From a virus: a DNA stretch of 41,027 nucleotides. Position 1 is the first letter of the stretch. Every line of letters begins with the position of its first letter. Under the pieces are notes generated by a model, which was not told the DNA's origin, did no database searches, and worked only from the letters and a program-made list of their open reading frames with translations. A program made the position numbers and the translations under genes. Of the stretch, positions 1 through 41,027 are shown in pieces. The DNA is taken from the IMG/VR virus record IMGVR_UViG_3300046714_000121, positions 1 through 41,027 of that record. The stretch is one strand, 5' to 3'.

Positions 1-14
1 TGGGCAGAGTGATT
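1..14. other. cos: Left cohesive end (cos), 13-base terminal repeat
   Basis: Bases 2-14 read GGGCAGAGTGATT and are repeated exactly at 41015-41027, the last bases of the window. Lambda's left end is the 12-base overhang GGGCGGCGACCT, which shares the leading GGGC. A Nu1-like terminase gene starts 47 bases downstream, as in lambda-type phages. I infer that the window is a full linear genome with both copies of the overhang written out. Base 1 (T) does not match base 41014 (G), which may be a sequencing or assembly artefact. Confidence 0.65.
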
Positions 15-60
15 CGCAATTTTCACGTGATTTCTGTAGCGGGCGTTAGCCTATTCAGCA

Positions 61-609
61 ATGGGAATGATCCTTAACAAAAAGGCGTTGTCCCTGGCAC
101 TGGACATTGACCCGACGACCATCGAGATTTGGGAATCCTGGGGTTGTCCGGTTGAGTCGTTGAAGGGTGGCCGCGTTGGGCACGAATACGACTTAGGCAA
201 AATTTTTGCGTGGCGCCTGACCCGCACCGCGGACGGCGGCGACACGACAAAAGAGCGGCGTGCAAAGGCCGCACTCGAAAAAGCCGAGATTGAAAACATG
301 ATCCTGCGCGGCGAGGCGATACCACGCGAGCAAGCGATTCAATCGATGGCCGCATCGGTTAGCGCGTTTAAGAATAGAATCCGCGCAATGTCCAGAAAAC
401 TGGCACCGCTAATTGCGCCTCGTGAGCAAATGGCCGAAGTCGAAAAACTTTTGCGCACGCACATCGATGAAGCACTAACGGAAATCGCAAGCCATGAATT
501 TGCAACCGCTGTCCATCGCAGAATTGCAGAGAATATTTCAGGCGGCGAAACCGCCCCCAAACCTGACCGTCAGTCAGTGGGCCGACCGGGAACGCAAACT
601 ATCCTCTGA
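61..609 (+). CDS. Terminase small subunit, lambda Nu1-like
   Basis: This is the DNA-recognition subunit of the packaging motor, which binds cos and recruits the large subunit. The first 35 residues align by eye with lambda Nu1: NKKALSLALDIDPTTIEIW matches the NKKQLADIF...TIQNW winged-helix start. The region around residues 80-110 is a charged helix (ERRAKAALEKAEIENM) typical of the Nu1 dimerisation segment. Its length of 182 aa is almost identical to Nu1 (181 aa). Either ATG 61 or ATG 67 could be the start, since neither has a strong Shine-Dalgarno; 67 aligns better with Nu1. The 3' end overlaps the large-subunit gene by 116 bases, which is unusually long. Confidence 0.9.
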   Translation: MGMILNKKALSLALDIDPTTIEIWESWGCPVESLKGGRVGHEYDLGKIFAWRLTRTADGGDTTKERRAKAALEKAEIENMILRGEAIPREQAIQSMAASVSAFKNRIRAMSRKLAPLIAPREQMAEVEKLLRTHIDEALTEIASHEFATAVHRRIAENISGGETAPKPDRQSVGRPGTQTIL

Positions 610-2359
610 GGCGTCGGCAGAGGAAGGCACGTGGAACACGTCGCGTGCAGAGTATCAGCGGGGAATCATGGACGCGATCAGTGATCCCGAAGTAACCGAG
701 GTTGCAGTGCGCACGTCAAGCCAAGTCGGCAAGACCGAAATGCTACTCAACGCCGTTGGCTATCACGTGCAGCACGACCCGGCGCCGATGTTGTTCATCG
801 AACCGACCATCGACCTTGCACAAGCGATCAGCAAAGATCGACTTTCCCCGATGTTGCGCGATAGCCTGGGCCTGCGGGGATTGATGCGGCGCAAAAGTTT
901 GCGCGATGGGCAACGCGGCAATCCCACCGAGGATACGATTTTGCACAAGTTGTTTCTCGGTGGCCACCTGACCATCGCGGGCGCCAACAGTCCATCAAGC
1001 CTATCGAGCCGACCCGTGCGCATCGCGTTTTTTGACGAGGTTGACCGATACCCGCCGAGCGCAGGAAGCGAAGGCGATCCGGTAACGTTGGGCAAGGCGC
1101 GCACGAAAAACTATTGGAACCGCAAGCACGTCCTAACATCGACGCCGAGCGTTAAGGGTTTTAGTCGCATCGACCAAGCATTTGAGGAAGGCGACCAACG
1201 TTATTTTTATGTGCCGTGTCCACAGTGCGGCGTCGAACAGGTATTGGCCTGGAAAGGCGTCAAGTGGGACGCGGGCAACGCGGGCACGGCGCGTTATGAG
1301 TGCATCGAATGCGCGGCGCACTGGACCGAGGCAGACCGGCACAACGGGGTGCGTAGGGGCCGTTGGTTGGCGAGCAAACCATTCAAGGGCAAGGCGAGTT
1401 TTCACATCAACGAGCTTTATTCGCCGTGGTCCGATCTGGTTATCATGGCGCAAGAATTTCTTGATGCGAAACATTCCCGCAACCCGGAGCGCATCAAAGC
1501 ATGGATCAACACGACCCTGGGCGAGTCGTATGAAATGGCAGGCGACACGGTTGATTCGGAATTAGTGGCCGAACGCCTGGAGGAATGGGACGGGGAACCG
1601 GCGGGCGTGCTACTCAAAACCGCGGGCATCGACATTCAAGACGACCGGGCCGAAATGGAATTGGTGGGTTGGGGCGAGGGCGAGGAATCATGGTCCCTGC
1701 GTTATGACGTGGTACACGGCGACCCGTCAACGGTGGGGTTTTGGGACGACGTGCGGCGTTGGGTGCGCGACAACAAACCCGACGTTACAGCAATCGACAG
1801 CGGCGGGCATTACACGCAACGGGTTTATGAGTTCGCCAAGAAATACAAGTCATGGCGCGTGTACGCAATCAAGGGTTACGCGGGCACCAAACCGATTTGG
1901 CCGCGCAAGGCGAGTCACGGCAGCAAAGGCGGCAAGGTTTACGCAATCGGTGTTGACAGTGCAAAGGAAGTCGTGCGGGCGCGGCTAAAGCTGGCCACTA
2001 TTGGCCCAGGCTATTGCCACTTTCCAAAGGGCCGACCGCAACACTACTTCGACGGGTTGGCATCGGAAATATGCGTGACCAAATGGAGCAAGGGGTTTCC
2101 CGTGCGTGAGTGGCAAAGGAAGGCGGACAGCACCCATAACGAACCGTGGGACTGTCGAATCTATGCCTATGCGGCCATGGTGAGCTTGAATATTCGCGAA
2201 TGGGCACCGTATAAACGCCGCAAAGCGTTGCCCGTGGCCGCGGTTTCGCACCCCGAACCAATGCCCGACGTGCCCGCGGTACTCATTCAACAGCGCAGTA
2301 ATCAGGCGCAACCGGCCAAGTTCAGGCGTGGCGGTAGTTTTGTCATGGGGTGGAAATGA
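494..2359 (+). CDS. Terminase large subunit, GpA family
   Basis: This is the packaging ATPase and cos-cleaving nuclease that docks on the portal. A Walker A-like motif SSQVGKTE lies at residues 75-82 and a Walker B FFDEVD near 180. A Cys4 zinc-binding element follows near 240-275 (CPQCG and CIECAAHW), as is common in GpA proteins. The C-terminal nuclease half shows acidic motifs GIDIQDD, AIDSGGHYT and NEPWDCRIYA. Its 621 aa compare with 641 in lambda gpA. The start at 494 keeps the conserved N-terminus (SQWADRERKLS) but lies inside the small-subunit gene. Its stop overlaps the next gene in ATGA, which suggests translational coupling. Confidence 0.95.
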   Translation: MNLQPLSIAELQRIFQAAKPPPNLTVSQWADRERKLSSEASAEEGTWNTSRAEYQRGIMDAISDPEVTEVAVRTSSQVGKTEMLLNAVGYHVQHDPAPMLFIEPTIDLAQAISKDRLSPMLRDSLGLRGLMRRKSLRDGQRGNPTEDTILHKLFLGGHLTIAGANSPSSLSSRPVRIAFFDEVDRYPPSAGSEGDPVTLGKARTKNYWNRKHVLTSTPSVKGFSRIDQAFEEGDQRYFYVPCPQCGVEQVLAWKGVKWDAGNAGTARYECIECAAHWTEADRHNGVRRGRWLASKPFKGKASFHINELYSPWSDLVIMAQEFLDAKHSRNPERIKAWINTTLGESYEMAGDTVDSELVAERLEEWDGEPAGVLLKTAGIDIQDDRAEMELVGWGEGEESWSLRYDVVHGDPSTVGFWDDVRRWVRDNKPDVTAIDSGGHYTQRVYEFAKKYKSWRVYAIKGYAGTKPIWPRKASHGSKGGKVYAIGVDSAKEVVRARLKLATIGPGYCHFPKGRPQHYFDGLASEICVTKWSKGFPVREWQRKADSTHNEPWDCRIYAYAAMVSLNIREWAPYKRRKALPVAAVSHPEPMPDVPAVLIQQRSNQAQPAKFRRGGSFVMGWK

Positions 2360-2562
2360 AAACGCACCTTAAAAGCATTCTGGACGCATTGGAAATTGCC
2401 CATGCCAAGGGCAGGGAACCGCCGTTTAGCGTGAAGCGCGGCCCGGTTACGCTGTACATCGCCGACCACACCGAGTTGATTTTGAACATCGACGCATTGC
2501 GGCGGCAGGCGGCAGAGGAAAACAAGGCGGCGGTGCTTGGCGCGAGCATGGTGACGCGATGA
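2356..2562 (+). CDS. gpW-like head-tail joining protein
   Basis: In lambda, gpW completes the head below the portal so that gpFII and the tail can attach. From ATG 2356 this protein is 68 aa, exactly the length of lambda gpW, and it sits in the same place, between terminase and portal. The predicted layout (helix, short strand pair around PPFSVKRGPVTLYIADH, helix) also fits gpW, although residue identity is low. The start overlaps the terminase stop (ATGA) and the end overlaps the portal start. A GTG at 2350 is an alternative start. The assignment rests mostly on size, layout and position. Confidence 0.7.
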   Translation: MKTHLKSILDALEIAHAKGREPPFSVKRGPVTLYIADHTELILNIDALRRQAAEENKAAVLGASMVTR

Positions 2563-4109
2563 CCCTAACCGATAGGGTGGCGAATTACCTGGGTTACAAG
2601 CCGACCAGGGCGCTACTGCAAAAGCGCGGGTTTAACGTCACGCAAACATCGGTGGCCAACACCTTGAACCGTTGGTCACGGGCCAATACGTCGATGGATT
2701 ACGATTTGCAACAGTCGTTGCAAACGATGCGGGCGTTTAGTCGTGACCTGACTGTGAACAGTTTTATCGGTAAGCGTTTTTTGAATCTGGTCAAGACGCA
2801 CGTTGTTGGACCGAACGGTTTTTCGTTCAATGCCAAACCGCGATTCAATGATGGAAAGTTGGACGTGCAAGCGGCCATTGCGATCAAACAGGCGTGGACC
2901 GAATTCTGCGGGCGCGGCGTGTGCGACGTGACCGGCAAGCTATCCATGATCGACGTGGACCAGATCAACGTTGCATCGTTGGCCCGCGATGGCGAGTTCC
3001 TGGTGCGCGAGGTAATTGGGGCGCCTGTCAACGATTACGGTTACGCCTTACAACTGTTGGACACCGACAGGTTAGATATTCAATTTAATAACGACCGATT
3101 GGCGAATGGCAATCAAGTAGTCATGGGCGTTGAGTTGACACCCTACGGGCGCCCGGTGGCGTTCTATATCCTGACCCAACACCCAGGCAGTGTTCACGGC
3201 GGATACACTTATCATCGACATGACCGGGTGCCAGCCGAAAACTTGCACCATGTATTCATTCCAGAGCGGCCCGAGCAAACCCGCGGCATACCCTGGTTAC
3301 ATGCGGTCATGACCGAAACCAAAAACCTGACCGGGTTCGTTGAGGCGGCAATCATTGCGTCGCGGGTGGGCGCGAGCAAGATGGGATTTTTCACCTCACC
3401 CGATGGCGACCTTGCACCGCTGGCCGATGGCACTGATCCCGATGGCGAGTTGTACACCGACGTTGAACCGGGCAAGTTCGCGGCGTTGCCTAACGGTTAC
3501 GATTTCAAGCCTTTCGACCCGGATTATCCGAACGAAATGGTTGAATCGTTCATGAAAGCAATGTTGCGCAACATTGCATCGGGCATCAACGTTGCATATC
3601 ACACCTTGTCCAGTGACCTGGAGGGGGTCAACTTTTCCAGCACGCGGGCGGGCACCCTGGAGGAACGTGACGCATGGATGACCGTGCAAGGTTTCTATGT
3701 GCTGTCATTCAAGAATCTGGTTTATTCCAACTGGTTGAAATATGCGTTGCTCAATGGCCGAATCACGTTGAAAAAAGGGTCGGCGTTGCCAGCGGAAAAA
3801 TATGCAATCTACAACAAGCCTGTGTTCAATGGGCGCCGCTGGCAATGGGTTGACCCATCGAAAGACGTCAAGGCCAACACCGACGCGCTATTTGCCAAGA
3901 TCACAAGCCATACGCGAGTGCTGGCCGATGAGGGGGTGGACATTCGCGAACTGTGGCAGGAAATCGCCGACGAGGAAGATTTAGCCGAGGAATTAGAATT
4001 GTTCGTGCCCGCGTTTGCAGCACCGATGCCTGCGGCACCCGAGGCGGCGCCCGCCGAACCCGACGCACCCGAGGAACCGGCGCCCGAACCGAAGGATAAA
4101 AAGGAATGA
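2559..4109 (+). CDS. Portal protein, lambda gpB family
   Basis: The portal forms the dodecameric ring at the capsid vertex through which DNA is packaged and ejected. The protein is 516 aa (lambda gpB is 533). It has the typical N-terminal region RDLTVNSFIGKRFLNLVKTHVVGPNG, split here as residues about 64-90, followed by DGEFLVREV and the R-AGTLEERDAWM region near 360-375. The C-terminal 35 residues are rich in Ala, Pro and Glu and are probably disordered. The start overlaps the gpW-like stop in ATGA and the stop overlaps the next start, so the genes form a tightly coupled head operon. Confidence 0.93.
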   Translation: MTLTDRVANYLGYKPTRALLQKRGFNVTQTSVANTLNRWSRANTSMDYDLQQSLQTMRAFSRDLTVNSFIGKRFLNLVKTHVVGPNGFSFNAKPRFNDGKLDVQAAIAIKQAWTEFCGRGVCDVTGKLSMIDVDQINVASLARDGEFLVREVIGAPVNDYGYALQLLDTDRLDIQFNNDRLANGNQVVMGVELTPYGRPVAFYILTQHPGSVHGGYTYHRHDRVPAENLHHVFIPERPEQTRGIPWLHAVMTETKNLTGFVEAAIIASRVGASKMGFFTSPDGDLAPLADGTDPDGELYTDVEPGKFAALPNGYDFKPFDPDYPNEMVESFMKAMLRNIASGINVAYHTLSSDLEGVNFSSTRAGTLEERDAWMTVQGFYVLSFKNLVYSNWLKYALLNGRITLKKGSALPAEKYAIYNKPVFNGRRWQWVDPSKDVKANTDALFAKITSHTRVLADEGVDIRELWQEIADEEDLAEELELFVPAFAAPMPAAPEAAPAEPDAPEEPAPEPKDKKE

Positions 4110-4654
4110 ACATTCGCGAATTCACCGCGGGCGATACGATGAACATGGTTGAAACCGTGTCGGGTTATCCATCGACCGCGGGTTGGGGCATGTTTCATAA
4201 CTTGGTCCCGCAAACCGGCACCGGAACCAGCATCATCCTGACTTCAACCGGCAACGCCGAAACCTACACGACGTATTACCCGCCGACCGTAACAAAGAAT
4301 TGGGCCGCGGGCGAATATGGTTGGTTTAACTGGATGGCCATCGGCACATCGTCGCGGGTGACGTTGGGCACTGGTCATTTGACGATTCACGTTGACCCGT
4401 CAACGGCAACGGCGCCGCAAGATAACCGCAGTCATGCGCGCAAGGTGTTGGACGCGATCAACGCCACCATCGAAGGCCGCGCAACGCACGACATGGCGCA
4501 ATACATGATTCAGGGGCGGCAAGTGACGTTGCTTGGTCCCGAGCAATTGATTCGTTGGCGTGGCTACTATCAAACATTGGTGCAAGCCGAGGAAGTTGCA
4601 GCGGGCCAGGGCACCAAGAAATCAACCGGCATTCGTGTCCATTTCCGCCCATAG
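4106..4654 (+). CDS. Conserved phage head-module protein, function unknown
   Basis: This 182-aa protein overlaps the portal stop (ATGA) and precedes the capsid gene by 8 bases. The N-terminal 110 residues look like a beta-rich domain with many Thr and Gly. The C-terminal 70 residues contain DAINATIEGRATHD, YMIQGRQVTL and LIRWRGYYQTLV. This pattern of a helix, an 'xxIxGR' strand and a helix ending in an Arg/Tyr-rich segment recurs in small proteins placed beside portals in many proteobacterial siphophages. A head-completion or connector role is plausible from context only. I see no catalytic motif. Confidence 0.6.
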   Translation: MNIREFTAGDTMNMVETVSGYPSTAGWGMFHNLVPQTGTGTSIILTSTGNAETYTTYYPPTVTKNWAAGEYGWFNWMAIGTSSRVTLGTGHLTIHVDPSTATAPQDNRSHARKVLDAINATIEGRATHDMAQYMIQGRQVTLLGPEQLIRWRGYYQTLVQAEEVAAGQGTKKSTGIRVHFRP

Positions 4655-4662
4655 GGGGAACC

Positions 4663-6663
4663 ATGAAAAAGTTGCGTATGAAATTGCCGACGATGTTTCG
4701 CGACCTGGAGTTAGACCGGGCCGCAATCGACAAAGAAAAGCGGTTAGTTTCGATTTCGTTTTCGTCCGAGGAACCCGTTTCCCGATGGTTTGGCGAGGAA
4801 ATTCTTGACCATTCCAAGGGTGCGGTTGACCTGGGGCGGTTGTTAAGAGTGGGGTCGGTACTCGTTGACCATGCGAGCAACGACTTGATAGGCACTGTCG
4901 AACAGGCGTCCATCGGTGAGGACCGCAAAGGGCGGGCCACAGTCCGATTCGGGCGCAGTGCGCGGGCAGAGGAAGTCTTTCAAGACGTGATTGATGGAAT
5001 ACGCAAAGCGATCAGCGTAGGTTATCGCATCAACACATTGAAGTTGGAAAAGTCGGACAAAGAAACCGGGCTAGATACTTTCCGCGCAACCAAGTGGACA
5101 CCGCACGAGATTAGTTTCGTTGGCGTGCCCGCCGATGCGACGGTTGGCGTTGGGCGCGGCGACGATGCGAAAACCGAGGATGTTTTCATCGAAGTCAACG
5201 AAAAGGATTCGGACATGAAACGCAAACTTGCAAGGCTATTGGAAGGAATGCGCCAACGCGGGATGACCATCGAACAGGAAGGCACCCAGGAAGGCGGCGG
5301 CACACCGGCACCCGCGGCGGCGCCCGCGGCGACGACGACCCGCACCGACGCCACCCAGGAAGCGCAAAACGCGATCATCGACAAAGAGCGGGCGCGGTGC
5401 AAAGCACTGGACGACCTGGGCAAAGTCTACGAAAAGCACGGCGGCAAAGAGTTGGCCCGCGAAATGATTCTGGCAGGGCGCACGCCTGACGATTTCAAGA
5501 ATGTGATGCTGGAGCGCATCGGCACGCGGGACGTGCCCGCGGTAAACATCGGCATGACCCAAAAGGAAGTCAGGCATTACAGCATCCTGCGGGCAATCAA
5601 TGCCATTGCCAATCCAACCGACCGGGCAGCACGCGAGGCGGCGGCGTTCGAATTCGAATGCAGCGCGGCGGCACTGAAGCAAGAAAAGCGGGATTTGCGC
5701 ACGGGCGGGCAAATCGCGGTGCCGACCGATGTTGCTTTCGGGATGCAACAACGCAACCTCAACGGCTGGCAGATGGGCGCATCGCAACGCGATTTGATCG
5801 TGGGCACCGGCACGATGGGCGGGTTCACGGTGGCCACCGATCTGATTTCGTTCGTGGAAATGTTCCGCAATCGGTTGGCGTTGGCCCAGGCAGGCGCGCA
5901 AATGCTGACCGGGTTGCAGGGCATGGTGGCGATACCGAAGCAAACCGGCGGGGCAACGGCGTATTGGGTAGGTGAGAACGTGGCGCCGACCGAATCGCAA
6001 CCCGTGTTTGGTCAATTGACCATGAGTCCGAAAACGGTGGGCGCGTACACCGATATGTCACGGCGGTTGATTATCCAATCGTCCATCGACGTTGAAAACT
6101 TCGTCAAGACCGATCTGGCCAAGGTGTTGGCGTTGGCGGTCGATCTGGCGGGCCTGAGTGGACCGGGCACCGGCAACCAACCCGCGGGAATTCTGGCATC
6201 GACCAGCATCGGCAGTTCAACCGCGGGCGCCGCGGGTGGGGCGCCGTCCTGGGCGCAAGTCGTGGCACTGGAAACCGTGGTTGCGGTGGCCAACGCCGAC
6301 GTGCCGAACAGTGCCTACCTGTTGAATGCGGTCACGCGGGGCAAGCTGAAAACCGTCCAAAAGGGAACCAATCTGCCGTTTATTTGGGAAAGCGACAACA
6401 CCTTAAACGGATACCGGACGGTTGTTTCCAACCAGTTGCGTTCGAATCTGACCAAGGGCACCACGACGGGTTCGCTCTCCGAAATGCTTTTCGGGAATTT
6501 CTCCGATTACATTATCGGTATGTGGGGCGGGTTGGATTTGATGGTTGATCCCTACGCGGGCGCGACCGCGGGCACGTTGCGCGTGATCGTGCTGCAAGAT
6601 GTTGACGTGAAAATGCGGCACGACGAATCGTTCGCCGTTACGCCGGATTTGATTACGGTCTGA
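4663..6663 (+). CDS. Fused prohead protease, scaffold and HK97-fold major capsid protein
   Basis: One 666-aa reading frame carries three functions that many phages encode separately. Residues 1-180 resemble the U35/HK97 prohead protease, with likely catalytic H70 (LVDHAS) and S118 (AISVGY). Residues 185-370 form a charged, Ala/Pro/Thr-rich and helical segment that fits a scaffold or delta domain. From about residue 375 the HK97 capsid pattern appears (GGFTVATDL, MVAIPKQTGGATAYW, GPGTGNQPAGIL). ATG 4663 follows the strong Shine-Dalgarno AGGGGGA; upstream in-frame starts are less likely. An internal ATG at 5215 (residue 185) has its own good Shine-Dalgarno and may yield protease-free capsid precursor. 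Confidence 0.92.
   Translation: MKKLRMKLPTMFRDLELDRAAIDKEKRLVSISFSSEEPVSRWFGEEILDHSKGAVDLGRLLRVGSVLVDHASNDLIGTVEQASIGEDRKGRATVRFGRSARAEEVFQDVIDGIRKAISVGYRINTLKLEKSDKETGLDTFRATKWTPHEISFVGVPADATVGVGRGDDAKTEDVFIEVNEKDSDMKRKLARLLEGMRQRGMTIEQEGTQEGGGTPAPAAAPAATTTRTDATQEAQNAIIDKERARCKALDDLGKVYEKHGGKELAREMILAGRTPDDFKNVMLERIGTRDVPAVNIGMTQKEVRHYSILRAINAIANPTDRAAREAAAFEFECSAAALKQEKRDLRTGGQIAVPTDVAFGMQQRNLNGWQMGASQRDLIVGTGTMGGFTVATDLISFVEMFRNRLALAQAGAQMLTGLQGMVAIPKQTGGATAYWVGENVAPTESQPVFGQLTMSPKTVGAYTDMSRRLIIQSSIDVENFVKTDLAKVLALAVDLAGLSGPGTGNQPAGILASTSIGSSTAGAAGGAPSWAQVVALETVVAVANADVPNSAYLLNAVTRGKLKTVQKGTNLPFIWESDNTLNGYRTVVSNQLRSNLTKGTTTGSLSEMLFGNFSDYIIGMWGGLDLMVDPYAGATAGTLRVIVLQDVDVKMRHDESFAVTPDLITV
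5201..5217 (+). promoter_or_regulatory. Possible internal ribosome-binding site and start for scaffold-capsid
   Basis: AAAAGGA at 5201-5207 lies 7 bases before the in-frame ATG 5215, giving GAAAAGGATTCGGACATG. This closely resembles the site used by the tail tube gene (GAAAGGAATCGACATG, 9041-9056). It falls exactly at the junction between the protease and scaffold domains. Translation from here would give a 482-aa scaffold-capsid protein, comparable to the nested C/Nu3 arrangement in lambda. Confidence 0.6.
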
Positions 6664-6691
6664 CCGGGCAGGGTTGAGGTTCAAAATGGTC

Positions 6692-6723
6692 GGGCCACCT
6701 GGACGCGGGTGGCCCATTTGTTA
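6692..6723 (+). terminator. Hairpin after the capsid gene, probable partial terminator
   Basis: GGGCCACC (6692-6699) pairs perfectly with GGTGGCCC (6708-6715) around an 8-base loop, followed by ATTTGTTA. The T-run is interrupted, so termination is probably incomplete and late transcription can continue into the tail genes. Confidence 0.55.
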
Positions 6724-6745
6724 TCACACATAGGGAAAATCCCAA

Positions 6746-8278
6746 ATGGTTTGGAAAGCTGAAGCGCCGCAAGGCAACGAATCGGGCAAGGTTCGTTTTG
6801 ACGTGATCCCATACATGCGCGGGCGCGGGGTGGACCTGGGGTGCGGACCCTGGAAAATTTTCCCGCATTGCATCGGGGTCGATCAGATACCAGGGGCCGA
6901 TATTTGTTCGCCTGTGACCCGCCTGGACCAGTTCGCCGATGGCAGCATGGATTTCGTGTATTCGTCGCATACCCTGGAGGATATTGACGACACCGAGGCG
7001 ACGTTGCGCGAATGGTGGCGCCTGTTGAAAGTCGGCGGGTACTTGATTTTGTATCTGCCACACAAGAATTTTTACCCCAACATCGGGCAACCTGGGGGGA
7101 ACCCGGCGCACAAGCACGACTTTTTGCCCGCCGATATTGTGGAAATAATGGGACACGTCACGGGCGATTTTGACCTGAAAGTGTTGCAGGAACGCGACCA
7201 GGGTAACGAATACAGTTTTTTGATGGTCTACCAAAGGCGCCAGGATTGCGCAGGATCGATTTTTTCGCACGCCGAGGCACGACCGGCCAAGACCGCGGCA
7301 ATCGTGCGTTACGGTGCGTTTGGCGATGCGCTGTGGGCATCGTCGCCAATCGCGCTATTGAAGCGGGACGGTTATCACGTCACGGTCTACACCGAGGCGC
7401 AAGGGCACGAAGTATTAAAGGCCGACCCGAACATCGACGCCTTTATCGTGGCCGAACCCTATTTCATGCCCGCGTCGGAATACCTGGGTTACTGGTTGCA
7501 CGAGTCCATCAAGTACGACCGTTGGATTAACTTGGTTCAGTCGGTCGAAGCAACCTTGCTACCGCAACCGGGGGACATACAATTTTATTGGTCCGATACG
7601 TTGCGGGCGAAATTCATGGACAAGAATTACATGGAGCAAATCCATGATTTTGCAGAGGTTGCGCACGAGTGGGGCAACCAAAAATTCTATCCCACCGACG
7701 ACGAAGCGGCATGGGCACAGGCGTTTCGCGGGGCGTGTCCTGGGCGGATGGTTGTCATCAATCCATCGGGTAGCACGATGCCGAAATTCTGGCCGCACGT
7801 GCAGGGCATGATGGATTTACTGGACGAACAAGGCATTTATTCGGTTGTCCTGGGCGATTTGCGGGATGCGAAATTGACGCCACCGAAGCGGGCACGCATC
7901 ATCGGTAAGGATTGGCCAATCCGCACGGCGTTGGCAGTTTGCCAGCGGGCGGATGTGGTCATCGGCACCGAGTCGGTTATGGTCAATGCGGTGGCCCACG
8001 AACCGCTGCTAAAAGTCGTGTTGTTGTCGCATTCGTCGCATGAAAATTTGACGAAGCATTGGGCCAACACGATTTGCACCGAACCAACGTTACCGTGTTT
8101 TCCCTGTCATCGCATACACCGCAACGAATTTTTCTGTGTGTGGGACAAGAAAACCAAGGCGGCGGCGTGTCAGGCAGTCGTTAGCCCGCAACAAATTTGG
8201 GGTGCAATCAAGGTTTATTTCGATCATTTGGACGAGGTTGACCGTGCCACTACTGCCAGCACTGAGACAACACCTTAA
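6746..8278 (+). CDS. Bifunctional SAM methyltransferase and GT9 (heptosyltransferase-like) fusion
   Basis: Residues 1-165 form a class I SAM-dependent methyltransferase: motif I VDLGCGPW at 29-36, then IGVDQI and a late LREWWRLLKVGGYLILYLPH segment. Residues about 183-500 look like a GT-B glycosyltransferase of family 9, the ADP-heptose:LPS heptosyltransferase family. They show VRYGAFGDALW near 187-197, INPSGSTMPKFWPH near 338 and DVVIGTESVMVNAVAHE near 402. The gene lies between the capsid and head-tail joining genes, so it is probably expressed late. The substrate is unknown: it could decorate the virion or alter the host surface. The terminus overlaps the next gene by 35 bases. Confidence 0.8.
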   Translation: MVWKAEAPQGNESGKVRFDVIPYMRGRGVDLGCGPWKIFPHCIGVDQIPGADICSPVTRLDQFADGSMDFVYSSHTLEDIDDTEATLREWWRLLKVGGYLILYLPHKNFYPNIGQPGGNPAHKHDFLPADIVEIMGHVTGDFDLKVLQERDQGNEYSFLMVYQRRQDCAGSIFSHAEARPAKTAAIVRYGAFGDALWASSPIALLKRDGYHVTVYTEAQGHEVLKADPNIDAFIVAEPYFMPASEYLGYWLHESIKYDRWINLVQSVEATLLPQPGDIQFYWSDTLRAKFMDKNYMEQIHDFAEVAHEWGNQKFYPTDDEAAWAQAFRGACPGRMVVINPSGSTMPKFWPHVQGMMDLLDEQGIYSVVLGDLRDAKLTPPKRARIIGKDWPIRTALAVCQRADVVIGTESVMVNAVAHEPLLKVVLLSHSSHENLTKHWANTICTEPTLPCFPCHRIHRNEFFCVWDKKTKAAACQAVVSPQQIWGAIKVYFDHLDEVDRATTASTETTP

Positions 8279-8546
8279 CGCGATGTTTACGCAACCGCAT
8301 ACCGCGTTTCCGGCGGTATGGCAGGGCAAAGCGGCCAACGTTTTGTTTCTGGCATCGACCGATGAGGTTTTCGGGGGCGAGTTACCGCGGGCGAATGTTT
8401 ACATCATCATTCATCAAGCCAACGCATTCGTCGGCATGGTGGCGGGCGATTCGATTGTGGTCGATGGCGTCAATTACCGGGTTTTGCAGTCGGATTTGAT
8501 TGACGACGGGGAAGCGTGGCGCACGATGTTATCGAAGGCTAGTTGA
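8244..8546 (+). CDS. Head-tail attachment protein, gpFII-like
   Basis: This 100-aa protein probably joins the completed head to the tail. GDSIVVDGVNYRV (residues about 73-85) resembles lambda gpFII GDTLTIGEENFWV, and the final DDGEAWRTMLSKA also fits the fold. GTG 8244 is chosen because GAGG lies 6 bases upstream and the N-terminus PLLPALRQHLNAMF is a typical start helix; ATG 8283 is an alternative with no good Shine-Dalgarno. It overlaps the methyltransferase/GT9 gene at its start and the tail terminator gene at its end. Confidence 0.7.
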   Translation: MPLLPALRQHLNAMFTQPHTAFPAVWQGKAANVLFLASTDEVFGGELPRANVYIIIHQANAFVGMVAGDSIVVDGVNYRVLQSDLIDDGEAWRTMLSKAS

Positions 8547-9001
8547 TGGCGCACATTCGCAAGCAAGTCAGGGCGCAGTTTGCAAGCATTCTCAACGCGG
8601 GCGTGGCGGCGTTTGGCGGGCGCGTGACCGCGCAACGCACGGTGCCATTGCGGGCCGCGGATTTGCCGATGGCGGTAGTCGAAATTCCGCGTGAGGATAT
8701 AGAGCGGCGAAGTTTGCCCATGCCAGGGGTGCAGAATCGGCGAATGCGTTGCAGCATCAAGGTATACGTGCGCGATGCCGATGCCGTGGTTGATGTGTTG
8801 GACGACCTGTGCGAGCAAGTTGAAAAGACCATCGGCGCAACCGAAGTGACGTTGACTCTCAACGGCAAGGCAAAAGTTATCACGTTGATTGGCGTTTCAA
8901 TCCTGTATGGCATGACCGGCGAATTAAATTGGGCAATGGCCGTGCATGAATTCGAAGTTATCGCGTTGACCCTGGAGAACGACCCAGGCACCGAGTTATA
9001 A
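8546..9001 (+). CDS. Tail terminator protein, gpU-like
   Basis: Lambda gpU caps the tail tube and stops its growth before head attachment. This 151-aa protein (gpU is 131) has the expected layout: an N-terminal helix (HIRKQVRAQFASIL), then a strand-rich region (VPLRAADLPMAVVEI), RRMRCSIKVYV and the helix VLDDLCEQVEKTIG. It ends with a long hairpin and strand (AVHEFEVIALT). The start overlaps the preceding stop in TGATG. Position after the gpFII-like gene and before the tube gene supports the call. Confidence 0.75.
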   Translation: MAHIRKQVRAQFASILNAGVAAFGGRVTAQRTVPLRAADLPMAVVEIPREDIERRSLPMPGVQNRRMRCSIKVYVRDADAVVDVLDDLCEQVEKTIGATEVTLTLNGKAKVITLIGVSILYGMTGELNWAMAVHEFEVIALTLENDPGTEL

Positions 9002-9053
9002 CCAAAAAGGCAAACTCTTAGCGTGGACGCACGCGGACCCGAAAGGAATCGAC

Positions 9054-10244
9054 ATGGCACTGGGCAATACTTCACGAGCATCGTTGCGGTACAAACCCGA
9101 GGTTACACCGGGCACGATCAGTGCTACGGGCAACCACTACAATTTGCGATACACAAGCGACGCGCTTAAGTTCGCAATCAAAACGGTCAAGTCAACCGAA
9201 ATTCGGGATGACAGAAACCTGACCGACATTCCAACGGTTGATGCTGACATTATGGGCGCCATTGGAACCGAACTGTCTTACGGCGAATTCGATGAATTGA
9301 TCGAGGGCGCGTTGCAGGGCACGTGGTCAACCTGGGGCACGGGTGGCGCGGCAACCGGCACGTTGACCGCAACCGCAACGTCGTTGGTATTGGCGGGTGC
9401 AGGCACGGCGCCATTCACGGGCGCGGTTGCGGGGCAATGGTTCAGGGTGAGCGGCGCGGCCCAGGCGGGCAACAATGGTTGGTTCAAGATGACCGCATTG
9501 ACCAACGCGACGACCATCGCGGGCACCGGGTTTACTGCGGAAACCGGCACGACGGGCGTTGTAATGTCATCGTCACGCCTGACCAACGGCACCAACCAGC
9601 AAAGCTATACGTTCGAACGGAAAAATTCCGATCTTAATATTTGGTCGGCGTTTGCTGGTTGTTGCATCGATAAAATGTCGTTGAAGATGACACCGGGCGA
9701 AATTATCACGAGTCAATTCGACGTGATTGGTATGTCGTTTTCGTCAAGCACAACATCATCGTTGCTCCCAGGCACGACGACGCCGAGTGCTACCAACACG
9801 ATGTTTAACGCGACCGCCAATTTTTTCAACCTGTTGGAGGGTGGCTTGCCATTACCGGGCACCTATGCGCGGTCGATGACCATCAACGTCGCCAACAACT
9901 TGCGCGGCCAAAAGGCGTTGGGTGTTATGGGAAGCGTTGGTATTGGAAGCGGGCAGTTCGATGCGAACGCATCCCTTGAGTTGTATTTCGCGAACATGAC
10001 GATGTACAACAAATTCGTCAACAACATTGCATCAAGCATCAGTGTGCGCCTCAGTTCGACCGCGGGCGGCGCGGGGTATGTGTACACATTCCCGAATGTG
10101 AAATACACCGATGGCGCATACCCAACACCGGGGTTGAACCAGGATGTTGTTTTGACCCTGCCATTCCAGGCGTTGCTTGACCCGGTAACGGGCGCCGCGA
10201 TGATTATCGAGCGGGGTGGACCGGGGGTGCCGTTGACACCTTAA
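9054..10244 (+). CDS. Major tail tube protein
   Basis: This protein forms the stacked rings of the noncontractile tail tube. It is 396 aa. The N-terminus ALGNTSRASLRYKPEVTPGT and the KSTEIRDDRNLTD motif near 45-57 are typical of phage tube proteins. Residues about 95-170 form an inserted Gly/Ala/Thr-rich domain that may be displayed on the tail surface. The ribosome-binding site GAAAGGAATCGAC directly precedes ATG 9054. A hairpin followed by TTTTT lies downstream, as often seen after a highly expressed structural gene. Confidence 0.88.
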   Translation: MALGNTSRASLRYKPEVTPGTISATGNHYNLRYTSDALKFAIKTVKSTEIRDDRNLTDIPTVDADIMGAIGTELSYGEFDELIEGALQGTWSTWGTGGAATGTLTATATSLVLAGAGTAPFTGAVAGQWFRVSGAAQAGNNGWFKMTALTNATTIAGTGFTAETGTTGVVMSSSRLTNGTNQQSYTFERKNSDLNIWSAFAGCCIDKMSLKMTPGEIITSQFDVIGMSFSSSTTSSLLPGTTTPSATNTMFNATANFFNLLEGGLPLPGTYARSMTINVANNLRGQKALGVMGSVGIGSGQFDANASLELYFANMTMYNKFVNNIASSISVRLSSTAGGAGYVYTFPNVKYTDGAYPTPGLNQDVVLTLPFQALLDPVTGAAMIIERGGPGVPLTP

Positions 10245-10253
10245 GCGTTTCAC

Positions 10254-10287
10254 GGGCGCCGCTAGACGTGGCGGATGGCCCCTTTTT
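10254..10287 (+). terminator. Candidate terminator after the tail tube gene
   Basis: CGCCGC (10257-10262) pairs with GTGGCG (10268-10273) around a five-base loop with one G-U pair. Upstream GGG can pair with CCC before a TTTTT run at 10283-10287, leaving a small bulge. Termination is probably partial because the chaperone genes follow immediately. Confidence 0.45.
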
Positions 10288-10309
10288 GCAATTACAAAAA
10301 GGAATAGAA

Positions 10310-10756
10310 ATGGACAACGAGAAAACAACGACCGCCCGCAATCAATGGGCCATTCGCAAGGTGGCCAAGCACAAGCAACTTGACGGCATTTGGTGCCCGA
10401 TTCCACTGGAGGGGTTAGGCACCGTGCAAATAAAAGTGCGGGCGCGGGACACGATCAAATACCAGGAAACCGTTTCCAGAATCTACAAGCCGATACGTGC
10501 GCGCTACAAAGAAAATGTGCCCGCGGATTTGCAGCACACGTTGATGTTGCAGATTATGCAGGAAGCAATTATCAGCGATTGGAAAGACGTTCCAGACAAT
10601 AGCGGCAATCCATTGCCGTACAACCCGGAAAACGTAATCATGTTTTTGGATTCGTTTCCCGACGCACGCGATGCAGTGGCGGCGGTTTCTGGCGAATATA
10701 GTTTGTATCTGGCCGACGCGGAAAAGGAAGTTTTGGGAAACTTATCGGGTGGCTAA
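10310..10756 (+). CDS. Tail assembly chaperone, gpG-like
   Basis: This 148-aa protein (lambda gpG is 140) probably coats the tape measure during tail assembly. ATG 10310 follows AAAAAGGAATAGAA. The reading frame ends at TAA 10754-10756, just five codons after a GGGAAAC slippery heptamer at 10735-10741. Its position between the tube and tape-measure genes matches gpG. No enzymatic motif is seen, as expected for this family. Confidence 0.85.
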   Translation: MDNEKTTTARNQWAIRKVAKHKQLDGIWCPIPLEGLGTVQIKVRARDTIKYQETVSRIYKPIRARYKENVPADLQHTLMLQIMQEAIISDWKDVPDNSGNPLPYNPENVIMFLDSFPDARDAVAAVSGEYSLYLADAEKEVLGNLSGG

Positions 10757-11094
10757 GATGGACGCTACGTTATGGCAGCACGAAGGAACAAGCGTGGCTT
10801 GCCAGCTTGCCACCCAATGAACATATACCGGCGCGGGATGAAAAGCCGGAATTGTGGCCCGAAAATTTATTACCCGTCACGGTGTTTGGCCGACTGATTA
10901 TGCAACGTCAAATCGGAATGGGCGCTAGTGCCATTCCGGTTCCGGTTATCGAATCCTGGGCGCGGATTTATGAGATTGATGACGTGGCCGACCTAGTTGA
11001 AAAAATTGTGGCGATGGACGCGGAATACCTTGAATGGGCGCGGGAAAAGGCAGACCATCAAAAGCCTGGACCAATTTTGCCCGAGGGGGAATGA
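10310..11094 (+). CDS. G-T tail chaperone fusion made by -1 ribosomal frameshift
   Basis: The second frame is open from 10702 to 11094 and has no convincing start of its own (only TTG 10807 with no Shine-Dalgarno). The zero-frame codons TTG GGA AAC contain G GGA AAC, a perfect X XXY YYZ heptamer. A one-base backward slip there continues as LIGWLRWTLRYGSTKEQAWL and ends at PILPEGE. The fusion is 261 aa (lambda gpG-T is 279). The T part is predicted to link the chaperone-coated tape measure to tube subunits. The slippery sequence differs from lambda's GGGAAAG only in the last base. Confidence 0.88.
10735..10741 (+). promoter_or_regulatory. Programmed -1 frameshift site GGGAAAC
   Basis: The heptamer is read G GGA AAC in the gpG frame and GGG AAA after slipping. 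The zero-frame stop lies 13 bases downstream. It sits at the position of the lambda G/T slippery site, 5 codons before the end of the upstream gene. Confidence 0.88.
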
Positions 11095-11666
11095 TGGATT
11101 TCTCTATCGAAACCAATTTCGAGGAATTGGCGCGTTGGTCGGGATTGGCGGCGGCGGAAATCAACAAGGCGTGCCAAATGGCACTTAACCGGGCCATTGA
11201 TGGCGCCCGCACCGAGGCGAGTCGGGCCATTCGCGAGCGGTACAACATCAAAAGTGCCGACGTGCAAAAAACCCTGGTCATCAAAAGTTATGCAAGCGTG
11301 TCCAGGTTGCAAGCGATCATGCAGGCGCAAGGCAACCGAATCCCTGTATACGCTTTCAATGCGCGGCCAAAGGAACCGGCATGGCGCAAGCCTGTAACCG
11401 TTTCGATCAGTAAGGCCAAGGGGCGCAAGGGCAAAAAAACGTGGTTTGTGGCGCGCATGAAGTCAGGGCATGTCGGAGTTTTCGTGCGCGAGAATCAAGG
11501 CAAACCGTCGCACCGTTTGCCGATTCAGGAAGTCATGACCATTTCGGTTCCTGAAATGTTGCAGGGCAAAGAGGTTTCCAAACTGGTTGCGGATGGCACG
11601 GCGGAAAGATTCGACAAAGAGTTTGACCGACTGTTGAAAGTCTTTCAAAAAAGGGCATTCAAATGA
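11094..11666 (+). CDS. Minor tail protein Z-like
   Basis: This protein of about 190 aa resembles the GPZ family of minor tail or tail-completion proteins. The family pattern is seen in ACQMALNRAIDGARTEASRAI (read in two parts, residues about 20-40), followed by the YNIKSADVQKTL segment and a basic strand region (SKAKGRKGKKTWFVARM). The pattern of Ala-rich helices then Lys/Arg strands is typical. ATG 11091 and ATG 11094 are both possible; GAGGGGGA just upstream is better spaced for 11094. It overlaps the chaperone stop and the tape-measure start. Confidence 0.72.
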   Translation: MDFSIETNFEELARWSGLAAAEINKACQMALNRAIDGARTEASRAIRERYNIKSADVQKTLVIKSYASVSRLQAIMQAQGNRIPVYAFNARPKEPAWRKPVTVSISKAKGRKGKKTWFVARMKSGHVGVFVRENQGKPSHRLPIQEVMTISVPEMLQGKEVSKLVADGTAERFDKEFDRLLKVFQKRAFK

Positions 11667-14600
11667 GCGGCGGCGTCGTTGACTACATCAGCAATTTCAT
11701 TCTCAACGGAAAGGATAATTTTTCCGGCACGTTCGACAAGCTGAAAAACCAGACCAAAGATTTACATGGTCAATTCACCAATTTACAAGGGTTGTTGACC
11801 GGCGGAATGATTGCGGGGTTTGCGGCACTGATAGACCACGCAATCGAAGCGGGCGACCGTCTATGGACGATGCACGAGAAAACAGGGATTGCAGTCGAAA
11901 CCCTGGGCGGTCTGGATTTGGCCGCAAAGATGGGTAATACGTCGTTGGAAGCGTTGCAAGGTGGCGCCCGCAAGTTGATGGACAAAATGGTTGAGTCACG
12001 CGAACCAACGAGTGAGGCGGGCAAGGCGTTTGCAAGTATGGGTTTGAGTGCGTTCGATACAACGGGAAAAATGAAACCGTTGGGCGACATGATGATTGAG
12101 GTTGCAGGGAAGTTCGAACAGTACAGCGATGAGGGACCAGAAAAATCGGCGAACGCAAATTACATTTTCGGCAAGTCGGGAATGGACATGTTGCCCGTGC
12201 TTAAGGTGGGCGCCGATGGGTTGCGCGAACTGGTGGAAACGCATAAGCAACTAGGCGGGCACACGACCGAATCCGCCAAGGCATCGGACGAGTTCAAAGA
12301 CAAAATGGTTTTGGTCAAGGCCGCGGGCGAAGGATTGTTTACGCAAATCGCAACGGCACTATTACCAACCCTCACGTTGTTGGCCGATATGTATATCACG
12401 TCGGCAAAGGAATCCGACAAATACAACAATTCACTTTCGCTCACGCAATTGTTGGTCAAAACGGTGGCGTCGGCAGTCATGGTTTTGATTCCGATTTTTC
12501 AAACGGTGGGCGAAGGCATCGCGGCGGTTACTGCGTCCATTGTTGATGGGTTGACGAATTTCGGACGCAACAGCGATGCAATCATGTTGGATTTTGCCAA
12601 GCGCACGGGCGAGCGTTTCGACGTTATGACCGAACGCATTGGTAAGTTGTGGGACGAACCCGCGGCAAAGGTGGCGACCAACGCACCGAAAACGTCGGAT
12701 AACTTGGTCATGCCGTTGCTTAAGGCGAAGGAAAAAGCCGAAAAGATAAAGGATGAAGTTGCGCCAATTATCCAGAAATTCGAAACGATGTATGTGCAGG
12801 CGTTGGCCGAAATGGAACAGGGTTACGACAAAACCACGAAGGCCGAACAAGAATGGTTAGCGTTGCAGCAATCACCTGTGTGGCAAACGATGACCGCACA
12901 GGACAAGTTGCGCGCCGCGGGCAAGATGGAAATAGCGCACAATCAACAGGCGTTAAACGAACATATAAAAGAGTTCAACAAACTCGCCGAGGAATCGGCG
13001 AAAAAAGCCGAGGATTACAAAAAAGGAATCGAGGAATGGAAAGAAAAAATCAATGACAACGCGGGGGCGTTTCAAGATTTGATCTTGAAAATGGAAGATG
13101 AAACGAAGCTGATAAAACTATCGGGGCAGGCGCACGAATACGCAACGGCGGCGTTGAAAATCGAGAACGATTATCGGGCGGGATTGATTCCGACCTATGA
13201 CGAATATATAACCCGCCTGGGGAAAATAGCGCAGGCTTACCAGGACGTTGCAGCGGCGAATAAAGTCAAAGACAACATGCAACGCAACGTGGAAATGTGG
13301 CAGACCATTGCCGACACGGGCGAGCAAGCATTCGAACGCCTGTTTGAAAAGGGCAGCAATGTTTTTAAGGAATTGACCGAAACCGCAAAGCGGACCTTGT
13401 TGGACATTCTGTGGCAAATCACCGCTAAAAAATGGATCATCGGGATTGCCATGAGTGCGGGCGGGCTATCCAGTGAAGCGGGCGCGAGCATCATGGGTTC
13501 CGGTTCGTCGGGTTCCGGCATAACCGGCATGTTGGGAAACGCGGTGCAGGGTTCCGAGTTGTACCAAAGCGCGGTTGCATCGATGACCGCAAGCGGCGGG
13601 TATGCGGCGGGGTCATCGATTGGCGCGGGCGCGAGCGGGTATCTAGGGTTTGCAGGATCATCGACCGGGACCGCGATGGGCCTATCAGCGGCGACGACGA
13701 CCGCCGAAGGCGTGGCCATTACGGAATTGACGACCCTGGGCGCGGCCATTCCCGTGATTGGCTGGATTGTCGCGGCGGCGGCGTTGTTGTACATGATTTA
13801 CAGCAAACCGGGTGGGGGGCCGAAGTCGGGCGGGTTCGCGGCGAGCGGCGCCGATGCTTCGGCATGGGACCGTTTTTTTACGCCGACCGATAGGGATGCG
13901 GAATTACAAAAAACAACTACGGCGTGGCAAAAAGATTATAGGAAATTGGTCGCGGGATTGGGTGGAAAAGCGGTTGAGGACATGACCTTTGCACTTGGTT
14001 TCGACCAAGACCCGCGGGGCGATGCGATGAACCGCATTAGCGCGGGTATATCGACCGGGGGCCGTTCACCCTGGGGGTTCAGGGACAAAGACGTTGGCAA
14101 CAAACCCGAGGATTTGACCCGCGAATTAGGCATTGCCTACTCTACTGCGTTGGCCCAGGCAGTCAAGGCGTCGGATTTACCCGGCATCGTCGGGCGCGTA
14201 TGGGCCGAAGTGGGCACGGTCACACAGGAACAATTAAACCGGATGATTAAATTTTCCGAGGCATTAATTGTTATCCAAAATTCGGTCAATGCCGACATAT
14301 TGGGCGATGTGGCCACGGTTGAAGCAAAAGCGCATATGACCGCAATCGACAACTACAAGGCGTCGGCGGTTGCGTTGCAGGAAATGTCGTTGCAATACGA
14401 TGGTAGTGAGCAAGCAACCTATGATTTGGCGGCGGCAACATCGCAGTTTCATGCGATGGCAATCCAATTGATTGTCGCAATCGACAACGTTTCTGAGGCG
14501 TTCCATAAGACCATCGAAACGAGCAAACGCCAAGTCGAAATGACGGGGTTGGAAGCTGAAGCAAAGCGTAATTTCCTGCAATCGGAAATCGACCGATTGT

Positions 14601-15010
14601 TGATCGAACTAGGCGCCGAAACCGACCCGGCAAAAATCAAAGACATTGGCGACCGCATCAATTCCGACATTCTGGAATTGTTCAACAGTTTGACCGGCGA
14701 GGAACAGTTAGTGCAGAAATCGCATTACCTGGAATGGTTGGACGCAATCGAAGCGAAGGTTAATGCACGCCTGGACACGTTGCGGCAAGTGGTCGCGGGT
14801 GAGGGGGAATTCTCTTATTCGACCATCATGCAAACGGTCGGCGAACAGTTGAATGCGGCGGGCGACAAAATTACCGCGTCGGCACGCGACATGCAAACCG
14901 CGGCGGATACGATGAACACGGCGGCATCAAGTTTTCGGGCAGGGACCAATGTAACGATTACCGTCAACACGACGACCGGCGAAGTCGGCGTGTCGGGTGG
15001 CGGTGCATGA
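11663..15010 (+). CDS. Tape measure protein
   Basis: This 1115-aa protein sets tail length and probably helps DNA cross the host envelope. It has long stretches of predicted helix and coiled coil (about 340-560), a Gly/Ala/Ser-rich hydrophobic region near 590-720 and a strongly hydrophobic segment IPVIGWIVAAAALLYMIYS near 693-711. The N-terminus (NFSGTFDKLKNQTKDLHGQF) is typical of tape measures. It is the largest gene in the window and follows the chaperone genes, as expected. At about 0.15 nm per residue the tail would be near 165 nm, which is inference from family behaviour. Confidence 0.92.
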   Translation: MSGGVVDYISNFILNGKDNFSGTFDKLKNQTKDLHGQFTNLQGLLTGGMIAGFAALIDHAIEAGDRLWTMHEKTGIAVETLGGLDLAAKMGNTSLEALQGGARKLMDKMVESREPTSEAGKAFASMGLSAFDTTGKMKPLGDMMIEVAGKFEQYSDEGPEKSANANYIFGKSGMDMLPVLKVGADGLRELVETHKQLGGHTTESAKASDEFKDKMVLVKAAGEGLFTQIATALLPTLTLLADMYITSAKESDKYNNSLSLTQLLVKTVASAVMVLIPIFQTVGEGIAAVTASIVDGLTNFGRNSDAIMLDFAKRTGERFDVMTERIGKLWDEPAAKVATNAPKTSDNLVMPLLKAKEKAEKIKDEVAPIIQKFETMYVQALAEMEQGYDKTTKAEQEWLALQQSPVWQTMTAQDKLRAAGKMEIAHNQQALNEHIKEFNKLAEESAKKAEDYKKGIEEWKEKINDNAGAFQDLILKMEDETKLIKLSGQAHEYATAALKIENDYRAGLIPTYDEYITRLGKIAQAYQDVAAANKVKDNMQRNVEMWQTIADTGEQAFERLFEKGSNVFKELTETAKRTLLDILWQITAKKWIIGIAMSAGGLSSEAGASIMGSGSSGSGITGMLGNAVQGSELYQSAVASMTASGGYAAGSSIGAGASGYLGFAGSSTGTAMGLSAATTTAEGVAITELTTLGAAIPVIGWIVAAAALLYMIYSKPGGGPKSGGFAASGADASAWDRFFTPTDRDAELQKTTTAWQKDYRKLVAGLGGKAVEDMTFALGFDQDPRGDAMNRISAGISTGGRSPWGFRDKDVGNKPEDLTRELGIAYSTALAQAVKASDLPGIVGRVWAEVGTVTQEQLNRMIKFSEALIVIQNSVNADILGDVATVEAKAHMTAIDNYKASAVALQEMSLQYDGSEQATYDLAAATSQFHAMAIQLIVAIDNVSEAFHKTIETSKRQVEMTGLEAEAKRNFLQSEIDRLLIELGAETDPAKIKDIGDRINSDILELFNSLTGEEQLVQKSHYLEWLDAIEAKVNARLDTLRQVVAGEGEFSYSTIMQTVGEQLNAAGDKITASARDMQTAADTMNTAASSFRAGTNVTITVNTTTGEVGVSGGGA

Positions 15011-15519
15011 GGACCATAAGCACCGGGCTGGCGGCGCGGCAGGATGCGCGTTTGACGCAACCGGGGTTTCTTGTGTCTATCGGTTTCAAGTCGGGCACGA
15101 TTTATCTATCGTCCAGGCAAACCCTAACCGCACTTGGCATAACCTGGATTGCACGAGGCGTCACGATAACCGGCCTGGATTCGGATTCGGATGCAAACGC
15201 CTCGTGCACGATCAAAATCGACAACCACGATAATCTAATGTCGGCGTTCGTCCTGGCCGATGGTTTCGCGGGAACGCCGGTAAAGGTTTACAAATTCTGG
15301 ACCGACGCTACTGATTTAATGTTGGCGTTCGATGGGGTTGGCAATACCGCCGATCCGATCATGCCCGATCAAGTCACGTTGAAAGCGGCCATTGATTCCG
15401 CCGATAATTTGATGACACCCAATACACCGAGGATTGCGCCACCATTGTTCAATGCGGTGTTACCCGCGGGTTTTGAAATCGTTTGGGGAACCGAGCGGTA
15501 TACGTTGAAAAAGGGTTGA
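15007..15519 (+). CDS. Tail-tip protein, probably distal tail or hub component
   Basis: This 170-aa protein overlaps the tape-measure stop by four bases and is followed by a small tail protein. PGFLVSIGFKSGTIYLSS near residues 20-37, then WIARGVTITGLDSDSD and a beta-rich body, resembles minor tail proteins placed just after the tape measure in many proteobacterial siphophages. VKVYKFW near 92-98 is also common in them. A role in the tail tip is inferred from position and fold pattern; there is no enzymatic motif. Confidence 0.6.
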   Translation: MRTISTGLAARQDARLTQPGFLVSIGFKSGTIYLSSRQTLTALGITWIARGVTITGLDSDSDANASCTIKIDNHDNLMSAFVLADGFAGTPVKVYKFWTDATDLMLAFDGVGNTADPIMPDQVTLKAAIDSADNLMTPNTPRIAPPLFNAVLPAGFEIVWGTERYTLKKG

Positions 15520-15539
15520 TTTTTTGAAAGGAAATAGAC

Positions 15540-15950
15540 ATGACGATTCAATACAACGCGACGACCCGCAATGCAAAGTTGGACGCAATCGAAACGACCA
15601 ACCTTACATCGTGCAGCATGGAAATCCGCACGACTGCGCAACCGGCCAATTGCGCAGCGGCCAGCACGGGGGCGCTACTGTGCACGATCAATTTGCCATC
15701 GGATTGGATGGGCGCGGCGGCGGCGGGTAGCAAGGCCAAGGCGGGCGTATGGTCGGCAACGGCGAGCGGTTCAGGGACGGCGGCGCACTTTCGCCTGTAC
15801 AACTCGCAAGCAACCAAAGATGGGACCACGTGTTTTATGCAAGGCACGATTGGCCAGGGGTCGGGCGATTTGTCTTTGGACAACACGACCATTGCCAGTT
15901 CGCAAACGGTAACGATCAACACGTTCACGATCAACGACGGCAACCCGTAA
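15540..15950 (+). CDS. Small conserved virion-associated tail protein
   Basis: This 136-aa protein belongs to a family that is frequent between tape measure and tail-fibre genes. Recognisable parts are NATTRNAKLDAIET at the N-terminus, PANCAAASTGALL and INLPSDWM near 36-57, HFRLYNS near 82 and the C-terminal TVTINTFTINDGN. The composition (Ala, Thr, Ser and Gly) and strand spacing suggest a compact beta-sandwich. The ribosome-binding site GAAAGGAAATAGAC precedes ATG 15540. Its exact place in the virion is not known to me. Confidence 0.6.
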   Translation: MTIQYNATTRNAKLDAIETTNLTSCSMEIRTTAQPANCAAASTGALLCTINLPSDWMGAAAAGSKAKAGVWSATASGSGTAAHFRLYNSQATKDGTTCFMQGTIGQGSGDLSLDNTTIASSQTVTINTFTINDGNP

Positions 15951-15963
15951 TTAGTCCGTTGCA

Positions 15964-17865
15964 GTGAGCGGATTTAGCGGACTTACCACTCTAGCAACTG
16001 GTTCCGGCAAGACCGGGACGACGCTGGTATTACCTGCCGTTTCTGCTGATGCGGCGGTTGGCGATTGGGTGTTTGTCCTGATTGGCTGCGATAATTTCGG
16101 CAGTGGGTCCGGTCAGGAAATAGCAAGTATCACCGATACCAAGGGCAACACCTATTCATCTTGGGATGCCTTTTCGTCATCACTTGCACAGCAAGCCGGT
16201 GCTGAAGTCAATATGTGGTATTCACCACTCACCACAGCGTTGGTAAGTGGTGTTGACCAGATCACGATTACAGGCAAAATTTCTGGTGCGGCGCGTGCTG
16301 CTGTTGCGCTGAAAGTTACGCCAAGCGGAGTTGGCGTTGCGAATCGGCGACAGAATGGCGGCACAACAGGCAGCACTACATTTCCTGCAACAGGGAATGC
16401 AGCCGCAATCCCATCAGATCAGTATTTTTTCCTGTATGCCGGTGCAATGGAAACCGCGACATCGCTTGCCGCGACCACCAACAATTCATGGGCAACTTAC
16501 GCTAATTCTGCCGTGACCAGTGGCGGTGGTGCGGCGGCGAACATGGCCGTGTATGTATCGGCTGCGATATTGACCACGACCACCGGCAGGGCGACCAGTT
16601 GGGTCAGTAACGCGAGTGGTGACAATGCGGTGTTGTTTGCTGTGTTTGAGGAGTATTACACCGGGCCGCAAGGCACGGCGAACATAACCGAGGTTGGCAA
16701 CACAACAACCGCTGCGGGCACCCTAACACCGATCAGCATCGGCACCGCGAACATAACCGAGGCGCCCGACACGGCGACCGGCGCGGGCACTGTTGTCAAC
16801 ACCGCCCAGGGAACGGCGACCGTCACCGAGGCACCCGACACGGCGACCGCTGCGGGCACCTTATCGGCGCCGGTTGGGACCGCGACGATTACCGAAGCGG
16901 CCAACACCTTAACGAGTGACGCCGACCTAGTTGCAAGTGGCACGGCGGGCATAACCGAAGCGGCCAACACGACGACCGCCGATGGCACGGCGGCCAGCCC
17001 CGCCATTATCGGCACGGCGACCGTCACCGAGGCACCTGACACGACGACCGCGGCGGGCACGGTTGCACTAGGCAACCAAGGCAATACCAACGTCACCGAG
17101 GTTGCAGACACGACGACCGCGGCGGGCGTGCTATCGGCGCCGGTTGGAACCGCCACCATTACCGAAGCGGCCAACACGACGACGACCGATGCCGATGTGG
17201 TCGCGGGTGGCGCGGGCACCGTCACCGAAGCGGCCAACACGACGACGACCGATGCCGATGTGGTCGCGGGCGGCGCGTCAACCGTCACCGAGGCACCCGA
17301 CACGGCGACCGCGGCGGGCACCGTGGTTTTGGCCATTCAAGGCGTAGCCACCGTCACCGAGGCGCCCGACGTTGTAACCGGCGCGGGCACGTTGTCGGCG
17401 CCGGTTGGCACGGCGAACATTACCGAAGCGGCCAATACGCTAACCGCATCGGGTGGGTTGGCGGCGATTATCGGGACGGCCAGCGTTACCGAAGCGGCGG
17501 ATACTCTATTCCCTGCGACCGCGGCAATCACCGAAGCGGCCTACCCCAATTATTTCCAGGCACCGGGCGGCGCGCAAAATGACATAGACAAGACCGAACT
17601 GGAGCGGGCGGTTTCGGGTTATGCGCGGGGCGTGGTTGATTATCCCGTGGTCAAGAATCAGTTTTATCTGATCCACACCGAGTTGACCATGTTGCAAAAA
17701 TCGGACCTGGACATTTTTTGGAAGGCCCATAAATCCGGCGCGTTCGATTTTACCTGGGCGGGCGACGGGCAAACCTATCGTGTACGCTTTGCCAGGGCGC
17801 CACAATTCGCGTGGTCGCGTGCAGTCATGAAGGTTGACGCATCGGTGGTACTTGAGGAAGCGTGA
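15964..17865 (+). CDS. Repeat-rich tail or adhesin protein with foreign-looking N-terminal domain
   Basis: This 633-aa protein has three parts. Residues 1-235 form a beta-rich domain with codons such as GCT, TCT and ACA that are rare elsewhere in the phage. Residues about 236-525 hold some 13 imperfect repeats of 16-24 residues with core (G)TATVTEAPDTTTAAGT. Residues about 545-633 (VKNQFYLIHTELTMLQKSDL to VVLEEA) are homologous to most of the next protein, so this end probably anchors it to the tail. The repeats resemble the ITEADDTLSATG repeats of other phage proteins. GTG 15964 is the first start but has a weak Shine-Dalgarno. A host-contact role is inferred. Confidence 0.65.
   Translation: MSGFSGLTTLATGSGKTGTTLVLPAVSADAAVGDWVFVLIGCDNFGSGSGQEIASITDTKGNTYSSWDAFSSSLAQQAGAEVNMWYSPLTTALVSGVDQITITGKISGAARAAVALKVTPSGVGVANRRQNGGTTGSTTFPATGNAAAIPSDQYFFLYAGAMETATSLAATTNNSWATYANSAVTSGGGAAANMAVYVSAAILTTTTGRATSWVSNASGDNAVLFAVFEEYYTGPQGTANITEVGNTTTAAGTLTPISIGTANITEAPDTATGAGTVVNTAQGTATVTEAPDTATAAGTLSAPVGTATITEAANTLTSDADLVASGTAGITEAANTTTADGTAASPAIIGTATVTEAPDTTTAAGTVALGNQGNTNVTEVADTTTAAGVLSAPVGTATITEAANTTTTDADVVAGGAGTVTEAANTTTTDADVVAGGASTVTEAPDTATAAGTVVLAIQGVATVTEAPDVVTGAGTLSAPVGTANITEAANTLTASGGLAAIIGTASVTEAADTLFPATAAITEAAYPNYFQAPGGAQNDIDKTELERAVSGYARGVVDYPVVKNQFYLIHTELTMLQKSDLDIFWKAHKSGAFDFTWAGDGQTYRVRFARAPQFAWSRAVMKVDASVVLEEA
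16672..17545 (+). repeat. Coding tandem repeat array, about 13 TEA-type units
   Basis: Thirteen degenerate units of about 48-72 bases encode the TxTEAxxTxTAxG motif. Two neighbouring units, 17161-17223 and 17224-17286, are 63 bases each and differ at only about four positions, which points to a recent tandem duplication. Other units are diverged, so the array seems to expand and contract over time. Confidence 0.85.
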
Positions 17866-17867
17866 CA

Positions 17868-18197
17868 ATGGCGACCTATCCAGCATTGCCTATCGTGGTC
17901 GGCGCCACCGAGGAACCCGTCAACGACTACCATTGGAACCGCGATCAGGCGGGCGCCGGTTCGTCCTGGTTCTATTACGACGCCGACCGGCGACGGTTCC
18001 ACGTGAAACATTCCGAGTTGACCCTTACCCAAAAGCAAACCCTGGACGCCTTTTATGTGGCCAATCGAGCGGTTGAATTTCAATTCGTCTGGCTGGACAA
18101 GGTAACGTATACGGTTGTTTTCGCGATGGGTTTGCGGCGGTCGGCACCCTACGCGGCGCGCCTGTTCAATATCGATGCGGTGCTAGAGGAAGTCTAA
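17868..18197 (+). CDS. Small tail protein, paralogue of the preceding C-terminal domain
   Basis: This 109-aa protein aligns with the last 90 residues of the upstream repeat protein: FHVKHSELTLTQKQTLDAFY matches FYLIHTELTMLQKSDLDIFW, and both end in D-VLEE. Tandem genes of this type suggest duplication of a tail-tip docking domain. ATG 17868 is preceded by GAGGAAG at the proper distance. The function is probably structural; no other motif is visible. Confidence 0.65.
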   Translation: MATYPALPIVVGATEEPVNDYHWNRDQAGAGSSWFYYDADRRRFHVKHSELTLTQKQTLDAFYVANRAVEFQFVWLDKVTYTVVFAMGLRRSAPYAARLFNIDAVLEEV

Positions 18198-20933
18198 ATG
18201 CCGTATATGTCTGAAATTCCGGCGCTATTGACGCAACCCGGCAAGGGTTATCAGTCGGAATTGACGGCGTATTTGTTGCAGCCGAAACCGGCACCCGCCC
18301 CAACGGTTTCGGGCGGCGGCGGCGGGTACAGCAATTTCGGCGGGCAGGCGTCACGCGATCAACTGGAAACCGTGGCGGTTGCGGCGGCGGCGCGGCAACA
18401 ACAGGTTGCGGGCGACCGTGAACTAATCGGTCTGGTTTATGGGTCGGTTCGCCTGGGCGCGAAAATCGTGTCGGCGGTCGATTACCAGGGGGATTTGCTT
18501 TTGCTGGCCGCGTTCGCATATGGGCCGAATACGGGGTTGGATCAGTTTTACGTCGGCAACGATCCGATTTCGGCAAAGGCCACCGTCACGGTTTACCTGG
18601 GCACCGCAACGCAAGCGGTTGACGCGACCCTGGCGGCGGCGTTTGCGGCCAAGGGTGTGACATATACCGATGCCTTGCCAAATGTCACCTACGCAATCCT
18701 ACGCTTTCCTGTGGGGTCTACGTCGGGGTTTCCCCAGGTAAGTGCCAGGATCACCGGGCGCAAAGTGTACGACGACCGCAACGGCGGGCAATCGTTTGCG
18801 AACCCGGCAACCTGGGCCTACTCCAACAACCCGGCGTTATGTCTGGCCGATTTTATCCGCGGCGCCTGGGGCATGAATTGCGGCGCCAATGGCGTTGAAA
18901 AGGCCAGCATTATCACCGCGGCGAACGCCAACGATGCCGTGGTTGGCACGGTGGCACGGCGCACGGTCAATCTCGCACTGGACCGGCAACAGGCGGCGCG
19001 GCAATGGGTGGCGGCGTTGCGCACGTATTCGAATGTATGGGTGGAACCGATTGGGAATGCCGGGGAAAATTATCGGTTCATCGTTGACCAGGACGGGCCA
19101 ACGGTCATGACCTTTGGCAACGACGACATAAAGCAAGACACCTTGGTTTTACGCAAGCAATCGTTGTCGAATACGCCGACCGTGGTCGAAGTGATTTATA
19201 CCGACATGACCACGATCCCCTATCGCGACGGCAGTGCGTTTGCACCGTCCGATGGATTACCCGCGGGCGGGCGTGCCTATCGGTTGTCGCAAGTGCGTAT
19301 GCCAGGAATCAACAACTACGCCGAAGCATACCGGGCCGCAGTGGAACGCCTCAACGACTTTACTCTCAACGATTTGGCGGGCGAGTTCACTGCGTTCGAT
19401 TCGGCGGCGGTCTGCGAAATCGGCGACATAATCGAGATTACCAACCCGATTGGGCTATCGGCGAAAAAGTGCAGGATTGTCAAACCCGTGTTGCAGGGTG
19501 CGGGGCGCTATCGAATCCAGTTCAGGGAATTCGACCCGGCCAAGTATTCGTCCGAAGTGGCCGCGGGGCCGTCCTATCCTGACACGATATTGACGCCCCC
19601 AGGGATTCCGCCCGCACCAACCAACCTCGTGTTGGCCGAGGAAGTTTACCAAATTAGCGCATATGGCGGGTATTCGTCGCGGATTTTCGCGACCTGGACC
19701 AAACCGGATTTTCTTTGGATGGGCGGGTATACGGTCAACGTCACCGACCCTTATGGAAAAGTGGTATGGACCAATTTCGTGCAGCCGACGCCGAACCCGT
19801 CATTTCGCAGCGGTGCATTACAGGAAGGCAACACCTACACGGTTAGCGTTTCATCAATGTCGTTGTATGGCGGCACGGCATCGGCGAGTGCGGCCACGGG
19901 TTCGTTGGCCGTGCTTGGCAAGCTGTTGCCCCCTGGCAACGTGGCCGAGTTGATTGGGTTCGAAGCGGGCGGCAAGGTTCATTTGAGTTGGACCCAGGCT
20001 ATCGACATAGACATTGCACTCTATGAATTGCGCTACGGGACAAACGTTAGTACCTGGGACACGGCGACACCTATCGAGCGAATCAATGCACTAACCTACG
20101 TTGTGCAGACTGCACCCCCTGGGCCGTGGCGGTTTTACGTCAAAGCGGTTGATAGCGTGGGCAACTATTCGCCGATTGCGGCCTACAAAGATATAAACGT
20201 CACCATTGACGCGGCGAGCTTTCTAGTCAATCAAGCGTATTTCTACACGCCGTCACTGGTATCGATGACCAAATGGTTTAATCGCCCGTTGGTCGATCCC
20301 TATTGGACTTCAGACTTTTCCGATGGCATCGGGTACGGCGCCGACAACACCGATAATAATGTGGGCACGTTTGGCGATTCGTTGGCGGGCACCCCCTGGG
20401 CCACGCCGCACAGTGCGGGCACGTCGGCAAGCACCGCATCATGGATTTCCGAAACCTGGGATGTGGGCCTACAGGTATCGGGCACGTGGCAAGCGGTGTT
20501 TGATTATGCCAACCATGCGGGCGCCGCGGTGCCATTCATCGACATTTCAACCAGTGCCAGCACCGGACCATTCACCCGCACGACCGGCGTTAGTGCGTTG
20601 GCCAACGGGCGTTGGGCGCGGGTGGGAATCTACAGCACGGGTGCATTCACGGTCACGGGCGTTCCATCGTTGGCGGTTAACGTCGTGCCCAGGCGTGAAG
20701 TCGGGGTGACGACGAGCGTTACATCGGGACCAGTTAAAGTCAATCTGGTAAACCGCTATTTCCTGGCGAAGTCGATTCAAGTGACCGGCCAGGGCACCAT
20801 TGTTATTAATCCGGTTTACGATAACGTTATCGTGGGCACGGGCGTTGCGAATTCGTTCGACGTGTACGCATTCAATCAGGCGGGTGCGCAAATGGCGGCG
20901 ACCTGTGCTTGGATTTTTGAGGGGGTTAGCTAA
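18198..20933 (+). CDS. Central tail or tip attachment protein, gpJ-like
   Basis: This 911-aa protein is probably the central tail-tip protein that contacts the host receptor. Residues about 50-100 carry the gpJ-type start (AARQQQVAGDRELIGLVYGS). CLADFIRGAWGMN near 215 and the DLAGEFTAFDSAAVCEIGDII region near 392-412 are typical of the hub portion. Two fibronectin type III-like domains follow (about 475-580 and 585-675, starting PPAPTNLVL and PGNVAELIG). The C-terminal 230 residues form a Thr/Ser/Gly-rich beta domain that may bind the receptor. GAGGAA precedes ATG 18198. Its stop overlaps the next start. Confidence 0.82.
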   Translation: MPYMSEIPALLTQPGKGYQSELTAYLLQPKPAPAPTVSGGGGGYSNFGGQASRDQLETVAVAAAARQQQVAGDRELIGLVYGSVRLGAKIVSAVDYQGDLLLLAAFAYGPNTGLDQFYVGNDPISAKATVTVYLGTATQAVDATLAAAFAAKGVTYTDALPNVTYAILRFPVGSTSGFPQVSARITGRKVYDDRNGGQSFANPATWAYSNNPALCLADFIRGAWGMNCGANGVEKASIITAANANDAVVGTVARRTVNLALDRQQAARQWVAALRTYSNVWVEPIGNAGENYRFIVDQDGPTVMTFGNDDIKQDTLVLRKQSLSNTPTVVEVIYTDMTTIPYRDGSAFAPSDGLPAGGRAYRLSQVRMPGINNYAEAYRAAVERLNDFTLNDLAGEFTAFDSAAVCEIGDIIEITNPIGLSAKKCRIVKPVLQGAGRYRIQFREFDPAKYSSEVAAGPSYPDTILTPPGIPPAPTNLVLAEEVYQISAYGGYSSRIFATWTKPDFLWMGGYTVNVTDPYGKVVWTNFVQPTPNPSFRSGALQEGNTYTVSVSSMSLYGGTASASAATGSLAVLGKLLPPGNVAELIGFEAGGKVHLSWTQAIDIDIALYELRYGTNVSTWDTATPIERINALTYVVQTAPPGPWRFYVKAVDSVGNYSPIAAYKDINVTIDAASFLVNQAYFYTPSLVSMTKWFNRPLVDPYWTSDFSDGIGYGADNTDNNVGTFGDSLAGTPWATPHSAGTSASTASWISETWDVGLQVSGTWQAVFDYANHAGAAVPFIDISTSASTGPFTRTTGVSALANGRWARVGIYSTGAFTVTGVPSLAVNVVPRREVGVTTSVTSGPVKVNLVNRYFLAKSIQVTGQGTIVINPVYDNVIVGTGVANSFDVYAFNQAGAQMAATCAWIFEGVS

Positions 20934-21328
20934 TGGCATACGTCAACATCGACACGACCAAACCGACGACCGCGCAAACCCGGCAGGCGGCGGTTGATTC
21001 GATGCGCACCAACACCCAGGCGTTGCGCGATAGGATGGTGGCGGCAATGTCGATGGGCGCGACATTCTCAATCACGACCGGACCCGCCGACCAACCCGTT
21101 GAAGTATTGATGACGATGGCCGCGGAAAGGTGGAAGGGTCGATTTGCCTACGGCGTGAGCGGCGGCGGTTCCGGCAACGTCATTTCGGAAGCATGGTGGT
21201 ATTCGAACAACTCAGGCAGCACTTATGACCCGGTAACGTTCCAGGGCGGTTCGAACTATGTCACGACCTACGGTTACGACGCCAACGGCAACCTAATCAG
21301 CACGACACTAGGAGCAACGCCACCATGA
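20933..21328 (+). CDS. Fibre-like tail protein, unknown
   Basis: This 131-aa protein starts with the TAATG overlap after the gpJ-like gene, behind a GAGGGGG ribosome-binding site. An N-terminal helix (QTRQAAVDSMRTNTQALRDR) precedes a beta-rich Gly/Ser/Asn/Tyr segment. This layout, a short coil then a Gly-rich beta domain, fits a small tail-tip or fibre protein. I do not recognise the family. Confidence 0.55.
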   Translation: MAYVNIDTTKPTTAQTRQAAVDSMRTNTQALRDRMVAAMSMGATFSITTGPADQPVEVLMTMAAERWKGRFAYGVSGGGSGNVISEAWWYSNNSGSTYDPVTFQGGSNYVTTYGYDANGNLISTTLGATPP

Positions 21329-21792
21329 TTGGAATCCTGGCAAGCATACCCGGCAAGTTGGCCACGTTATTGGGGCGCCTGACCGCGGGCAGGGCGACCA
21401 ACCTGGACAACCTTGACGCGACCATAAGCACGCGGGCGATTGCATCGTCGGCACTGTCGAATGCGCAATGGACCAATGCGCGGGCGACCAAGTTGGATTA
21501 TCTTGACGTGCCCGTGTCGTCGGTCATGCCGGTTGCATCGAGCGTGATCCAATCGATTCAGTATGGGACGTTGACGTGGGGCAATGGGGTCACTGCGCCA
21601 ACGGTGGCGATTAGTGCGGTTGTTGTTGCCAAATCCGCGTTGATTAACCTGGGCACGAGTTGTCCCGTCGGCGCCGCTGGCCTGGACAATTTCGGATATA
21701 TCACCTTGCAAAGCAATGTACTTGTTGCGGGGTCGCGGCAATCGTCGGGCGGCGGATTGTTGACTCGTTTTTGCGTGGTTGAGTTCAAATGA
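21325..21792 (+). CDS. Fibre-like tail protein with RATNLDNLD repeats
   Basis: This 155-aa protein overlaps the previous stop in ATGA. It carries repeated motifs RATNLDNLDATISTRA and RATKLDYLDVPVSSV, a pattern of short heptad-like units found in phage fibre and structural proteins. The C-terminal half is beta-rich. A tail-fibre or tip role is inferred from the repeats and its position after the gpJ-like gene. Confidence 0.6.
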   Translation: MIGILASIPGKLATLLGRLTAGRATNLDNLDATISTRAIASSALSNAQWTNARATKLDYLDVPVSSVMPVASSVIQSIQYGTLTWGNGVTAPTVAISAVVVAKSALINLGTSCPVGAAGLDNFGYITLQSNVLVAGSRQSSGGGLLTRFCVVEFK

Positions 21793-21793
21793 A

Positions 21794-22051
21794 GTGGAAC
21801 GCGAAACAACACCGAGGACGGGTTTTAATGTCTTGCTAATGATCGAGGCGACCATTGCAATTATGGTCGTATTAGCGGGCGTGCTTTATTTCGCGTTCAA
21901 ACTGGAAAACCGCGTTGCGGCAATCGAAAGCAAGTTGCAGGACGATGCGCAAATACGCGATGCGCACAAGCGGGACGAACGCATCGACCGCATTGAATCG
22001 GCAATGAAGGAACAAGCCGAAGCATTACGCCGAATCGCACCCAAAAAATAA
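21794..22051 (+). CDS. Small membrane protein with C-terminal coiled coil
   Basis: One hydrophobic segment (VLLMIEATIAIMVVLAGVLY) is followed by a charged helix of about 45 residues (ENRVAAIESKLQDD, ERIDRIESAMKEQAEAL) that looks like a coiled coil. It is the last gene before the early promoter region. The start is uncertain: GTG 21794 immediately after the previous stop is preferred, and TTG 21779 would lengthen it by five residues. A lysis role (holin or spanin-like) is possible from position and topology, but no family could be recognised. Confidence 0.55.
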   Translation: MERETTPRTGFNVLLMIEATIAIMVVLAGVLYFAFKLENRVAAIESKLQDDAQIRDAHKRDERIDRIESAMKEQAEALRRIAPKK

Positions 22052-22063
22052 TTAAAAAAGTGC

Positions 22064-22093
22064 TTGACTAAATAGAGCAACATGCGCTATTAT
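22064..22093 (+). promoter_or_regulatory. Sigma70-like promoter at the late/early junction
   Basis: TTGACT (22064-22069) and TATTAT (22088-22093) are separated by 18 bases and precede GTGCATCGTATG, whose CATCG matches the start region of the repeated early promoters. No hairpin is seen here. It lies about 165 bases upstream of the first early gene and could make a leader or a short RNA. Confidence 0.6.
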
Positions 22094-22150
22094 ACGTGCA
22101 TCGTATGAGTTCCCGAGGGGGGAAGTCGTCCACTACTTGCTTATTCCATT

Positions 22151-22259
22151 GCTTGCAAATCTCGAGCGGTGCATATTCCAACAAAGTATTTGCCTATTAG
22201 CGCATCGTGCGCTATTATTCACACATCGAAACGCAGCACCCACTAGAAAGGAATCACAA
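22151..22259 (+). promoter_or_regulatory. Repeated early promoter element, copy A
   Basis: The -35 TTGCCT (22190-22195) and -10 TATTAT (22213-22218) are 17 bases apart, followed by ACATCGAAACGCA and the ribosome site AGAAAGGAATCACAAA before ATG 22260. The hairpin is weak here: only GCAAAT (22155-22160) pairs with ATTTGC (22188-22193). CTATTAGCGC and GCGCTATTATTC are shared with the other copies. Confidence 0.7.
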
Positions 22260-22547
22260 ATGCAAGTTGCTCAAACCATCCTGGCCCAATTCGGCGGCAA
22301 TCGTTTTGTTGCGATGACCGGCGCCAAAAACTTTGTCGGTTCGCCTAATTCGTTGCGCTTCAACATCCCGACCCGCAGCGGCCCCAATGTCGTGGTCGTG
22401 ACCCTGGAACCGTCGGACACCTACCGCGTTGATTTCTACCGCGTGCGCGGCGTGAAGTGCACCCAGGTTGCCCAGTGCCAGGACGTTTACGCCGAACAGT
22501 TGCAAGCGGTGTTTACCGAAAAAACCGGATTGTTTACCCTCCTTTGA
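22260..22547 (+). CDS. Small early protein with AQTILAQFGGNRFVAMTGAK motif
   Basis: This 95-aa protein is the first gene of the early region. Its N-terminal motif (TILAQFGGNRFVAMTGAKNF) is common to a family of small hypothetical phage and plasmid proteins, followed by RFNIPTRSGPN and VDFYRVRG strands. The start follows promoter copy A and the ribosome site AGAAAGGAATCACAA. It lies directly before ArdC, so an accessory or counter-defence role is a guess; the function is unknown. Confidence 0.7.
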   Translation: MQVAQTILAQFGGNRFVAMTGAKNFVGSPNSLRFNIPTRSGPNVVVVTLEPSDTYRVDFYRVRGVKCTQVAQCQDVYAEQLQAVFTEKTGLFTLL

Positions 22548-22565
22548 TATAACCCGCGGCGCCGA

Positions 22566-22662
22566 TTGCAACGGACGATATGAAAACAAGTTCGTTGCAA
22601 ATTAGCGCGGGTTGCTCTAATATACCTACATCGACAACGCACCAACCTAGAAAGGAATCACA
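22566..22662 (+). promoter_or_regulatory. Repeated early promoter element, copy B
   Basis: Left arm TTGCAACGGAC (22566-22576) pairs over 11 bp with GTTCGTTGCAA (22590-22600), around the loop GATATGAAAACAA. The -35 TTGCAA (22595-22600) is inside the right arm and the -10 TAATAT (22618-22623) follows after 17 bases. TACATCGACAACGCA and AGAAAGGAATCACA lead to the ArdC start. Confidence 0.8.
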
Positions 22663-23508
22663 ATGGACCTGTACCAACAAGTAACCGACCGCATCATTGC
22701 TGAACTGGAAAACGGCGCGGCCCCCTGGGTCAAGTCGTGGAAAACGGGCGGTGTGGGCCTGGGCATGGACCGTAACCTCGTGTCGGGCAAATCCTACCGC
22801 GGCATCAATCGTTTGTTGTTGGCAATGGCGGGCTTTTCGTCGCCACTGTGGGCCACTTACAAGCAATGGAGCGAAAAGGGTTATCAGGTGGCCAAGGGTT
22901 CGAAGGGTACGCACATCGTTTTTTTCAAGCCTGTAACGGGAAAGCGCAACACCGAAACCGGCGAAATCGAAAACGGTTACGCGATCATGCGCGGTTACGT
23001 GGTTTTCAATGCCTCACAAACCGACTACGTTGCGCCCCAGGTTGACGGCGGCGCCGAGTTCGAACCGATGGCCGCGTGCGAGGATTTCATCGGCGCCACG
23101 GGTGCCCAGGTTAACCACGGCGGCGATGCGGCGTTCTATGTGCCGTCCCAGGACCGCATACAAATGCCCGCCAAGACCGCGTTTGATACCGAAGGGCATT
23201 ACTACTCTACGGCGTTTCACGAGTTGACCCACTGGACCGGCGCCGCGAATCGCCTGGACCGCAAATTCGGCGAACGTTTCGGCAACCCTGAATATGCGTT
23301 TGAGGAATTGGTTGCGGAATTGGGCGCCGCGTTTCTCTGTGCCGATTTCGGCATCGATGGCGAACTGCGTCATGCCGGTTACATCGAGCATTGGTTGCGG
23401 GCGTGCAAGGCCGACAACAAAGCGATTTTCAAAGCGGCGGCATATGCGCAAAAGGCCGCGGATTATCTCAACGCCACCCAGGACGCCGAGCAACAGGAAG
23501 CGGCCTAA
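22663..23508 (+). CDS. ardC: ArdC-like antirestriction protein
   Basis: ArdC proteins bind single-stranded DNA and protect incoming DNA from restriction. The N-terminal domain (residues about 1-135) contains APWVKSWKTGG, RGINRLLLAM and WATYKQWSEKG, the DUF1738-type pattern. The C-terminal zincin-like domain has HELTHWTGAANRLDR near residue 186, where HELTH is the metal-binding motif, and EELVAELGAAFLC. Its 281 aa are near the usual length of about 300. It has its own hairpin promoter. The family is also known on conjugative plasmids, so transfer between plasmids and phages is likely. Confidence 0.9.
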   Translation: MDLYQQVTDRIIAELENGAAPWVKSWKTGGVGLGMDRNLVSGKSYRGINRLLLAMAGFSSPLWATYKQWSEKGYQVAKGSKGTHIVFFKPVTGKRNTETGEIENGYAIMRGYVVFNASQTDYVAPQVDGGAEFEPMAACEDFIGATGAQVNHGGDAAFYVPSQDRIQMPAKTAFDTEGHYYSTAFHELTHWTGAANRLDRKFGERFGNPEYAFEELVAELGAAFLCADFGIDGELRHAGYIEHWLRACKADNKAIFKAAAYAQKAADYLNATQDAEQQEAA

Positions 23509-23522
23509 TTCCGAATTGATCT

Positions 23523-23613
23523 ATATGCAGCGGTTGATATGAAAAATCAATCGTTGCATATTAGCGCATGATGCCCTATTATACCTACATCGACAACGAA
23601 CCAAGGGCAGCAA
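23523..23613 (+). promoter_or_regulatory. Repeated early promoter element, copy C
   Basis: The left arm (23523-23538) pairs over 16 bp with the right arm (23546-23561), including two G-U pairs, around the loop ATGAAAA. The -35 TTGCAT (23554-23559) is in the right arm, followed after 17 bases by TATTAT (23577-23582) and TACATCGACAACGAA. Confidence 0.82.
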
Positions 23614-23847
23614 ATGAAAACCTACCAAGTAACGATTACCGCCAAATACCCCGCGGCCTACGAGCGGCCAGGGGTCATTGAAATCCAGGCGACCAACGCC
23701 AGCGATGCGATCAAAAAGGCGCGGCGCCAAACGTGGAACGATGGCGCGTTCGACCGCCATGACGGGCCGATGACCTACCGGGCCAAGGTGTTACAGGACG
23801 AATGCCAGAGCAACCCGACGCCGACTTGGGTGAATCCCTGGGCCTAA
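23614..23847 (+). CDS. Small hypothetical early protein, 77 aa
   Basis: The reading frame follows promoter copy C and encodes KTYQVTITAKYPAAYE, IEIQATNASDAIKKARRQTW and a Pro/Trp-rich tail. The strand-helix pattern (YQVTITAKY then ASDAIKKAR) resembles small single-domain proteins with an exposed helix. No family can be named. The codon use matches its neighbours, and the conserved promoter supports it as a real gene. Confidence 0.65.
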   Translation: MKTYQVTITAKYPAAYERPGVIEIQATNASDAIKKARRQTWNDGAFDRHDGPMTYRAKVLQDECQSNPTPTWVNPWA

Positions 23848-23856
23848 TAACCAAAC

Positions 23857-23979
23857 TGCGCTAATTGTCGCGGTCAATATGAAAAAATGATCGTTGACAA
23901 TTAGCGCACATTGCCCCATAATCCATTTCATCGAATCAGCACTCAACCGACCCCTTAAACTTTCCCGAAAGGAAAACAA
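23857..23979 (+). promoter_or_regulatory. Repeated early promoter element, copy D
   Basis: The strongest hairpin: left arm 23857-23876 pairs with right arm 23888-23908 over 20 bp with one bulged T, around the loop ATATGAAAAAA. The -35 is the consensus TTGACA (23894-23899) within the right arm, followed after 17 bases by CATAAT (23917-23922) and TTCATCGAA. Confidence 0.83.
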
Positions 23980-24204
23980 ATGCAATTCCCTAAAAACCTT
24001 GTAGTGGGCGCAGTCGTTGAAAACTTCGGCGCCATCGTGCGCGTCGAAGCGTTGGACGCGGAAAGGGGCGTCCTGGTGCGGGTCATCCCGTGGTTCGACG
24101 GTGCCCGCAGTCAAGGCGGCGTTGGCCAGCGATTTTTCGCTGACCCGTCCAAGTGCAGGGTTGTTCCTGTGCCCGCCGATGCCCAGGCGTTGCGCCTGCG
24201 GTAA
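23980..24204 (+). CDS. Small hypothetical early protein, 74 aa
   Basis: The protein (QFPKNLVVGAVVENFGAIVR at its start, then WFDGARSQGGVGQRFFADPS) is beta-rich and has no recognised motif. The ribosome site GAAAGGAAAACAA precedes ATG 23980, behind promoter copy D. It stands alone between two hairpin promoters, as its own transcription unit. The function is unknown. Confidence 0.65.
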   Translation: MQFPKNLVVGAVVENFGAIVRVEALDAERGVLVRVIPWFDGARSQGGVGQRFFADPSKCRVVPVPADAQALRLR

Positions 24205-24214
24205 ATAACCAAAC

Positions 24215-24319
24215 TGCGCTAATTGCGCGGACCATATGAAAAACGGTTCGTTGCAATTAGTGCAAGATGCCGTATAATTCAATACATCGAAACGCAACCA
24301 CTAGAAAGGAATCACAAAA
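24215..24319 (+). promoter_or_regulatory. Repeated early promoter element, copy E
   Basis: Left arm 24215-24233 pairs with right arm 24245-24264 over 19 bp with a single bulged T, around the loop ATATGAAAAAC. The -35 TTGCAA (24251-24256) lies in the right arm and the consensus -10 TATAAT (24273-24278) is 16 bases away. ACATCGAAACGCA and AGAAAGGAATCACAA follow. Confidence 0.83.
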
Positions 24320-24523
24320 ATGAACACCGACAAAATCCTCACCCTGGCCCGCAAGCATGTTGCGGCCAATGTGACCCTGGAAACCCTGGCCCGTGAGGAA
24401 TTGGCGCGGGCAGTCTGGTTGCTTGACGAAGGGCAATTGGAATTTGCCAGGGGTCACGCACTCAAATCGTTGGCCCATAGCATCGGGCGCGACCATCGCG
24501 ACTACAAGCGGGCGGCACGATGA
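24320..24523 (+). CDS. Small helical early protein, 67 aa
   Basis: The protein is helical and charged (DKILTLARKHVAANVTLETL then WLLDEGQLEFARGHALKSL). It opens a five-gene cluster that overlaps end to end (24320-25219), driven by promoter copy E. No family is recognised. The overlap of its stop with the next start in ATGA supports coupled translation. Confidence 0.65.
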   Translation: MNTDKILTLARKHVAANVTLETLAREELARAVWLLDEGQLEFARGHALKSLAHSIGRDHRDYKRAAR

Positions 24524-24714
24524 GCAAGCAAATGACGTTGCACGAGTGCGCCACCATTTCGGGCGGTTGGTTGGCCGACTGTCTCAAAAAGAATTCGATG
24601 CATAACCGGGCGTATTTGAATTCGCCTGGGTGCGCATTTTCGAACTGGTCTATTTGGTGCGCGATTAACGCGGCCTATCTCAACGAAAGGGTAAAAAATG
24701 AAGTTGCAAGTTGA
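24520..24714 (+). CDS. Small hypothetical protein, 64 aa
   Basis: The start overlaps the previous stop in ATGA. The sequence SKQMTLHECATISGGWLADC and WSIWCAINAAYLNERV is Cys- and Trp-rich for its size. It overlaps the next gene by 17 bases. No function is suggested by any motif; the overlapping start is the main evidence for a real gene. Confidence 0.55.
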   Translation: MSKQMTLHECATISGGWLADCLKKNSMHNRAYLNSPGCAFSNWSIWCAINAAYLNERVKNEVAS

Positions 24715-24871
24715 ATTGCACAATAGCGGCGGAATGCTGGCCGTGTCGGAAGTGGTCGATTCCGAGGAAGCGGCGGGCGCCGCAGTCGTTGCACTGGTCA
24801 AAGAGTGCGATGGTTATCTGAGCGGAGGCGACGTGATCTACATCAAAGAGGTTGACGATGACCGGCATTGA
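24698..24871 (+). CDS. Small hypothetical protein, 57 aa
   Basis: A short reading frame, KLQVELHNSGGMLAVSEVVD followed by EEAAGAAVVALVKEC and IYIKEVDDDRH, starts at ATG 24698 behind GAAAGGG. Its pattern, an N-terminal strand then a helix and a strand, resembles other small early proteins of this phage. It overlaps both neighbours, which supports translation in the cluster. The function is unknown. Confidence 0.55.
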   Translation: MKLQVELHNSGGMLAVSEVVDSEEAAGAAVVALVKECDGYLSGGDVIYIKEVDDDRH

Positions 24872-25037
24872 TACCCTGGGCGATGGCCTGGACGACGAAG
24901 CAATCCGCAACAAGGTGGAACGCGATTACCTGTTGCGCGTGTTGCAGGGCATCGCCGATGCACCCGTGCAATTGGCGGTTCCGGCGTGGTTGGACAAATA
25001 CGTTAAGACAGCACTGCGCGAGGTAAACAAATCATGA
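24858..25037 (+). CDS. Small hypothetical protein, 59 aa
   Basis: ATG 24858 follows AAAGAGG at a suitable distance. The protein is acidic and helical (DDEAIRNKVERDYLLRVLQG then PAWLDKYVKTALREV). It overlaps the preceding gene by 14 bases and ends in ATGA with the next gene. No family is recognised. Confidence 0.58.
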   Translation: MTGIDTLGDGLDDEAIRNKVERDYLLRVLQGIADAPVQLAVPAWLDKYVKTALREVNKS

Positions 25038-25219
25038 GCGGCAGAAACGCAAGCGTGACCGATGCGGCACTAAAGGCAGTGACCAGAGGAACCGCCACAA
25101 TCACCCAGGTTGCCGAAAAATTCGGCATTGCTATCACTACCCTACGGCGGGCAATGCGGCGTGCTGGCGAGGCGCCACGCCTGCCAGGGCGCCCCCCTTA
25201 CAAGCGGCGCAATCGGTGA
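25034..25219 (+). CDS. Small HTH protein, 61 aa
   Basis: The central segment (TATITQVAEKFGIAITTLRRA) is read as helix-turn-helix: residues about 20-42 fit a homeodomain-like HTH with a glycine turn (EKFGI). A basic tail (PGRPPYKRRNR) may contact the minor groove. It could act on the repeated promoters of this region, but no evidence links it to them. The start overlaps the previous stop in ATGA. Confidence 0.6.
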   Translation: MSGRNASVTDAALKAVTRGTATITQVAEKFGIAITTLRRAMRRAGEAPRLPGRPPYKRRNR

Positions 25220-25280
25220 AACGGGCGCGGCGTGCATACCGACCGCCCAGGCGCCTATTTGCTTATTCCAAAGTGGCCAC

Positions 25281-25388
25281 GTTTGGCGGCGGCGATATGA
25301 AAACAAGTTCGTTGCGTATTAGCGCAGGTTGCTCTATTATTCGTTCATCGGATGCAACCGCACCGACCGACCAGAAAGGAATCACGAA
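25281..25388 (+). promoter_or_regulatory. Repeated early promoter element, copy F
   Basis: The loop and core GGCGATATGAAAACAAGTTCGTTG (25281-25304 region and onward) are conserved but the upstream arm does not pair well here. The -35 TTGCGT (25312-25317) and TATTAT (25335-25340) are 17 bases apart, with TCATCGGATGCA and AGAAAGGAATCACGAA before ATG 25389. This copy may be a degenerate variant. Confidence 0.7.
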
Positions 25389-25643
25389 ATGCGCAAGCCA
25401 ATCCCGAATCACCCGTACCACGCGAAAGAAACCGCGTCGTTGTTGTACATCATCAACGATGCCAGCGCAGCGGCAATTGCCATGCGCGGCGTTGACGTAA
25501 AGGCCGAATGCAAATACCTGGACCAGGTAAACGACGCGGCGACCATCCTGGCCTATCGTCGGCGCGTTGAAAACGGCGGCGTAATTCGTGAAGTCAAACA
25601 AGCCGATGGCGTGTCGCGGTTTATTTTCTCAACGGGGGAATAA
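25389..25643 (+). CDS. Small early protein, 84 aa
   Basis: The reading frame starts behind the repeated ribosome site, GAAAGGAATCACGAA. It encodes KETASLLYIINDASAAAIAM and YLDQVNDAATILAYRRRVEN, mostly helical, and ends in a strand pair (REVKQADGVSRFIFS). No family was recognised. The stop overlaps the next start in TAATG. Confidence 0.6.
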   Translation: MRKPIPNHPYHAKETASLLYIINDASAAAIAMRGVDVKAECKYLDQVNDAATILAYRRRVENGGVIREVKQADGVSRFIFSTGE

Positions 25644-25936
25644 TGGACGGGGCCGCATGGGATGCACTGCGCGCCGTGGCCCCCCTGGTCACGGCAGACC
25701 GGCCCAACGTGGGCCGCACGGCCCGCGTTGACCAGGGCAAGCACCGCGGCAAGGTGGGCCGCATTACGTGGCACGGTCGCGACAAATTCACCCAGGCTTA
25801 TCGGTATGGCGATTCAATGTCGCACCATATGACCGACATGCGCGGGCGTTGGGGGTTCCGGGTGCGCCTCGTGGACCTGGAAACCGCCGAAGCATTTTTC
25901 GTCAGTGCCGAATACTTGATGGTTTGCATAGATTAA
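25643..25936 (+). CDS. KOW-motif-like small protein, 97 aa
   Basis: The segment NVGRTARVDQGKHRGKVGRI near residues 22-41 fits the KOW pattern found in ribosomal and NusG-type RNA-binding proteins (G...V...G...G..G.V/I). The rest is beta-rich (RGRWGFRVRLVDLETAEAFF). A nucleic-acid-binding or transcription role is possible but unproven. It is co-transcribed with the 84-aa gene upstream. Confidence 0.58.
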   Translation: MDGAAWDALRAVAPLVTADRPNVGRTARVDQGKHRGKVGRITWHGRDKFTQAYRYGDSMSHHMTDMRGRWGFRVRLVDLETAEAFFVSAEYLMVCID

Positions 25937-25944
25937 AAAACGCG

Positions 25945-26036
25945 AATTGCAACGGGCTATATGAAATCAAGTTCGTTGCAATTAGTGCAGATTGCTCTAT
26001 AATTCATTTCATCGACAACGCACTAGGGAAACAAAA
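25945..26036 (+). promoter_or_regulatory. Repeated early promoter element, copy G
   Basis: Left arm 25945-25958 pairs over 14 bp (two G-U) with 25970-25983 around the loop ATATGAAATCA. The -35 TTGCAA (25976-25981) lies in the right arm and the consensus -10 TATAAT (25998-26003) follows after 16 bases. TTCATCGACAACGCACTAG precedes ATG 26037. Confidence 0.82.
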
Positions 26037-26204
26037 ATGAAATTGACGGGCAAGCAAGTGCGCGCAATGATGCGCGCCAACCACAAAACCATCGCGGGCA
26101 TTGCCCGTCAATACAACCTCACTCAAACCCGCGTGCGCACCGTGCGCGCCAATGGCGTGCAGGGCGACGCCTTCGTGCGGGATTGGCTGGAAATCCTGGC
26201 CTAA
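26037..26204 (+). CDS. Small HTH-like protein, 55 aa
   Basis: Residues about 18-38 (TIAGIARQYNLTQTRVRTVR) fit a helix-turn-helix, with a basic N-terminus (KQVRAMMRANHK). It could be a small DNA-binding regulator. It is the first gene behind promoter copy G. The short length and lack of other motif keep the assignment tentative. Confidence 0.6.
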   Translation: MKLTGKQVRAMMRANHKTIAGIARQYNLTQTRVRTVRANGVQGDAFVRDWLEILA

Positions 26205-26220
26205 CCCTCACCCACCCACC

Positions 26221-26238
26221 CCCAGGGGCAACCCTGGG
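26221..26238 (+). other. Hairpin with GCAA tetraloop
   Basis: CCCAGGG (26221-26227) pairs perfectly with CCCTGGG (26232-26238) around GCAA, a GNRA tetraloop. No T-run follows. It lies between two early genes and 6 bases before a canonical ribosome site, so an RNA-stability or processing role is plausible. Confidence 0.55.
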
Positions 26239-26257
26239 CAACTAGAAAGGAATCACA

Positions 26258-26512
26258 ATGCAACAAGTAGCAACGTCAACGTTGAAATTGGCCGATGTAA
26301 TCCGCCTGACCAAATGGGCAGGCGCATTTGCCGATTGCATCGTGTCCAATATCGCCGATGGCCAAGTGCACATCGTCCGACCGTACATGACGCACCCAGG
26401 CTTTTCGCACACAGGCGGCGTGATCGTATTCACCGGGCACGAGCATTTCTCGTTGCCCGTGTCCGACGAATTCCTGGTCGAACTGGTGCAGGAAGGCGGG
26501 CCGCTTAAATGA
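26258..26512 (+). CDS. Small hypothetical early protein, 84 aa
   Basis: ATG 26258 follows the extended ribosome site AGAAAGGAATCACA. The protein is strand-rich (VIRLTKWAGAFADCIVSNI, VHIVRPYMTHPGFSHTGGVI) and ends in an acidic helix (DEFLVELVQEGG). The central HPGFSHTGGV and GHEHFSLPV hold several His but form no recognised metal site. Function unknown. The stop overlaps the next start. Confidence 0.6.
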   Translation: MQQVATSTLKLADVIRLTKWAGAFADCIVSNIADGQVHIVRPYMTHPGFSHTGGVIVFTGHEHFSLPVSDEFLVELVQEGGPLK

Positions 26513-26868
26513 CCCTGGCGAAAGCACTAACCGAACTGCGCAAAGTGTTGGGCAAAAAAGCCGGAATTCGCGACAACAAAATCCAGAGTTCGCCCGAATT
26601 GCGCAACGCGGCAAATGCGGCCATCGGTGTTGCAGTTACGCAAAAAAATGCAGCCGAGGCAGCAATGCGCGCCCGTCGCGATGAAATTTTGGCGAACGAC
26701 GAGGAATACCAACGTTTGCTTTGCGCCTATGAGGATGCGCAACAGAAACGCCGCAAATGCAATGGGCCGAGTTATCGCTACACCGCTGGCATAGTTGGCG
26801 ATTTGTTTTTTTACGTCAAGGCCGAAGCGGATACCCTGGCCGAGTTGCTTGAAAAGGTGAAACGATGA
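26509..26868 (+). CDS. Helical hypothetical protein, 119 aa
   Basis: A Lys/Ala/Glu-rich protein with probable coiled coils (residues about 1-85, e.g. AAEAAMRARRDEILANDEEY), ending in a strand and helix. It overlaps the genes on both sides in ATGA. No family is recognised. Confidence 0.6.
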   Translation: MTLAKALTELRKVLGKKAGIRDNKIQSSPELRNAANAAIGVAVTQKNAAEAAMRARRDEILANDEEYQRLLCAYEDAQQKRRKCNGPSYRYTAGIVGDLFFYVKAEADTLAELLEKVKR

Positions 26869-27140
26869 GTGCGGTTATCGATTTGAAACCGGCCACGGTG
26901 CCCGATACCGTGCGCCCGTTTCGACTGTGGGACGCCAAGACCAGGACGCACCTACCGCACCGCATGTTTGCCGTGCGCATCAACGCACACAAAGCGGCGT
27001 TGTGGTTGGCGACCATTGCCAGGGTTGGGACGACCATCGAAGTGTACGACGTGCGCAACGGGCAATTGTTGGGACAGTTCACGCGCAAGGTTAACGACGT
27101 GCAGATTTACATGCGACGCGGGGAATTGACCAATGGCTAA
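26865..27140 (+). CDS. Hypothetical protein, 91 aa
   Basis: Beta-rich sequence (VRPFRLWDAKTRTHLPHRMF, ATIARVGTTIEVYDVRNGQL) with a C-terminal basic strand. DVRNGQLLGQFTR resembles a beta hairpin. It overlaps its neighbours and is in the same run as the 119-aa gene. Function unknown. Confidence 0.58.
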   Translation: MSAVIDLKPATVPDTVRPFRLWDAKTRTHLPHRMFAVRINAHKAALWLATIARVGTTIEVYDVRNGQLLGQFTRKVNDVQIYMRRGELTNG

Positions 27141-27345
27141 ACTCTCACCCGAAAAGCGGGCGGCACGGGCCGCTAAATTTCGCGCTACGATGGCCGCAAA
27201 GCGGGCAGGCGGCGCAATGGTCCAGGTAAGTGCAGCCGACGTGCTGGGCGCAATCGTGGACGCCCCCAGGGTGACGCCTGGGCCAGACCGGCGCATCATC
27301 CTGGCAATGGAAATCGTGCAACTACTGCGGGCGGTATTGCGATGA
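27133..27345 (+). CDS. Basic hypothetical protein, 70 aa
   Basis: The N-terminus is strongly basic and Ala-rich (AKLSPEKRAARAAKFRATMA), suggesting nucleic-acid contact, followed by a short helix-turn region (VLGAIVDAPR and ILAMEIVQLLRAVL). It overlaps the preceding gene by eight bases and the following one in ATGA. The function is unknown. Confidence 0.55.
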   Translation: MAKLSPEKRAARAAKFRATMAAKRAGGAMVQVSAADVLGAIVDAPRVTPGPDRRIILAMEIVQLLRAVLR

Positions 27346-27518
27346 AGTACGAAATCACGATGGTATTTCGCAGCGGCGAGCGTTGGTCGTGCGAAACCGA
27401 ACAAGTGGCCGACCACTTCGAAGCAATGAAGCACGCAACCAAGGTGGCGCCCGACGATGCGCCCGTGCTGATTGTCATCAAGGCAGTGCAACCGGAAAGG
27501 AAACCGAATGCGAGTTGA
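27342..27518 (+). CDS. Hypothetical protein, 58 aa
   Basis: A short frame from ATG 27342 encodes KYEITMVFRSGERWSCETEQ, then VADHFEAMKHATKVAP and VLIVIKAVQPERK. The strand-helix-strand pattern resembles a small single-domain protein. It overlaps the previous stop in ATGA and the next gene by 11 bases. It is likely to be real because the run of overlaps is unbroken. Confidence 0.55.
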   Translation: MKYEITMVFRSGERWSCETEQVADHFEAMKHATKVAPDDAPVLIVIKAVQPERKPNAS

Positions 27519-27831
27519 CCTAGCAATCGTTATGCCGTCGGCAATGCCGGTTGATGCACCCGTCCCATTGGGCAAGTTGAAACGCATTGATGTGATTGTG
27601 GGCACGCCACCCGACGTTCAACCGGGCGTCGTGGTCGTCAACAACGTCAAGGTTGCCTATCTGTATATCAATGGCAAAACCGAATCGTTACCGCCCGCGG
27701 AATTGCCCGATGAGGACGTGCCAATCACTATCGTTGTAAACGATTTGCCCGTCGCCAAAATGTCGATGACCGGCATCGTAATTCCGATTGGCGGCGGCAA
27801 CATCATCAACCCGGAAAGGATCGAATCATGA
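27508..27831 (+). CDS. Beta-rich protein with TPPD...VN...A motif, paralogue of 34137 gene
   Basis: This 107-aa protein contains DVIVGTPPDVQPGVVVVNNV then KVAYLYINGKTESLP, which matches VEVETPPDTNPAVIRVNGVV and VAKVTIEGNVEPL in the gene at 34137. A second, similar unit, ITIVVNDLPVAKMSMTGIVI, follows, so the protein may hold two related beta units. The ribosome site AAAGGAAACCGA precedes ATG 27508. Function unknown; duplication inside the phage is inferred. Confidence 0.6.
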   Translation: MRVDLAIVMPSAMPVDAPVPLGKLKRIDVIVGTPPDVQPGVVVVNNVKVAYLYINGKTESLPPAELPDEDVPITIVVNDLPVAKMSMTGIVIPIGGGNIINPERIES

Positions 27832-28028
27832 TTAGCACTTCGTTACTGTTGGGCGTGGTCGTGCAACTGATTATCGGGGGATTGATCCTGTACGTTTTAT
27901 ATTGGGGATTGGGCAAACTGGCATTGCCCGACCCTATCGGCAAAATCGCATTGGGGTTGTTGGTCGTCGTGGTCGTGATCTGGTTAATCAACATCCTGTT
28001 AAGCCTGGGGGGTCGGGCGTTATTCTGA
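27828..28028 (+). CDS. Two-helix small membrane protein
   Basis: The 66-aa sequence has two hydrophobic segments (LLLGVVVQLIIGGLILYVLY and IALGLLVVVVVIWLINILL) separated by a short polar loop (KLALPDPIGK). Small proteins of this type (Thivi_2564-like) occur widely in phages and bacteria. The topology would suit a class II holin, but it lies in the early region and away from any lysis gene. The start overlaps the previous stop in ATGA. Confidence 0.68.
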   Translation: MISTSLLLGVVVQLIIGGLILYVLYWGLGKLALPDPIGKIALGLLVVVVVIWLINILLSLGGRALF

Positions 28029-28037
28029 TTTCCCACG

Positions 28038-28127
28038 ATTGCCAGCGGCGATATAACAACAAAGTCGTTGGCAATTGGTGCGTGTTGCGCTATTATTCAC
28101 ACATCGACACGCAACCAGGAATCACAA
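28038..28127 (+). promoter_or_regulatory. Repeated early promoter element, copy H
   Basis: Left arm ATTGCCAGCGGC (28038-28049) pairs over 12 bp with GTCGTTGGCAAT (28064-28075), with two G-U pairs, around GATATAACAACAAA. The -35 TTGGCA (28068-28073) lies in the right arm and TATTAT (28091-28096) follows after 17 bases. ACATCGACACGCA and AGGAATCACAA precede ATG 28128. Confidence 0.8.
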
Positions 28128-28361
28128 ATGACGAACTACCAAAAAGCCGACGCGGCCTACCGCAAAGCGGTGCTTGCGCATCAAGAAATCAAACTCGCGT
28201 TGTACGCGGGCCGCATCGGGTACGACGAATACAGCGCATCGATTCGCCATTGCAACAAGCTGGCCGATTGGTGCGACGCGGCGGAATGCCAGGGGCACCC
28301 GGCGCCGACCGCGGGCGTTATGGGCGAAACGGTCTATTGCAATGGAGCGTGTCGCAAATGA
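28128..28361 (+). CDS. Cys-containing small early protein, 77 aa
   Basis: The N-terminal half is helical (KADAAYRKAVLAHQEIKLAL) and the C-terminal half carries Cys residues (HCNKLADWCDAAECQGHP and VYCNGACRK) that might bind a metal, although spacing matches no family I recognise. It is the first gene after promoter copy H, and its stop overlaps the next start in ATGA. Confidence 0.6.
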   Translation: MTNYQKADAAYRKAVLAHQEIKLALYAGRIGYDEYSASIRHCNKLADWCDAAECQGHPAPTAGVMGETVYCNGACRK

Positions 28362-28615
28362 AAACTTTTTTCTCATCAAGGGCACTAGGAATGCTGACCG
28401 AGCAACAACAAGCCGAAAGGTTACAGGCGATAGCCGAGGGGGAAGCGGCGCGGCGCGAGGGAATCGACCGCACCGTTAACCCGTATTTGCGGGGCGCACC
28501 ATCGCACCAATGGTTGTGGGGTTCGTGGTTGCGCGGGTGGGAACAAGCCGATTTGACGTTGCGCACCGAGGCGCGGCGCGAGCATTGGCGTTATGTCGAA
28601 AAGGGGGCACGATGA
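28358..28615 (+). CDS. Rmf/CrpP-like protein
   Basis: This 85-aa protein has EGEAARREGIDRTVNPYLRG then WLWGSWLRGWEQADLT, similar to ribosome modulation factor, which has the pattern G..AG..G....CPY.......WL.GW.EA. The Cys of RMF is Asn here (NPY). RMF inactivates ribosomes as 100S dimers in starved cells; the CrpP branch has been linked to ciprofloxacin resistance, although that role is disputed. A phage protein of this fold might affect host translation or stress responses. It is in the same operon as the Tad2-like gene. Confidence 0.65.
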   Translation: MKTFFSSRALGMLTEQQQAERLQAIAEGEAARREGIDRTVNPYLRGAPSHQWLWGSWLRGWEQADLTLRTEARREHWRYVEKGAR

Positions 28616-28854
28616 AATTCTATCGCGTGACCTACTCAAAAGAGGGCGGCACCAACGGCGGTTATTCCTGGCACGCCTCACGTGCTGAAGCGGAAAAGGC
28701 GGCGCGCAAAGCGTTTGACGATGACCCGGCGGAATACGCGCAATATGGGTTAGATAATGGAATGCCGAAAATTGAAATGCTGGAGTGCGAAACGAACCGC
28801 ACCCCATTGTTGAATTTTCTCAACCGTTACGCGAGCGAACCGCAAAACGGATAA
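28612..28854 (+). CDS. Small hypothetical protein, 80 aa
   Basis: The sequence FYRVTYSKEGGTNGGYSWHA then SRAEAEKAARKAFDDDP is a strand-turn-helix pattern common to small phage proteins with unknown function. The acidic and aromatic C-terminal half carries no motif. The start overlaps the previous stop in ATGA. Confidence 0.6.
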   Translation: MKFYRVTYSKEGGTNGGYSWHASRAEAEKAARKAFDDDPAEYAQYGLDNGMPKIEMLECETNRTPLLNFLNRYASEPQNG

Positions 28855-28871
28855 CCACGAAAGGGCAAGGC

Positions 28872-29114
28872 ATGAAAGCGAAAGCGGACACTACAGCGGC
28901 AACGGGCACCGTTGGCCTGGGATTCGGCGATGTAATCCCGATTCTTAAAGCAAAAGACAAGGCCACCCGTGCAGCCTGGAAAGATGACGACATGCACATC
29001 GAATCGCGGGATGGGGAAATCGTTGCGGTATTCGAACACGACGACGGGGCGGCAAACGAAATTTGGGTGCCGACCGCCGACGACCTTTTCGCGAATGATT
29101 GGGAGAAACTTTGA
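28872..29114 (+). CDS. Tad2-like (DUF2829) protein, probable anti-Thoeris
   Basis: This 80-aa protein matches the DUF2829 pattern: FGDVIPILKAKDKATRAAW near residues 18-36 (compare FGEALEALKEGKKVARKGW), a central strand pair, then EIWVPTADDLFANDWEKL at the C-terminus (compare the family W-xS-xxDLLAEDWE ending). DUF2829 includes Tad2, which sequesters the Thoeris signal nucleotide. The DLxANDWE end and the paired strands support the family. The identity of residues lining the Tad2 pocket was not tested. Start ATG 28872 follows AAGGG. Confidence 0.72.
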   Translation: MKAKADTTAATGTVGLGFGDVIPILKAKDKATRAAWKDDDMHIESRDGEIVAVFEHDDGAANEIWVPTADDLFANDWEKL

Positions 29115-29779
29115 TGAGAAATCAAATCGAAGGCGCGACCAAAATCGAAGTGACCGACGAATACGGGCAGGCGATGTTTAACGCCACCGGGCAACCAATG
29201 ACGGTTTTCGTCGGCGGCGCCACCCAGGTTCAAGTAACGGACACGGCTGGAAAGTTGCTTTATGAGGTTGGTTTCGGCGCCGGATTGCACCCGCCTGGGG
29301 AACGGCCACCGTCGCCAATTCCGCCACCGGGCGGATACGTGCCACCCCCAACCGAGGGCGGCGGCACGCAACCGACGCCCCCACCGATTGACGGCGGCGA
29401 AATCCCGTGGCCCGCGTCGGGGCAAGTGGTCTACCACGTGCCGATGCAACCATTCCAGACTGTGCGCTATACGATGCGCTGGAAATCGAAAATGGACCCA
29501 ACCAAGTTTGGGTTCGTCAAGGTGGACCAGGAACCAGGAAGCGCGGTCATGGTGCGCAATCTGAAGTTGAGCAACAACGGCGCGTTGAAATTCGATTCAA
29601 CGCCAACCGGCGACACCGGGCCAACCGGCAACCTGTGCAACGCACCGACACCGGGTAACCCGTCAACGGTCATGATGAATTTCGATGATATTTTGGGAAT
29701 CGAAGTGACCAACGGCGACAACCAATCGGGCCAACCGTCGAACATGCTTTTAGATATTGCGGTGCCAGACCGTTACTAA
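29114..29779 (+). CDS. Protein with Pro-rich linker and beta-rich C-terminal domain
   Basis: This 221-aa protein starts with a beta-rich region (EGATKIEVTDEYGQAMFNAT, FVGGATQVQVTDTAGKL) followed by a long Pro/Gly linker (residues about 58-98, PPGERPPSPIPPPGGYVPPP) and a 120-aa C-terminal domain with a single Cys. Exposed linkers like this often join a docking domain to a displayed one, as in virion or surface proteins. Its place in the early region does not fit a virion role well. No family is recognised. The start overlaps the Tad2-like stop. Confidence 0.62.
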   Translation: MRNQIEGATKIEVTDEYGQAMFNATGQPMTVFVGGATQVQVTDTAGKLLYEVGFGAGLHPPGERPPSPIPPPGGYVPPPTEGGGTQPTPPPIDGGEIPWPASGQVVYHVPMQPFQTVRYTMRWKSKMDPTKFGFVKVDQEPGSAVMVRNLKLSNNGALKFDSTPTGDTGPTGNLCNAPTPGNPSTVMMNFDDILGIEVTNGDNQSGQPSNMLLDIAVPDRY

Positions 29780-29787
29780 AAAATTCG

Positions 29788-29840
29788 GTGCGCGGGTTTC
29801 CCCGCATGGACCCGACGCACGCCGGATAATCGTCACCGGC
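29788..29840 (+). other. Two hairpins in the gap before the replication genes
   Basis: GTGCGCGGG (29788-29796) can pair with CCCGACGCAC (29811-29820) with one bulged A, and GCCGG (29821-29825) with CCGGC (29836-29840). No T-run follows. The gap of 89 bases separates the accessory module from the replication module, so they may act as attenuators or processing sites. Confidence 0.4.
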
Positions 29841-29868
29841 ACTATTCAACCAACAGAAAGGAATCACA

Positions 29869-30240
29869 GTGGCAAAGCACAGGGAAAAGGCCGAGGCGCC
29901 AAATGATTTGAGCATGCGGCGCGGGCGGTTGGCTATATCGGCAAGCATGATTGACGAATTGCCGTATGCCGTAATGGAAATCATGGGCAAGCTAATCATC
30001 GTCCAGGCGCAATATCTGGTTGCGTTGCGTGACGACGAGGAATCGATTGTCATCTATCACGCACTGTCGCCACATTTCCGGCCCATCGGCGAAGGCGACA
30101 TGCCACCCGATTATCAAATCGTGGTTGAGTGCGAACCGCACAAAAGCGGGCAACCGCACGGGCACGAGATTGGGTTTCGGGAAATGCCGCGCAACATGGA
30201 CATGGTGCACTTTCACGAACCTTCGTTTGCGGTGCACTAA
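29869..30240 (+). CDS. Hypothetical protein, 123 aa
   Basis: The start is GTG 29869, because the repeated ribosome site AGAAAGGAATCACA lies directly upstream. The protein has a basic N-terminus, a central strand-rich region (YAVMEIMGKLIIVQAQYLVA) and a His-rich C-terminus (HKSGQPHGHEIGF and HFHEPSFAVH). The His pattern may bind metal but is not a recognised site. It overlaps the exonuclease start in TAATG. Confidence 0.6.
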   Translation: MAKHREKAEAPNDLSMRRGRLAISASMIDELPYAVMEIMGKLIIVQAQYLVALRDDEESIVIYHALSPHFRPIGEGDMPPDYQIVVECEPHKSGQPHGHEIGFREMPRNMDMVHFHEPSFAVH

Positions 30241-30764
30241 TGATAATCATGGATTTCGAAACGACCGGCCTATTGTTGCCCATCGAGGCGCCACTAGATC
30301 AACAACCACACATCATCGAAATCGGGGCGTTGCGCCTGGACGGGCAATACCGGGTAATCGATTCGATCAGCGAACTGGTTCGCCCGCCGATTCCCATCGA
30401 TGAGGAATTGCACAAGAAAATCACGAAATTGACCAATGCGGATTTGGCCGACCGCGCCATTTTTGCGGCGTGGCGCCCCAGGTTGATCGATTTTTTCCAC
30501 GGTGCCCGCGTGGTCTACGCTCACAACATGCCGTTTGACCTGGGCATGTTGACGACCGAGTTGCGGCGCCTCAATGCGCAATACGCTTTCCCCTACCCGC
30601 ACGAGCAAGTTTGCACCGCGGAATGGTCGGCGCAACGCTACGGCAAACGCCTGCGGTTAACGCAACTTTACGAAAAGGTTATCGGCACCCCCCTGGAGCA
30701 AAAACACCGGGCGATTGACGATTGCCATGCGTTGCTCGAAATCGTGCGCAAGGCGCGATTATGA
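30240..30764 (+). CDS. DnaQ-type 3'-5' exonuclease (DEDDh)
   Basis: This 174-aa protein has the DEDDh motifs: MDFETTG (D5, E7), HNMPFDLGML near 95-104 and HRAIDDCHALLEI near 155-167, where H and D complete the set. The size and the short spacing fit a proofreading domain like DNA polymerase III epsilon, here encoded separately. It lies 0.5 kb before the polymerase gene and can supply proofreading for it. The start overlaps the previous stop in TAATG. Confidence 0.9.
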   Translation: MIIMDFETTGLLLPIEAPLDQQPHIIEIGALRLDGQYRVIDSISELVRPPIPIDEELHKKITKLTNADLADRAIFAAWRPRLIDFFHGARVVYAHNMPFDLGMLTTELRRLNAQYAFPYPHEQVCTAEWSAQRYGKRLRLTQLYEKVIGTPLEQKHRAIDDCHALLEIVRKARL

Positions 30765-30958
30765 ATCGCGAAATCGAAATCGATTGTCGCATCGTGACCG
30801 AAACCGACGCCGCAATTTTGATTGTGGTCCCTGGCAATGACGAGGAAATTTGGGTGCCACTGTCGCAAGTCTCGTGCATCGTGCGCGGCAACGACGCGGC
30901 GCAACGCGACCGGATAACAATGACCCGATGGATTGCCGATAAAAAGGGGTTGTTATGA
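30761..30958 (+). CDS. Small hypothetical protein, 65 aa
   Basis: The protein is strand-rich (REIEIDCRIVTETDAAILIV, EEIWVPLSQVSCIVRG) with one helix at the end. It starts in ATGA overlap with the exonuclease and ends in ATGA overlap with the next gene. No family was recognised; its position between exonuclease and polymerase suggests a replication-associated role. Confidence 0.6.
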   Translation: MNREIEIDCRIVTETDAAILIVVPGNDEEIWVPLSQVSCIVRGNDAAQRDRITMTRWIADKKGLL

Positions 30959-31272
30959 ATGACATTACCGGGGTTGAATTGCGCGACGCGGGGATTGCAC
31001 TGGTAACGGAAAATTCAGCCGAAGATTTCAAAGAGCGAATCTGCATCGCATTCCATTATTGGTTGCGAACGGCGCCGAGTGAATTTCTCATTGAGGATTT
31101 CCGCATCTGGTGGCGGCACAATGGCGGCGAGGACGCGCACAGTCCAAATTTTTGGGGTGCTTTCACGCGCTTACCTGGAGTCAGTCCGCTAATCGAAACG
31201 ACGGGGGAAGCACGAAGGCCGGTTGCGAAAGCGTCCCATGCGCGAATTGTGTTGGTATGGCGGCGCAAATGA
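30955..31272 (+). CDS. Conserved replication-cluster protein, 105 aa
   Basis: The C-terminal part contains FRIWWRHNGGEDAHSPNFWG, a pattern found in small hypothetical proteins beside phage replication genes, followed by VSPLIETTG and a His residue (SHARIVLVW). The N-terminal helix (AEDFKERICIAFHYWL) is amphipathic. A nucleic-acid-linked role is suggested only by location. The stop overlaps the polymerase start. Confidence 0.6.
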   Translation: MNDITGVELRDAGIALVTENSAEDFKERICIAFHYWLRTAPSEFLIEDFRIWWRHNGGEDAHSPNFWGAFTRLPGVSPLIETTGEARRPVAKASHARIVLVWRRK

Positions 31273-34022
31273 TGCAACCCAAGATCAGGACCGAGTACCA
31301 TTTCAACGCCGCGGAAAAAGTGTATGCGCGGTTGCCCAGGGTAACGCAAACATTGCGCGACCTGGGCACGACCGCGGCGGGAATCATGGATTGCACGACA
31401 TACGGGCACATCCCGTTTTATCGGGCGATGCAGGCGGCGGACATTAATCCATTGTTGGGCGTTGAATACGTTTGCCCCGATGGCGAACGGGTGGGATTGA
31501 TTGCGTTATCCGATGCCGGGTTGCGCGACCTTTACCATTACACATCGACCAGGGAAAGCAACCCGGTTCCATTCGCCAACATCGGCGACCTACCCGACGC
31601 GCTGGCGAAGTTGATGATTACCCCAGGCGACGGGCGCGGGTGGCGCAATGGGTTTGCCGTGGTTGACCCGGTTGACCCGCGGATTGTGCGCGAGCGGTTA
31701 GCGTCCAAACTCATGCCGTTGGTTTGCTCTGATAACTGGTATGTTCACCCAGGCGACCGGGCCGCGTTTCAAATGATGGGCGGCGCGGTGCGTGCCGACC
31801 CGTTGCAACAACAACACATCTTGACCGCGGGCGAACTGTCCAGGTTGGCGGCGCGGTATGAATTGGACCCGCGGCCCGCCAACAGGGGCCGCAGGATCAC
31901 GCCAGACGAATTAAAAGCGGTGCGGGTGGGCTTACCCATTGCCAACAATTTGCAAGTTGATGGTGACCTGTTAGCGTTGGCCAGGAAGGGCAAACATCGC
32001 GTTGCGCGATGGTCTGCCGTTTACGACCGGCGATTGAAACACGAAATCGCGATGATTCGGGAAAAGGGGTTCGAATCCTATTTGCTGTTGCTCGCCGATT
32101 TGGTCGGGTGGGCCAAACGCAAAATGCTGGTTGGACCTGGGCGCGGTTCGTCGGCGGGCAGTCTGGTTTGCTACCTGACCGAGATAACCGACATTGACCC
32201 AATCCCGCACGGGCTATTGTTCGAACGGTTTATCGACCTGACTCGCAACGACCTACCCGACATTGATTGCGATTTCCCCGACAATCAACGCGAATCGGTC
32301 ATCGACTATTTGCGCGGCAAGTATGGCGCCGATTGCGTGGCCCGCCTGGGCACGATTCAGACATGGCAACCGCGGTCCATCCTGGTTGACGTTGGCAAGC
32401 GAATGCAAATTCCCCCCTGGGAATTGAGCAAGCTGAAAAGTGCTCTGATAGAACGCACCGCGGGCGACGAGCGGGCCGAACAATGTTTGCTTGATACCTT
32501 GGAAAGCGAACGCGAAACCGACATTAAATATCCGTTACTGCGGCGCGTGACCGGGTTCGAAGGACACGCCAAATACAGCGGCACCCATGCGGCGGGCGTG
32601 CTGGTATGCGGCGAACCCGTGCAACGATTCGCCACCGTGCAAGCCGATGGCACCGCGCAACTAGACAAGCGTGACGCCGAAGCAATCAACCTGTTGAAAA
32701 TTGATCTACTAGGGTTGCGCACGTTGACCGTGTTGCAGGATGCGGCGGGCGTTGCTTTCGATTTCCTGGCAATCCCACTTGATGACCCGTTGGCGTTTGG
32801 CCTATTGAACCAAGGCAAAGTTGCGGGCGTATTTCAGTTCGAAGGGCAAGCGGTGCGGGCGTTGGCGCAAAGCATGGCGGGGCACATCAACCAGTTTTCC
32901 GATCTGGTGGCACTCACCGCATTGGCGCGGCCTGGGCCGCTATCGTCGGGCGGCGCGGCATCGTTCGTGCAACGGCGCATCGGGCGCGAACCCGTCACCC
33001 ACTTGCACCCCTTGATTGAACCGTATACCCGCGAGACATACGGAATCATCATCTACCAGGAACAAGTCATGCAAATTGCCCGCGACGTGGGCGGGCTGGA
33101 TTGGGCCGACGTGACCGCACTGCGCAAGGCAATGTCTAAATCCCTGGGCGCCGATTACTTCGACAAGTATTGGACGAAGTTTCGCGACGGGCCGCACGGC
33201 ATGAAGGAAGCGGCGGCGCGGCACGTGTGGGACAGTATGAATACACTAGGCGCCTGGGCGTTCAACAAGTCGCACGCGGTGGCCTATGCCTTGTTGTCGT
33301 ACTGGTGCGCGTACATGAAAGCACATCATCTGTTGGATTTTGCAGCGGCCACCCTGCGCAATGCCCGCGACGACGACCAAGCAACCGCGTTGTTGCGCGA
33401 GTTGAAAAGCGAAGGGGTGCAATATGTTGCATTCGATGCGCAAAAATCCCAGGTTAATTGGTCGGTCCAGGGCGGTCGGCTTGTCGGCGGTTTTCTCAAC
33501 ATTAAAGGTGTTGGCGAAGTCAAAGCACAAAAATACTTTGAGGACCGCGGGCAGTGGACCGAAAAGCAAAAGGAATTTTTGGCGAATGCTGAAATTCTTT
33601 TTGCGGAAATTTCGCCGTGCGAAACCCGCTACGGGCATATCTACGATGACCCGCGGGCGTCGGGCTATCGACTAAGCACGGTTCATCGCATCGCCGAAAT
33701 AACCGATGACGTGGAAAGGGTCACGTTCATCGGGCAACTGAAGCAAAAGAATCTGCGCGATCTTAACGAATACGTATTCCAGGTTAAGCGGCGGCAGGAA
33801 GGCAAACCCGAGTTGTTGTCAGGGGTGCCGACGCAATATCTAAACCTGTTGATGGCAGACGATACCGGGCAACTGTATTGCGGTATCAGTGCCCGCGATT
33901 TCGATGAAGTCGGGCGCGATATTGTTGACCGCGGCGTGATTGATGAGTCGTATTATTTGATGCAGGGGTTTCGCAACCGAATCGGCAGGATCAACGTTAC
34001 TTGGGCCAAGATGTTGGACTAA
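31269..34022 (+). CDS. DNA polymerase III alpha (DnaE-type, family C)
   Basis: This is the replicative polymerase, 917 aa against about 1160 for E. coli DnaE. The N-terminal PHP region (TEYHFNAAEKVYARLPR, GIMDCTTYGHIPFY) lacks the metal-binding HxH, so it is probably inactive. The palm shows GPGRGSSAGSLV near 286, the catalytic PDIDCDF near 330 and KIDLLGLRTLT near 478, each Asp intact. LARPGPLSSGG, EQVMQIA and FNKSHAVAYA follow. The C-terminal 250 residues are shorter than in DnaE. Proofreading is supplied by the separate exonuclease gene upstream. ATG 31269 follows the previous stop in overlap. Confidence 0.94.
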   Translation: MMQPKIRTEYHFNAAEKVYARLPRVTQTLRDLGTTAAGIMDCTTYGHIPFYRAMQAADINPLLGVEYVCPDGERVGLIALSDAGLRDLYHYTSTRESNPVPFANIGDLPDALAKLMITPGDGRGWRNGFAVVDPVDPRIVRERLASKLMPLVCSDNWYVHPGDRAAFQMMGGAVRADPLQQQHILTAGELSRLAARYELDPRPANRGRRITPDELKAVRVGLPIANNLQVDGDLLALARKGKHRVARWSAVYDRRLKHEIAMIREKGFESYLLLLADLVGWAKRKMLVGPGRGSSAGSLVCYLTEITDIDPIPHGLLFERFIDLTRNDLPDIDCDFPDNQRESVIDYLRGKYGADCVARLGTIQTWQPRSILVDVGKRMQIPPWELSKLKSALIERTAGDERAEQCLLDTLESERETDIKYPLLRRVTGFEGHAKYSGTHAAGVLVCGEPVQRFATVQADGTAQLDKRDAEAINLLKIDLLGLRTLTVLQDAAGVAFDFLAIPLDDPLAFGLLNQGKVAGVFQFEGQAVRALAQSMAGHINQFSDLVALTALARPGPLSSGGAASFVQRRIGREPVTHLHPLIEPYTRETYGIIIYQEQVMQIARDVGGLDWADVTALRKAMSKSLGADYFDKYWTKFRDGPHGMKEAAARHVWDSMNTLGAWAFNKSHAVAYALLSYWCAYMKAHHLLDFAAATLRNARDDDQATALLRELKSEGVQYVAFDAQKSQVNWSVQGGRLVGGFLNIKGVGEVKAQKYFEDRGQWTEKQKEFLANAEILFAEISPCETRYGHIYDDPRASGYRLSTVHRIAEITDDVERVTFIGQLKQKNLRDLNEYVFQVKRRQEGKPELLSGVPTQYLNLLMADDTGQLYCGISARDFDEVGRDIVDRGVIDESYYLMQGFRNRIGRINVTWAKMLD

Positions 34023-34118
34023 ATGAACAAAACCAAATTGATGTTGGAGGTAGTCGCGTTCGCATTGGTGGCGTGCGGTGCAGTGACCGATGCTATCGAG
34101 CGATTTTTTGTCAACTAA
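34023..34118 (+). CDS. Possible 31-aa hydrophobic peptide
   Basis: ATG 34023 begins immediately after the polymerase stop and encodes MNKTKLMLEVVAFALVACGA followed by VTDAIERFFVN. It could be a tiny membrane peptide. The Shine-Dalgarno is weak; the immediate adjacency is the main support. Confidence 0.35.
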   Translation: MNKTKLMLEVVAFALVACGAVTDAIERFFVN

Positions 34119-34136
34119 CTGGAAAAGGAATTCCAA

Positions 34137-34415
34137 ATGAAAAATGTTGTGGTAGAGGTTGAGACACCCCCTGATACCAACCCGGCAGTGATACGGGTTA
34201 ACGGCGTGGTCGTGGCCAAGGTGACGATTGAGGGCAACGTCGAACCGTTGCAGGAAGTGGCGCGACCGGAACCGGGCAAGGCCAGGACGAAGCGGCCAGG
34301 GGTCGGGGGCGTTGAGGATATTGACGACTTGACCGACGACGAAAAAAAGATGTTGGGCGACCTGGAAAAACTGGAGGAAGATGAAGCGGCGCCGAAGGGC
34401 AAGCAACACAGATAA
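34137..34415 (+). CDS. Small acidic protein, paralogue of the 27508 gene
   Basis: The N-terminal part (VEVETPPDTNPAVIRVNGVV, VAKVTIEGNVEPL) matches the gene at 27508. The C-terminal half is acidic and Lys-rich (DIDDLTDDEKKMLGDLEKL), likely helical. It lies between polymerase and nuclease genes and follows AAAAGGAATTCCAA. The function is unknown. Confidence 0.6.
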   Translation: MKNVVVEVETPPDTNPAVIRVNGVVVAKVTIEGNVEPLQEVARPEPGKARTKRPGVGGVEDIDDLTDDEKKMLGDLEKLEEDEAAPKGKQHR

Positions 34416-34420
34416 GCACC

Positions 34421-34439
34421 GGGGGCGGGGTGCGCCCCC
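34421..34439 (+). other. Hairpin before the nuclease gene
   Basis: GGGGGCG (34421-34427) pairs perfectly with CGCCCCC (34433-34439) around GGGTG. No T-run follows, so it is not an obvious terminator. It may slow transcription or affect translation of the next gene. Confidence 0.5.
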
Positions 34440-34459
34440 TACACAATGGAGTTGACAGA

Positions 34460-34924
34460 ATGGCCTACGAGACACAGTTATGGACATGGTTGCGCGAGGG
34501 GTTGTTACGACATAACCCGCCGAACCGCAGCATTCGATTAGAACGCCTGGAATCGCCGATTACCCCAGGGTTTCCCGATGTTGACTATACGTATTTGGGA
34601 ACCGATGGAAAAATCGAACTAAAAACCGTTGACCTACCAACGCGACCGCAAACCCGCGTCATGGGGCCGTTGCGCGGGTTATCCCAGGATCAAATGAATT
34701 GGCACAAAAGGCATTTCAACGCGGGCGGCACGTCGTTTATTTTCTTGCGTGCTGACCCGTGGCGTTGGCTAGTGCGCGGGCAAATCGCCGACAGCATCAA
34801 CGAGTTCGACGCCGACCAGTTCAAGCAACATGCGTTGGTAAGCATTGCGGGCCATTGGCACGGCCAGGATTGGACCCTTTTATTGGCCTATCTATTGAGC
34901 GGGCGACATGGACAACGACCATAA
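34460..34924 (+). CDS. PD-(D/E)XK-type endonuclease
   Basis: This 154-aa protein shows PGFPDVDYTYLGTDGKIELK near residues 35-54: the P-D followed by E-x-K is the core of a PD-(D/E)XK nuclease, as seen in VRR-NUC and Holliday-junction nucleases. LSQDQMNWHKRHFNAGG and TSFIFLR follow, typical of the fold's Q and hydrophobic strand. It is placed among replication genes, so it may resolve or trim DNA. The start at ATG 34460 is the first in frame. Confidence 0.78.
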   Translation: MAYETQLWTWLREGLLRHNPPNRSIRLERLESPITPGFPDVDYTYLGTDGKIELKTVDLPTRPQTRVMGPLRGLSQDQMNWHKRHFNAGGTSFIFLRADPWRWLVRGQIADSINEFDADQFKQHALVSIAGHWHGQDWTLLLAYLLSGRHGQRP

Positions 34925-36422
34925 AACACTATTCAAAACGCAACCGATGAGTCAACAACTTGAGGCGTTGCGACGGTTAAAGGGCAAACAAGCATACGCG
35001 CTATTTCTTGAGCAAGGCACCGGCAAGACCTGGGTTGTTTTGAATTGGGCCGCGCAATTGTGGGCCGAGGGCAAGATTGACGCCGTGTTGGTATTCGCCC
35101 CCAATGGGGTGCAAGACCAATGGATTGACGACCAGATACCCGCACACCTACCCGATTGGTGCGACCACGTTGCGCGGTCATGGTCGGCAACGATGGGCAA
35201 GCGGGCAACCGCCGATTTCGAGCGGTTCATGGAATCGAAAACCAAGGCGTTAAAAATCCTGACAATCAATTGGGAAGCGTTGGGCCATGCGCGAATGCTG
35301 GCAGTGATCGACCGTTTTTTGCGCTTGCACCCGCGGTGCATGGGCGTGGCCGATGAATCGGACATGGTTAAAAATCCGGCGGCAAAACGCACCAAGGCGT
35401 TGCTTTCGCGGCGGCGCCTATTCACGCACCGGGTTGTTTTGTCGGGCACGCCTGCGGCGCAATCGCCGTTTGATATGTGGGCGCCGATGAATTGGTTGGA
35501 CCCGTCCATCCTGGGCCACAGTTTCGTCACGTTCAAGGCGACCTATGCGCAAATGGTCGATGCCACTGACCCGTTAATGTTTGCGATTCGGGCCAAGATA
35601 GGCACCCGCTATCTGCCTCAGATCGTGGCCAAAGACGACCACGGGCGCCCCATGTACAGGAATCTGGACCGACTACAGCAAATCGTTTCGGCGCACTCCT
35701 ATCGCGTGCTAAAGGCCGATTGTCTGGACCTACCCGACAAGGTTTATTGCAGGCGATACGTTGAACTGTCAGGCAAGCAACGGTTGATCTACAACGAAGC
35801 GGTGGCAACGTTGCGCATCGAGTGGGAACGGGCCGATGGCAACCCGGCAATGTCGATTGCCACCAAGTTGACCATCCTGGGGCGGTTGCAGCAAATCGTG
35901 GGCGGGTTCACGCCGGATGCAATGCCGATTCACGCCGACCCAGGCGATAACCCGAAGCTGGCCGCACTGGTGGAAACCGTGCTGTTGCAGCCGAACGCAA
36001 TCATATGGGCGCATTACGTGGCCGAGATTGAAATGCTGGTTGACGTGCTGTCGGAATATGGCGAAGTCGTGGCCTATTATGGCGATGTGGCCCGCGGCCA
36101 GCGGCGCAAAGCGGTGGCCGATTTCCGCACGGGTGAGGCGCGCTTTTTCATCGGCAACCAGCAGGCGGGCGGCGTTGGATTGAACCTCGCAGTATCCAGT
36201 TTCATGCATTACTACTCCAACGCCTTTCCACTGCGCACCCGCCTACAGTCAGAGGACCGCGCACACCGGCACGGGATGCCCGATGCCAAATTGACGCTAT
36301 ACGATTACGAGGCGAAAGGAACCATTGACCGGAAAATCATTAATACCCTGCGCAATCGGTTATCGATTGCCGATGCGGTCATGGGCGACACGCGGCCCGA
36401 TGGGTGGCTGAATGAAATATAG
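34908..36422 (+). CDS. SNF2-family helicase or translocase
   Basis: This 504-aa protein has a Q-motif (QQLEALRRL) and Walker A GTGKT at 37-41. Its DEAD-box equivalent is DESDMVKNP near 149, and motif III VVLSGTPAAQSPFDMW follows. The C-terminal lobe shows NQQAGGVGLNL and SEDRAHRHGM, the SF2 motifs V and VI (Q/S-xxRAHR). Members of this family in phages help fork progress or recombination. The start overlaps the nuclease gene by 17 bases and the stop overlaps the next gene by 11 bases. Confidence 0.92.
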   Translation: MDNDHKTLFKTQPMSQQLEALRRLKGKQAYALFLEQGTGKTWVVLNWAAQLWAEGKIDAVLVFAPNGVQDQWIDDQIPAHLPDWCDHVARSWSATMGKRATADFERFMESKTKALKILTINWEALGHARMLAVIDRFLRLHPRCMGVADESDMVKNPAAKRTKALLSRRRLFTHRVVLSGTPAAQSPFDMWAPMNWLDPSILGHSFVTFKATYAQMVDATDPLMFAIRAKIGTRYLPQIVAKDDHGRPMYRNLDRLQQIVSAHSYRVLKADCLDLPDKVYCRRYVELSGKQRLIYNEAVATLRIEWERADGNPAMSIATKLTILGRLQQIVGGFTPDAMPIHADPGDNPKLAALVETVLLQPNAIIWAHYVAEIEMLVDVLSEYGEVVAYYGDVARGQRRKAVADFRTGEARFFIGNQQAGGVGLNLAVSSFMHYYSNAFPLRTRLQSEDRAHRHGMPDAKLTLYDYEAKGTIDRKIINTLRNRLSIADAVMGDTRPDGWLNEI

Positions 36423-36762
36423 CAACGTCGTTTTTGCGGCCCAGGAACCTATGGTGCGCAATCAAAACGGCCATTGGATCAGGAACCCGACATTTGACCT
36501 GGACGACGCCAAACGATTCGGGTCGATTCGTTTTGTATGGGCGCCTGGGGCGGCGTCATTCTCACCCGCGGACCTACGCACCCGAGCGGTGGAAATCGCG
36601 GAGGAATTCGACGACGAGCGGGATTGGATTGTTAACCTTGGTTCGCCGACCCTGATTGCAACCCTGGCCTGGGCTATCGGGCACGTCGGCAAAAGATTGC
36701 GCGTGCTGGAGTGGGATAGGCGCGAGCGTGCATATGTACCGACGACCGACGAAACAGAATAG
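36412..36762 (+). CDS. Conserved replication-cluster protein, 116 aa
   Basis: Similar small proteins are common near phage replication genes. The recognisable parts are FGSIRFVWAPGAASFSPADL near 36-55, DDERDWIVNLGSPTLIATLA near 67-86 and the C-terminal RVLEWDRRERAYVPT. The pattern of a GDPx or GSPx turn followed by an Ala-rich helix and a WDR strand is conserved. The biochemical function is not known to me. It overlaps the helicase stop. Confidence 0.65.
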   Translation: MKYSNVVFAAQEPMVRNQNGHWIRNPTFDLDDAKRFGSIRFVWAPGAASFSPADLRTRAVEIAEEFDDERDWIVNLGSPTLIATLAWAIGHVGKRLRVLEWDRRERAYVPTTDETE

Positions 36763-36809
36763 TGCTTTTTTAACCTGGGCCATTGGCCCGCCAACGAGAA
36801 AGGAACACA

Positions 36810-37352
36810 ATGCAATTGCCGTTAGACCTGGATCAAAAATCCCTTAAGGAAGTTAGCGCACTTGCGCACGAGTTGTTGATGCGCGAATCCGATTTGGCAT
36901 TGGCCGAACAAGTCTATGCGATGGCCAAGCAAGCACTTAACAAGGTGGCCGAAATCGACTTGCCCGAGGCAATGAAAGAATTGGGATTGACGCAAATCAG
37001 CGTCAAGCTCGATGATGATGGGCCGACCTATTCGATTGGCTATAAGGGCGAGATTTATGCAAGCGTGCCCGACGCCAACAAGCGGCAGGCGTTCGAATGG
37101 TTGGAACGCAACGGCGCCGAAAGTCTCATCAAGACCGAATTAAAGGTGGCCTACGGGCGCGGCGAATTGCAGGCGGCACGCGAGTTGGCCGCAACGTTGC
37201 GCGCACAAGGCGCAGCGGTGCAAGTCGGCGAAACCGTGCACACCGGCACCCTTAAGGCATTCATTCGCGAACGATTGGAGGAAAAGAAACCGATACCACT
37301 GGAGTTGTTTGGAGCGCGGTCGGTTGACCGTGCTTTCGTCAAAGTCAAATAA
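36810..37352 (+). CDS. Conserved phage replication-cluster protein, 180 aa
   Basis: Helical N-terminus (LKEVSALAHELLMRESDLAL), then a small beta domain with IDLPEAMKELGLTQISVKLD, followed by RQAFEWLERNGAESLIK and LKAFIRERLEEKKPIPLELF. This layout, which ends in a short winged segment, is frequent in phage clusters that encode single-strand DNA annealing or replication proteins, but its own activity is not known. The ribosome site AGAAAGGAACACA precedes ATG 36810. Confidence 0.65.
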   Translation: MQLPLDLDQKSLKEVSALAHELLMRESDLALAEQVYAMAKQALNKVAEIDLPEAMKELGLTQISVKLDDDGPTYSIGYKGEIYASVPDANKRQAFEWLERNGAESLIKTELKVAYGRGELQAARELAATLRAQGAAVQVGETVHTGTLKAFIRERLEEKKPIPLELFGARSVDRAFVKVK

Positions 37353-37373
37353 CCGTCACGAAAGGAAGTAGAA

Positions 37374-38102
37374 ATGACCGCAGCAAAAAAGATTATCACG
37401 CGCAAGACACGCACCGCATTGACGACCAGGGCACCGGGCCGCGGGTTTGAGGAAGCGGACAAAGATTCGTTTGCAATTCCGTTTCTCGTGCTGATTCAGG
37501 ACAAGGCGAAAATCCTGGAGCAAGTTGACGCCGAACCCGGTTCGATCATCAACACGGCGACCCTGAAAACCTACGAGGCACTCGATGTTGTGCCAATTCT
37601 CTACCGGCGCCGTTTCGTCAGGTGGGCGCCGCGTGACCTGGGCGGCGGGTTCAAGGGTGAATTTCAAGTGGCCGACGTTAACGCGATGATTACCGCGGGC
37701 ACCGTTGAGCAAGGCGACGACGACCCGAAATTGTATTACCCGTTGCCCGATGGAAAAATCAATCCGCGCAAGTGTGACCATCTGTCGGATACCCGCACCC
37801 ATTTTGTACTCGTGGAAGGCAAACCCGCGGTTATCAACATGGCATCGAGTCAGATCAGGAAAAGCAAAAATTGGATGACCGCGTTGCAGGATGCGGGCGG
37901 CGATATGTGGTCGAACCGTTGGACCCTCACCCCAACGCACGAGAAAAACGACAAAGGCGATTGGTGGGGTTGGTCCATCGAAATCAGCGGGGAACCAGTG
38001 ACCGACGAGGAAAAGGCGGCGGCGGAAAAGTTTTACCAATCCATCGCGGTCGGCATTGCCAAGGTTGACTACAGCAAAGCGGAAAGCGGCACCGACGACT
38101 AA
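37374..38102 (+). CDS. Conserved phage replication-cluster protein, 242 aa
   Basis: The sequence FAIPFLVLIQDKAKILEQVD, then IYRRRFVRWAPRDLGGG (as ILYRRRFVRWAPRDLGGGF) and HFVLVEGKPAVINMASSQIR, followed by KSKNWMTAL, recalls a family of phage proteins found beside recombination and primase genes. The acidic C-terminal tail (KAESGTDD) is typical of single-strand DNA-binding proteins, which is suggestive only. It ends just before a strong terminator. ATG 37374 follows CGAAAGGAAGTAGAA. Confidence 0.65.
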   Translation: MTAAKKIITRKTRTALTTRAPGRGFEEADKDSFAIPFLVLIQDKAKILEQVDAEPGSIINTATLKTYEALDVVPILYRRRFVRWAPRDLGGGFKGEFQVADVNAMITAGTVEQGDDDPKLYYPLPDGKINPRKCDHLSDTRTHFVLVEGKPAVINMASSQIRKSKNWMTALQDAGGDMWSNRWTLTPTHEKNDKGDWWGWSIEISGEPVTDEEKAAAEKFYQSIAVGIAKVDYSKAESGTDD

Positions 38103-38130
38103 GCGGCGCCCCTTTTCTTTTCGGGTATTT

Positions 38131-38173
38131 GGGGCGGTATGGGTCGCAACACCCAACCGCCCCATTTCTTTTT
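38131..38173 (+). terminator. Strong rho-independent terminator
   Basis: GGGGCGGT (38131-38138) pairs with ACCGCCCC and TGGGT with ACCCA across a CGCAAC loop, giving a 13-bp stem with one bulged A (38131-38163), followed by ATTTCTTTTT (38164-38173). It ends the 36.4-38.1 kb run. The primase start at 38186 lies right behind it, so expression of the primase would need readthrough, antitermination or a separate promoter that I do not see. Confidence 0.88.
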
Positions 38174-38185
38174 GAGGTTTACATC

Positions 38186-40693
38186 ATGCGCAAAATAGAG
38201 CAATTGCATCCTACCACTAATCACGAATACGCACGGGCCTACGCTCGCCGTGGTTGGCGCGTGCTGCCACTGTGGCCCATTACTAGCAGCGGCAATTGCG
38301 CGTGCGGTGTGGGCGATTGTGACAAGCCTGGGAAGCACCCGGCGACCGCTGGCGGGGTCAACGATGCGACGACCAACGCCGACACCATCAACGATTGGTG
38401 GAACCAGAATCCTTTATATGGGGTGGCCATTGCCACGGGTAAGGCGTCGGGTATCAGCGGCCTGGACATTGACGTTAAAAACGGCAAGCAAGGTGATTTG
38501 ACCCTTGCTCAATTGCGCGGCAAAGAGGCGATGCCCGAGGCGTTATGCGTGGAAACGCCGAGCGGCGGGCGGCACTATTATTTCGGTTATGACAAGGCAG
38601 TGAAAACCGCGGTTGCACCCTATGGGCCGGACCTGGACACGCGCAACGAAGGTGGCTATCTGGTGGCGCCCCCATCGGCGCACGTGGCGGGCGGAAAATA
38701 TAAGTGGTTGACGACCAATTGGCAAAAGATCGACCCGGTTGCATGGCCACCCTGGTTGCGCAAGGTGGAAGCGGGCGAGAAAGGCACCGGGGGCGTTAAA
38801 AAGGAACGATTCGATGCGCGCAATCCCAAAGCGGTGGCGTCGGTCAAGCACGCCATACAATTTATCGACCCGAGCAACTACGACCGTTGGATTCAGGTTG
38901 GTTTCATCCTGGGCCGTGCTTTCGCCTGGAACGATGAGGGGTTCGCCATTTATTCCGAGTGGTCATCGAATGCAGGGGCCACCTACAACCATAAAAAGAC
39001 CCATGCGCTTTATTACAAGGATTCACGCAAGATTCCAAAAAAACCACTCAATACCGCATCGATTTTCGAATGGGCGGGTGAGAATGATGCGTTCGTGGCG
39101 ATGCCCGCGGACGTGGCGCGGCAATTCACCGTTGTCGATGACCGCACCGACGTGCCCGCAGTGGCCGACCAATTAGCGCAAATTGCGGCGCATTCGCCTG
39201 CCATTTTCCGGCGCAATGGTGAATTGGTTTTCCTGGCAGGGCACGTCATTTTCCGGCACACGCCGAAAACATTGGTGCTTGAACTGTCCAGGCACGTCAC
39301 CTACTTGACCACGGGCGCCGATGGAAAATTGCGGTGCGGACCAGTGCCCGAGCATATGGCGGCGATGGTGCTTGAGAGGCGTGCAGGCGATGCCAAACCG
39401 TTGCAAGGCGTGTCGGGTTATCCAGTATTCCGGCCCGATTGGTCCATCGCCTGCGAACCAGGGTACGACCCAGGCACGGCCATGTTTGTCTCGTGCGAGG
39501 CGATTGCACCGGATAAGGATGGGGCGCGCCTGTTGCGTTCGTTAGTGTCCGATTTTCCCTGGAGCAACCCGGTTGACGAGTCGATATTTTTTGCTGCGCT
39601 ATTTACGGTAGGGTTGCGCCATTTATTTCCCACTGCGCCAATTTTCGGATTTTCCGCCTATGCACCGGGGTCGGGCAAGTCGTTGCTTGTCGATGTGATT
39701 TCGATGATCTGGTTTGGCCGACGTGCGGCGAAATCTATCTGGCCAGAAAAAGAGGATGAAATGGGCAAGGTGTTGGCGGCGAATTCGCTCAGTGGGGCAG
39801 CAATGATCGTATTCGACAACATCGACCGCGGCGAAAAAGTGCACGATGCGGCGTTGTGCGCGATGCTTACGTCGGACACGATGCGAATGCGCATCCTGGG
39901 CAAGACCGAGTTTGTTGAAATGGACACCCATACAACGGTCATGGCCACGGGCAACGATTTGACATTCACGGGCGACACGGCGCGGCGTTCGATGTTGTGC
40001 ACCATCGACGTGAAAAGCGACGCACCCGACAAGCGTGACGATTTCAAGATACCCGATTTATTAGTGCACATTCAGGCGCACAGGAAACAGTATCTAGCAG
40101 CGGCAATCGGGGTCGTGCTGGAGTGGGTCAAGGCAGGCAGACCACTATCCCTATATAGGAAGGGCGGGTTTGAGGAATGGGCCGCAGTGGTAGGGGGCAT
40201 CGTGGAAAAAACAGGGGTGCCCCCTCTCACCGAATACGGGGCACATGGGCACGGGCAGATAGACGAATCCTCCGAGGTGGAAACACAATTCCTCACCCTG
40301 CTATCACATACCCTTTATGCAGAAACAACCGCTACCTACTCAACCATAGAGTTGACCCAACGCATACAAACCAACAGCGAACTAAGGGCGGCGTTCAAGT
40401 CGGTTTACCCTGTTATCTGCACCGCAGAATATCGAAAAAATAGGGCAGTATCGGCACCCTTCGAAGTCAACGCGACAACTGTTGGTCGATTATTTGGGGC
40501 AATGAATGGGCGTTGGCGGGAAGCTGAGGATGCTAAACCCTCCGCTATACAACCCTCCGCAACCGATCCAAAGGCCAAAACCAAGGCCAAAAACGGAAGG
40601 AATTTTGTAGGACAACCCGTGTTGCGTGTAGTCCTAATTTTGAACAGAGTCACCAAACAACGTCGTTGGACCTTGGAGGAAAATAAAACGTGA
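38186..40693 (+). CDS. Prim-Pol primase-helicase
   Basis: This 835-aa protein joins a primase-polymerase domain to an ATPase. In the N-terminal domain, CACGVGDCDKPGKHP near 38-52 and the catalytic GLDIDV (D94, D96) and SGGRHYYF (H130) fit a Prim-Pol fold. A PriCT-2-like region follows (residues about 225-310). The C-terminal ATPase has APGSGKSLLVD near 494, then IVFDNIDRG and VMATGNDL, consistent with a helicase-like D5/SF3 relative. It can prime and unwind DNA for the phage polymerase. ATG 38186 is preceded by TGAGGTTT. It is the last gene before the noncoding end. Confidence 0.88.
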   Translation: MRKIEQLHPTTNHEYARAYARRGWRVLPLWPITSSGNCACGVGDCDKPGKHPATAGGVNDATTNADTINDWWNQNPLYGVAIATGKASGISGLDIDVKNGKQGDLTLAQLRGKEAMPEALCVETPSGGRHYYFGYDKAVKTAVAPYGPDLDTRNEGGYLVAPPSAHVAGGKYKWLTTNWQKIDPVAWPPWLRKVEAGEKGTGGVKKERFDARNPKAVASVKHAIQFIDPSNYDRWIQVGFILGRAFAWNDEGFAIYSEWSSNAGATYNHKKTHALYYKDSRKIPKKPLNTASIFEWAGENDAFVAMPADVARQFTVVDDRTDVPAVADQLAQIAAHSPAIFRRNGELVFLAGHVIFRHTPKTLVLELSRHVTYLTTGADGKLRCGPVPEHMAAMVLERRAGDAKPLQGVSGYPVFRPDWSIACEPGYDPGTAMFVSCEAIAPDKDGARLLRSLVSDFPWSNPVDESIFFAALFTVGLRHLFPTAPIFGFSAYAPGSGKSLLVDVISMIWFGRRAAKSIWPEKEDEMGKVLAANSLSGAAMIVFDNIDRGEKVHDAALCAMLTSDTMRMRILGKTEFVEMDTHTTVMATGNDLTFTGDTARRSMLCTIDVKSDAPDKRDDFKIPDLLVHIQAHRKQYLAAAIGVVLEWVKAGRPLSLYRKGGFEEWAAVVGGIVEKTGVPPLTEYGAHGHGQIDESSEVETQFLTLLSHTLYAETTATYSTIELTQRIQTNSELRAAFKSVYPVICTAEYRKNRAVSAPFEVNATTVGRLFGAMNGRWREAEDAKPSAIQPSATDPKAKTKAKNGRNFVGQPVLRVVLILNRVTKQRRWTLEENKT

Positions 40694-40909
40694 GGGGGGG
40701 GCGGGGGGTAATACCCTCCGCACGGGGGGTTTTGACATTGGGTTTTGCACCAAGCACGGCGCCATTCACGGAGGGACGGATAGTTTTACCCTTAGTTGCT
40801 AACTTTTAAGGGGGTATAGGGTGCATACATACATACATGCATACATACGTTCAATTCGCGTTGTACATGGGGGGGTAGGGAAAAACCATAAAACTGTGCA
40901 AACCCTCCG
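40536..40909. repeat. Five ACCCTCCG repeats, candidate iterons
   Basis: The octamer ACCCTCCG (often preceded by A and followed by C) occurs at 40537-40544, 40552-40559, 40713-40720 and 40902-40909. Most of an inverted copy (CGGAGGG) lies at 40769-40775. Two are within the 3' end of the primase gene and the rest in the noncoding end. Such spaced copies suggest protein binding at an origin or at a packaging site. Confidence 0.6.
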
Positions 40910-41013
40910 TGGCACCCATCGCGTGCGAATCGGTGTATCGTCGCGACCATCGTGGAAAAAATCGTGCCAGAAATTTCAAAACGAAAAAAGGTACTCCTCA
41001 CGGCCACCCCTAC
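40694..41013. other. Noncoding end region
   Basis: This stretch of about 320 bases holds no credible gene. It contains G-tracts (G8 at 40694-40701, G6 at 40703-40708, G6 at 40724-40729 and a G7 near 40869-40875), an inverted CCCTTA/TAAGGG pair near 40790-40812, a CATA microsatellite and three of the five octamer repeats. I see no -35/-10 pair of the early type. Confidence 0.7.
40824..40847. repeat. CATA tetranucleotide microsatellite
   Basis: Six tandem units read CATA three times, then CATG, then CATA twice. This kind of short repeat is prone to slippage and may vary among isolates. It lies in the noncoding end near the cos site. Confidence 0.85.
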
Positions 41014-41027
41014 GGGGCAGAGTGATT
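41007..41027. other. cos: Right cohesive end with palindrome
   Basis: CCCC TAC GGGG (41007-41017) overlaps the beginning of the terminal repeat GGGCAGAGTGATT (41015-41027). The context CTACG then GGGC resembles lambda's TTACG then GGGCGGCGACCT at cosN. I infer that the nick lies around 41014/41015 and gives a 12-13 base overhang. Confidence 0.6.

Follow-up and report, generated by a model that had tools for sequence, protein, structure and literature searches.

How does a phage head encoded as a single gene set the ratio of protease to shell protein? The question is raised by a fusion gene on the + strand of a 41-kb virus record (41,027 nucleotides, hereafter the window), at positions 4663-6663, where protease, scaffold and capsid share one open reading frame. 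Translated only from its first start, such a frame would deliver protease and capsid in equal amounts; a second start inside it would supply extra capsid. From left to right, the gene order is terminase large subunit, portal, head-tail joining protein, the fusion gene, a gene with a methyltransferase domain, tail tube, and onward. The 666-aa fusion protein (P0001) matches the PHROG 617 profile over nearly its whole length (residues 7-659, E=1.3e-152) and the PF05065 capsid profile over residues 386-659 (E=1.4e-48). Together with the domains of an AlphaFold model, these matches bear out a preliminary description of the window, which had read the frame as a protease-scaffold-capsid fusion. The full-length start at 4663 lies 8 nt beyond the stop codon of ORF 4106-4654, the gene before it; its ATG is preceded by TAGGGGGAACC, and its ribosome-binding region (AGGGGGAACC, positions 4652-4662, + strand) gives a Shine-Dalgarno (SD) duplex of -8.7 kcal/mol.

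The first domain, approximately residues 15-166 (4705-5160), is modeled with pLDDT >90. P0001 itself gave no PF04586 (Peptidase_S78) match at E<=0.01, but 60 of the 63 aligned homologues did (best E=4e-12), and judging from these matches the N-terminal part is a Peptidase_S78-type prohead protease. His70, Ser118 and Glu149 are invariant among the 63 aligned sequences, with a putative catalytic role for His70 and Ser118. Confident folding ends at about residue 166, followed by disorder at residues 167-179 (pLDDT <50), within a short linker (residues 167-184, 5161-5214), and by a helix at residues 183-198. This helix opens a helical scaffold, or delta, region (5215-5815), in which further helices are modeled at residues 230-255, 261-271, 275-288 and beyond, and which the mature shell would lack if phage R4C is a guide. 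The HK97-fold mature capsid domain covers approximately residues 386-666 (5818-6660); the R4C structure 8gta matches it in sequence (E=1.6e-46) and is its top Foldseek match (E=1.5e-22), and HK97 is matched as well. A terminator-like hairpin, recognized by consensus match only, is found just 3' of the gene (6692-6715, + strand); phages Mica and Mano likewise have annotated terminators after the capsid gene. Between the capsid and tail-tube genes, positions 6746-8278 encode a protein of 510 aa in which only a part near the N-terminus is a methyltransferase domain, the other ~400 aa being without Pfam or PHROGs match at the cut-offs used.

The linker carries the SD of a candidate internal start. 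As the preliminary description had pointed out, the letters read AAAAGGA (5201-5207, + strand), a 7-nt spacer (TTCGGAC) and an ATG in frame 1 (5215-5217), which is codon 185 of the fusion. Translation from Met185 would yield a 482-aa scaffold (delta)-capsid precursor (5215-6663). In the AlphaFold model Met185 sits at the protease/scaffold junction, where that description had placed it. The likeness it had noted to the tail-tube start is also there to be read: position 9054 is preceded by GAAAGGA-ATCGAC (GAAAGGAATCGAC-ATG), and the starts at 15540 and 22663 look like the internal site too. ATG 5215 has the lowest local structure among the in-frame ATGs of the gene (98th percentile), and the site falls in the 2-3% of the gene with least structure. 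Its SD duplex is weaker than that of the full-length start (-5.4 vs -8.7 kcal/mol), and an SD of this strength or more precedes 13.9% of the window's + strand ATGs. Judged in one genome, the site is thus moderately unusual and suggestive only: it could be a chance occurrence, in keeping with a reading in which the full-length fusion alone is made, the protease cuts itself free, equal amounts are tolerated, and the SD and Met reflect chance or constraints on the protein. The site was therefore tested across relatives.

Two scans of viral contigs, a genome scan and a phage collection together gave 115 distinct full-length fusions, from which 50 representatives less than 60% identical to each other were drawn. 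The genome collection yielded few loci, so most relatives are viral contigs without known host. Nearly all fusions are only 33-52% identical to the window protein. An in-frame ATG occurs 12-61 codons past the protease PAD motif in 49 of the 50 representatives. In 41/49 of these, the SD before the first ATG of this kind reaches -5 kcal/mol or stronger, vs 9.5% of the ATGs in the capsid body (p=2e-34) and only 15% of the out-of-frame ATGs of the same region. A motif rule (a perfect SD core of 4 nt or longer, 4-12 nt from the ATG) gave a similar picture, with 45/49 vs 10.4% of capsid ATGs. All this lies in a linker that is otherwise hypervariable. The signal is not one of raw Met density, a measure that we discarded because it is 2.5% at the junction vs 2.7% in the capsid; rather, almost every sequence has one Met there, with 13 extra in 2,500 residues. 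The comparison (41/49 vs 9.5%) is decisive for the site being real, and a conserved SD-Met site means that ribosomes probably also make the shell protein on its own, and more of it.

What is conserved is not the exact sequence. The internal SD reads AAGGAGG in two relatives (L048 and L068), GGAGG in R4C (L041) and GAGGTG in VP882 (L029). Even in L002, which is 87% identical to the window, a one-codon insertion has changed AAGGA into GGAG, so that the site becomes GGAG-9-ATG. The preliminary description had proposed the AAAAGGA-7-ATG arrangement as the thing to look for in homologues, and had held that loss of the internal SD or Met there would speak against an internal start: the literal letters and spacing proved not to be conserved, whereas the SD core (45/49) and the Met were kept. 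Compared across relatives, letters and spacing turn over while the SD-plus-Met function persists. This pattern bears on the idea that a recent gene fusion left the site behind as a relic, an old capsid start still visible and no longer used. A strength that is kept while letters change is what would be expected under selection, not decay, and the fusions that keep the site are deeply diverged.

We then asked whether the protein sequence could account for the signal, by recoding the codons upstream of the ATG synonymously with the gene's own codon usage. The SD at the junction is stronger than in the recoded sequences (observed -6.55 vs a recoded mean of -4.44; p=4e-8), and capsid ATGs show the reverse trend. 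Local folding is weakest right at the site, with -5.8, and amounts to about -9 to -15 in flanking stretches 30-150 nt from it; it is also weaker than in synonymous recodings (p=0.004), with capsid ATGs again in reverse. As both SD and openness exceed synonymous recodings, the protein sequence does not explain them, and these comparisons show codon-level selection for the internal SD. Along with the conservation of the site in 50 diverged representatives and the variability of the linker around it, this makes it quite unlikely that only the full-length fusion is produced. Another reading is that the SD-like sequence merely pauses ribosomes so that the protease folds before scaffold and capsid, with no new initiation. 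The position of the site, exactly between folded domains in the AlphaFold model, would suit it. However, a pause requires neither open mRNA nor an ATG at the distance usual for a start, both of which are conserved, and the second residues of the nested product (P, E, S, T) are typical of N-termini; we regard this explanation as very improbable.

One relative encodes the two parts separately. In L021 the S78 protease is a gene of its own, whose last 31 nt overlap the capsid ATG; that ATG is preceded by AAAGAGGAACC and lies at the place equivalent to the internal start of the fusions. The existence of unfused relatives with overlapping genes speaks for the relic reading. However, the tree places the L021 capsid, a PHROG 617 member, among the fused sequences with moderate support (81/88); on this placement, the locus looks like a protease exchange that left the capsid start in use. 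A disused relic is, with the deep divergence of the fusions, hardly a credible account of the site. When L021 served as query in a closer search for further unfused relatives, the only matches were the own contigs of L021 (L136) and L002 (L137). The protease half is also exchanged between capsids, since in L024 and L026 a PHROG 617-type protease is joined to another capsid type (PHROG 10); the junction ATG is preceded by AAAAGGAAG in L026 and by no such sequence in L024. In Haematospirillum prophages (L008/L131:4796-5872), a second, protease-free capsid gene lies directly downstream of the fusion and has its own strong ribosome-binding site, GGAGGAAAAGAG-ATG.

The family has exceptions. In a cyanophage-like clade that includes the Synechococcus phages S-CBS1, S-CBS3 and S-LBS1, the junction Met is kept (MENTPD, MDPSTID) and has no SD. 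This clade apparently manages without an SD, which would favour production of the full-length fusion alone. Cyanobacteria depend less on SD sequences, and this might be the reason for the SD-free clade. L022 has a single Met in the region, at +16 and without SD, and a few other members have a weak SD at the junction. In a cyanophage-like subgroup, where the usual junction Met again lacks an SD, AGGAG-ATG immediately precedes the conserved IGL(S/T) with which the capsid begins, ~95 codons past PAD in L095, L120, L125, L117, L126, L122 and L124 and 98 codons past it in L072 and L119; initiation there could give capsid without scaffold.

Taken with the domain order and the conservation of the site, these comparisons make it very probable that, within its frame, the fusion still has the ribosome-binding site and start codon that belong to the capsid gene itself. 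Initiation at 4663 would then produce the 666-aa fusion, bringing the protease into the assembling prohead in some of the subunits, and initiation at 5215 would produce the 482-aa scaffold-capsid precursor from which most of the shell is built. Once assembly is complete, the protease would remove itself and the scaffold regions, leaving capsid domains of ~280 aa in the shell. Such an end state has been seen in R4C, of the same family, where 415 copies of the C-terminal 268 aa alone form the shell and the capsid model begins at residue 372 of the ORF, the protease and scaffold regions being gone (PMC10276861). The start of the R4C virion model aligns with P0001 residue 386. The internal start was not found to have a stronger SD than the upstream one, either in the window or in the named phages, where the two are of similar strength. 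With the upstream SD stronger in the window and equal on average in the named phages, SD strength alone does not predict capsid excess. An internal promoter taking the place of internal initiation was also considered and rejected, as a promoter search upstream of the site found none.

Similar sites occur in fusions of other descent. Actinophage fusions (PHROG 2263) and gp5 of Pseudomonas phage MD8 are published one-gene protease(-scaffold)-capsid fusions (PMC5513430, PMC8508860) whose relationship to PHROG 617 is remote or beyond detection; MD8 gp5 combines protease, scaffold and capsid in a single gene and differs in type, with a lambda-like protease and a Mu-like capsid. Of eight actinophage fusions, seven carry a similar site at their own junction; the SD-ATG after the protease has an SD of -5 or stronger in 6/8 and low structure in 7/8, and these junction ATGs, although picked by eye, differ from the other in-frame ATGs of the same genes (p=0.0017). 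EpicDab showed no clear site at the capsid junction; an internal ATG described in this phage is located before the protease and was tied to a holin-like idea (PMC9671378). MD8 has CAGGAG-9-ATG at codon 220 (Met220), just past the protease and within the 5% of the gene that has least structure. A strong SD-ATG also lies within its protease, at codon 185 (Met185), so chance sites do occur in genes. The same kind of site in unrelated fusions again argues against production of the full-length fusion alone. It is with no more than moderate confidence that we extend the retained-start reading to tailed phages at large: wherever protease and capsid are joined, the in-frame capsid start would always be kept, a minority of fusion subunits would carry the protease into a mostly separately initiated shell, the arrangement would have arisen repeatedly, in three or more unrelated types of fusion, and each annotated fusion would represent two products.

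The fusions of VP882, phiHAP-1, PPpW-3, Jilinvirus and the Cronusvirus phages RcCronus and R4C share with the window the same gene, domain order and place in the head cluster, and they are annotated as one product; an internal start is mentioned in none of the PHROG 617 records that we found. HK97 has an S78 protease followed by a delta-domain capsid, like the two products predicted here, although as two genes (4 and 5) where the window has one frame. In herpesviruses, UL26/UL26.5 is a protease-scaffold frame with a nested scaffold-only product made in excess; it resembles the window in nesting a product in such a frame and differs in that this product comes from its own transcript and the shell protein is separate. 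Protease-capsid fusions are already published (PMC5513430, PMC8508860, PMC8601537), and the nested start of lambda C/Nu3 was also known; for a nested start that would give a scaffold-capsid protein in such fusions, we found no earlier account in the open-access literature.

Many phage records list a single 'major capsid and protease fusion protein'. Should the internal start be in use, these phages have their most abundant virion protein annotated with a wrong N-terminus, and proteomics, structural work and capsid engineering begin from the wrong construct; cultured family members include R4C, HeidiAbel_Bas97, VP882 and PPpW-3. It would also answer how a one-gene head sets its protease-to-shell ratio, and extend the nested-gene principle of lambda C/Nu3 to the shell protein itself. 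According to PMC8508860, which cites Shaw and Murialdo 1980, lambda C/Nu3 is a protease-scaffold frame in which the scaffold alone can be started from within, in the same frame. Lambda differs in its S49-type protease and in having the capsid (E) as a separate gene, whereas the product nested in the window fusion would comprise scaffold and shell. When lambda C (L134) was scanned for SD-ATG sites, an internal ATG with CAGGAGGG was found at codon 309. It is the strongest low-structure SD-ATG of the gene and lies 70 codons past the annotated Nu3 start (codon 239), which has a weak SD and may be wrongly placed.
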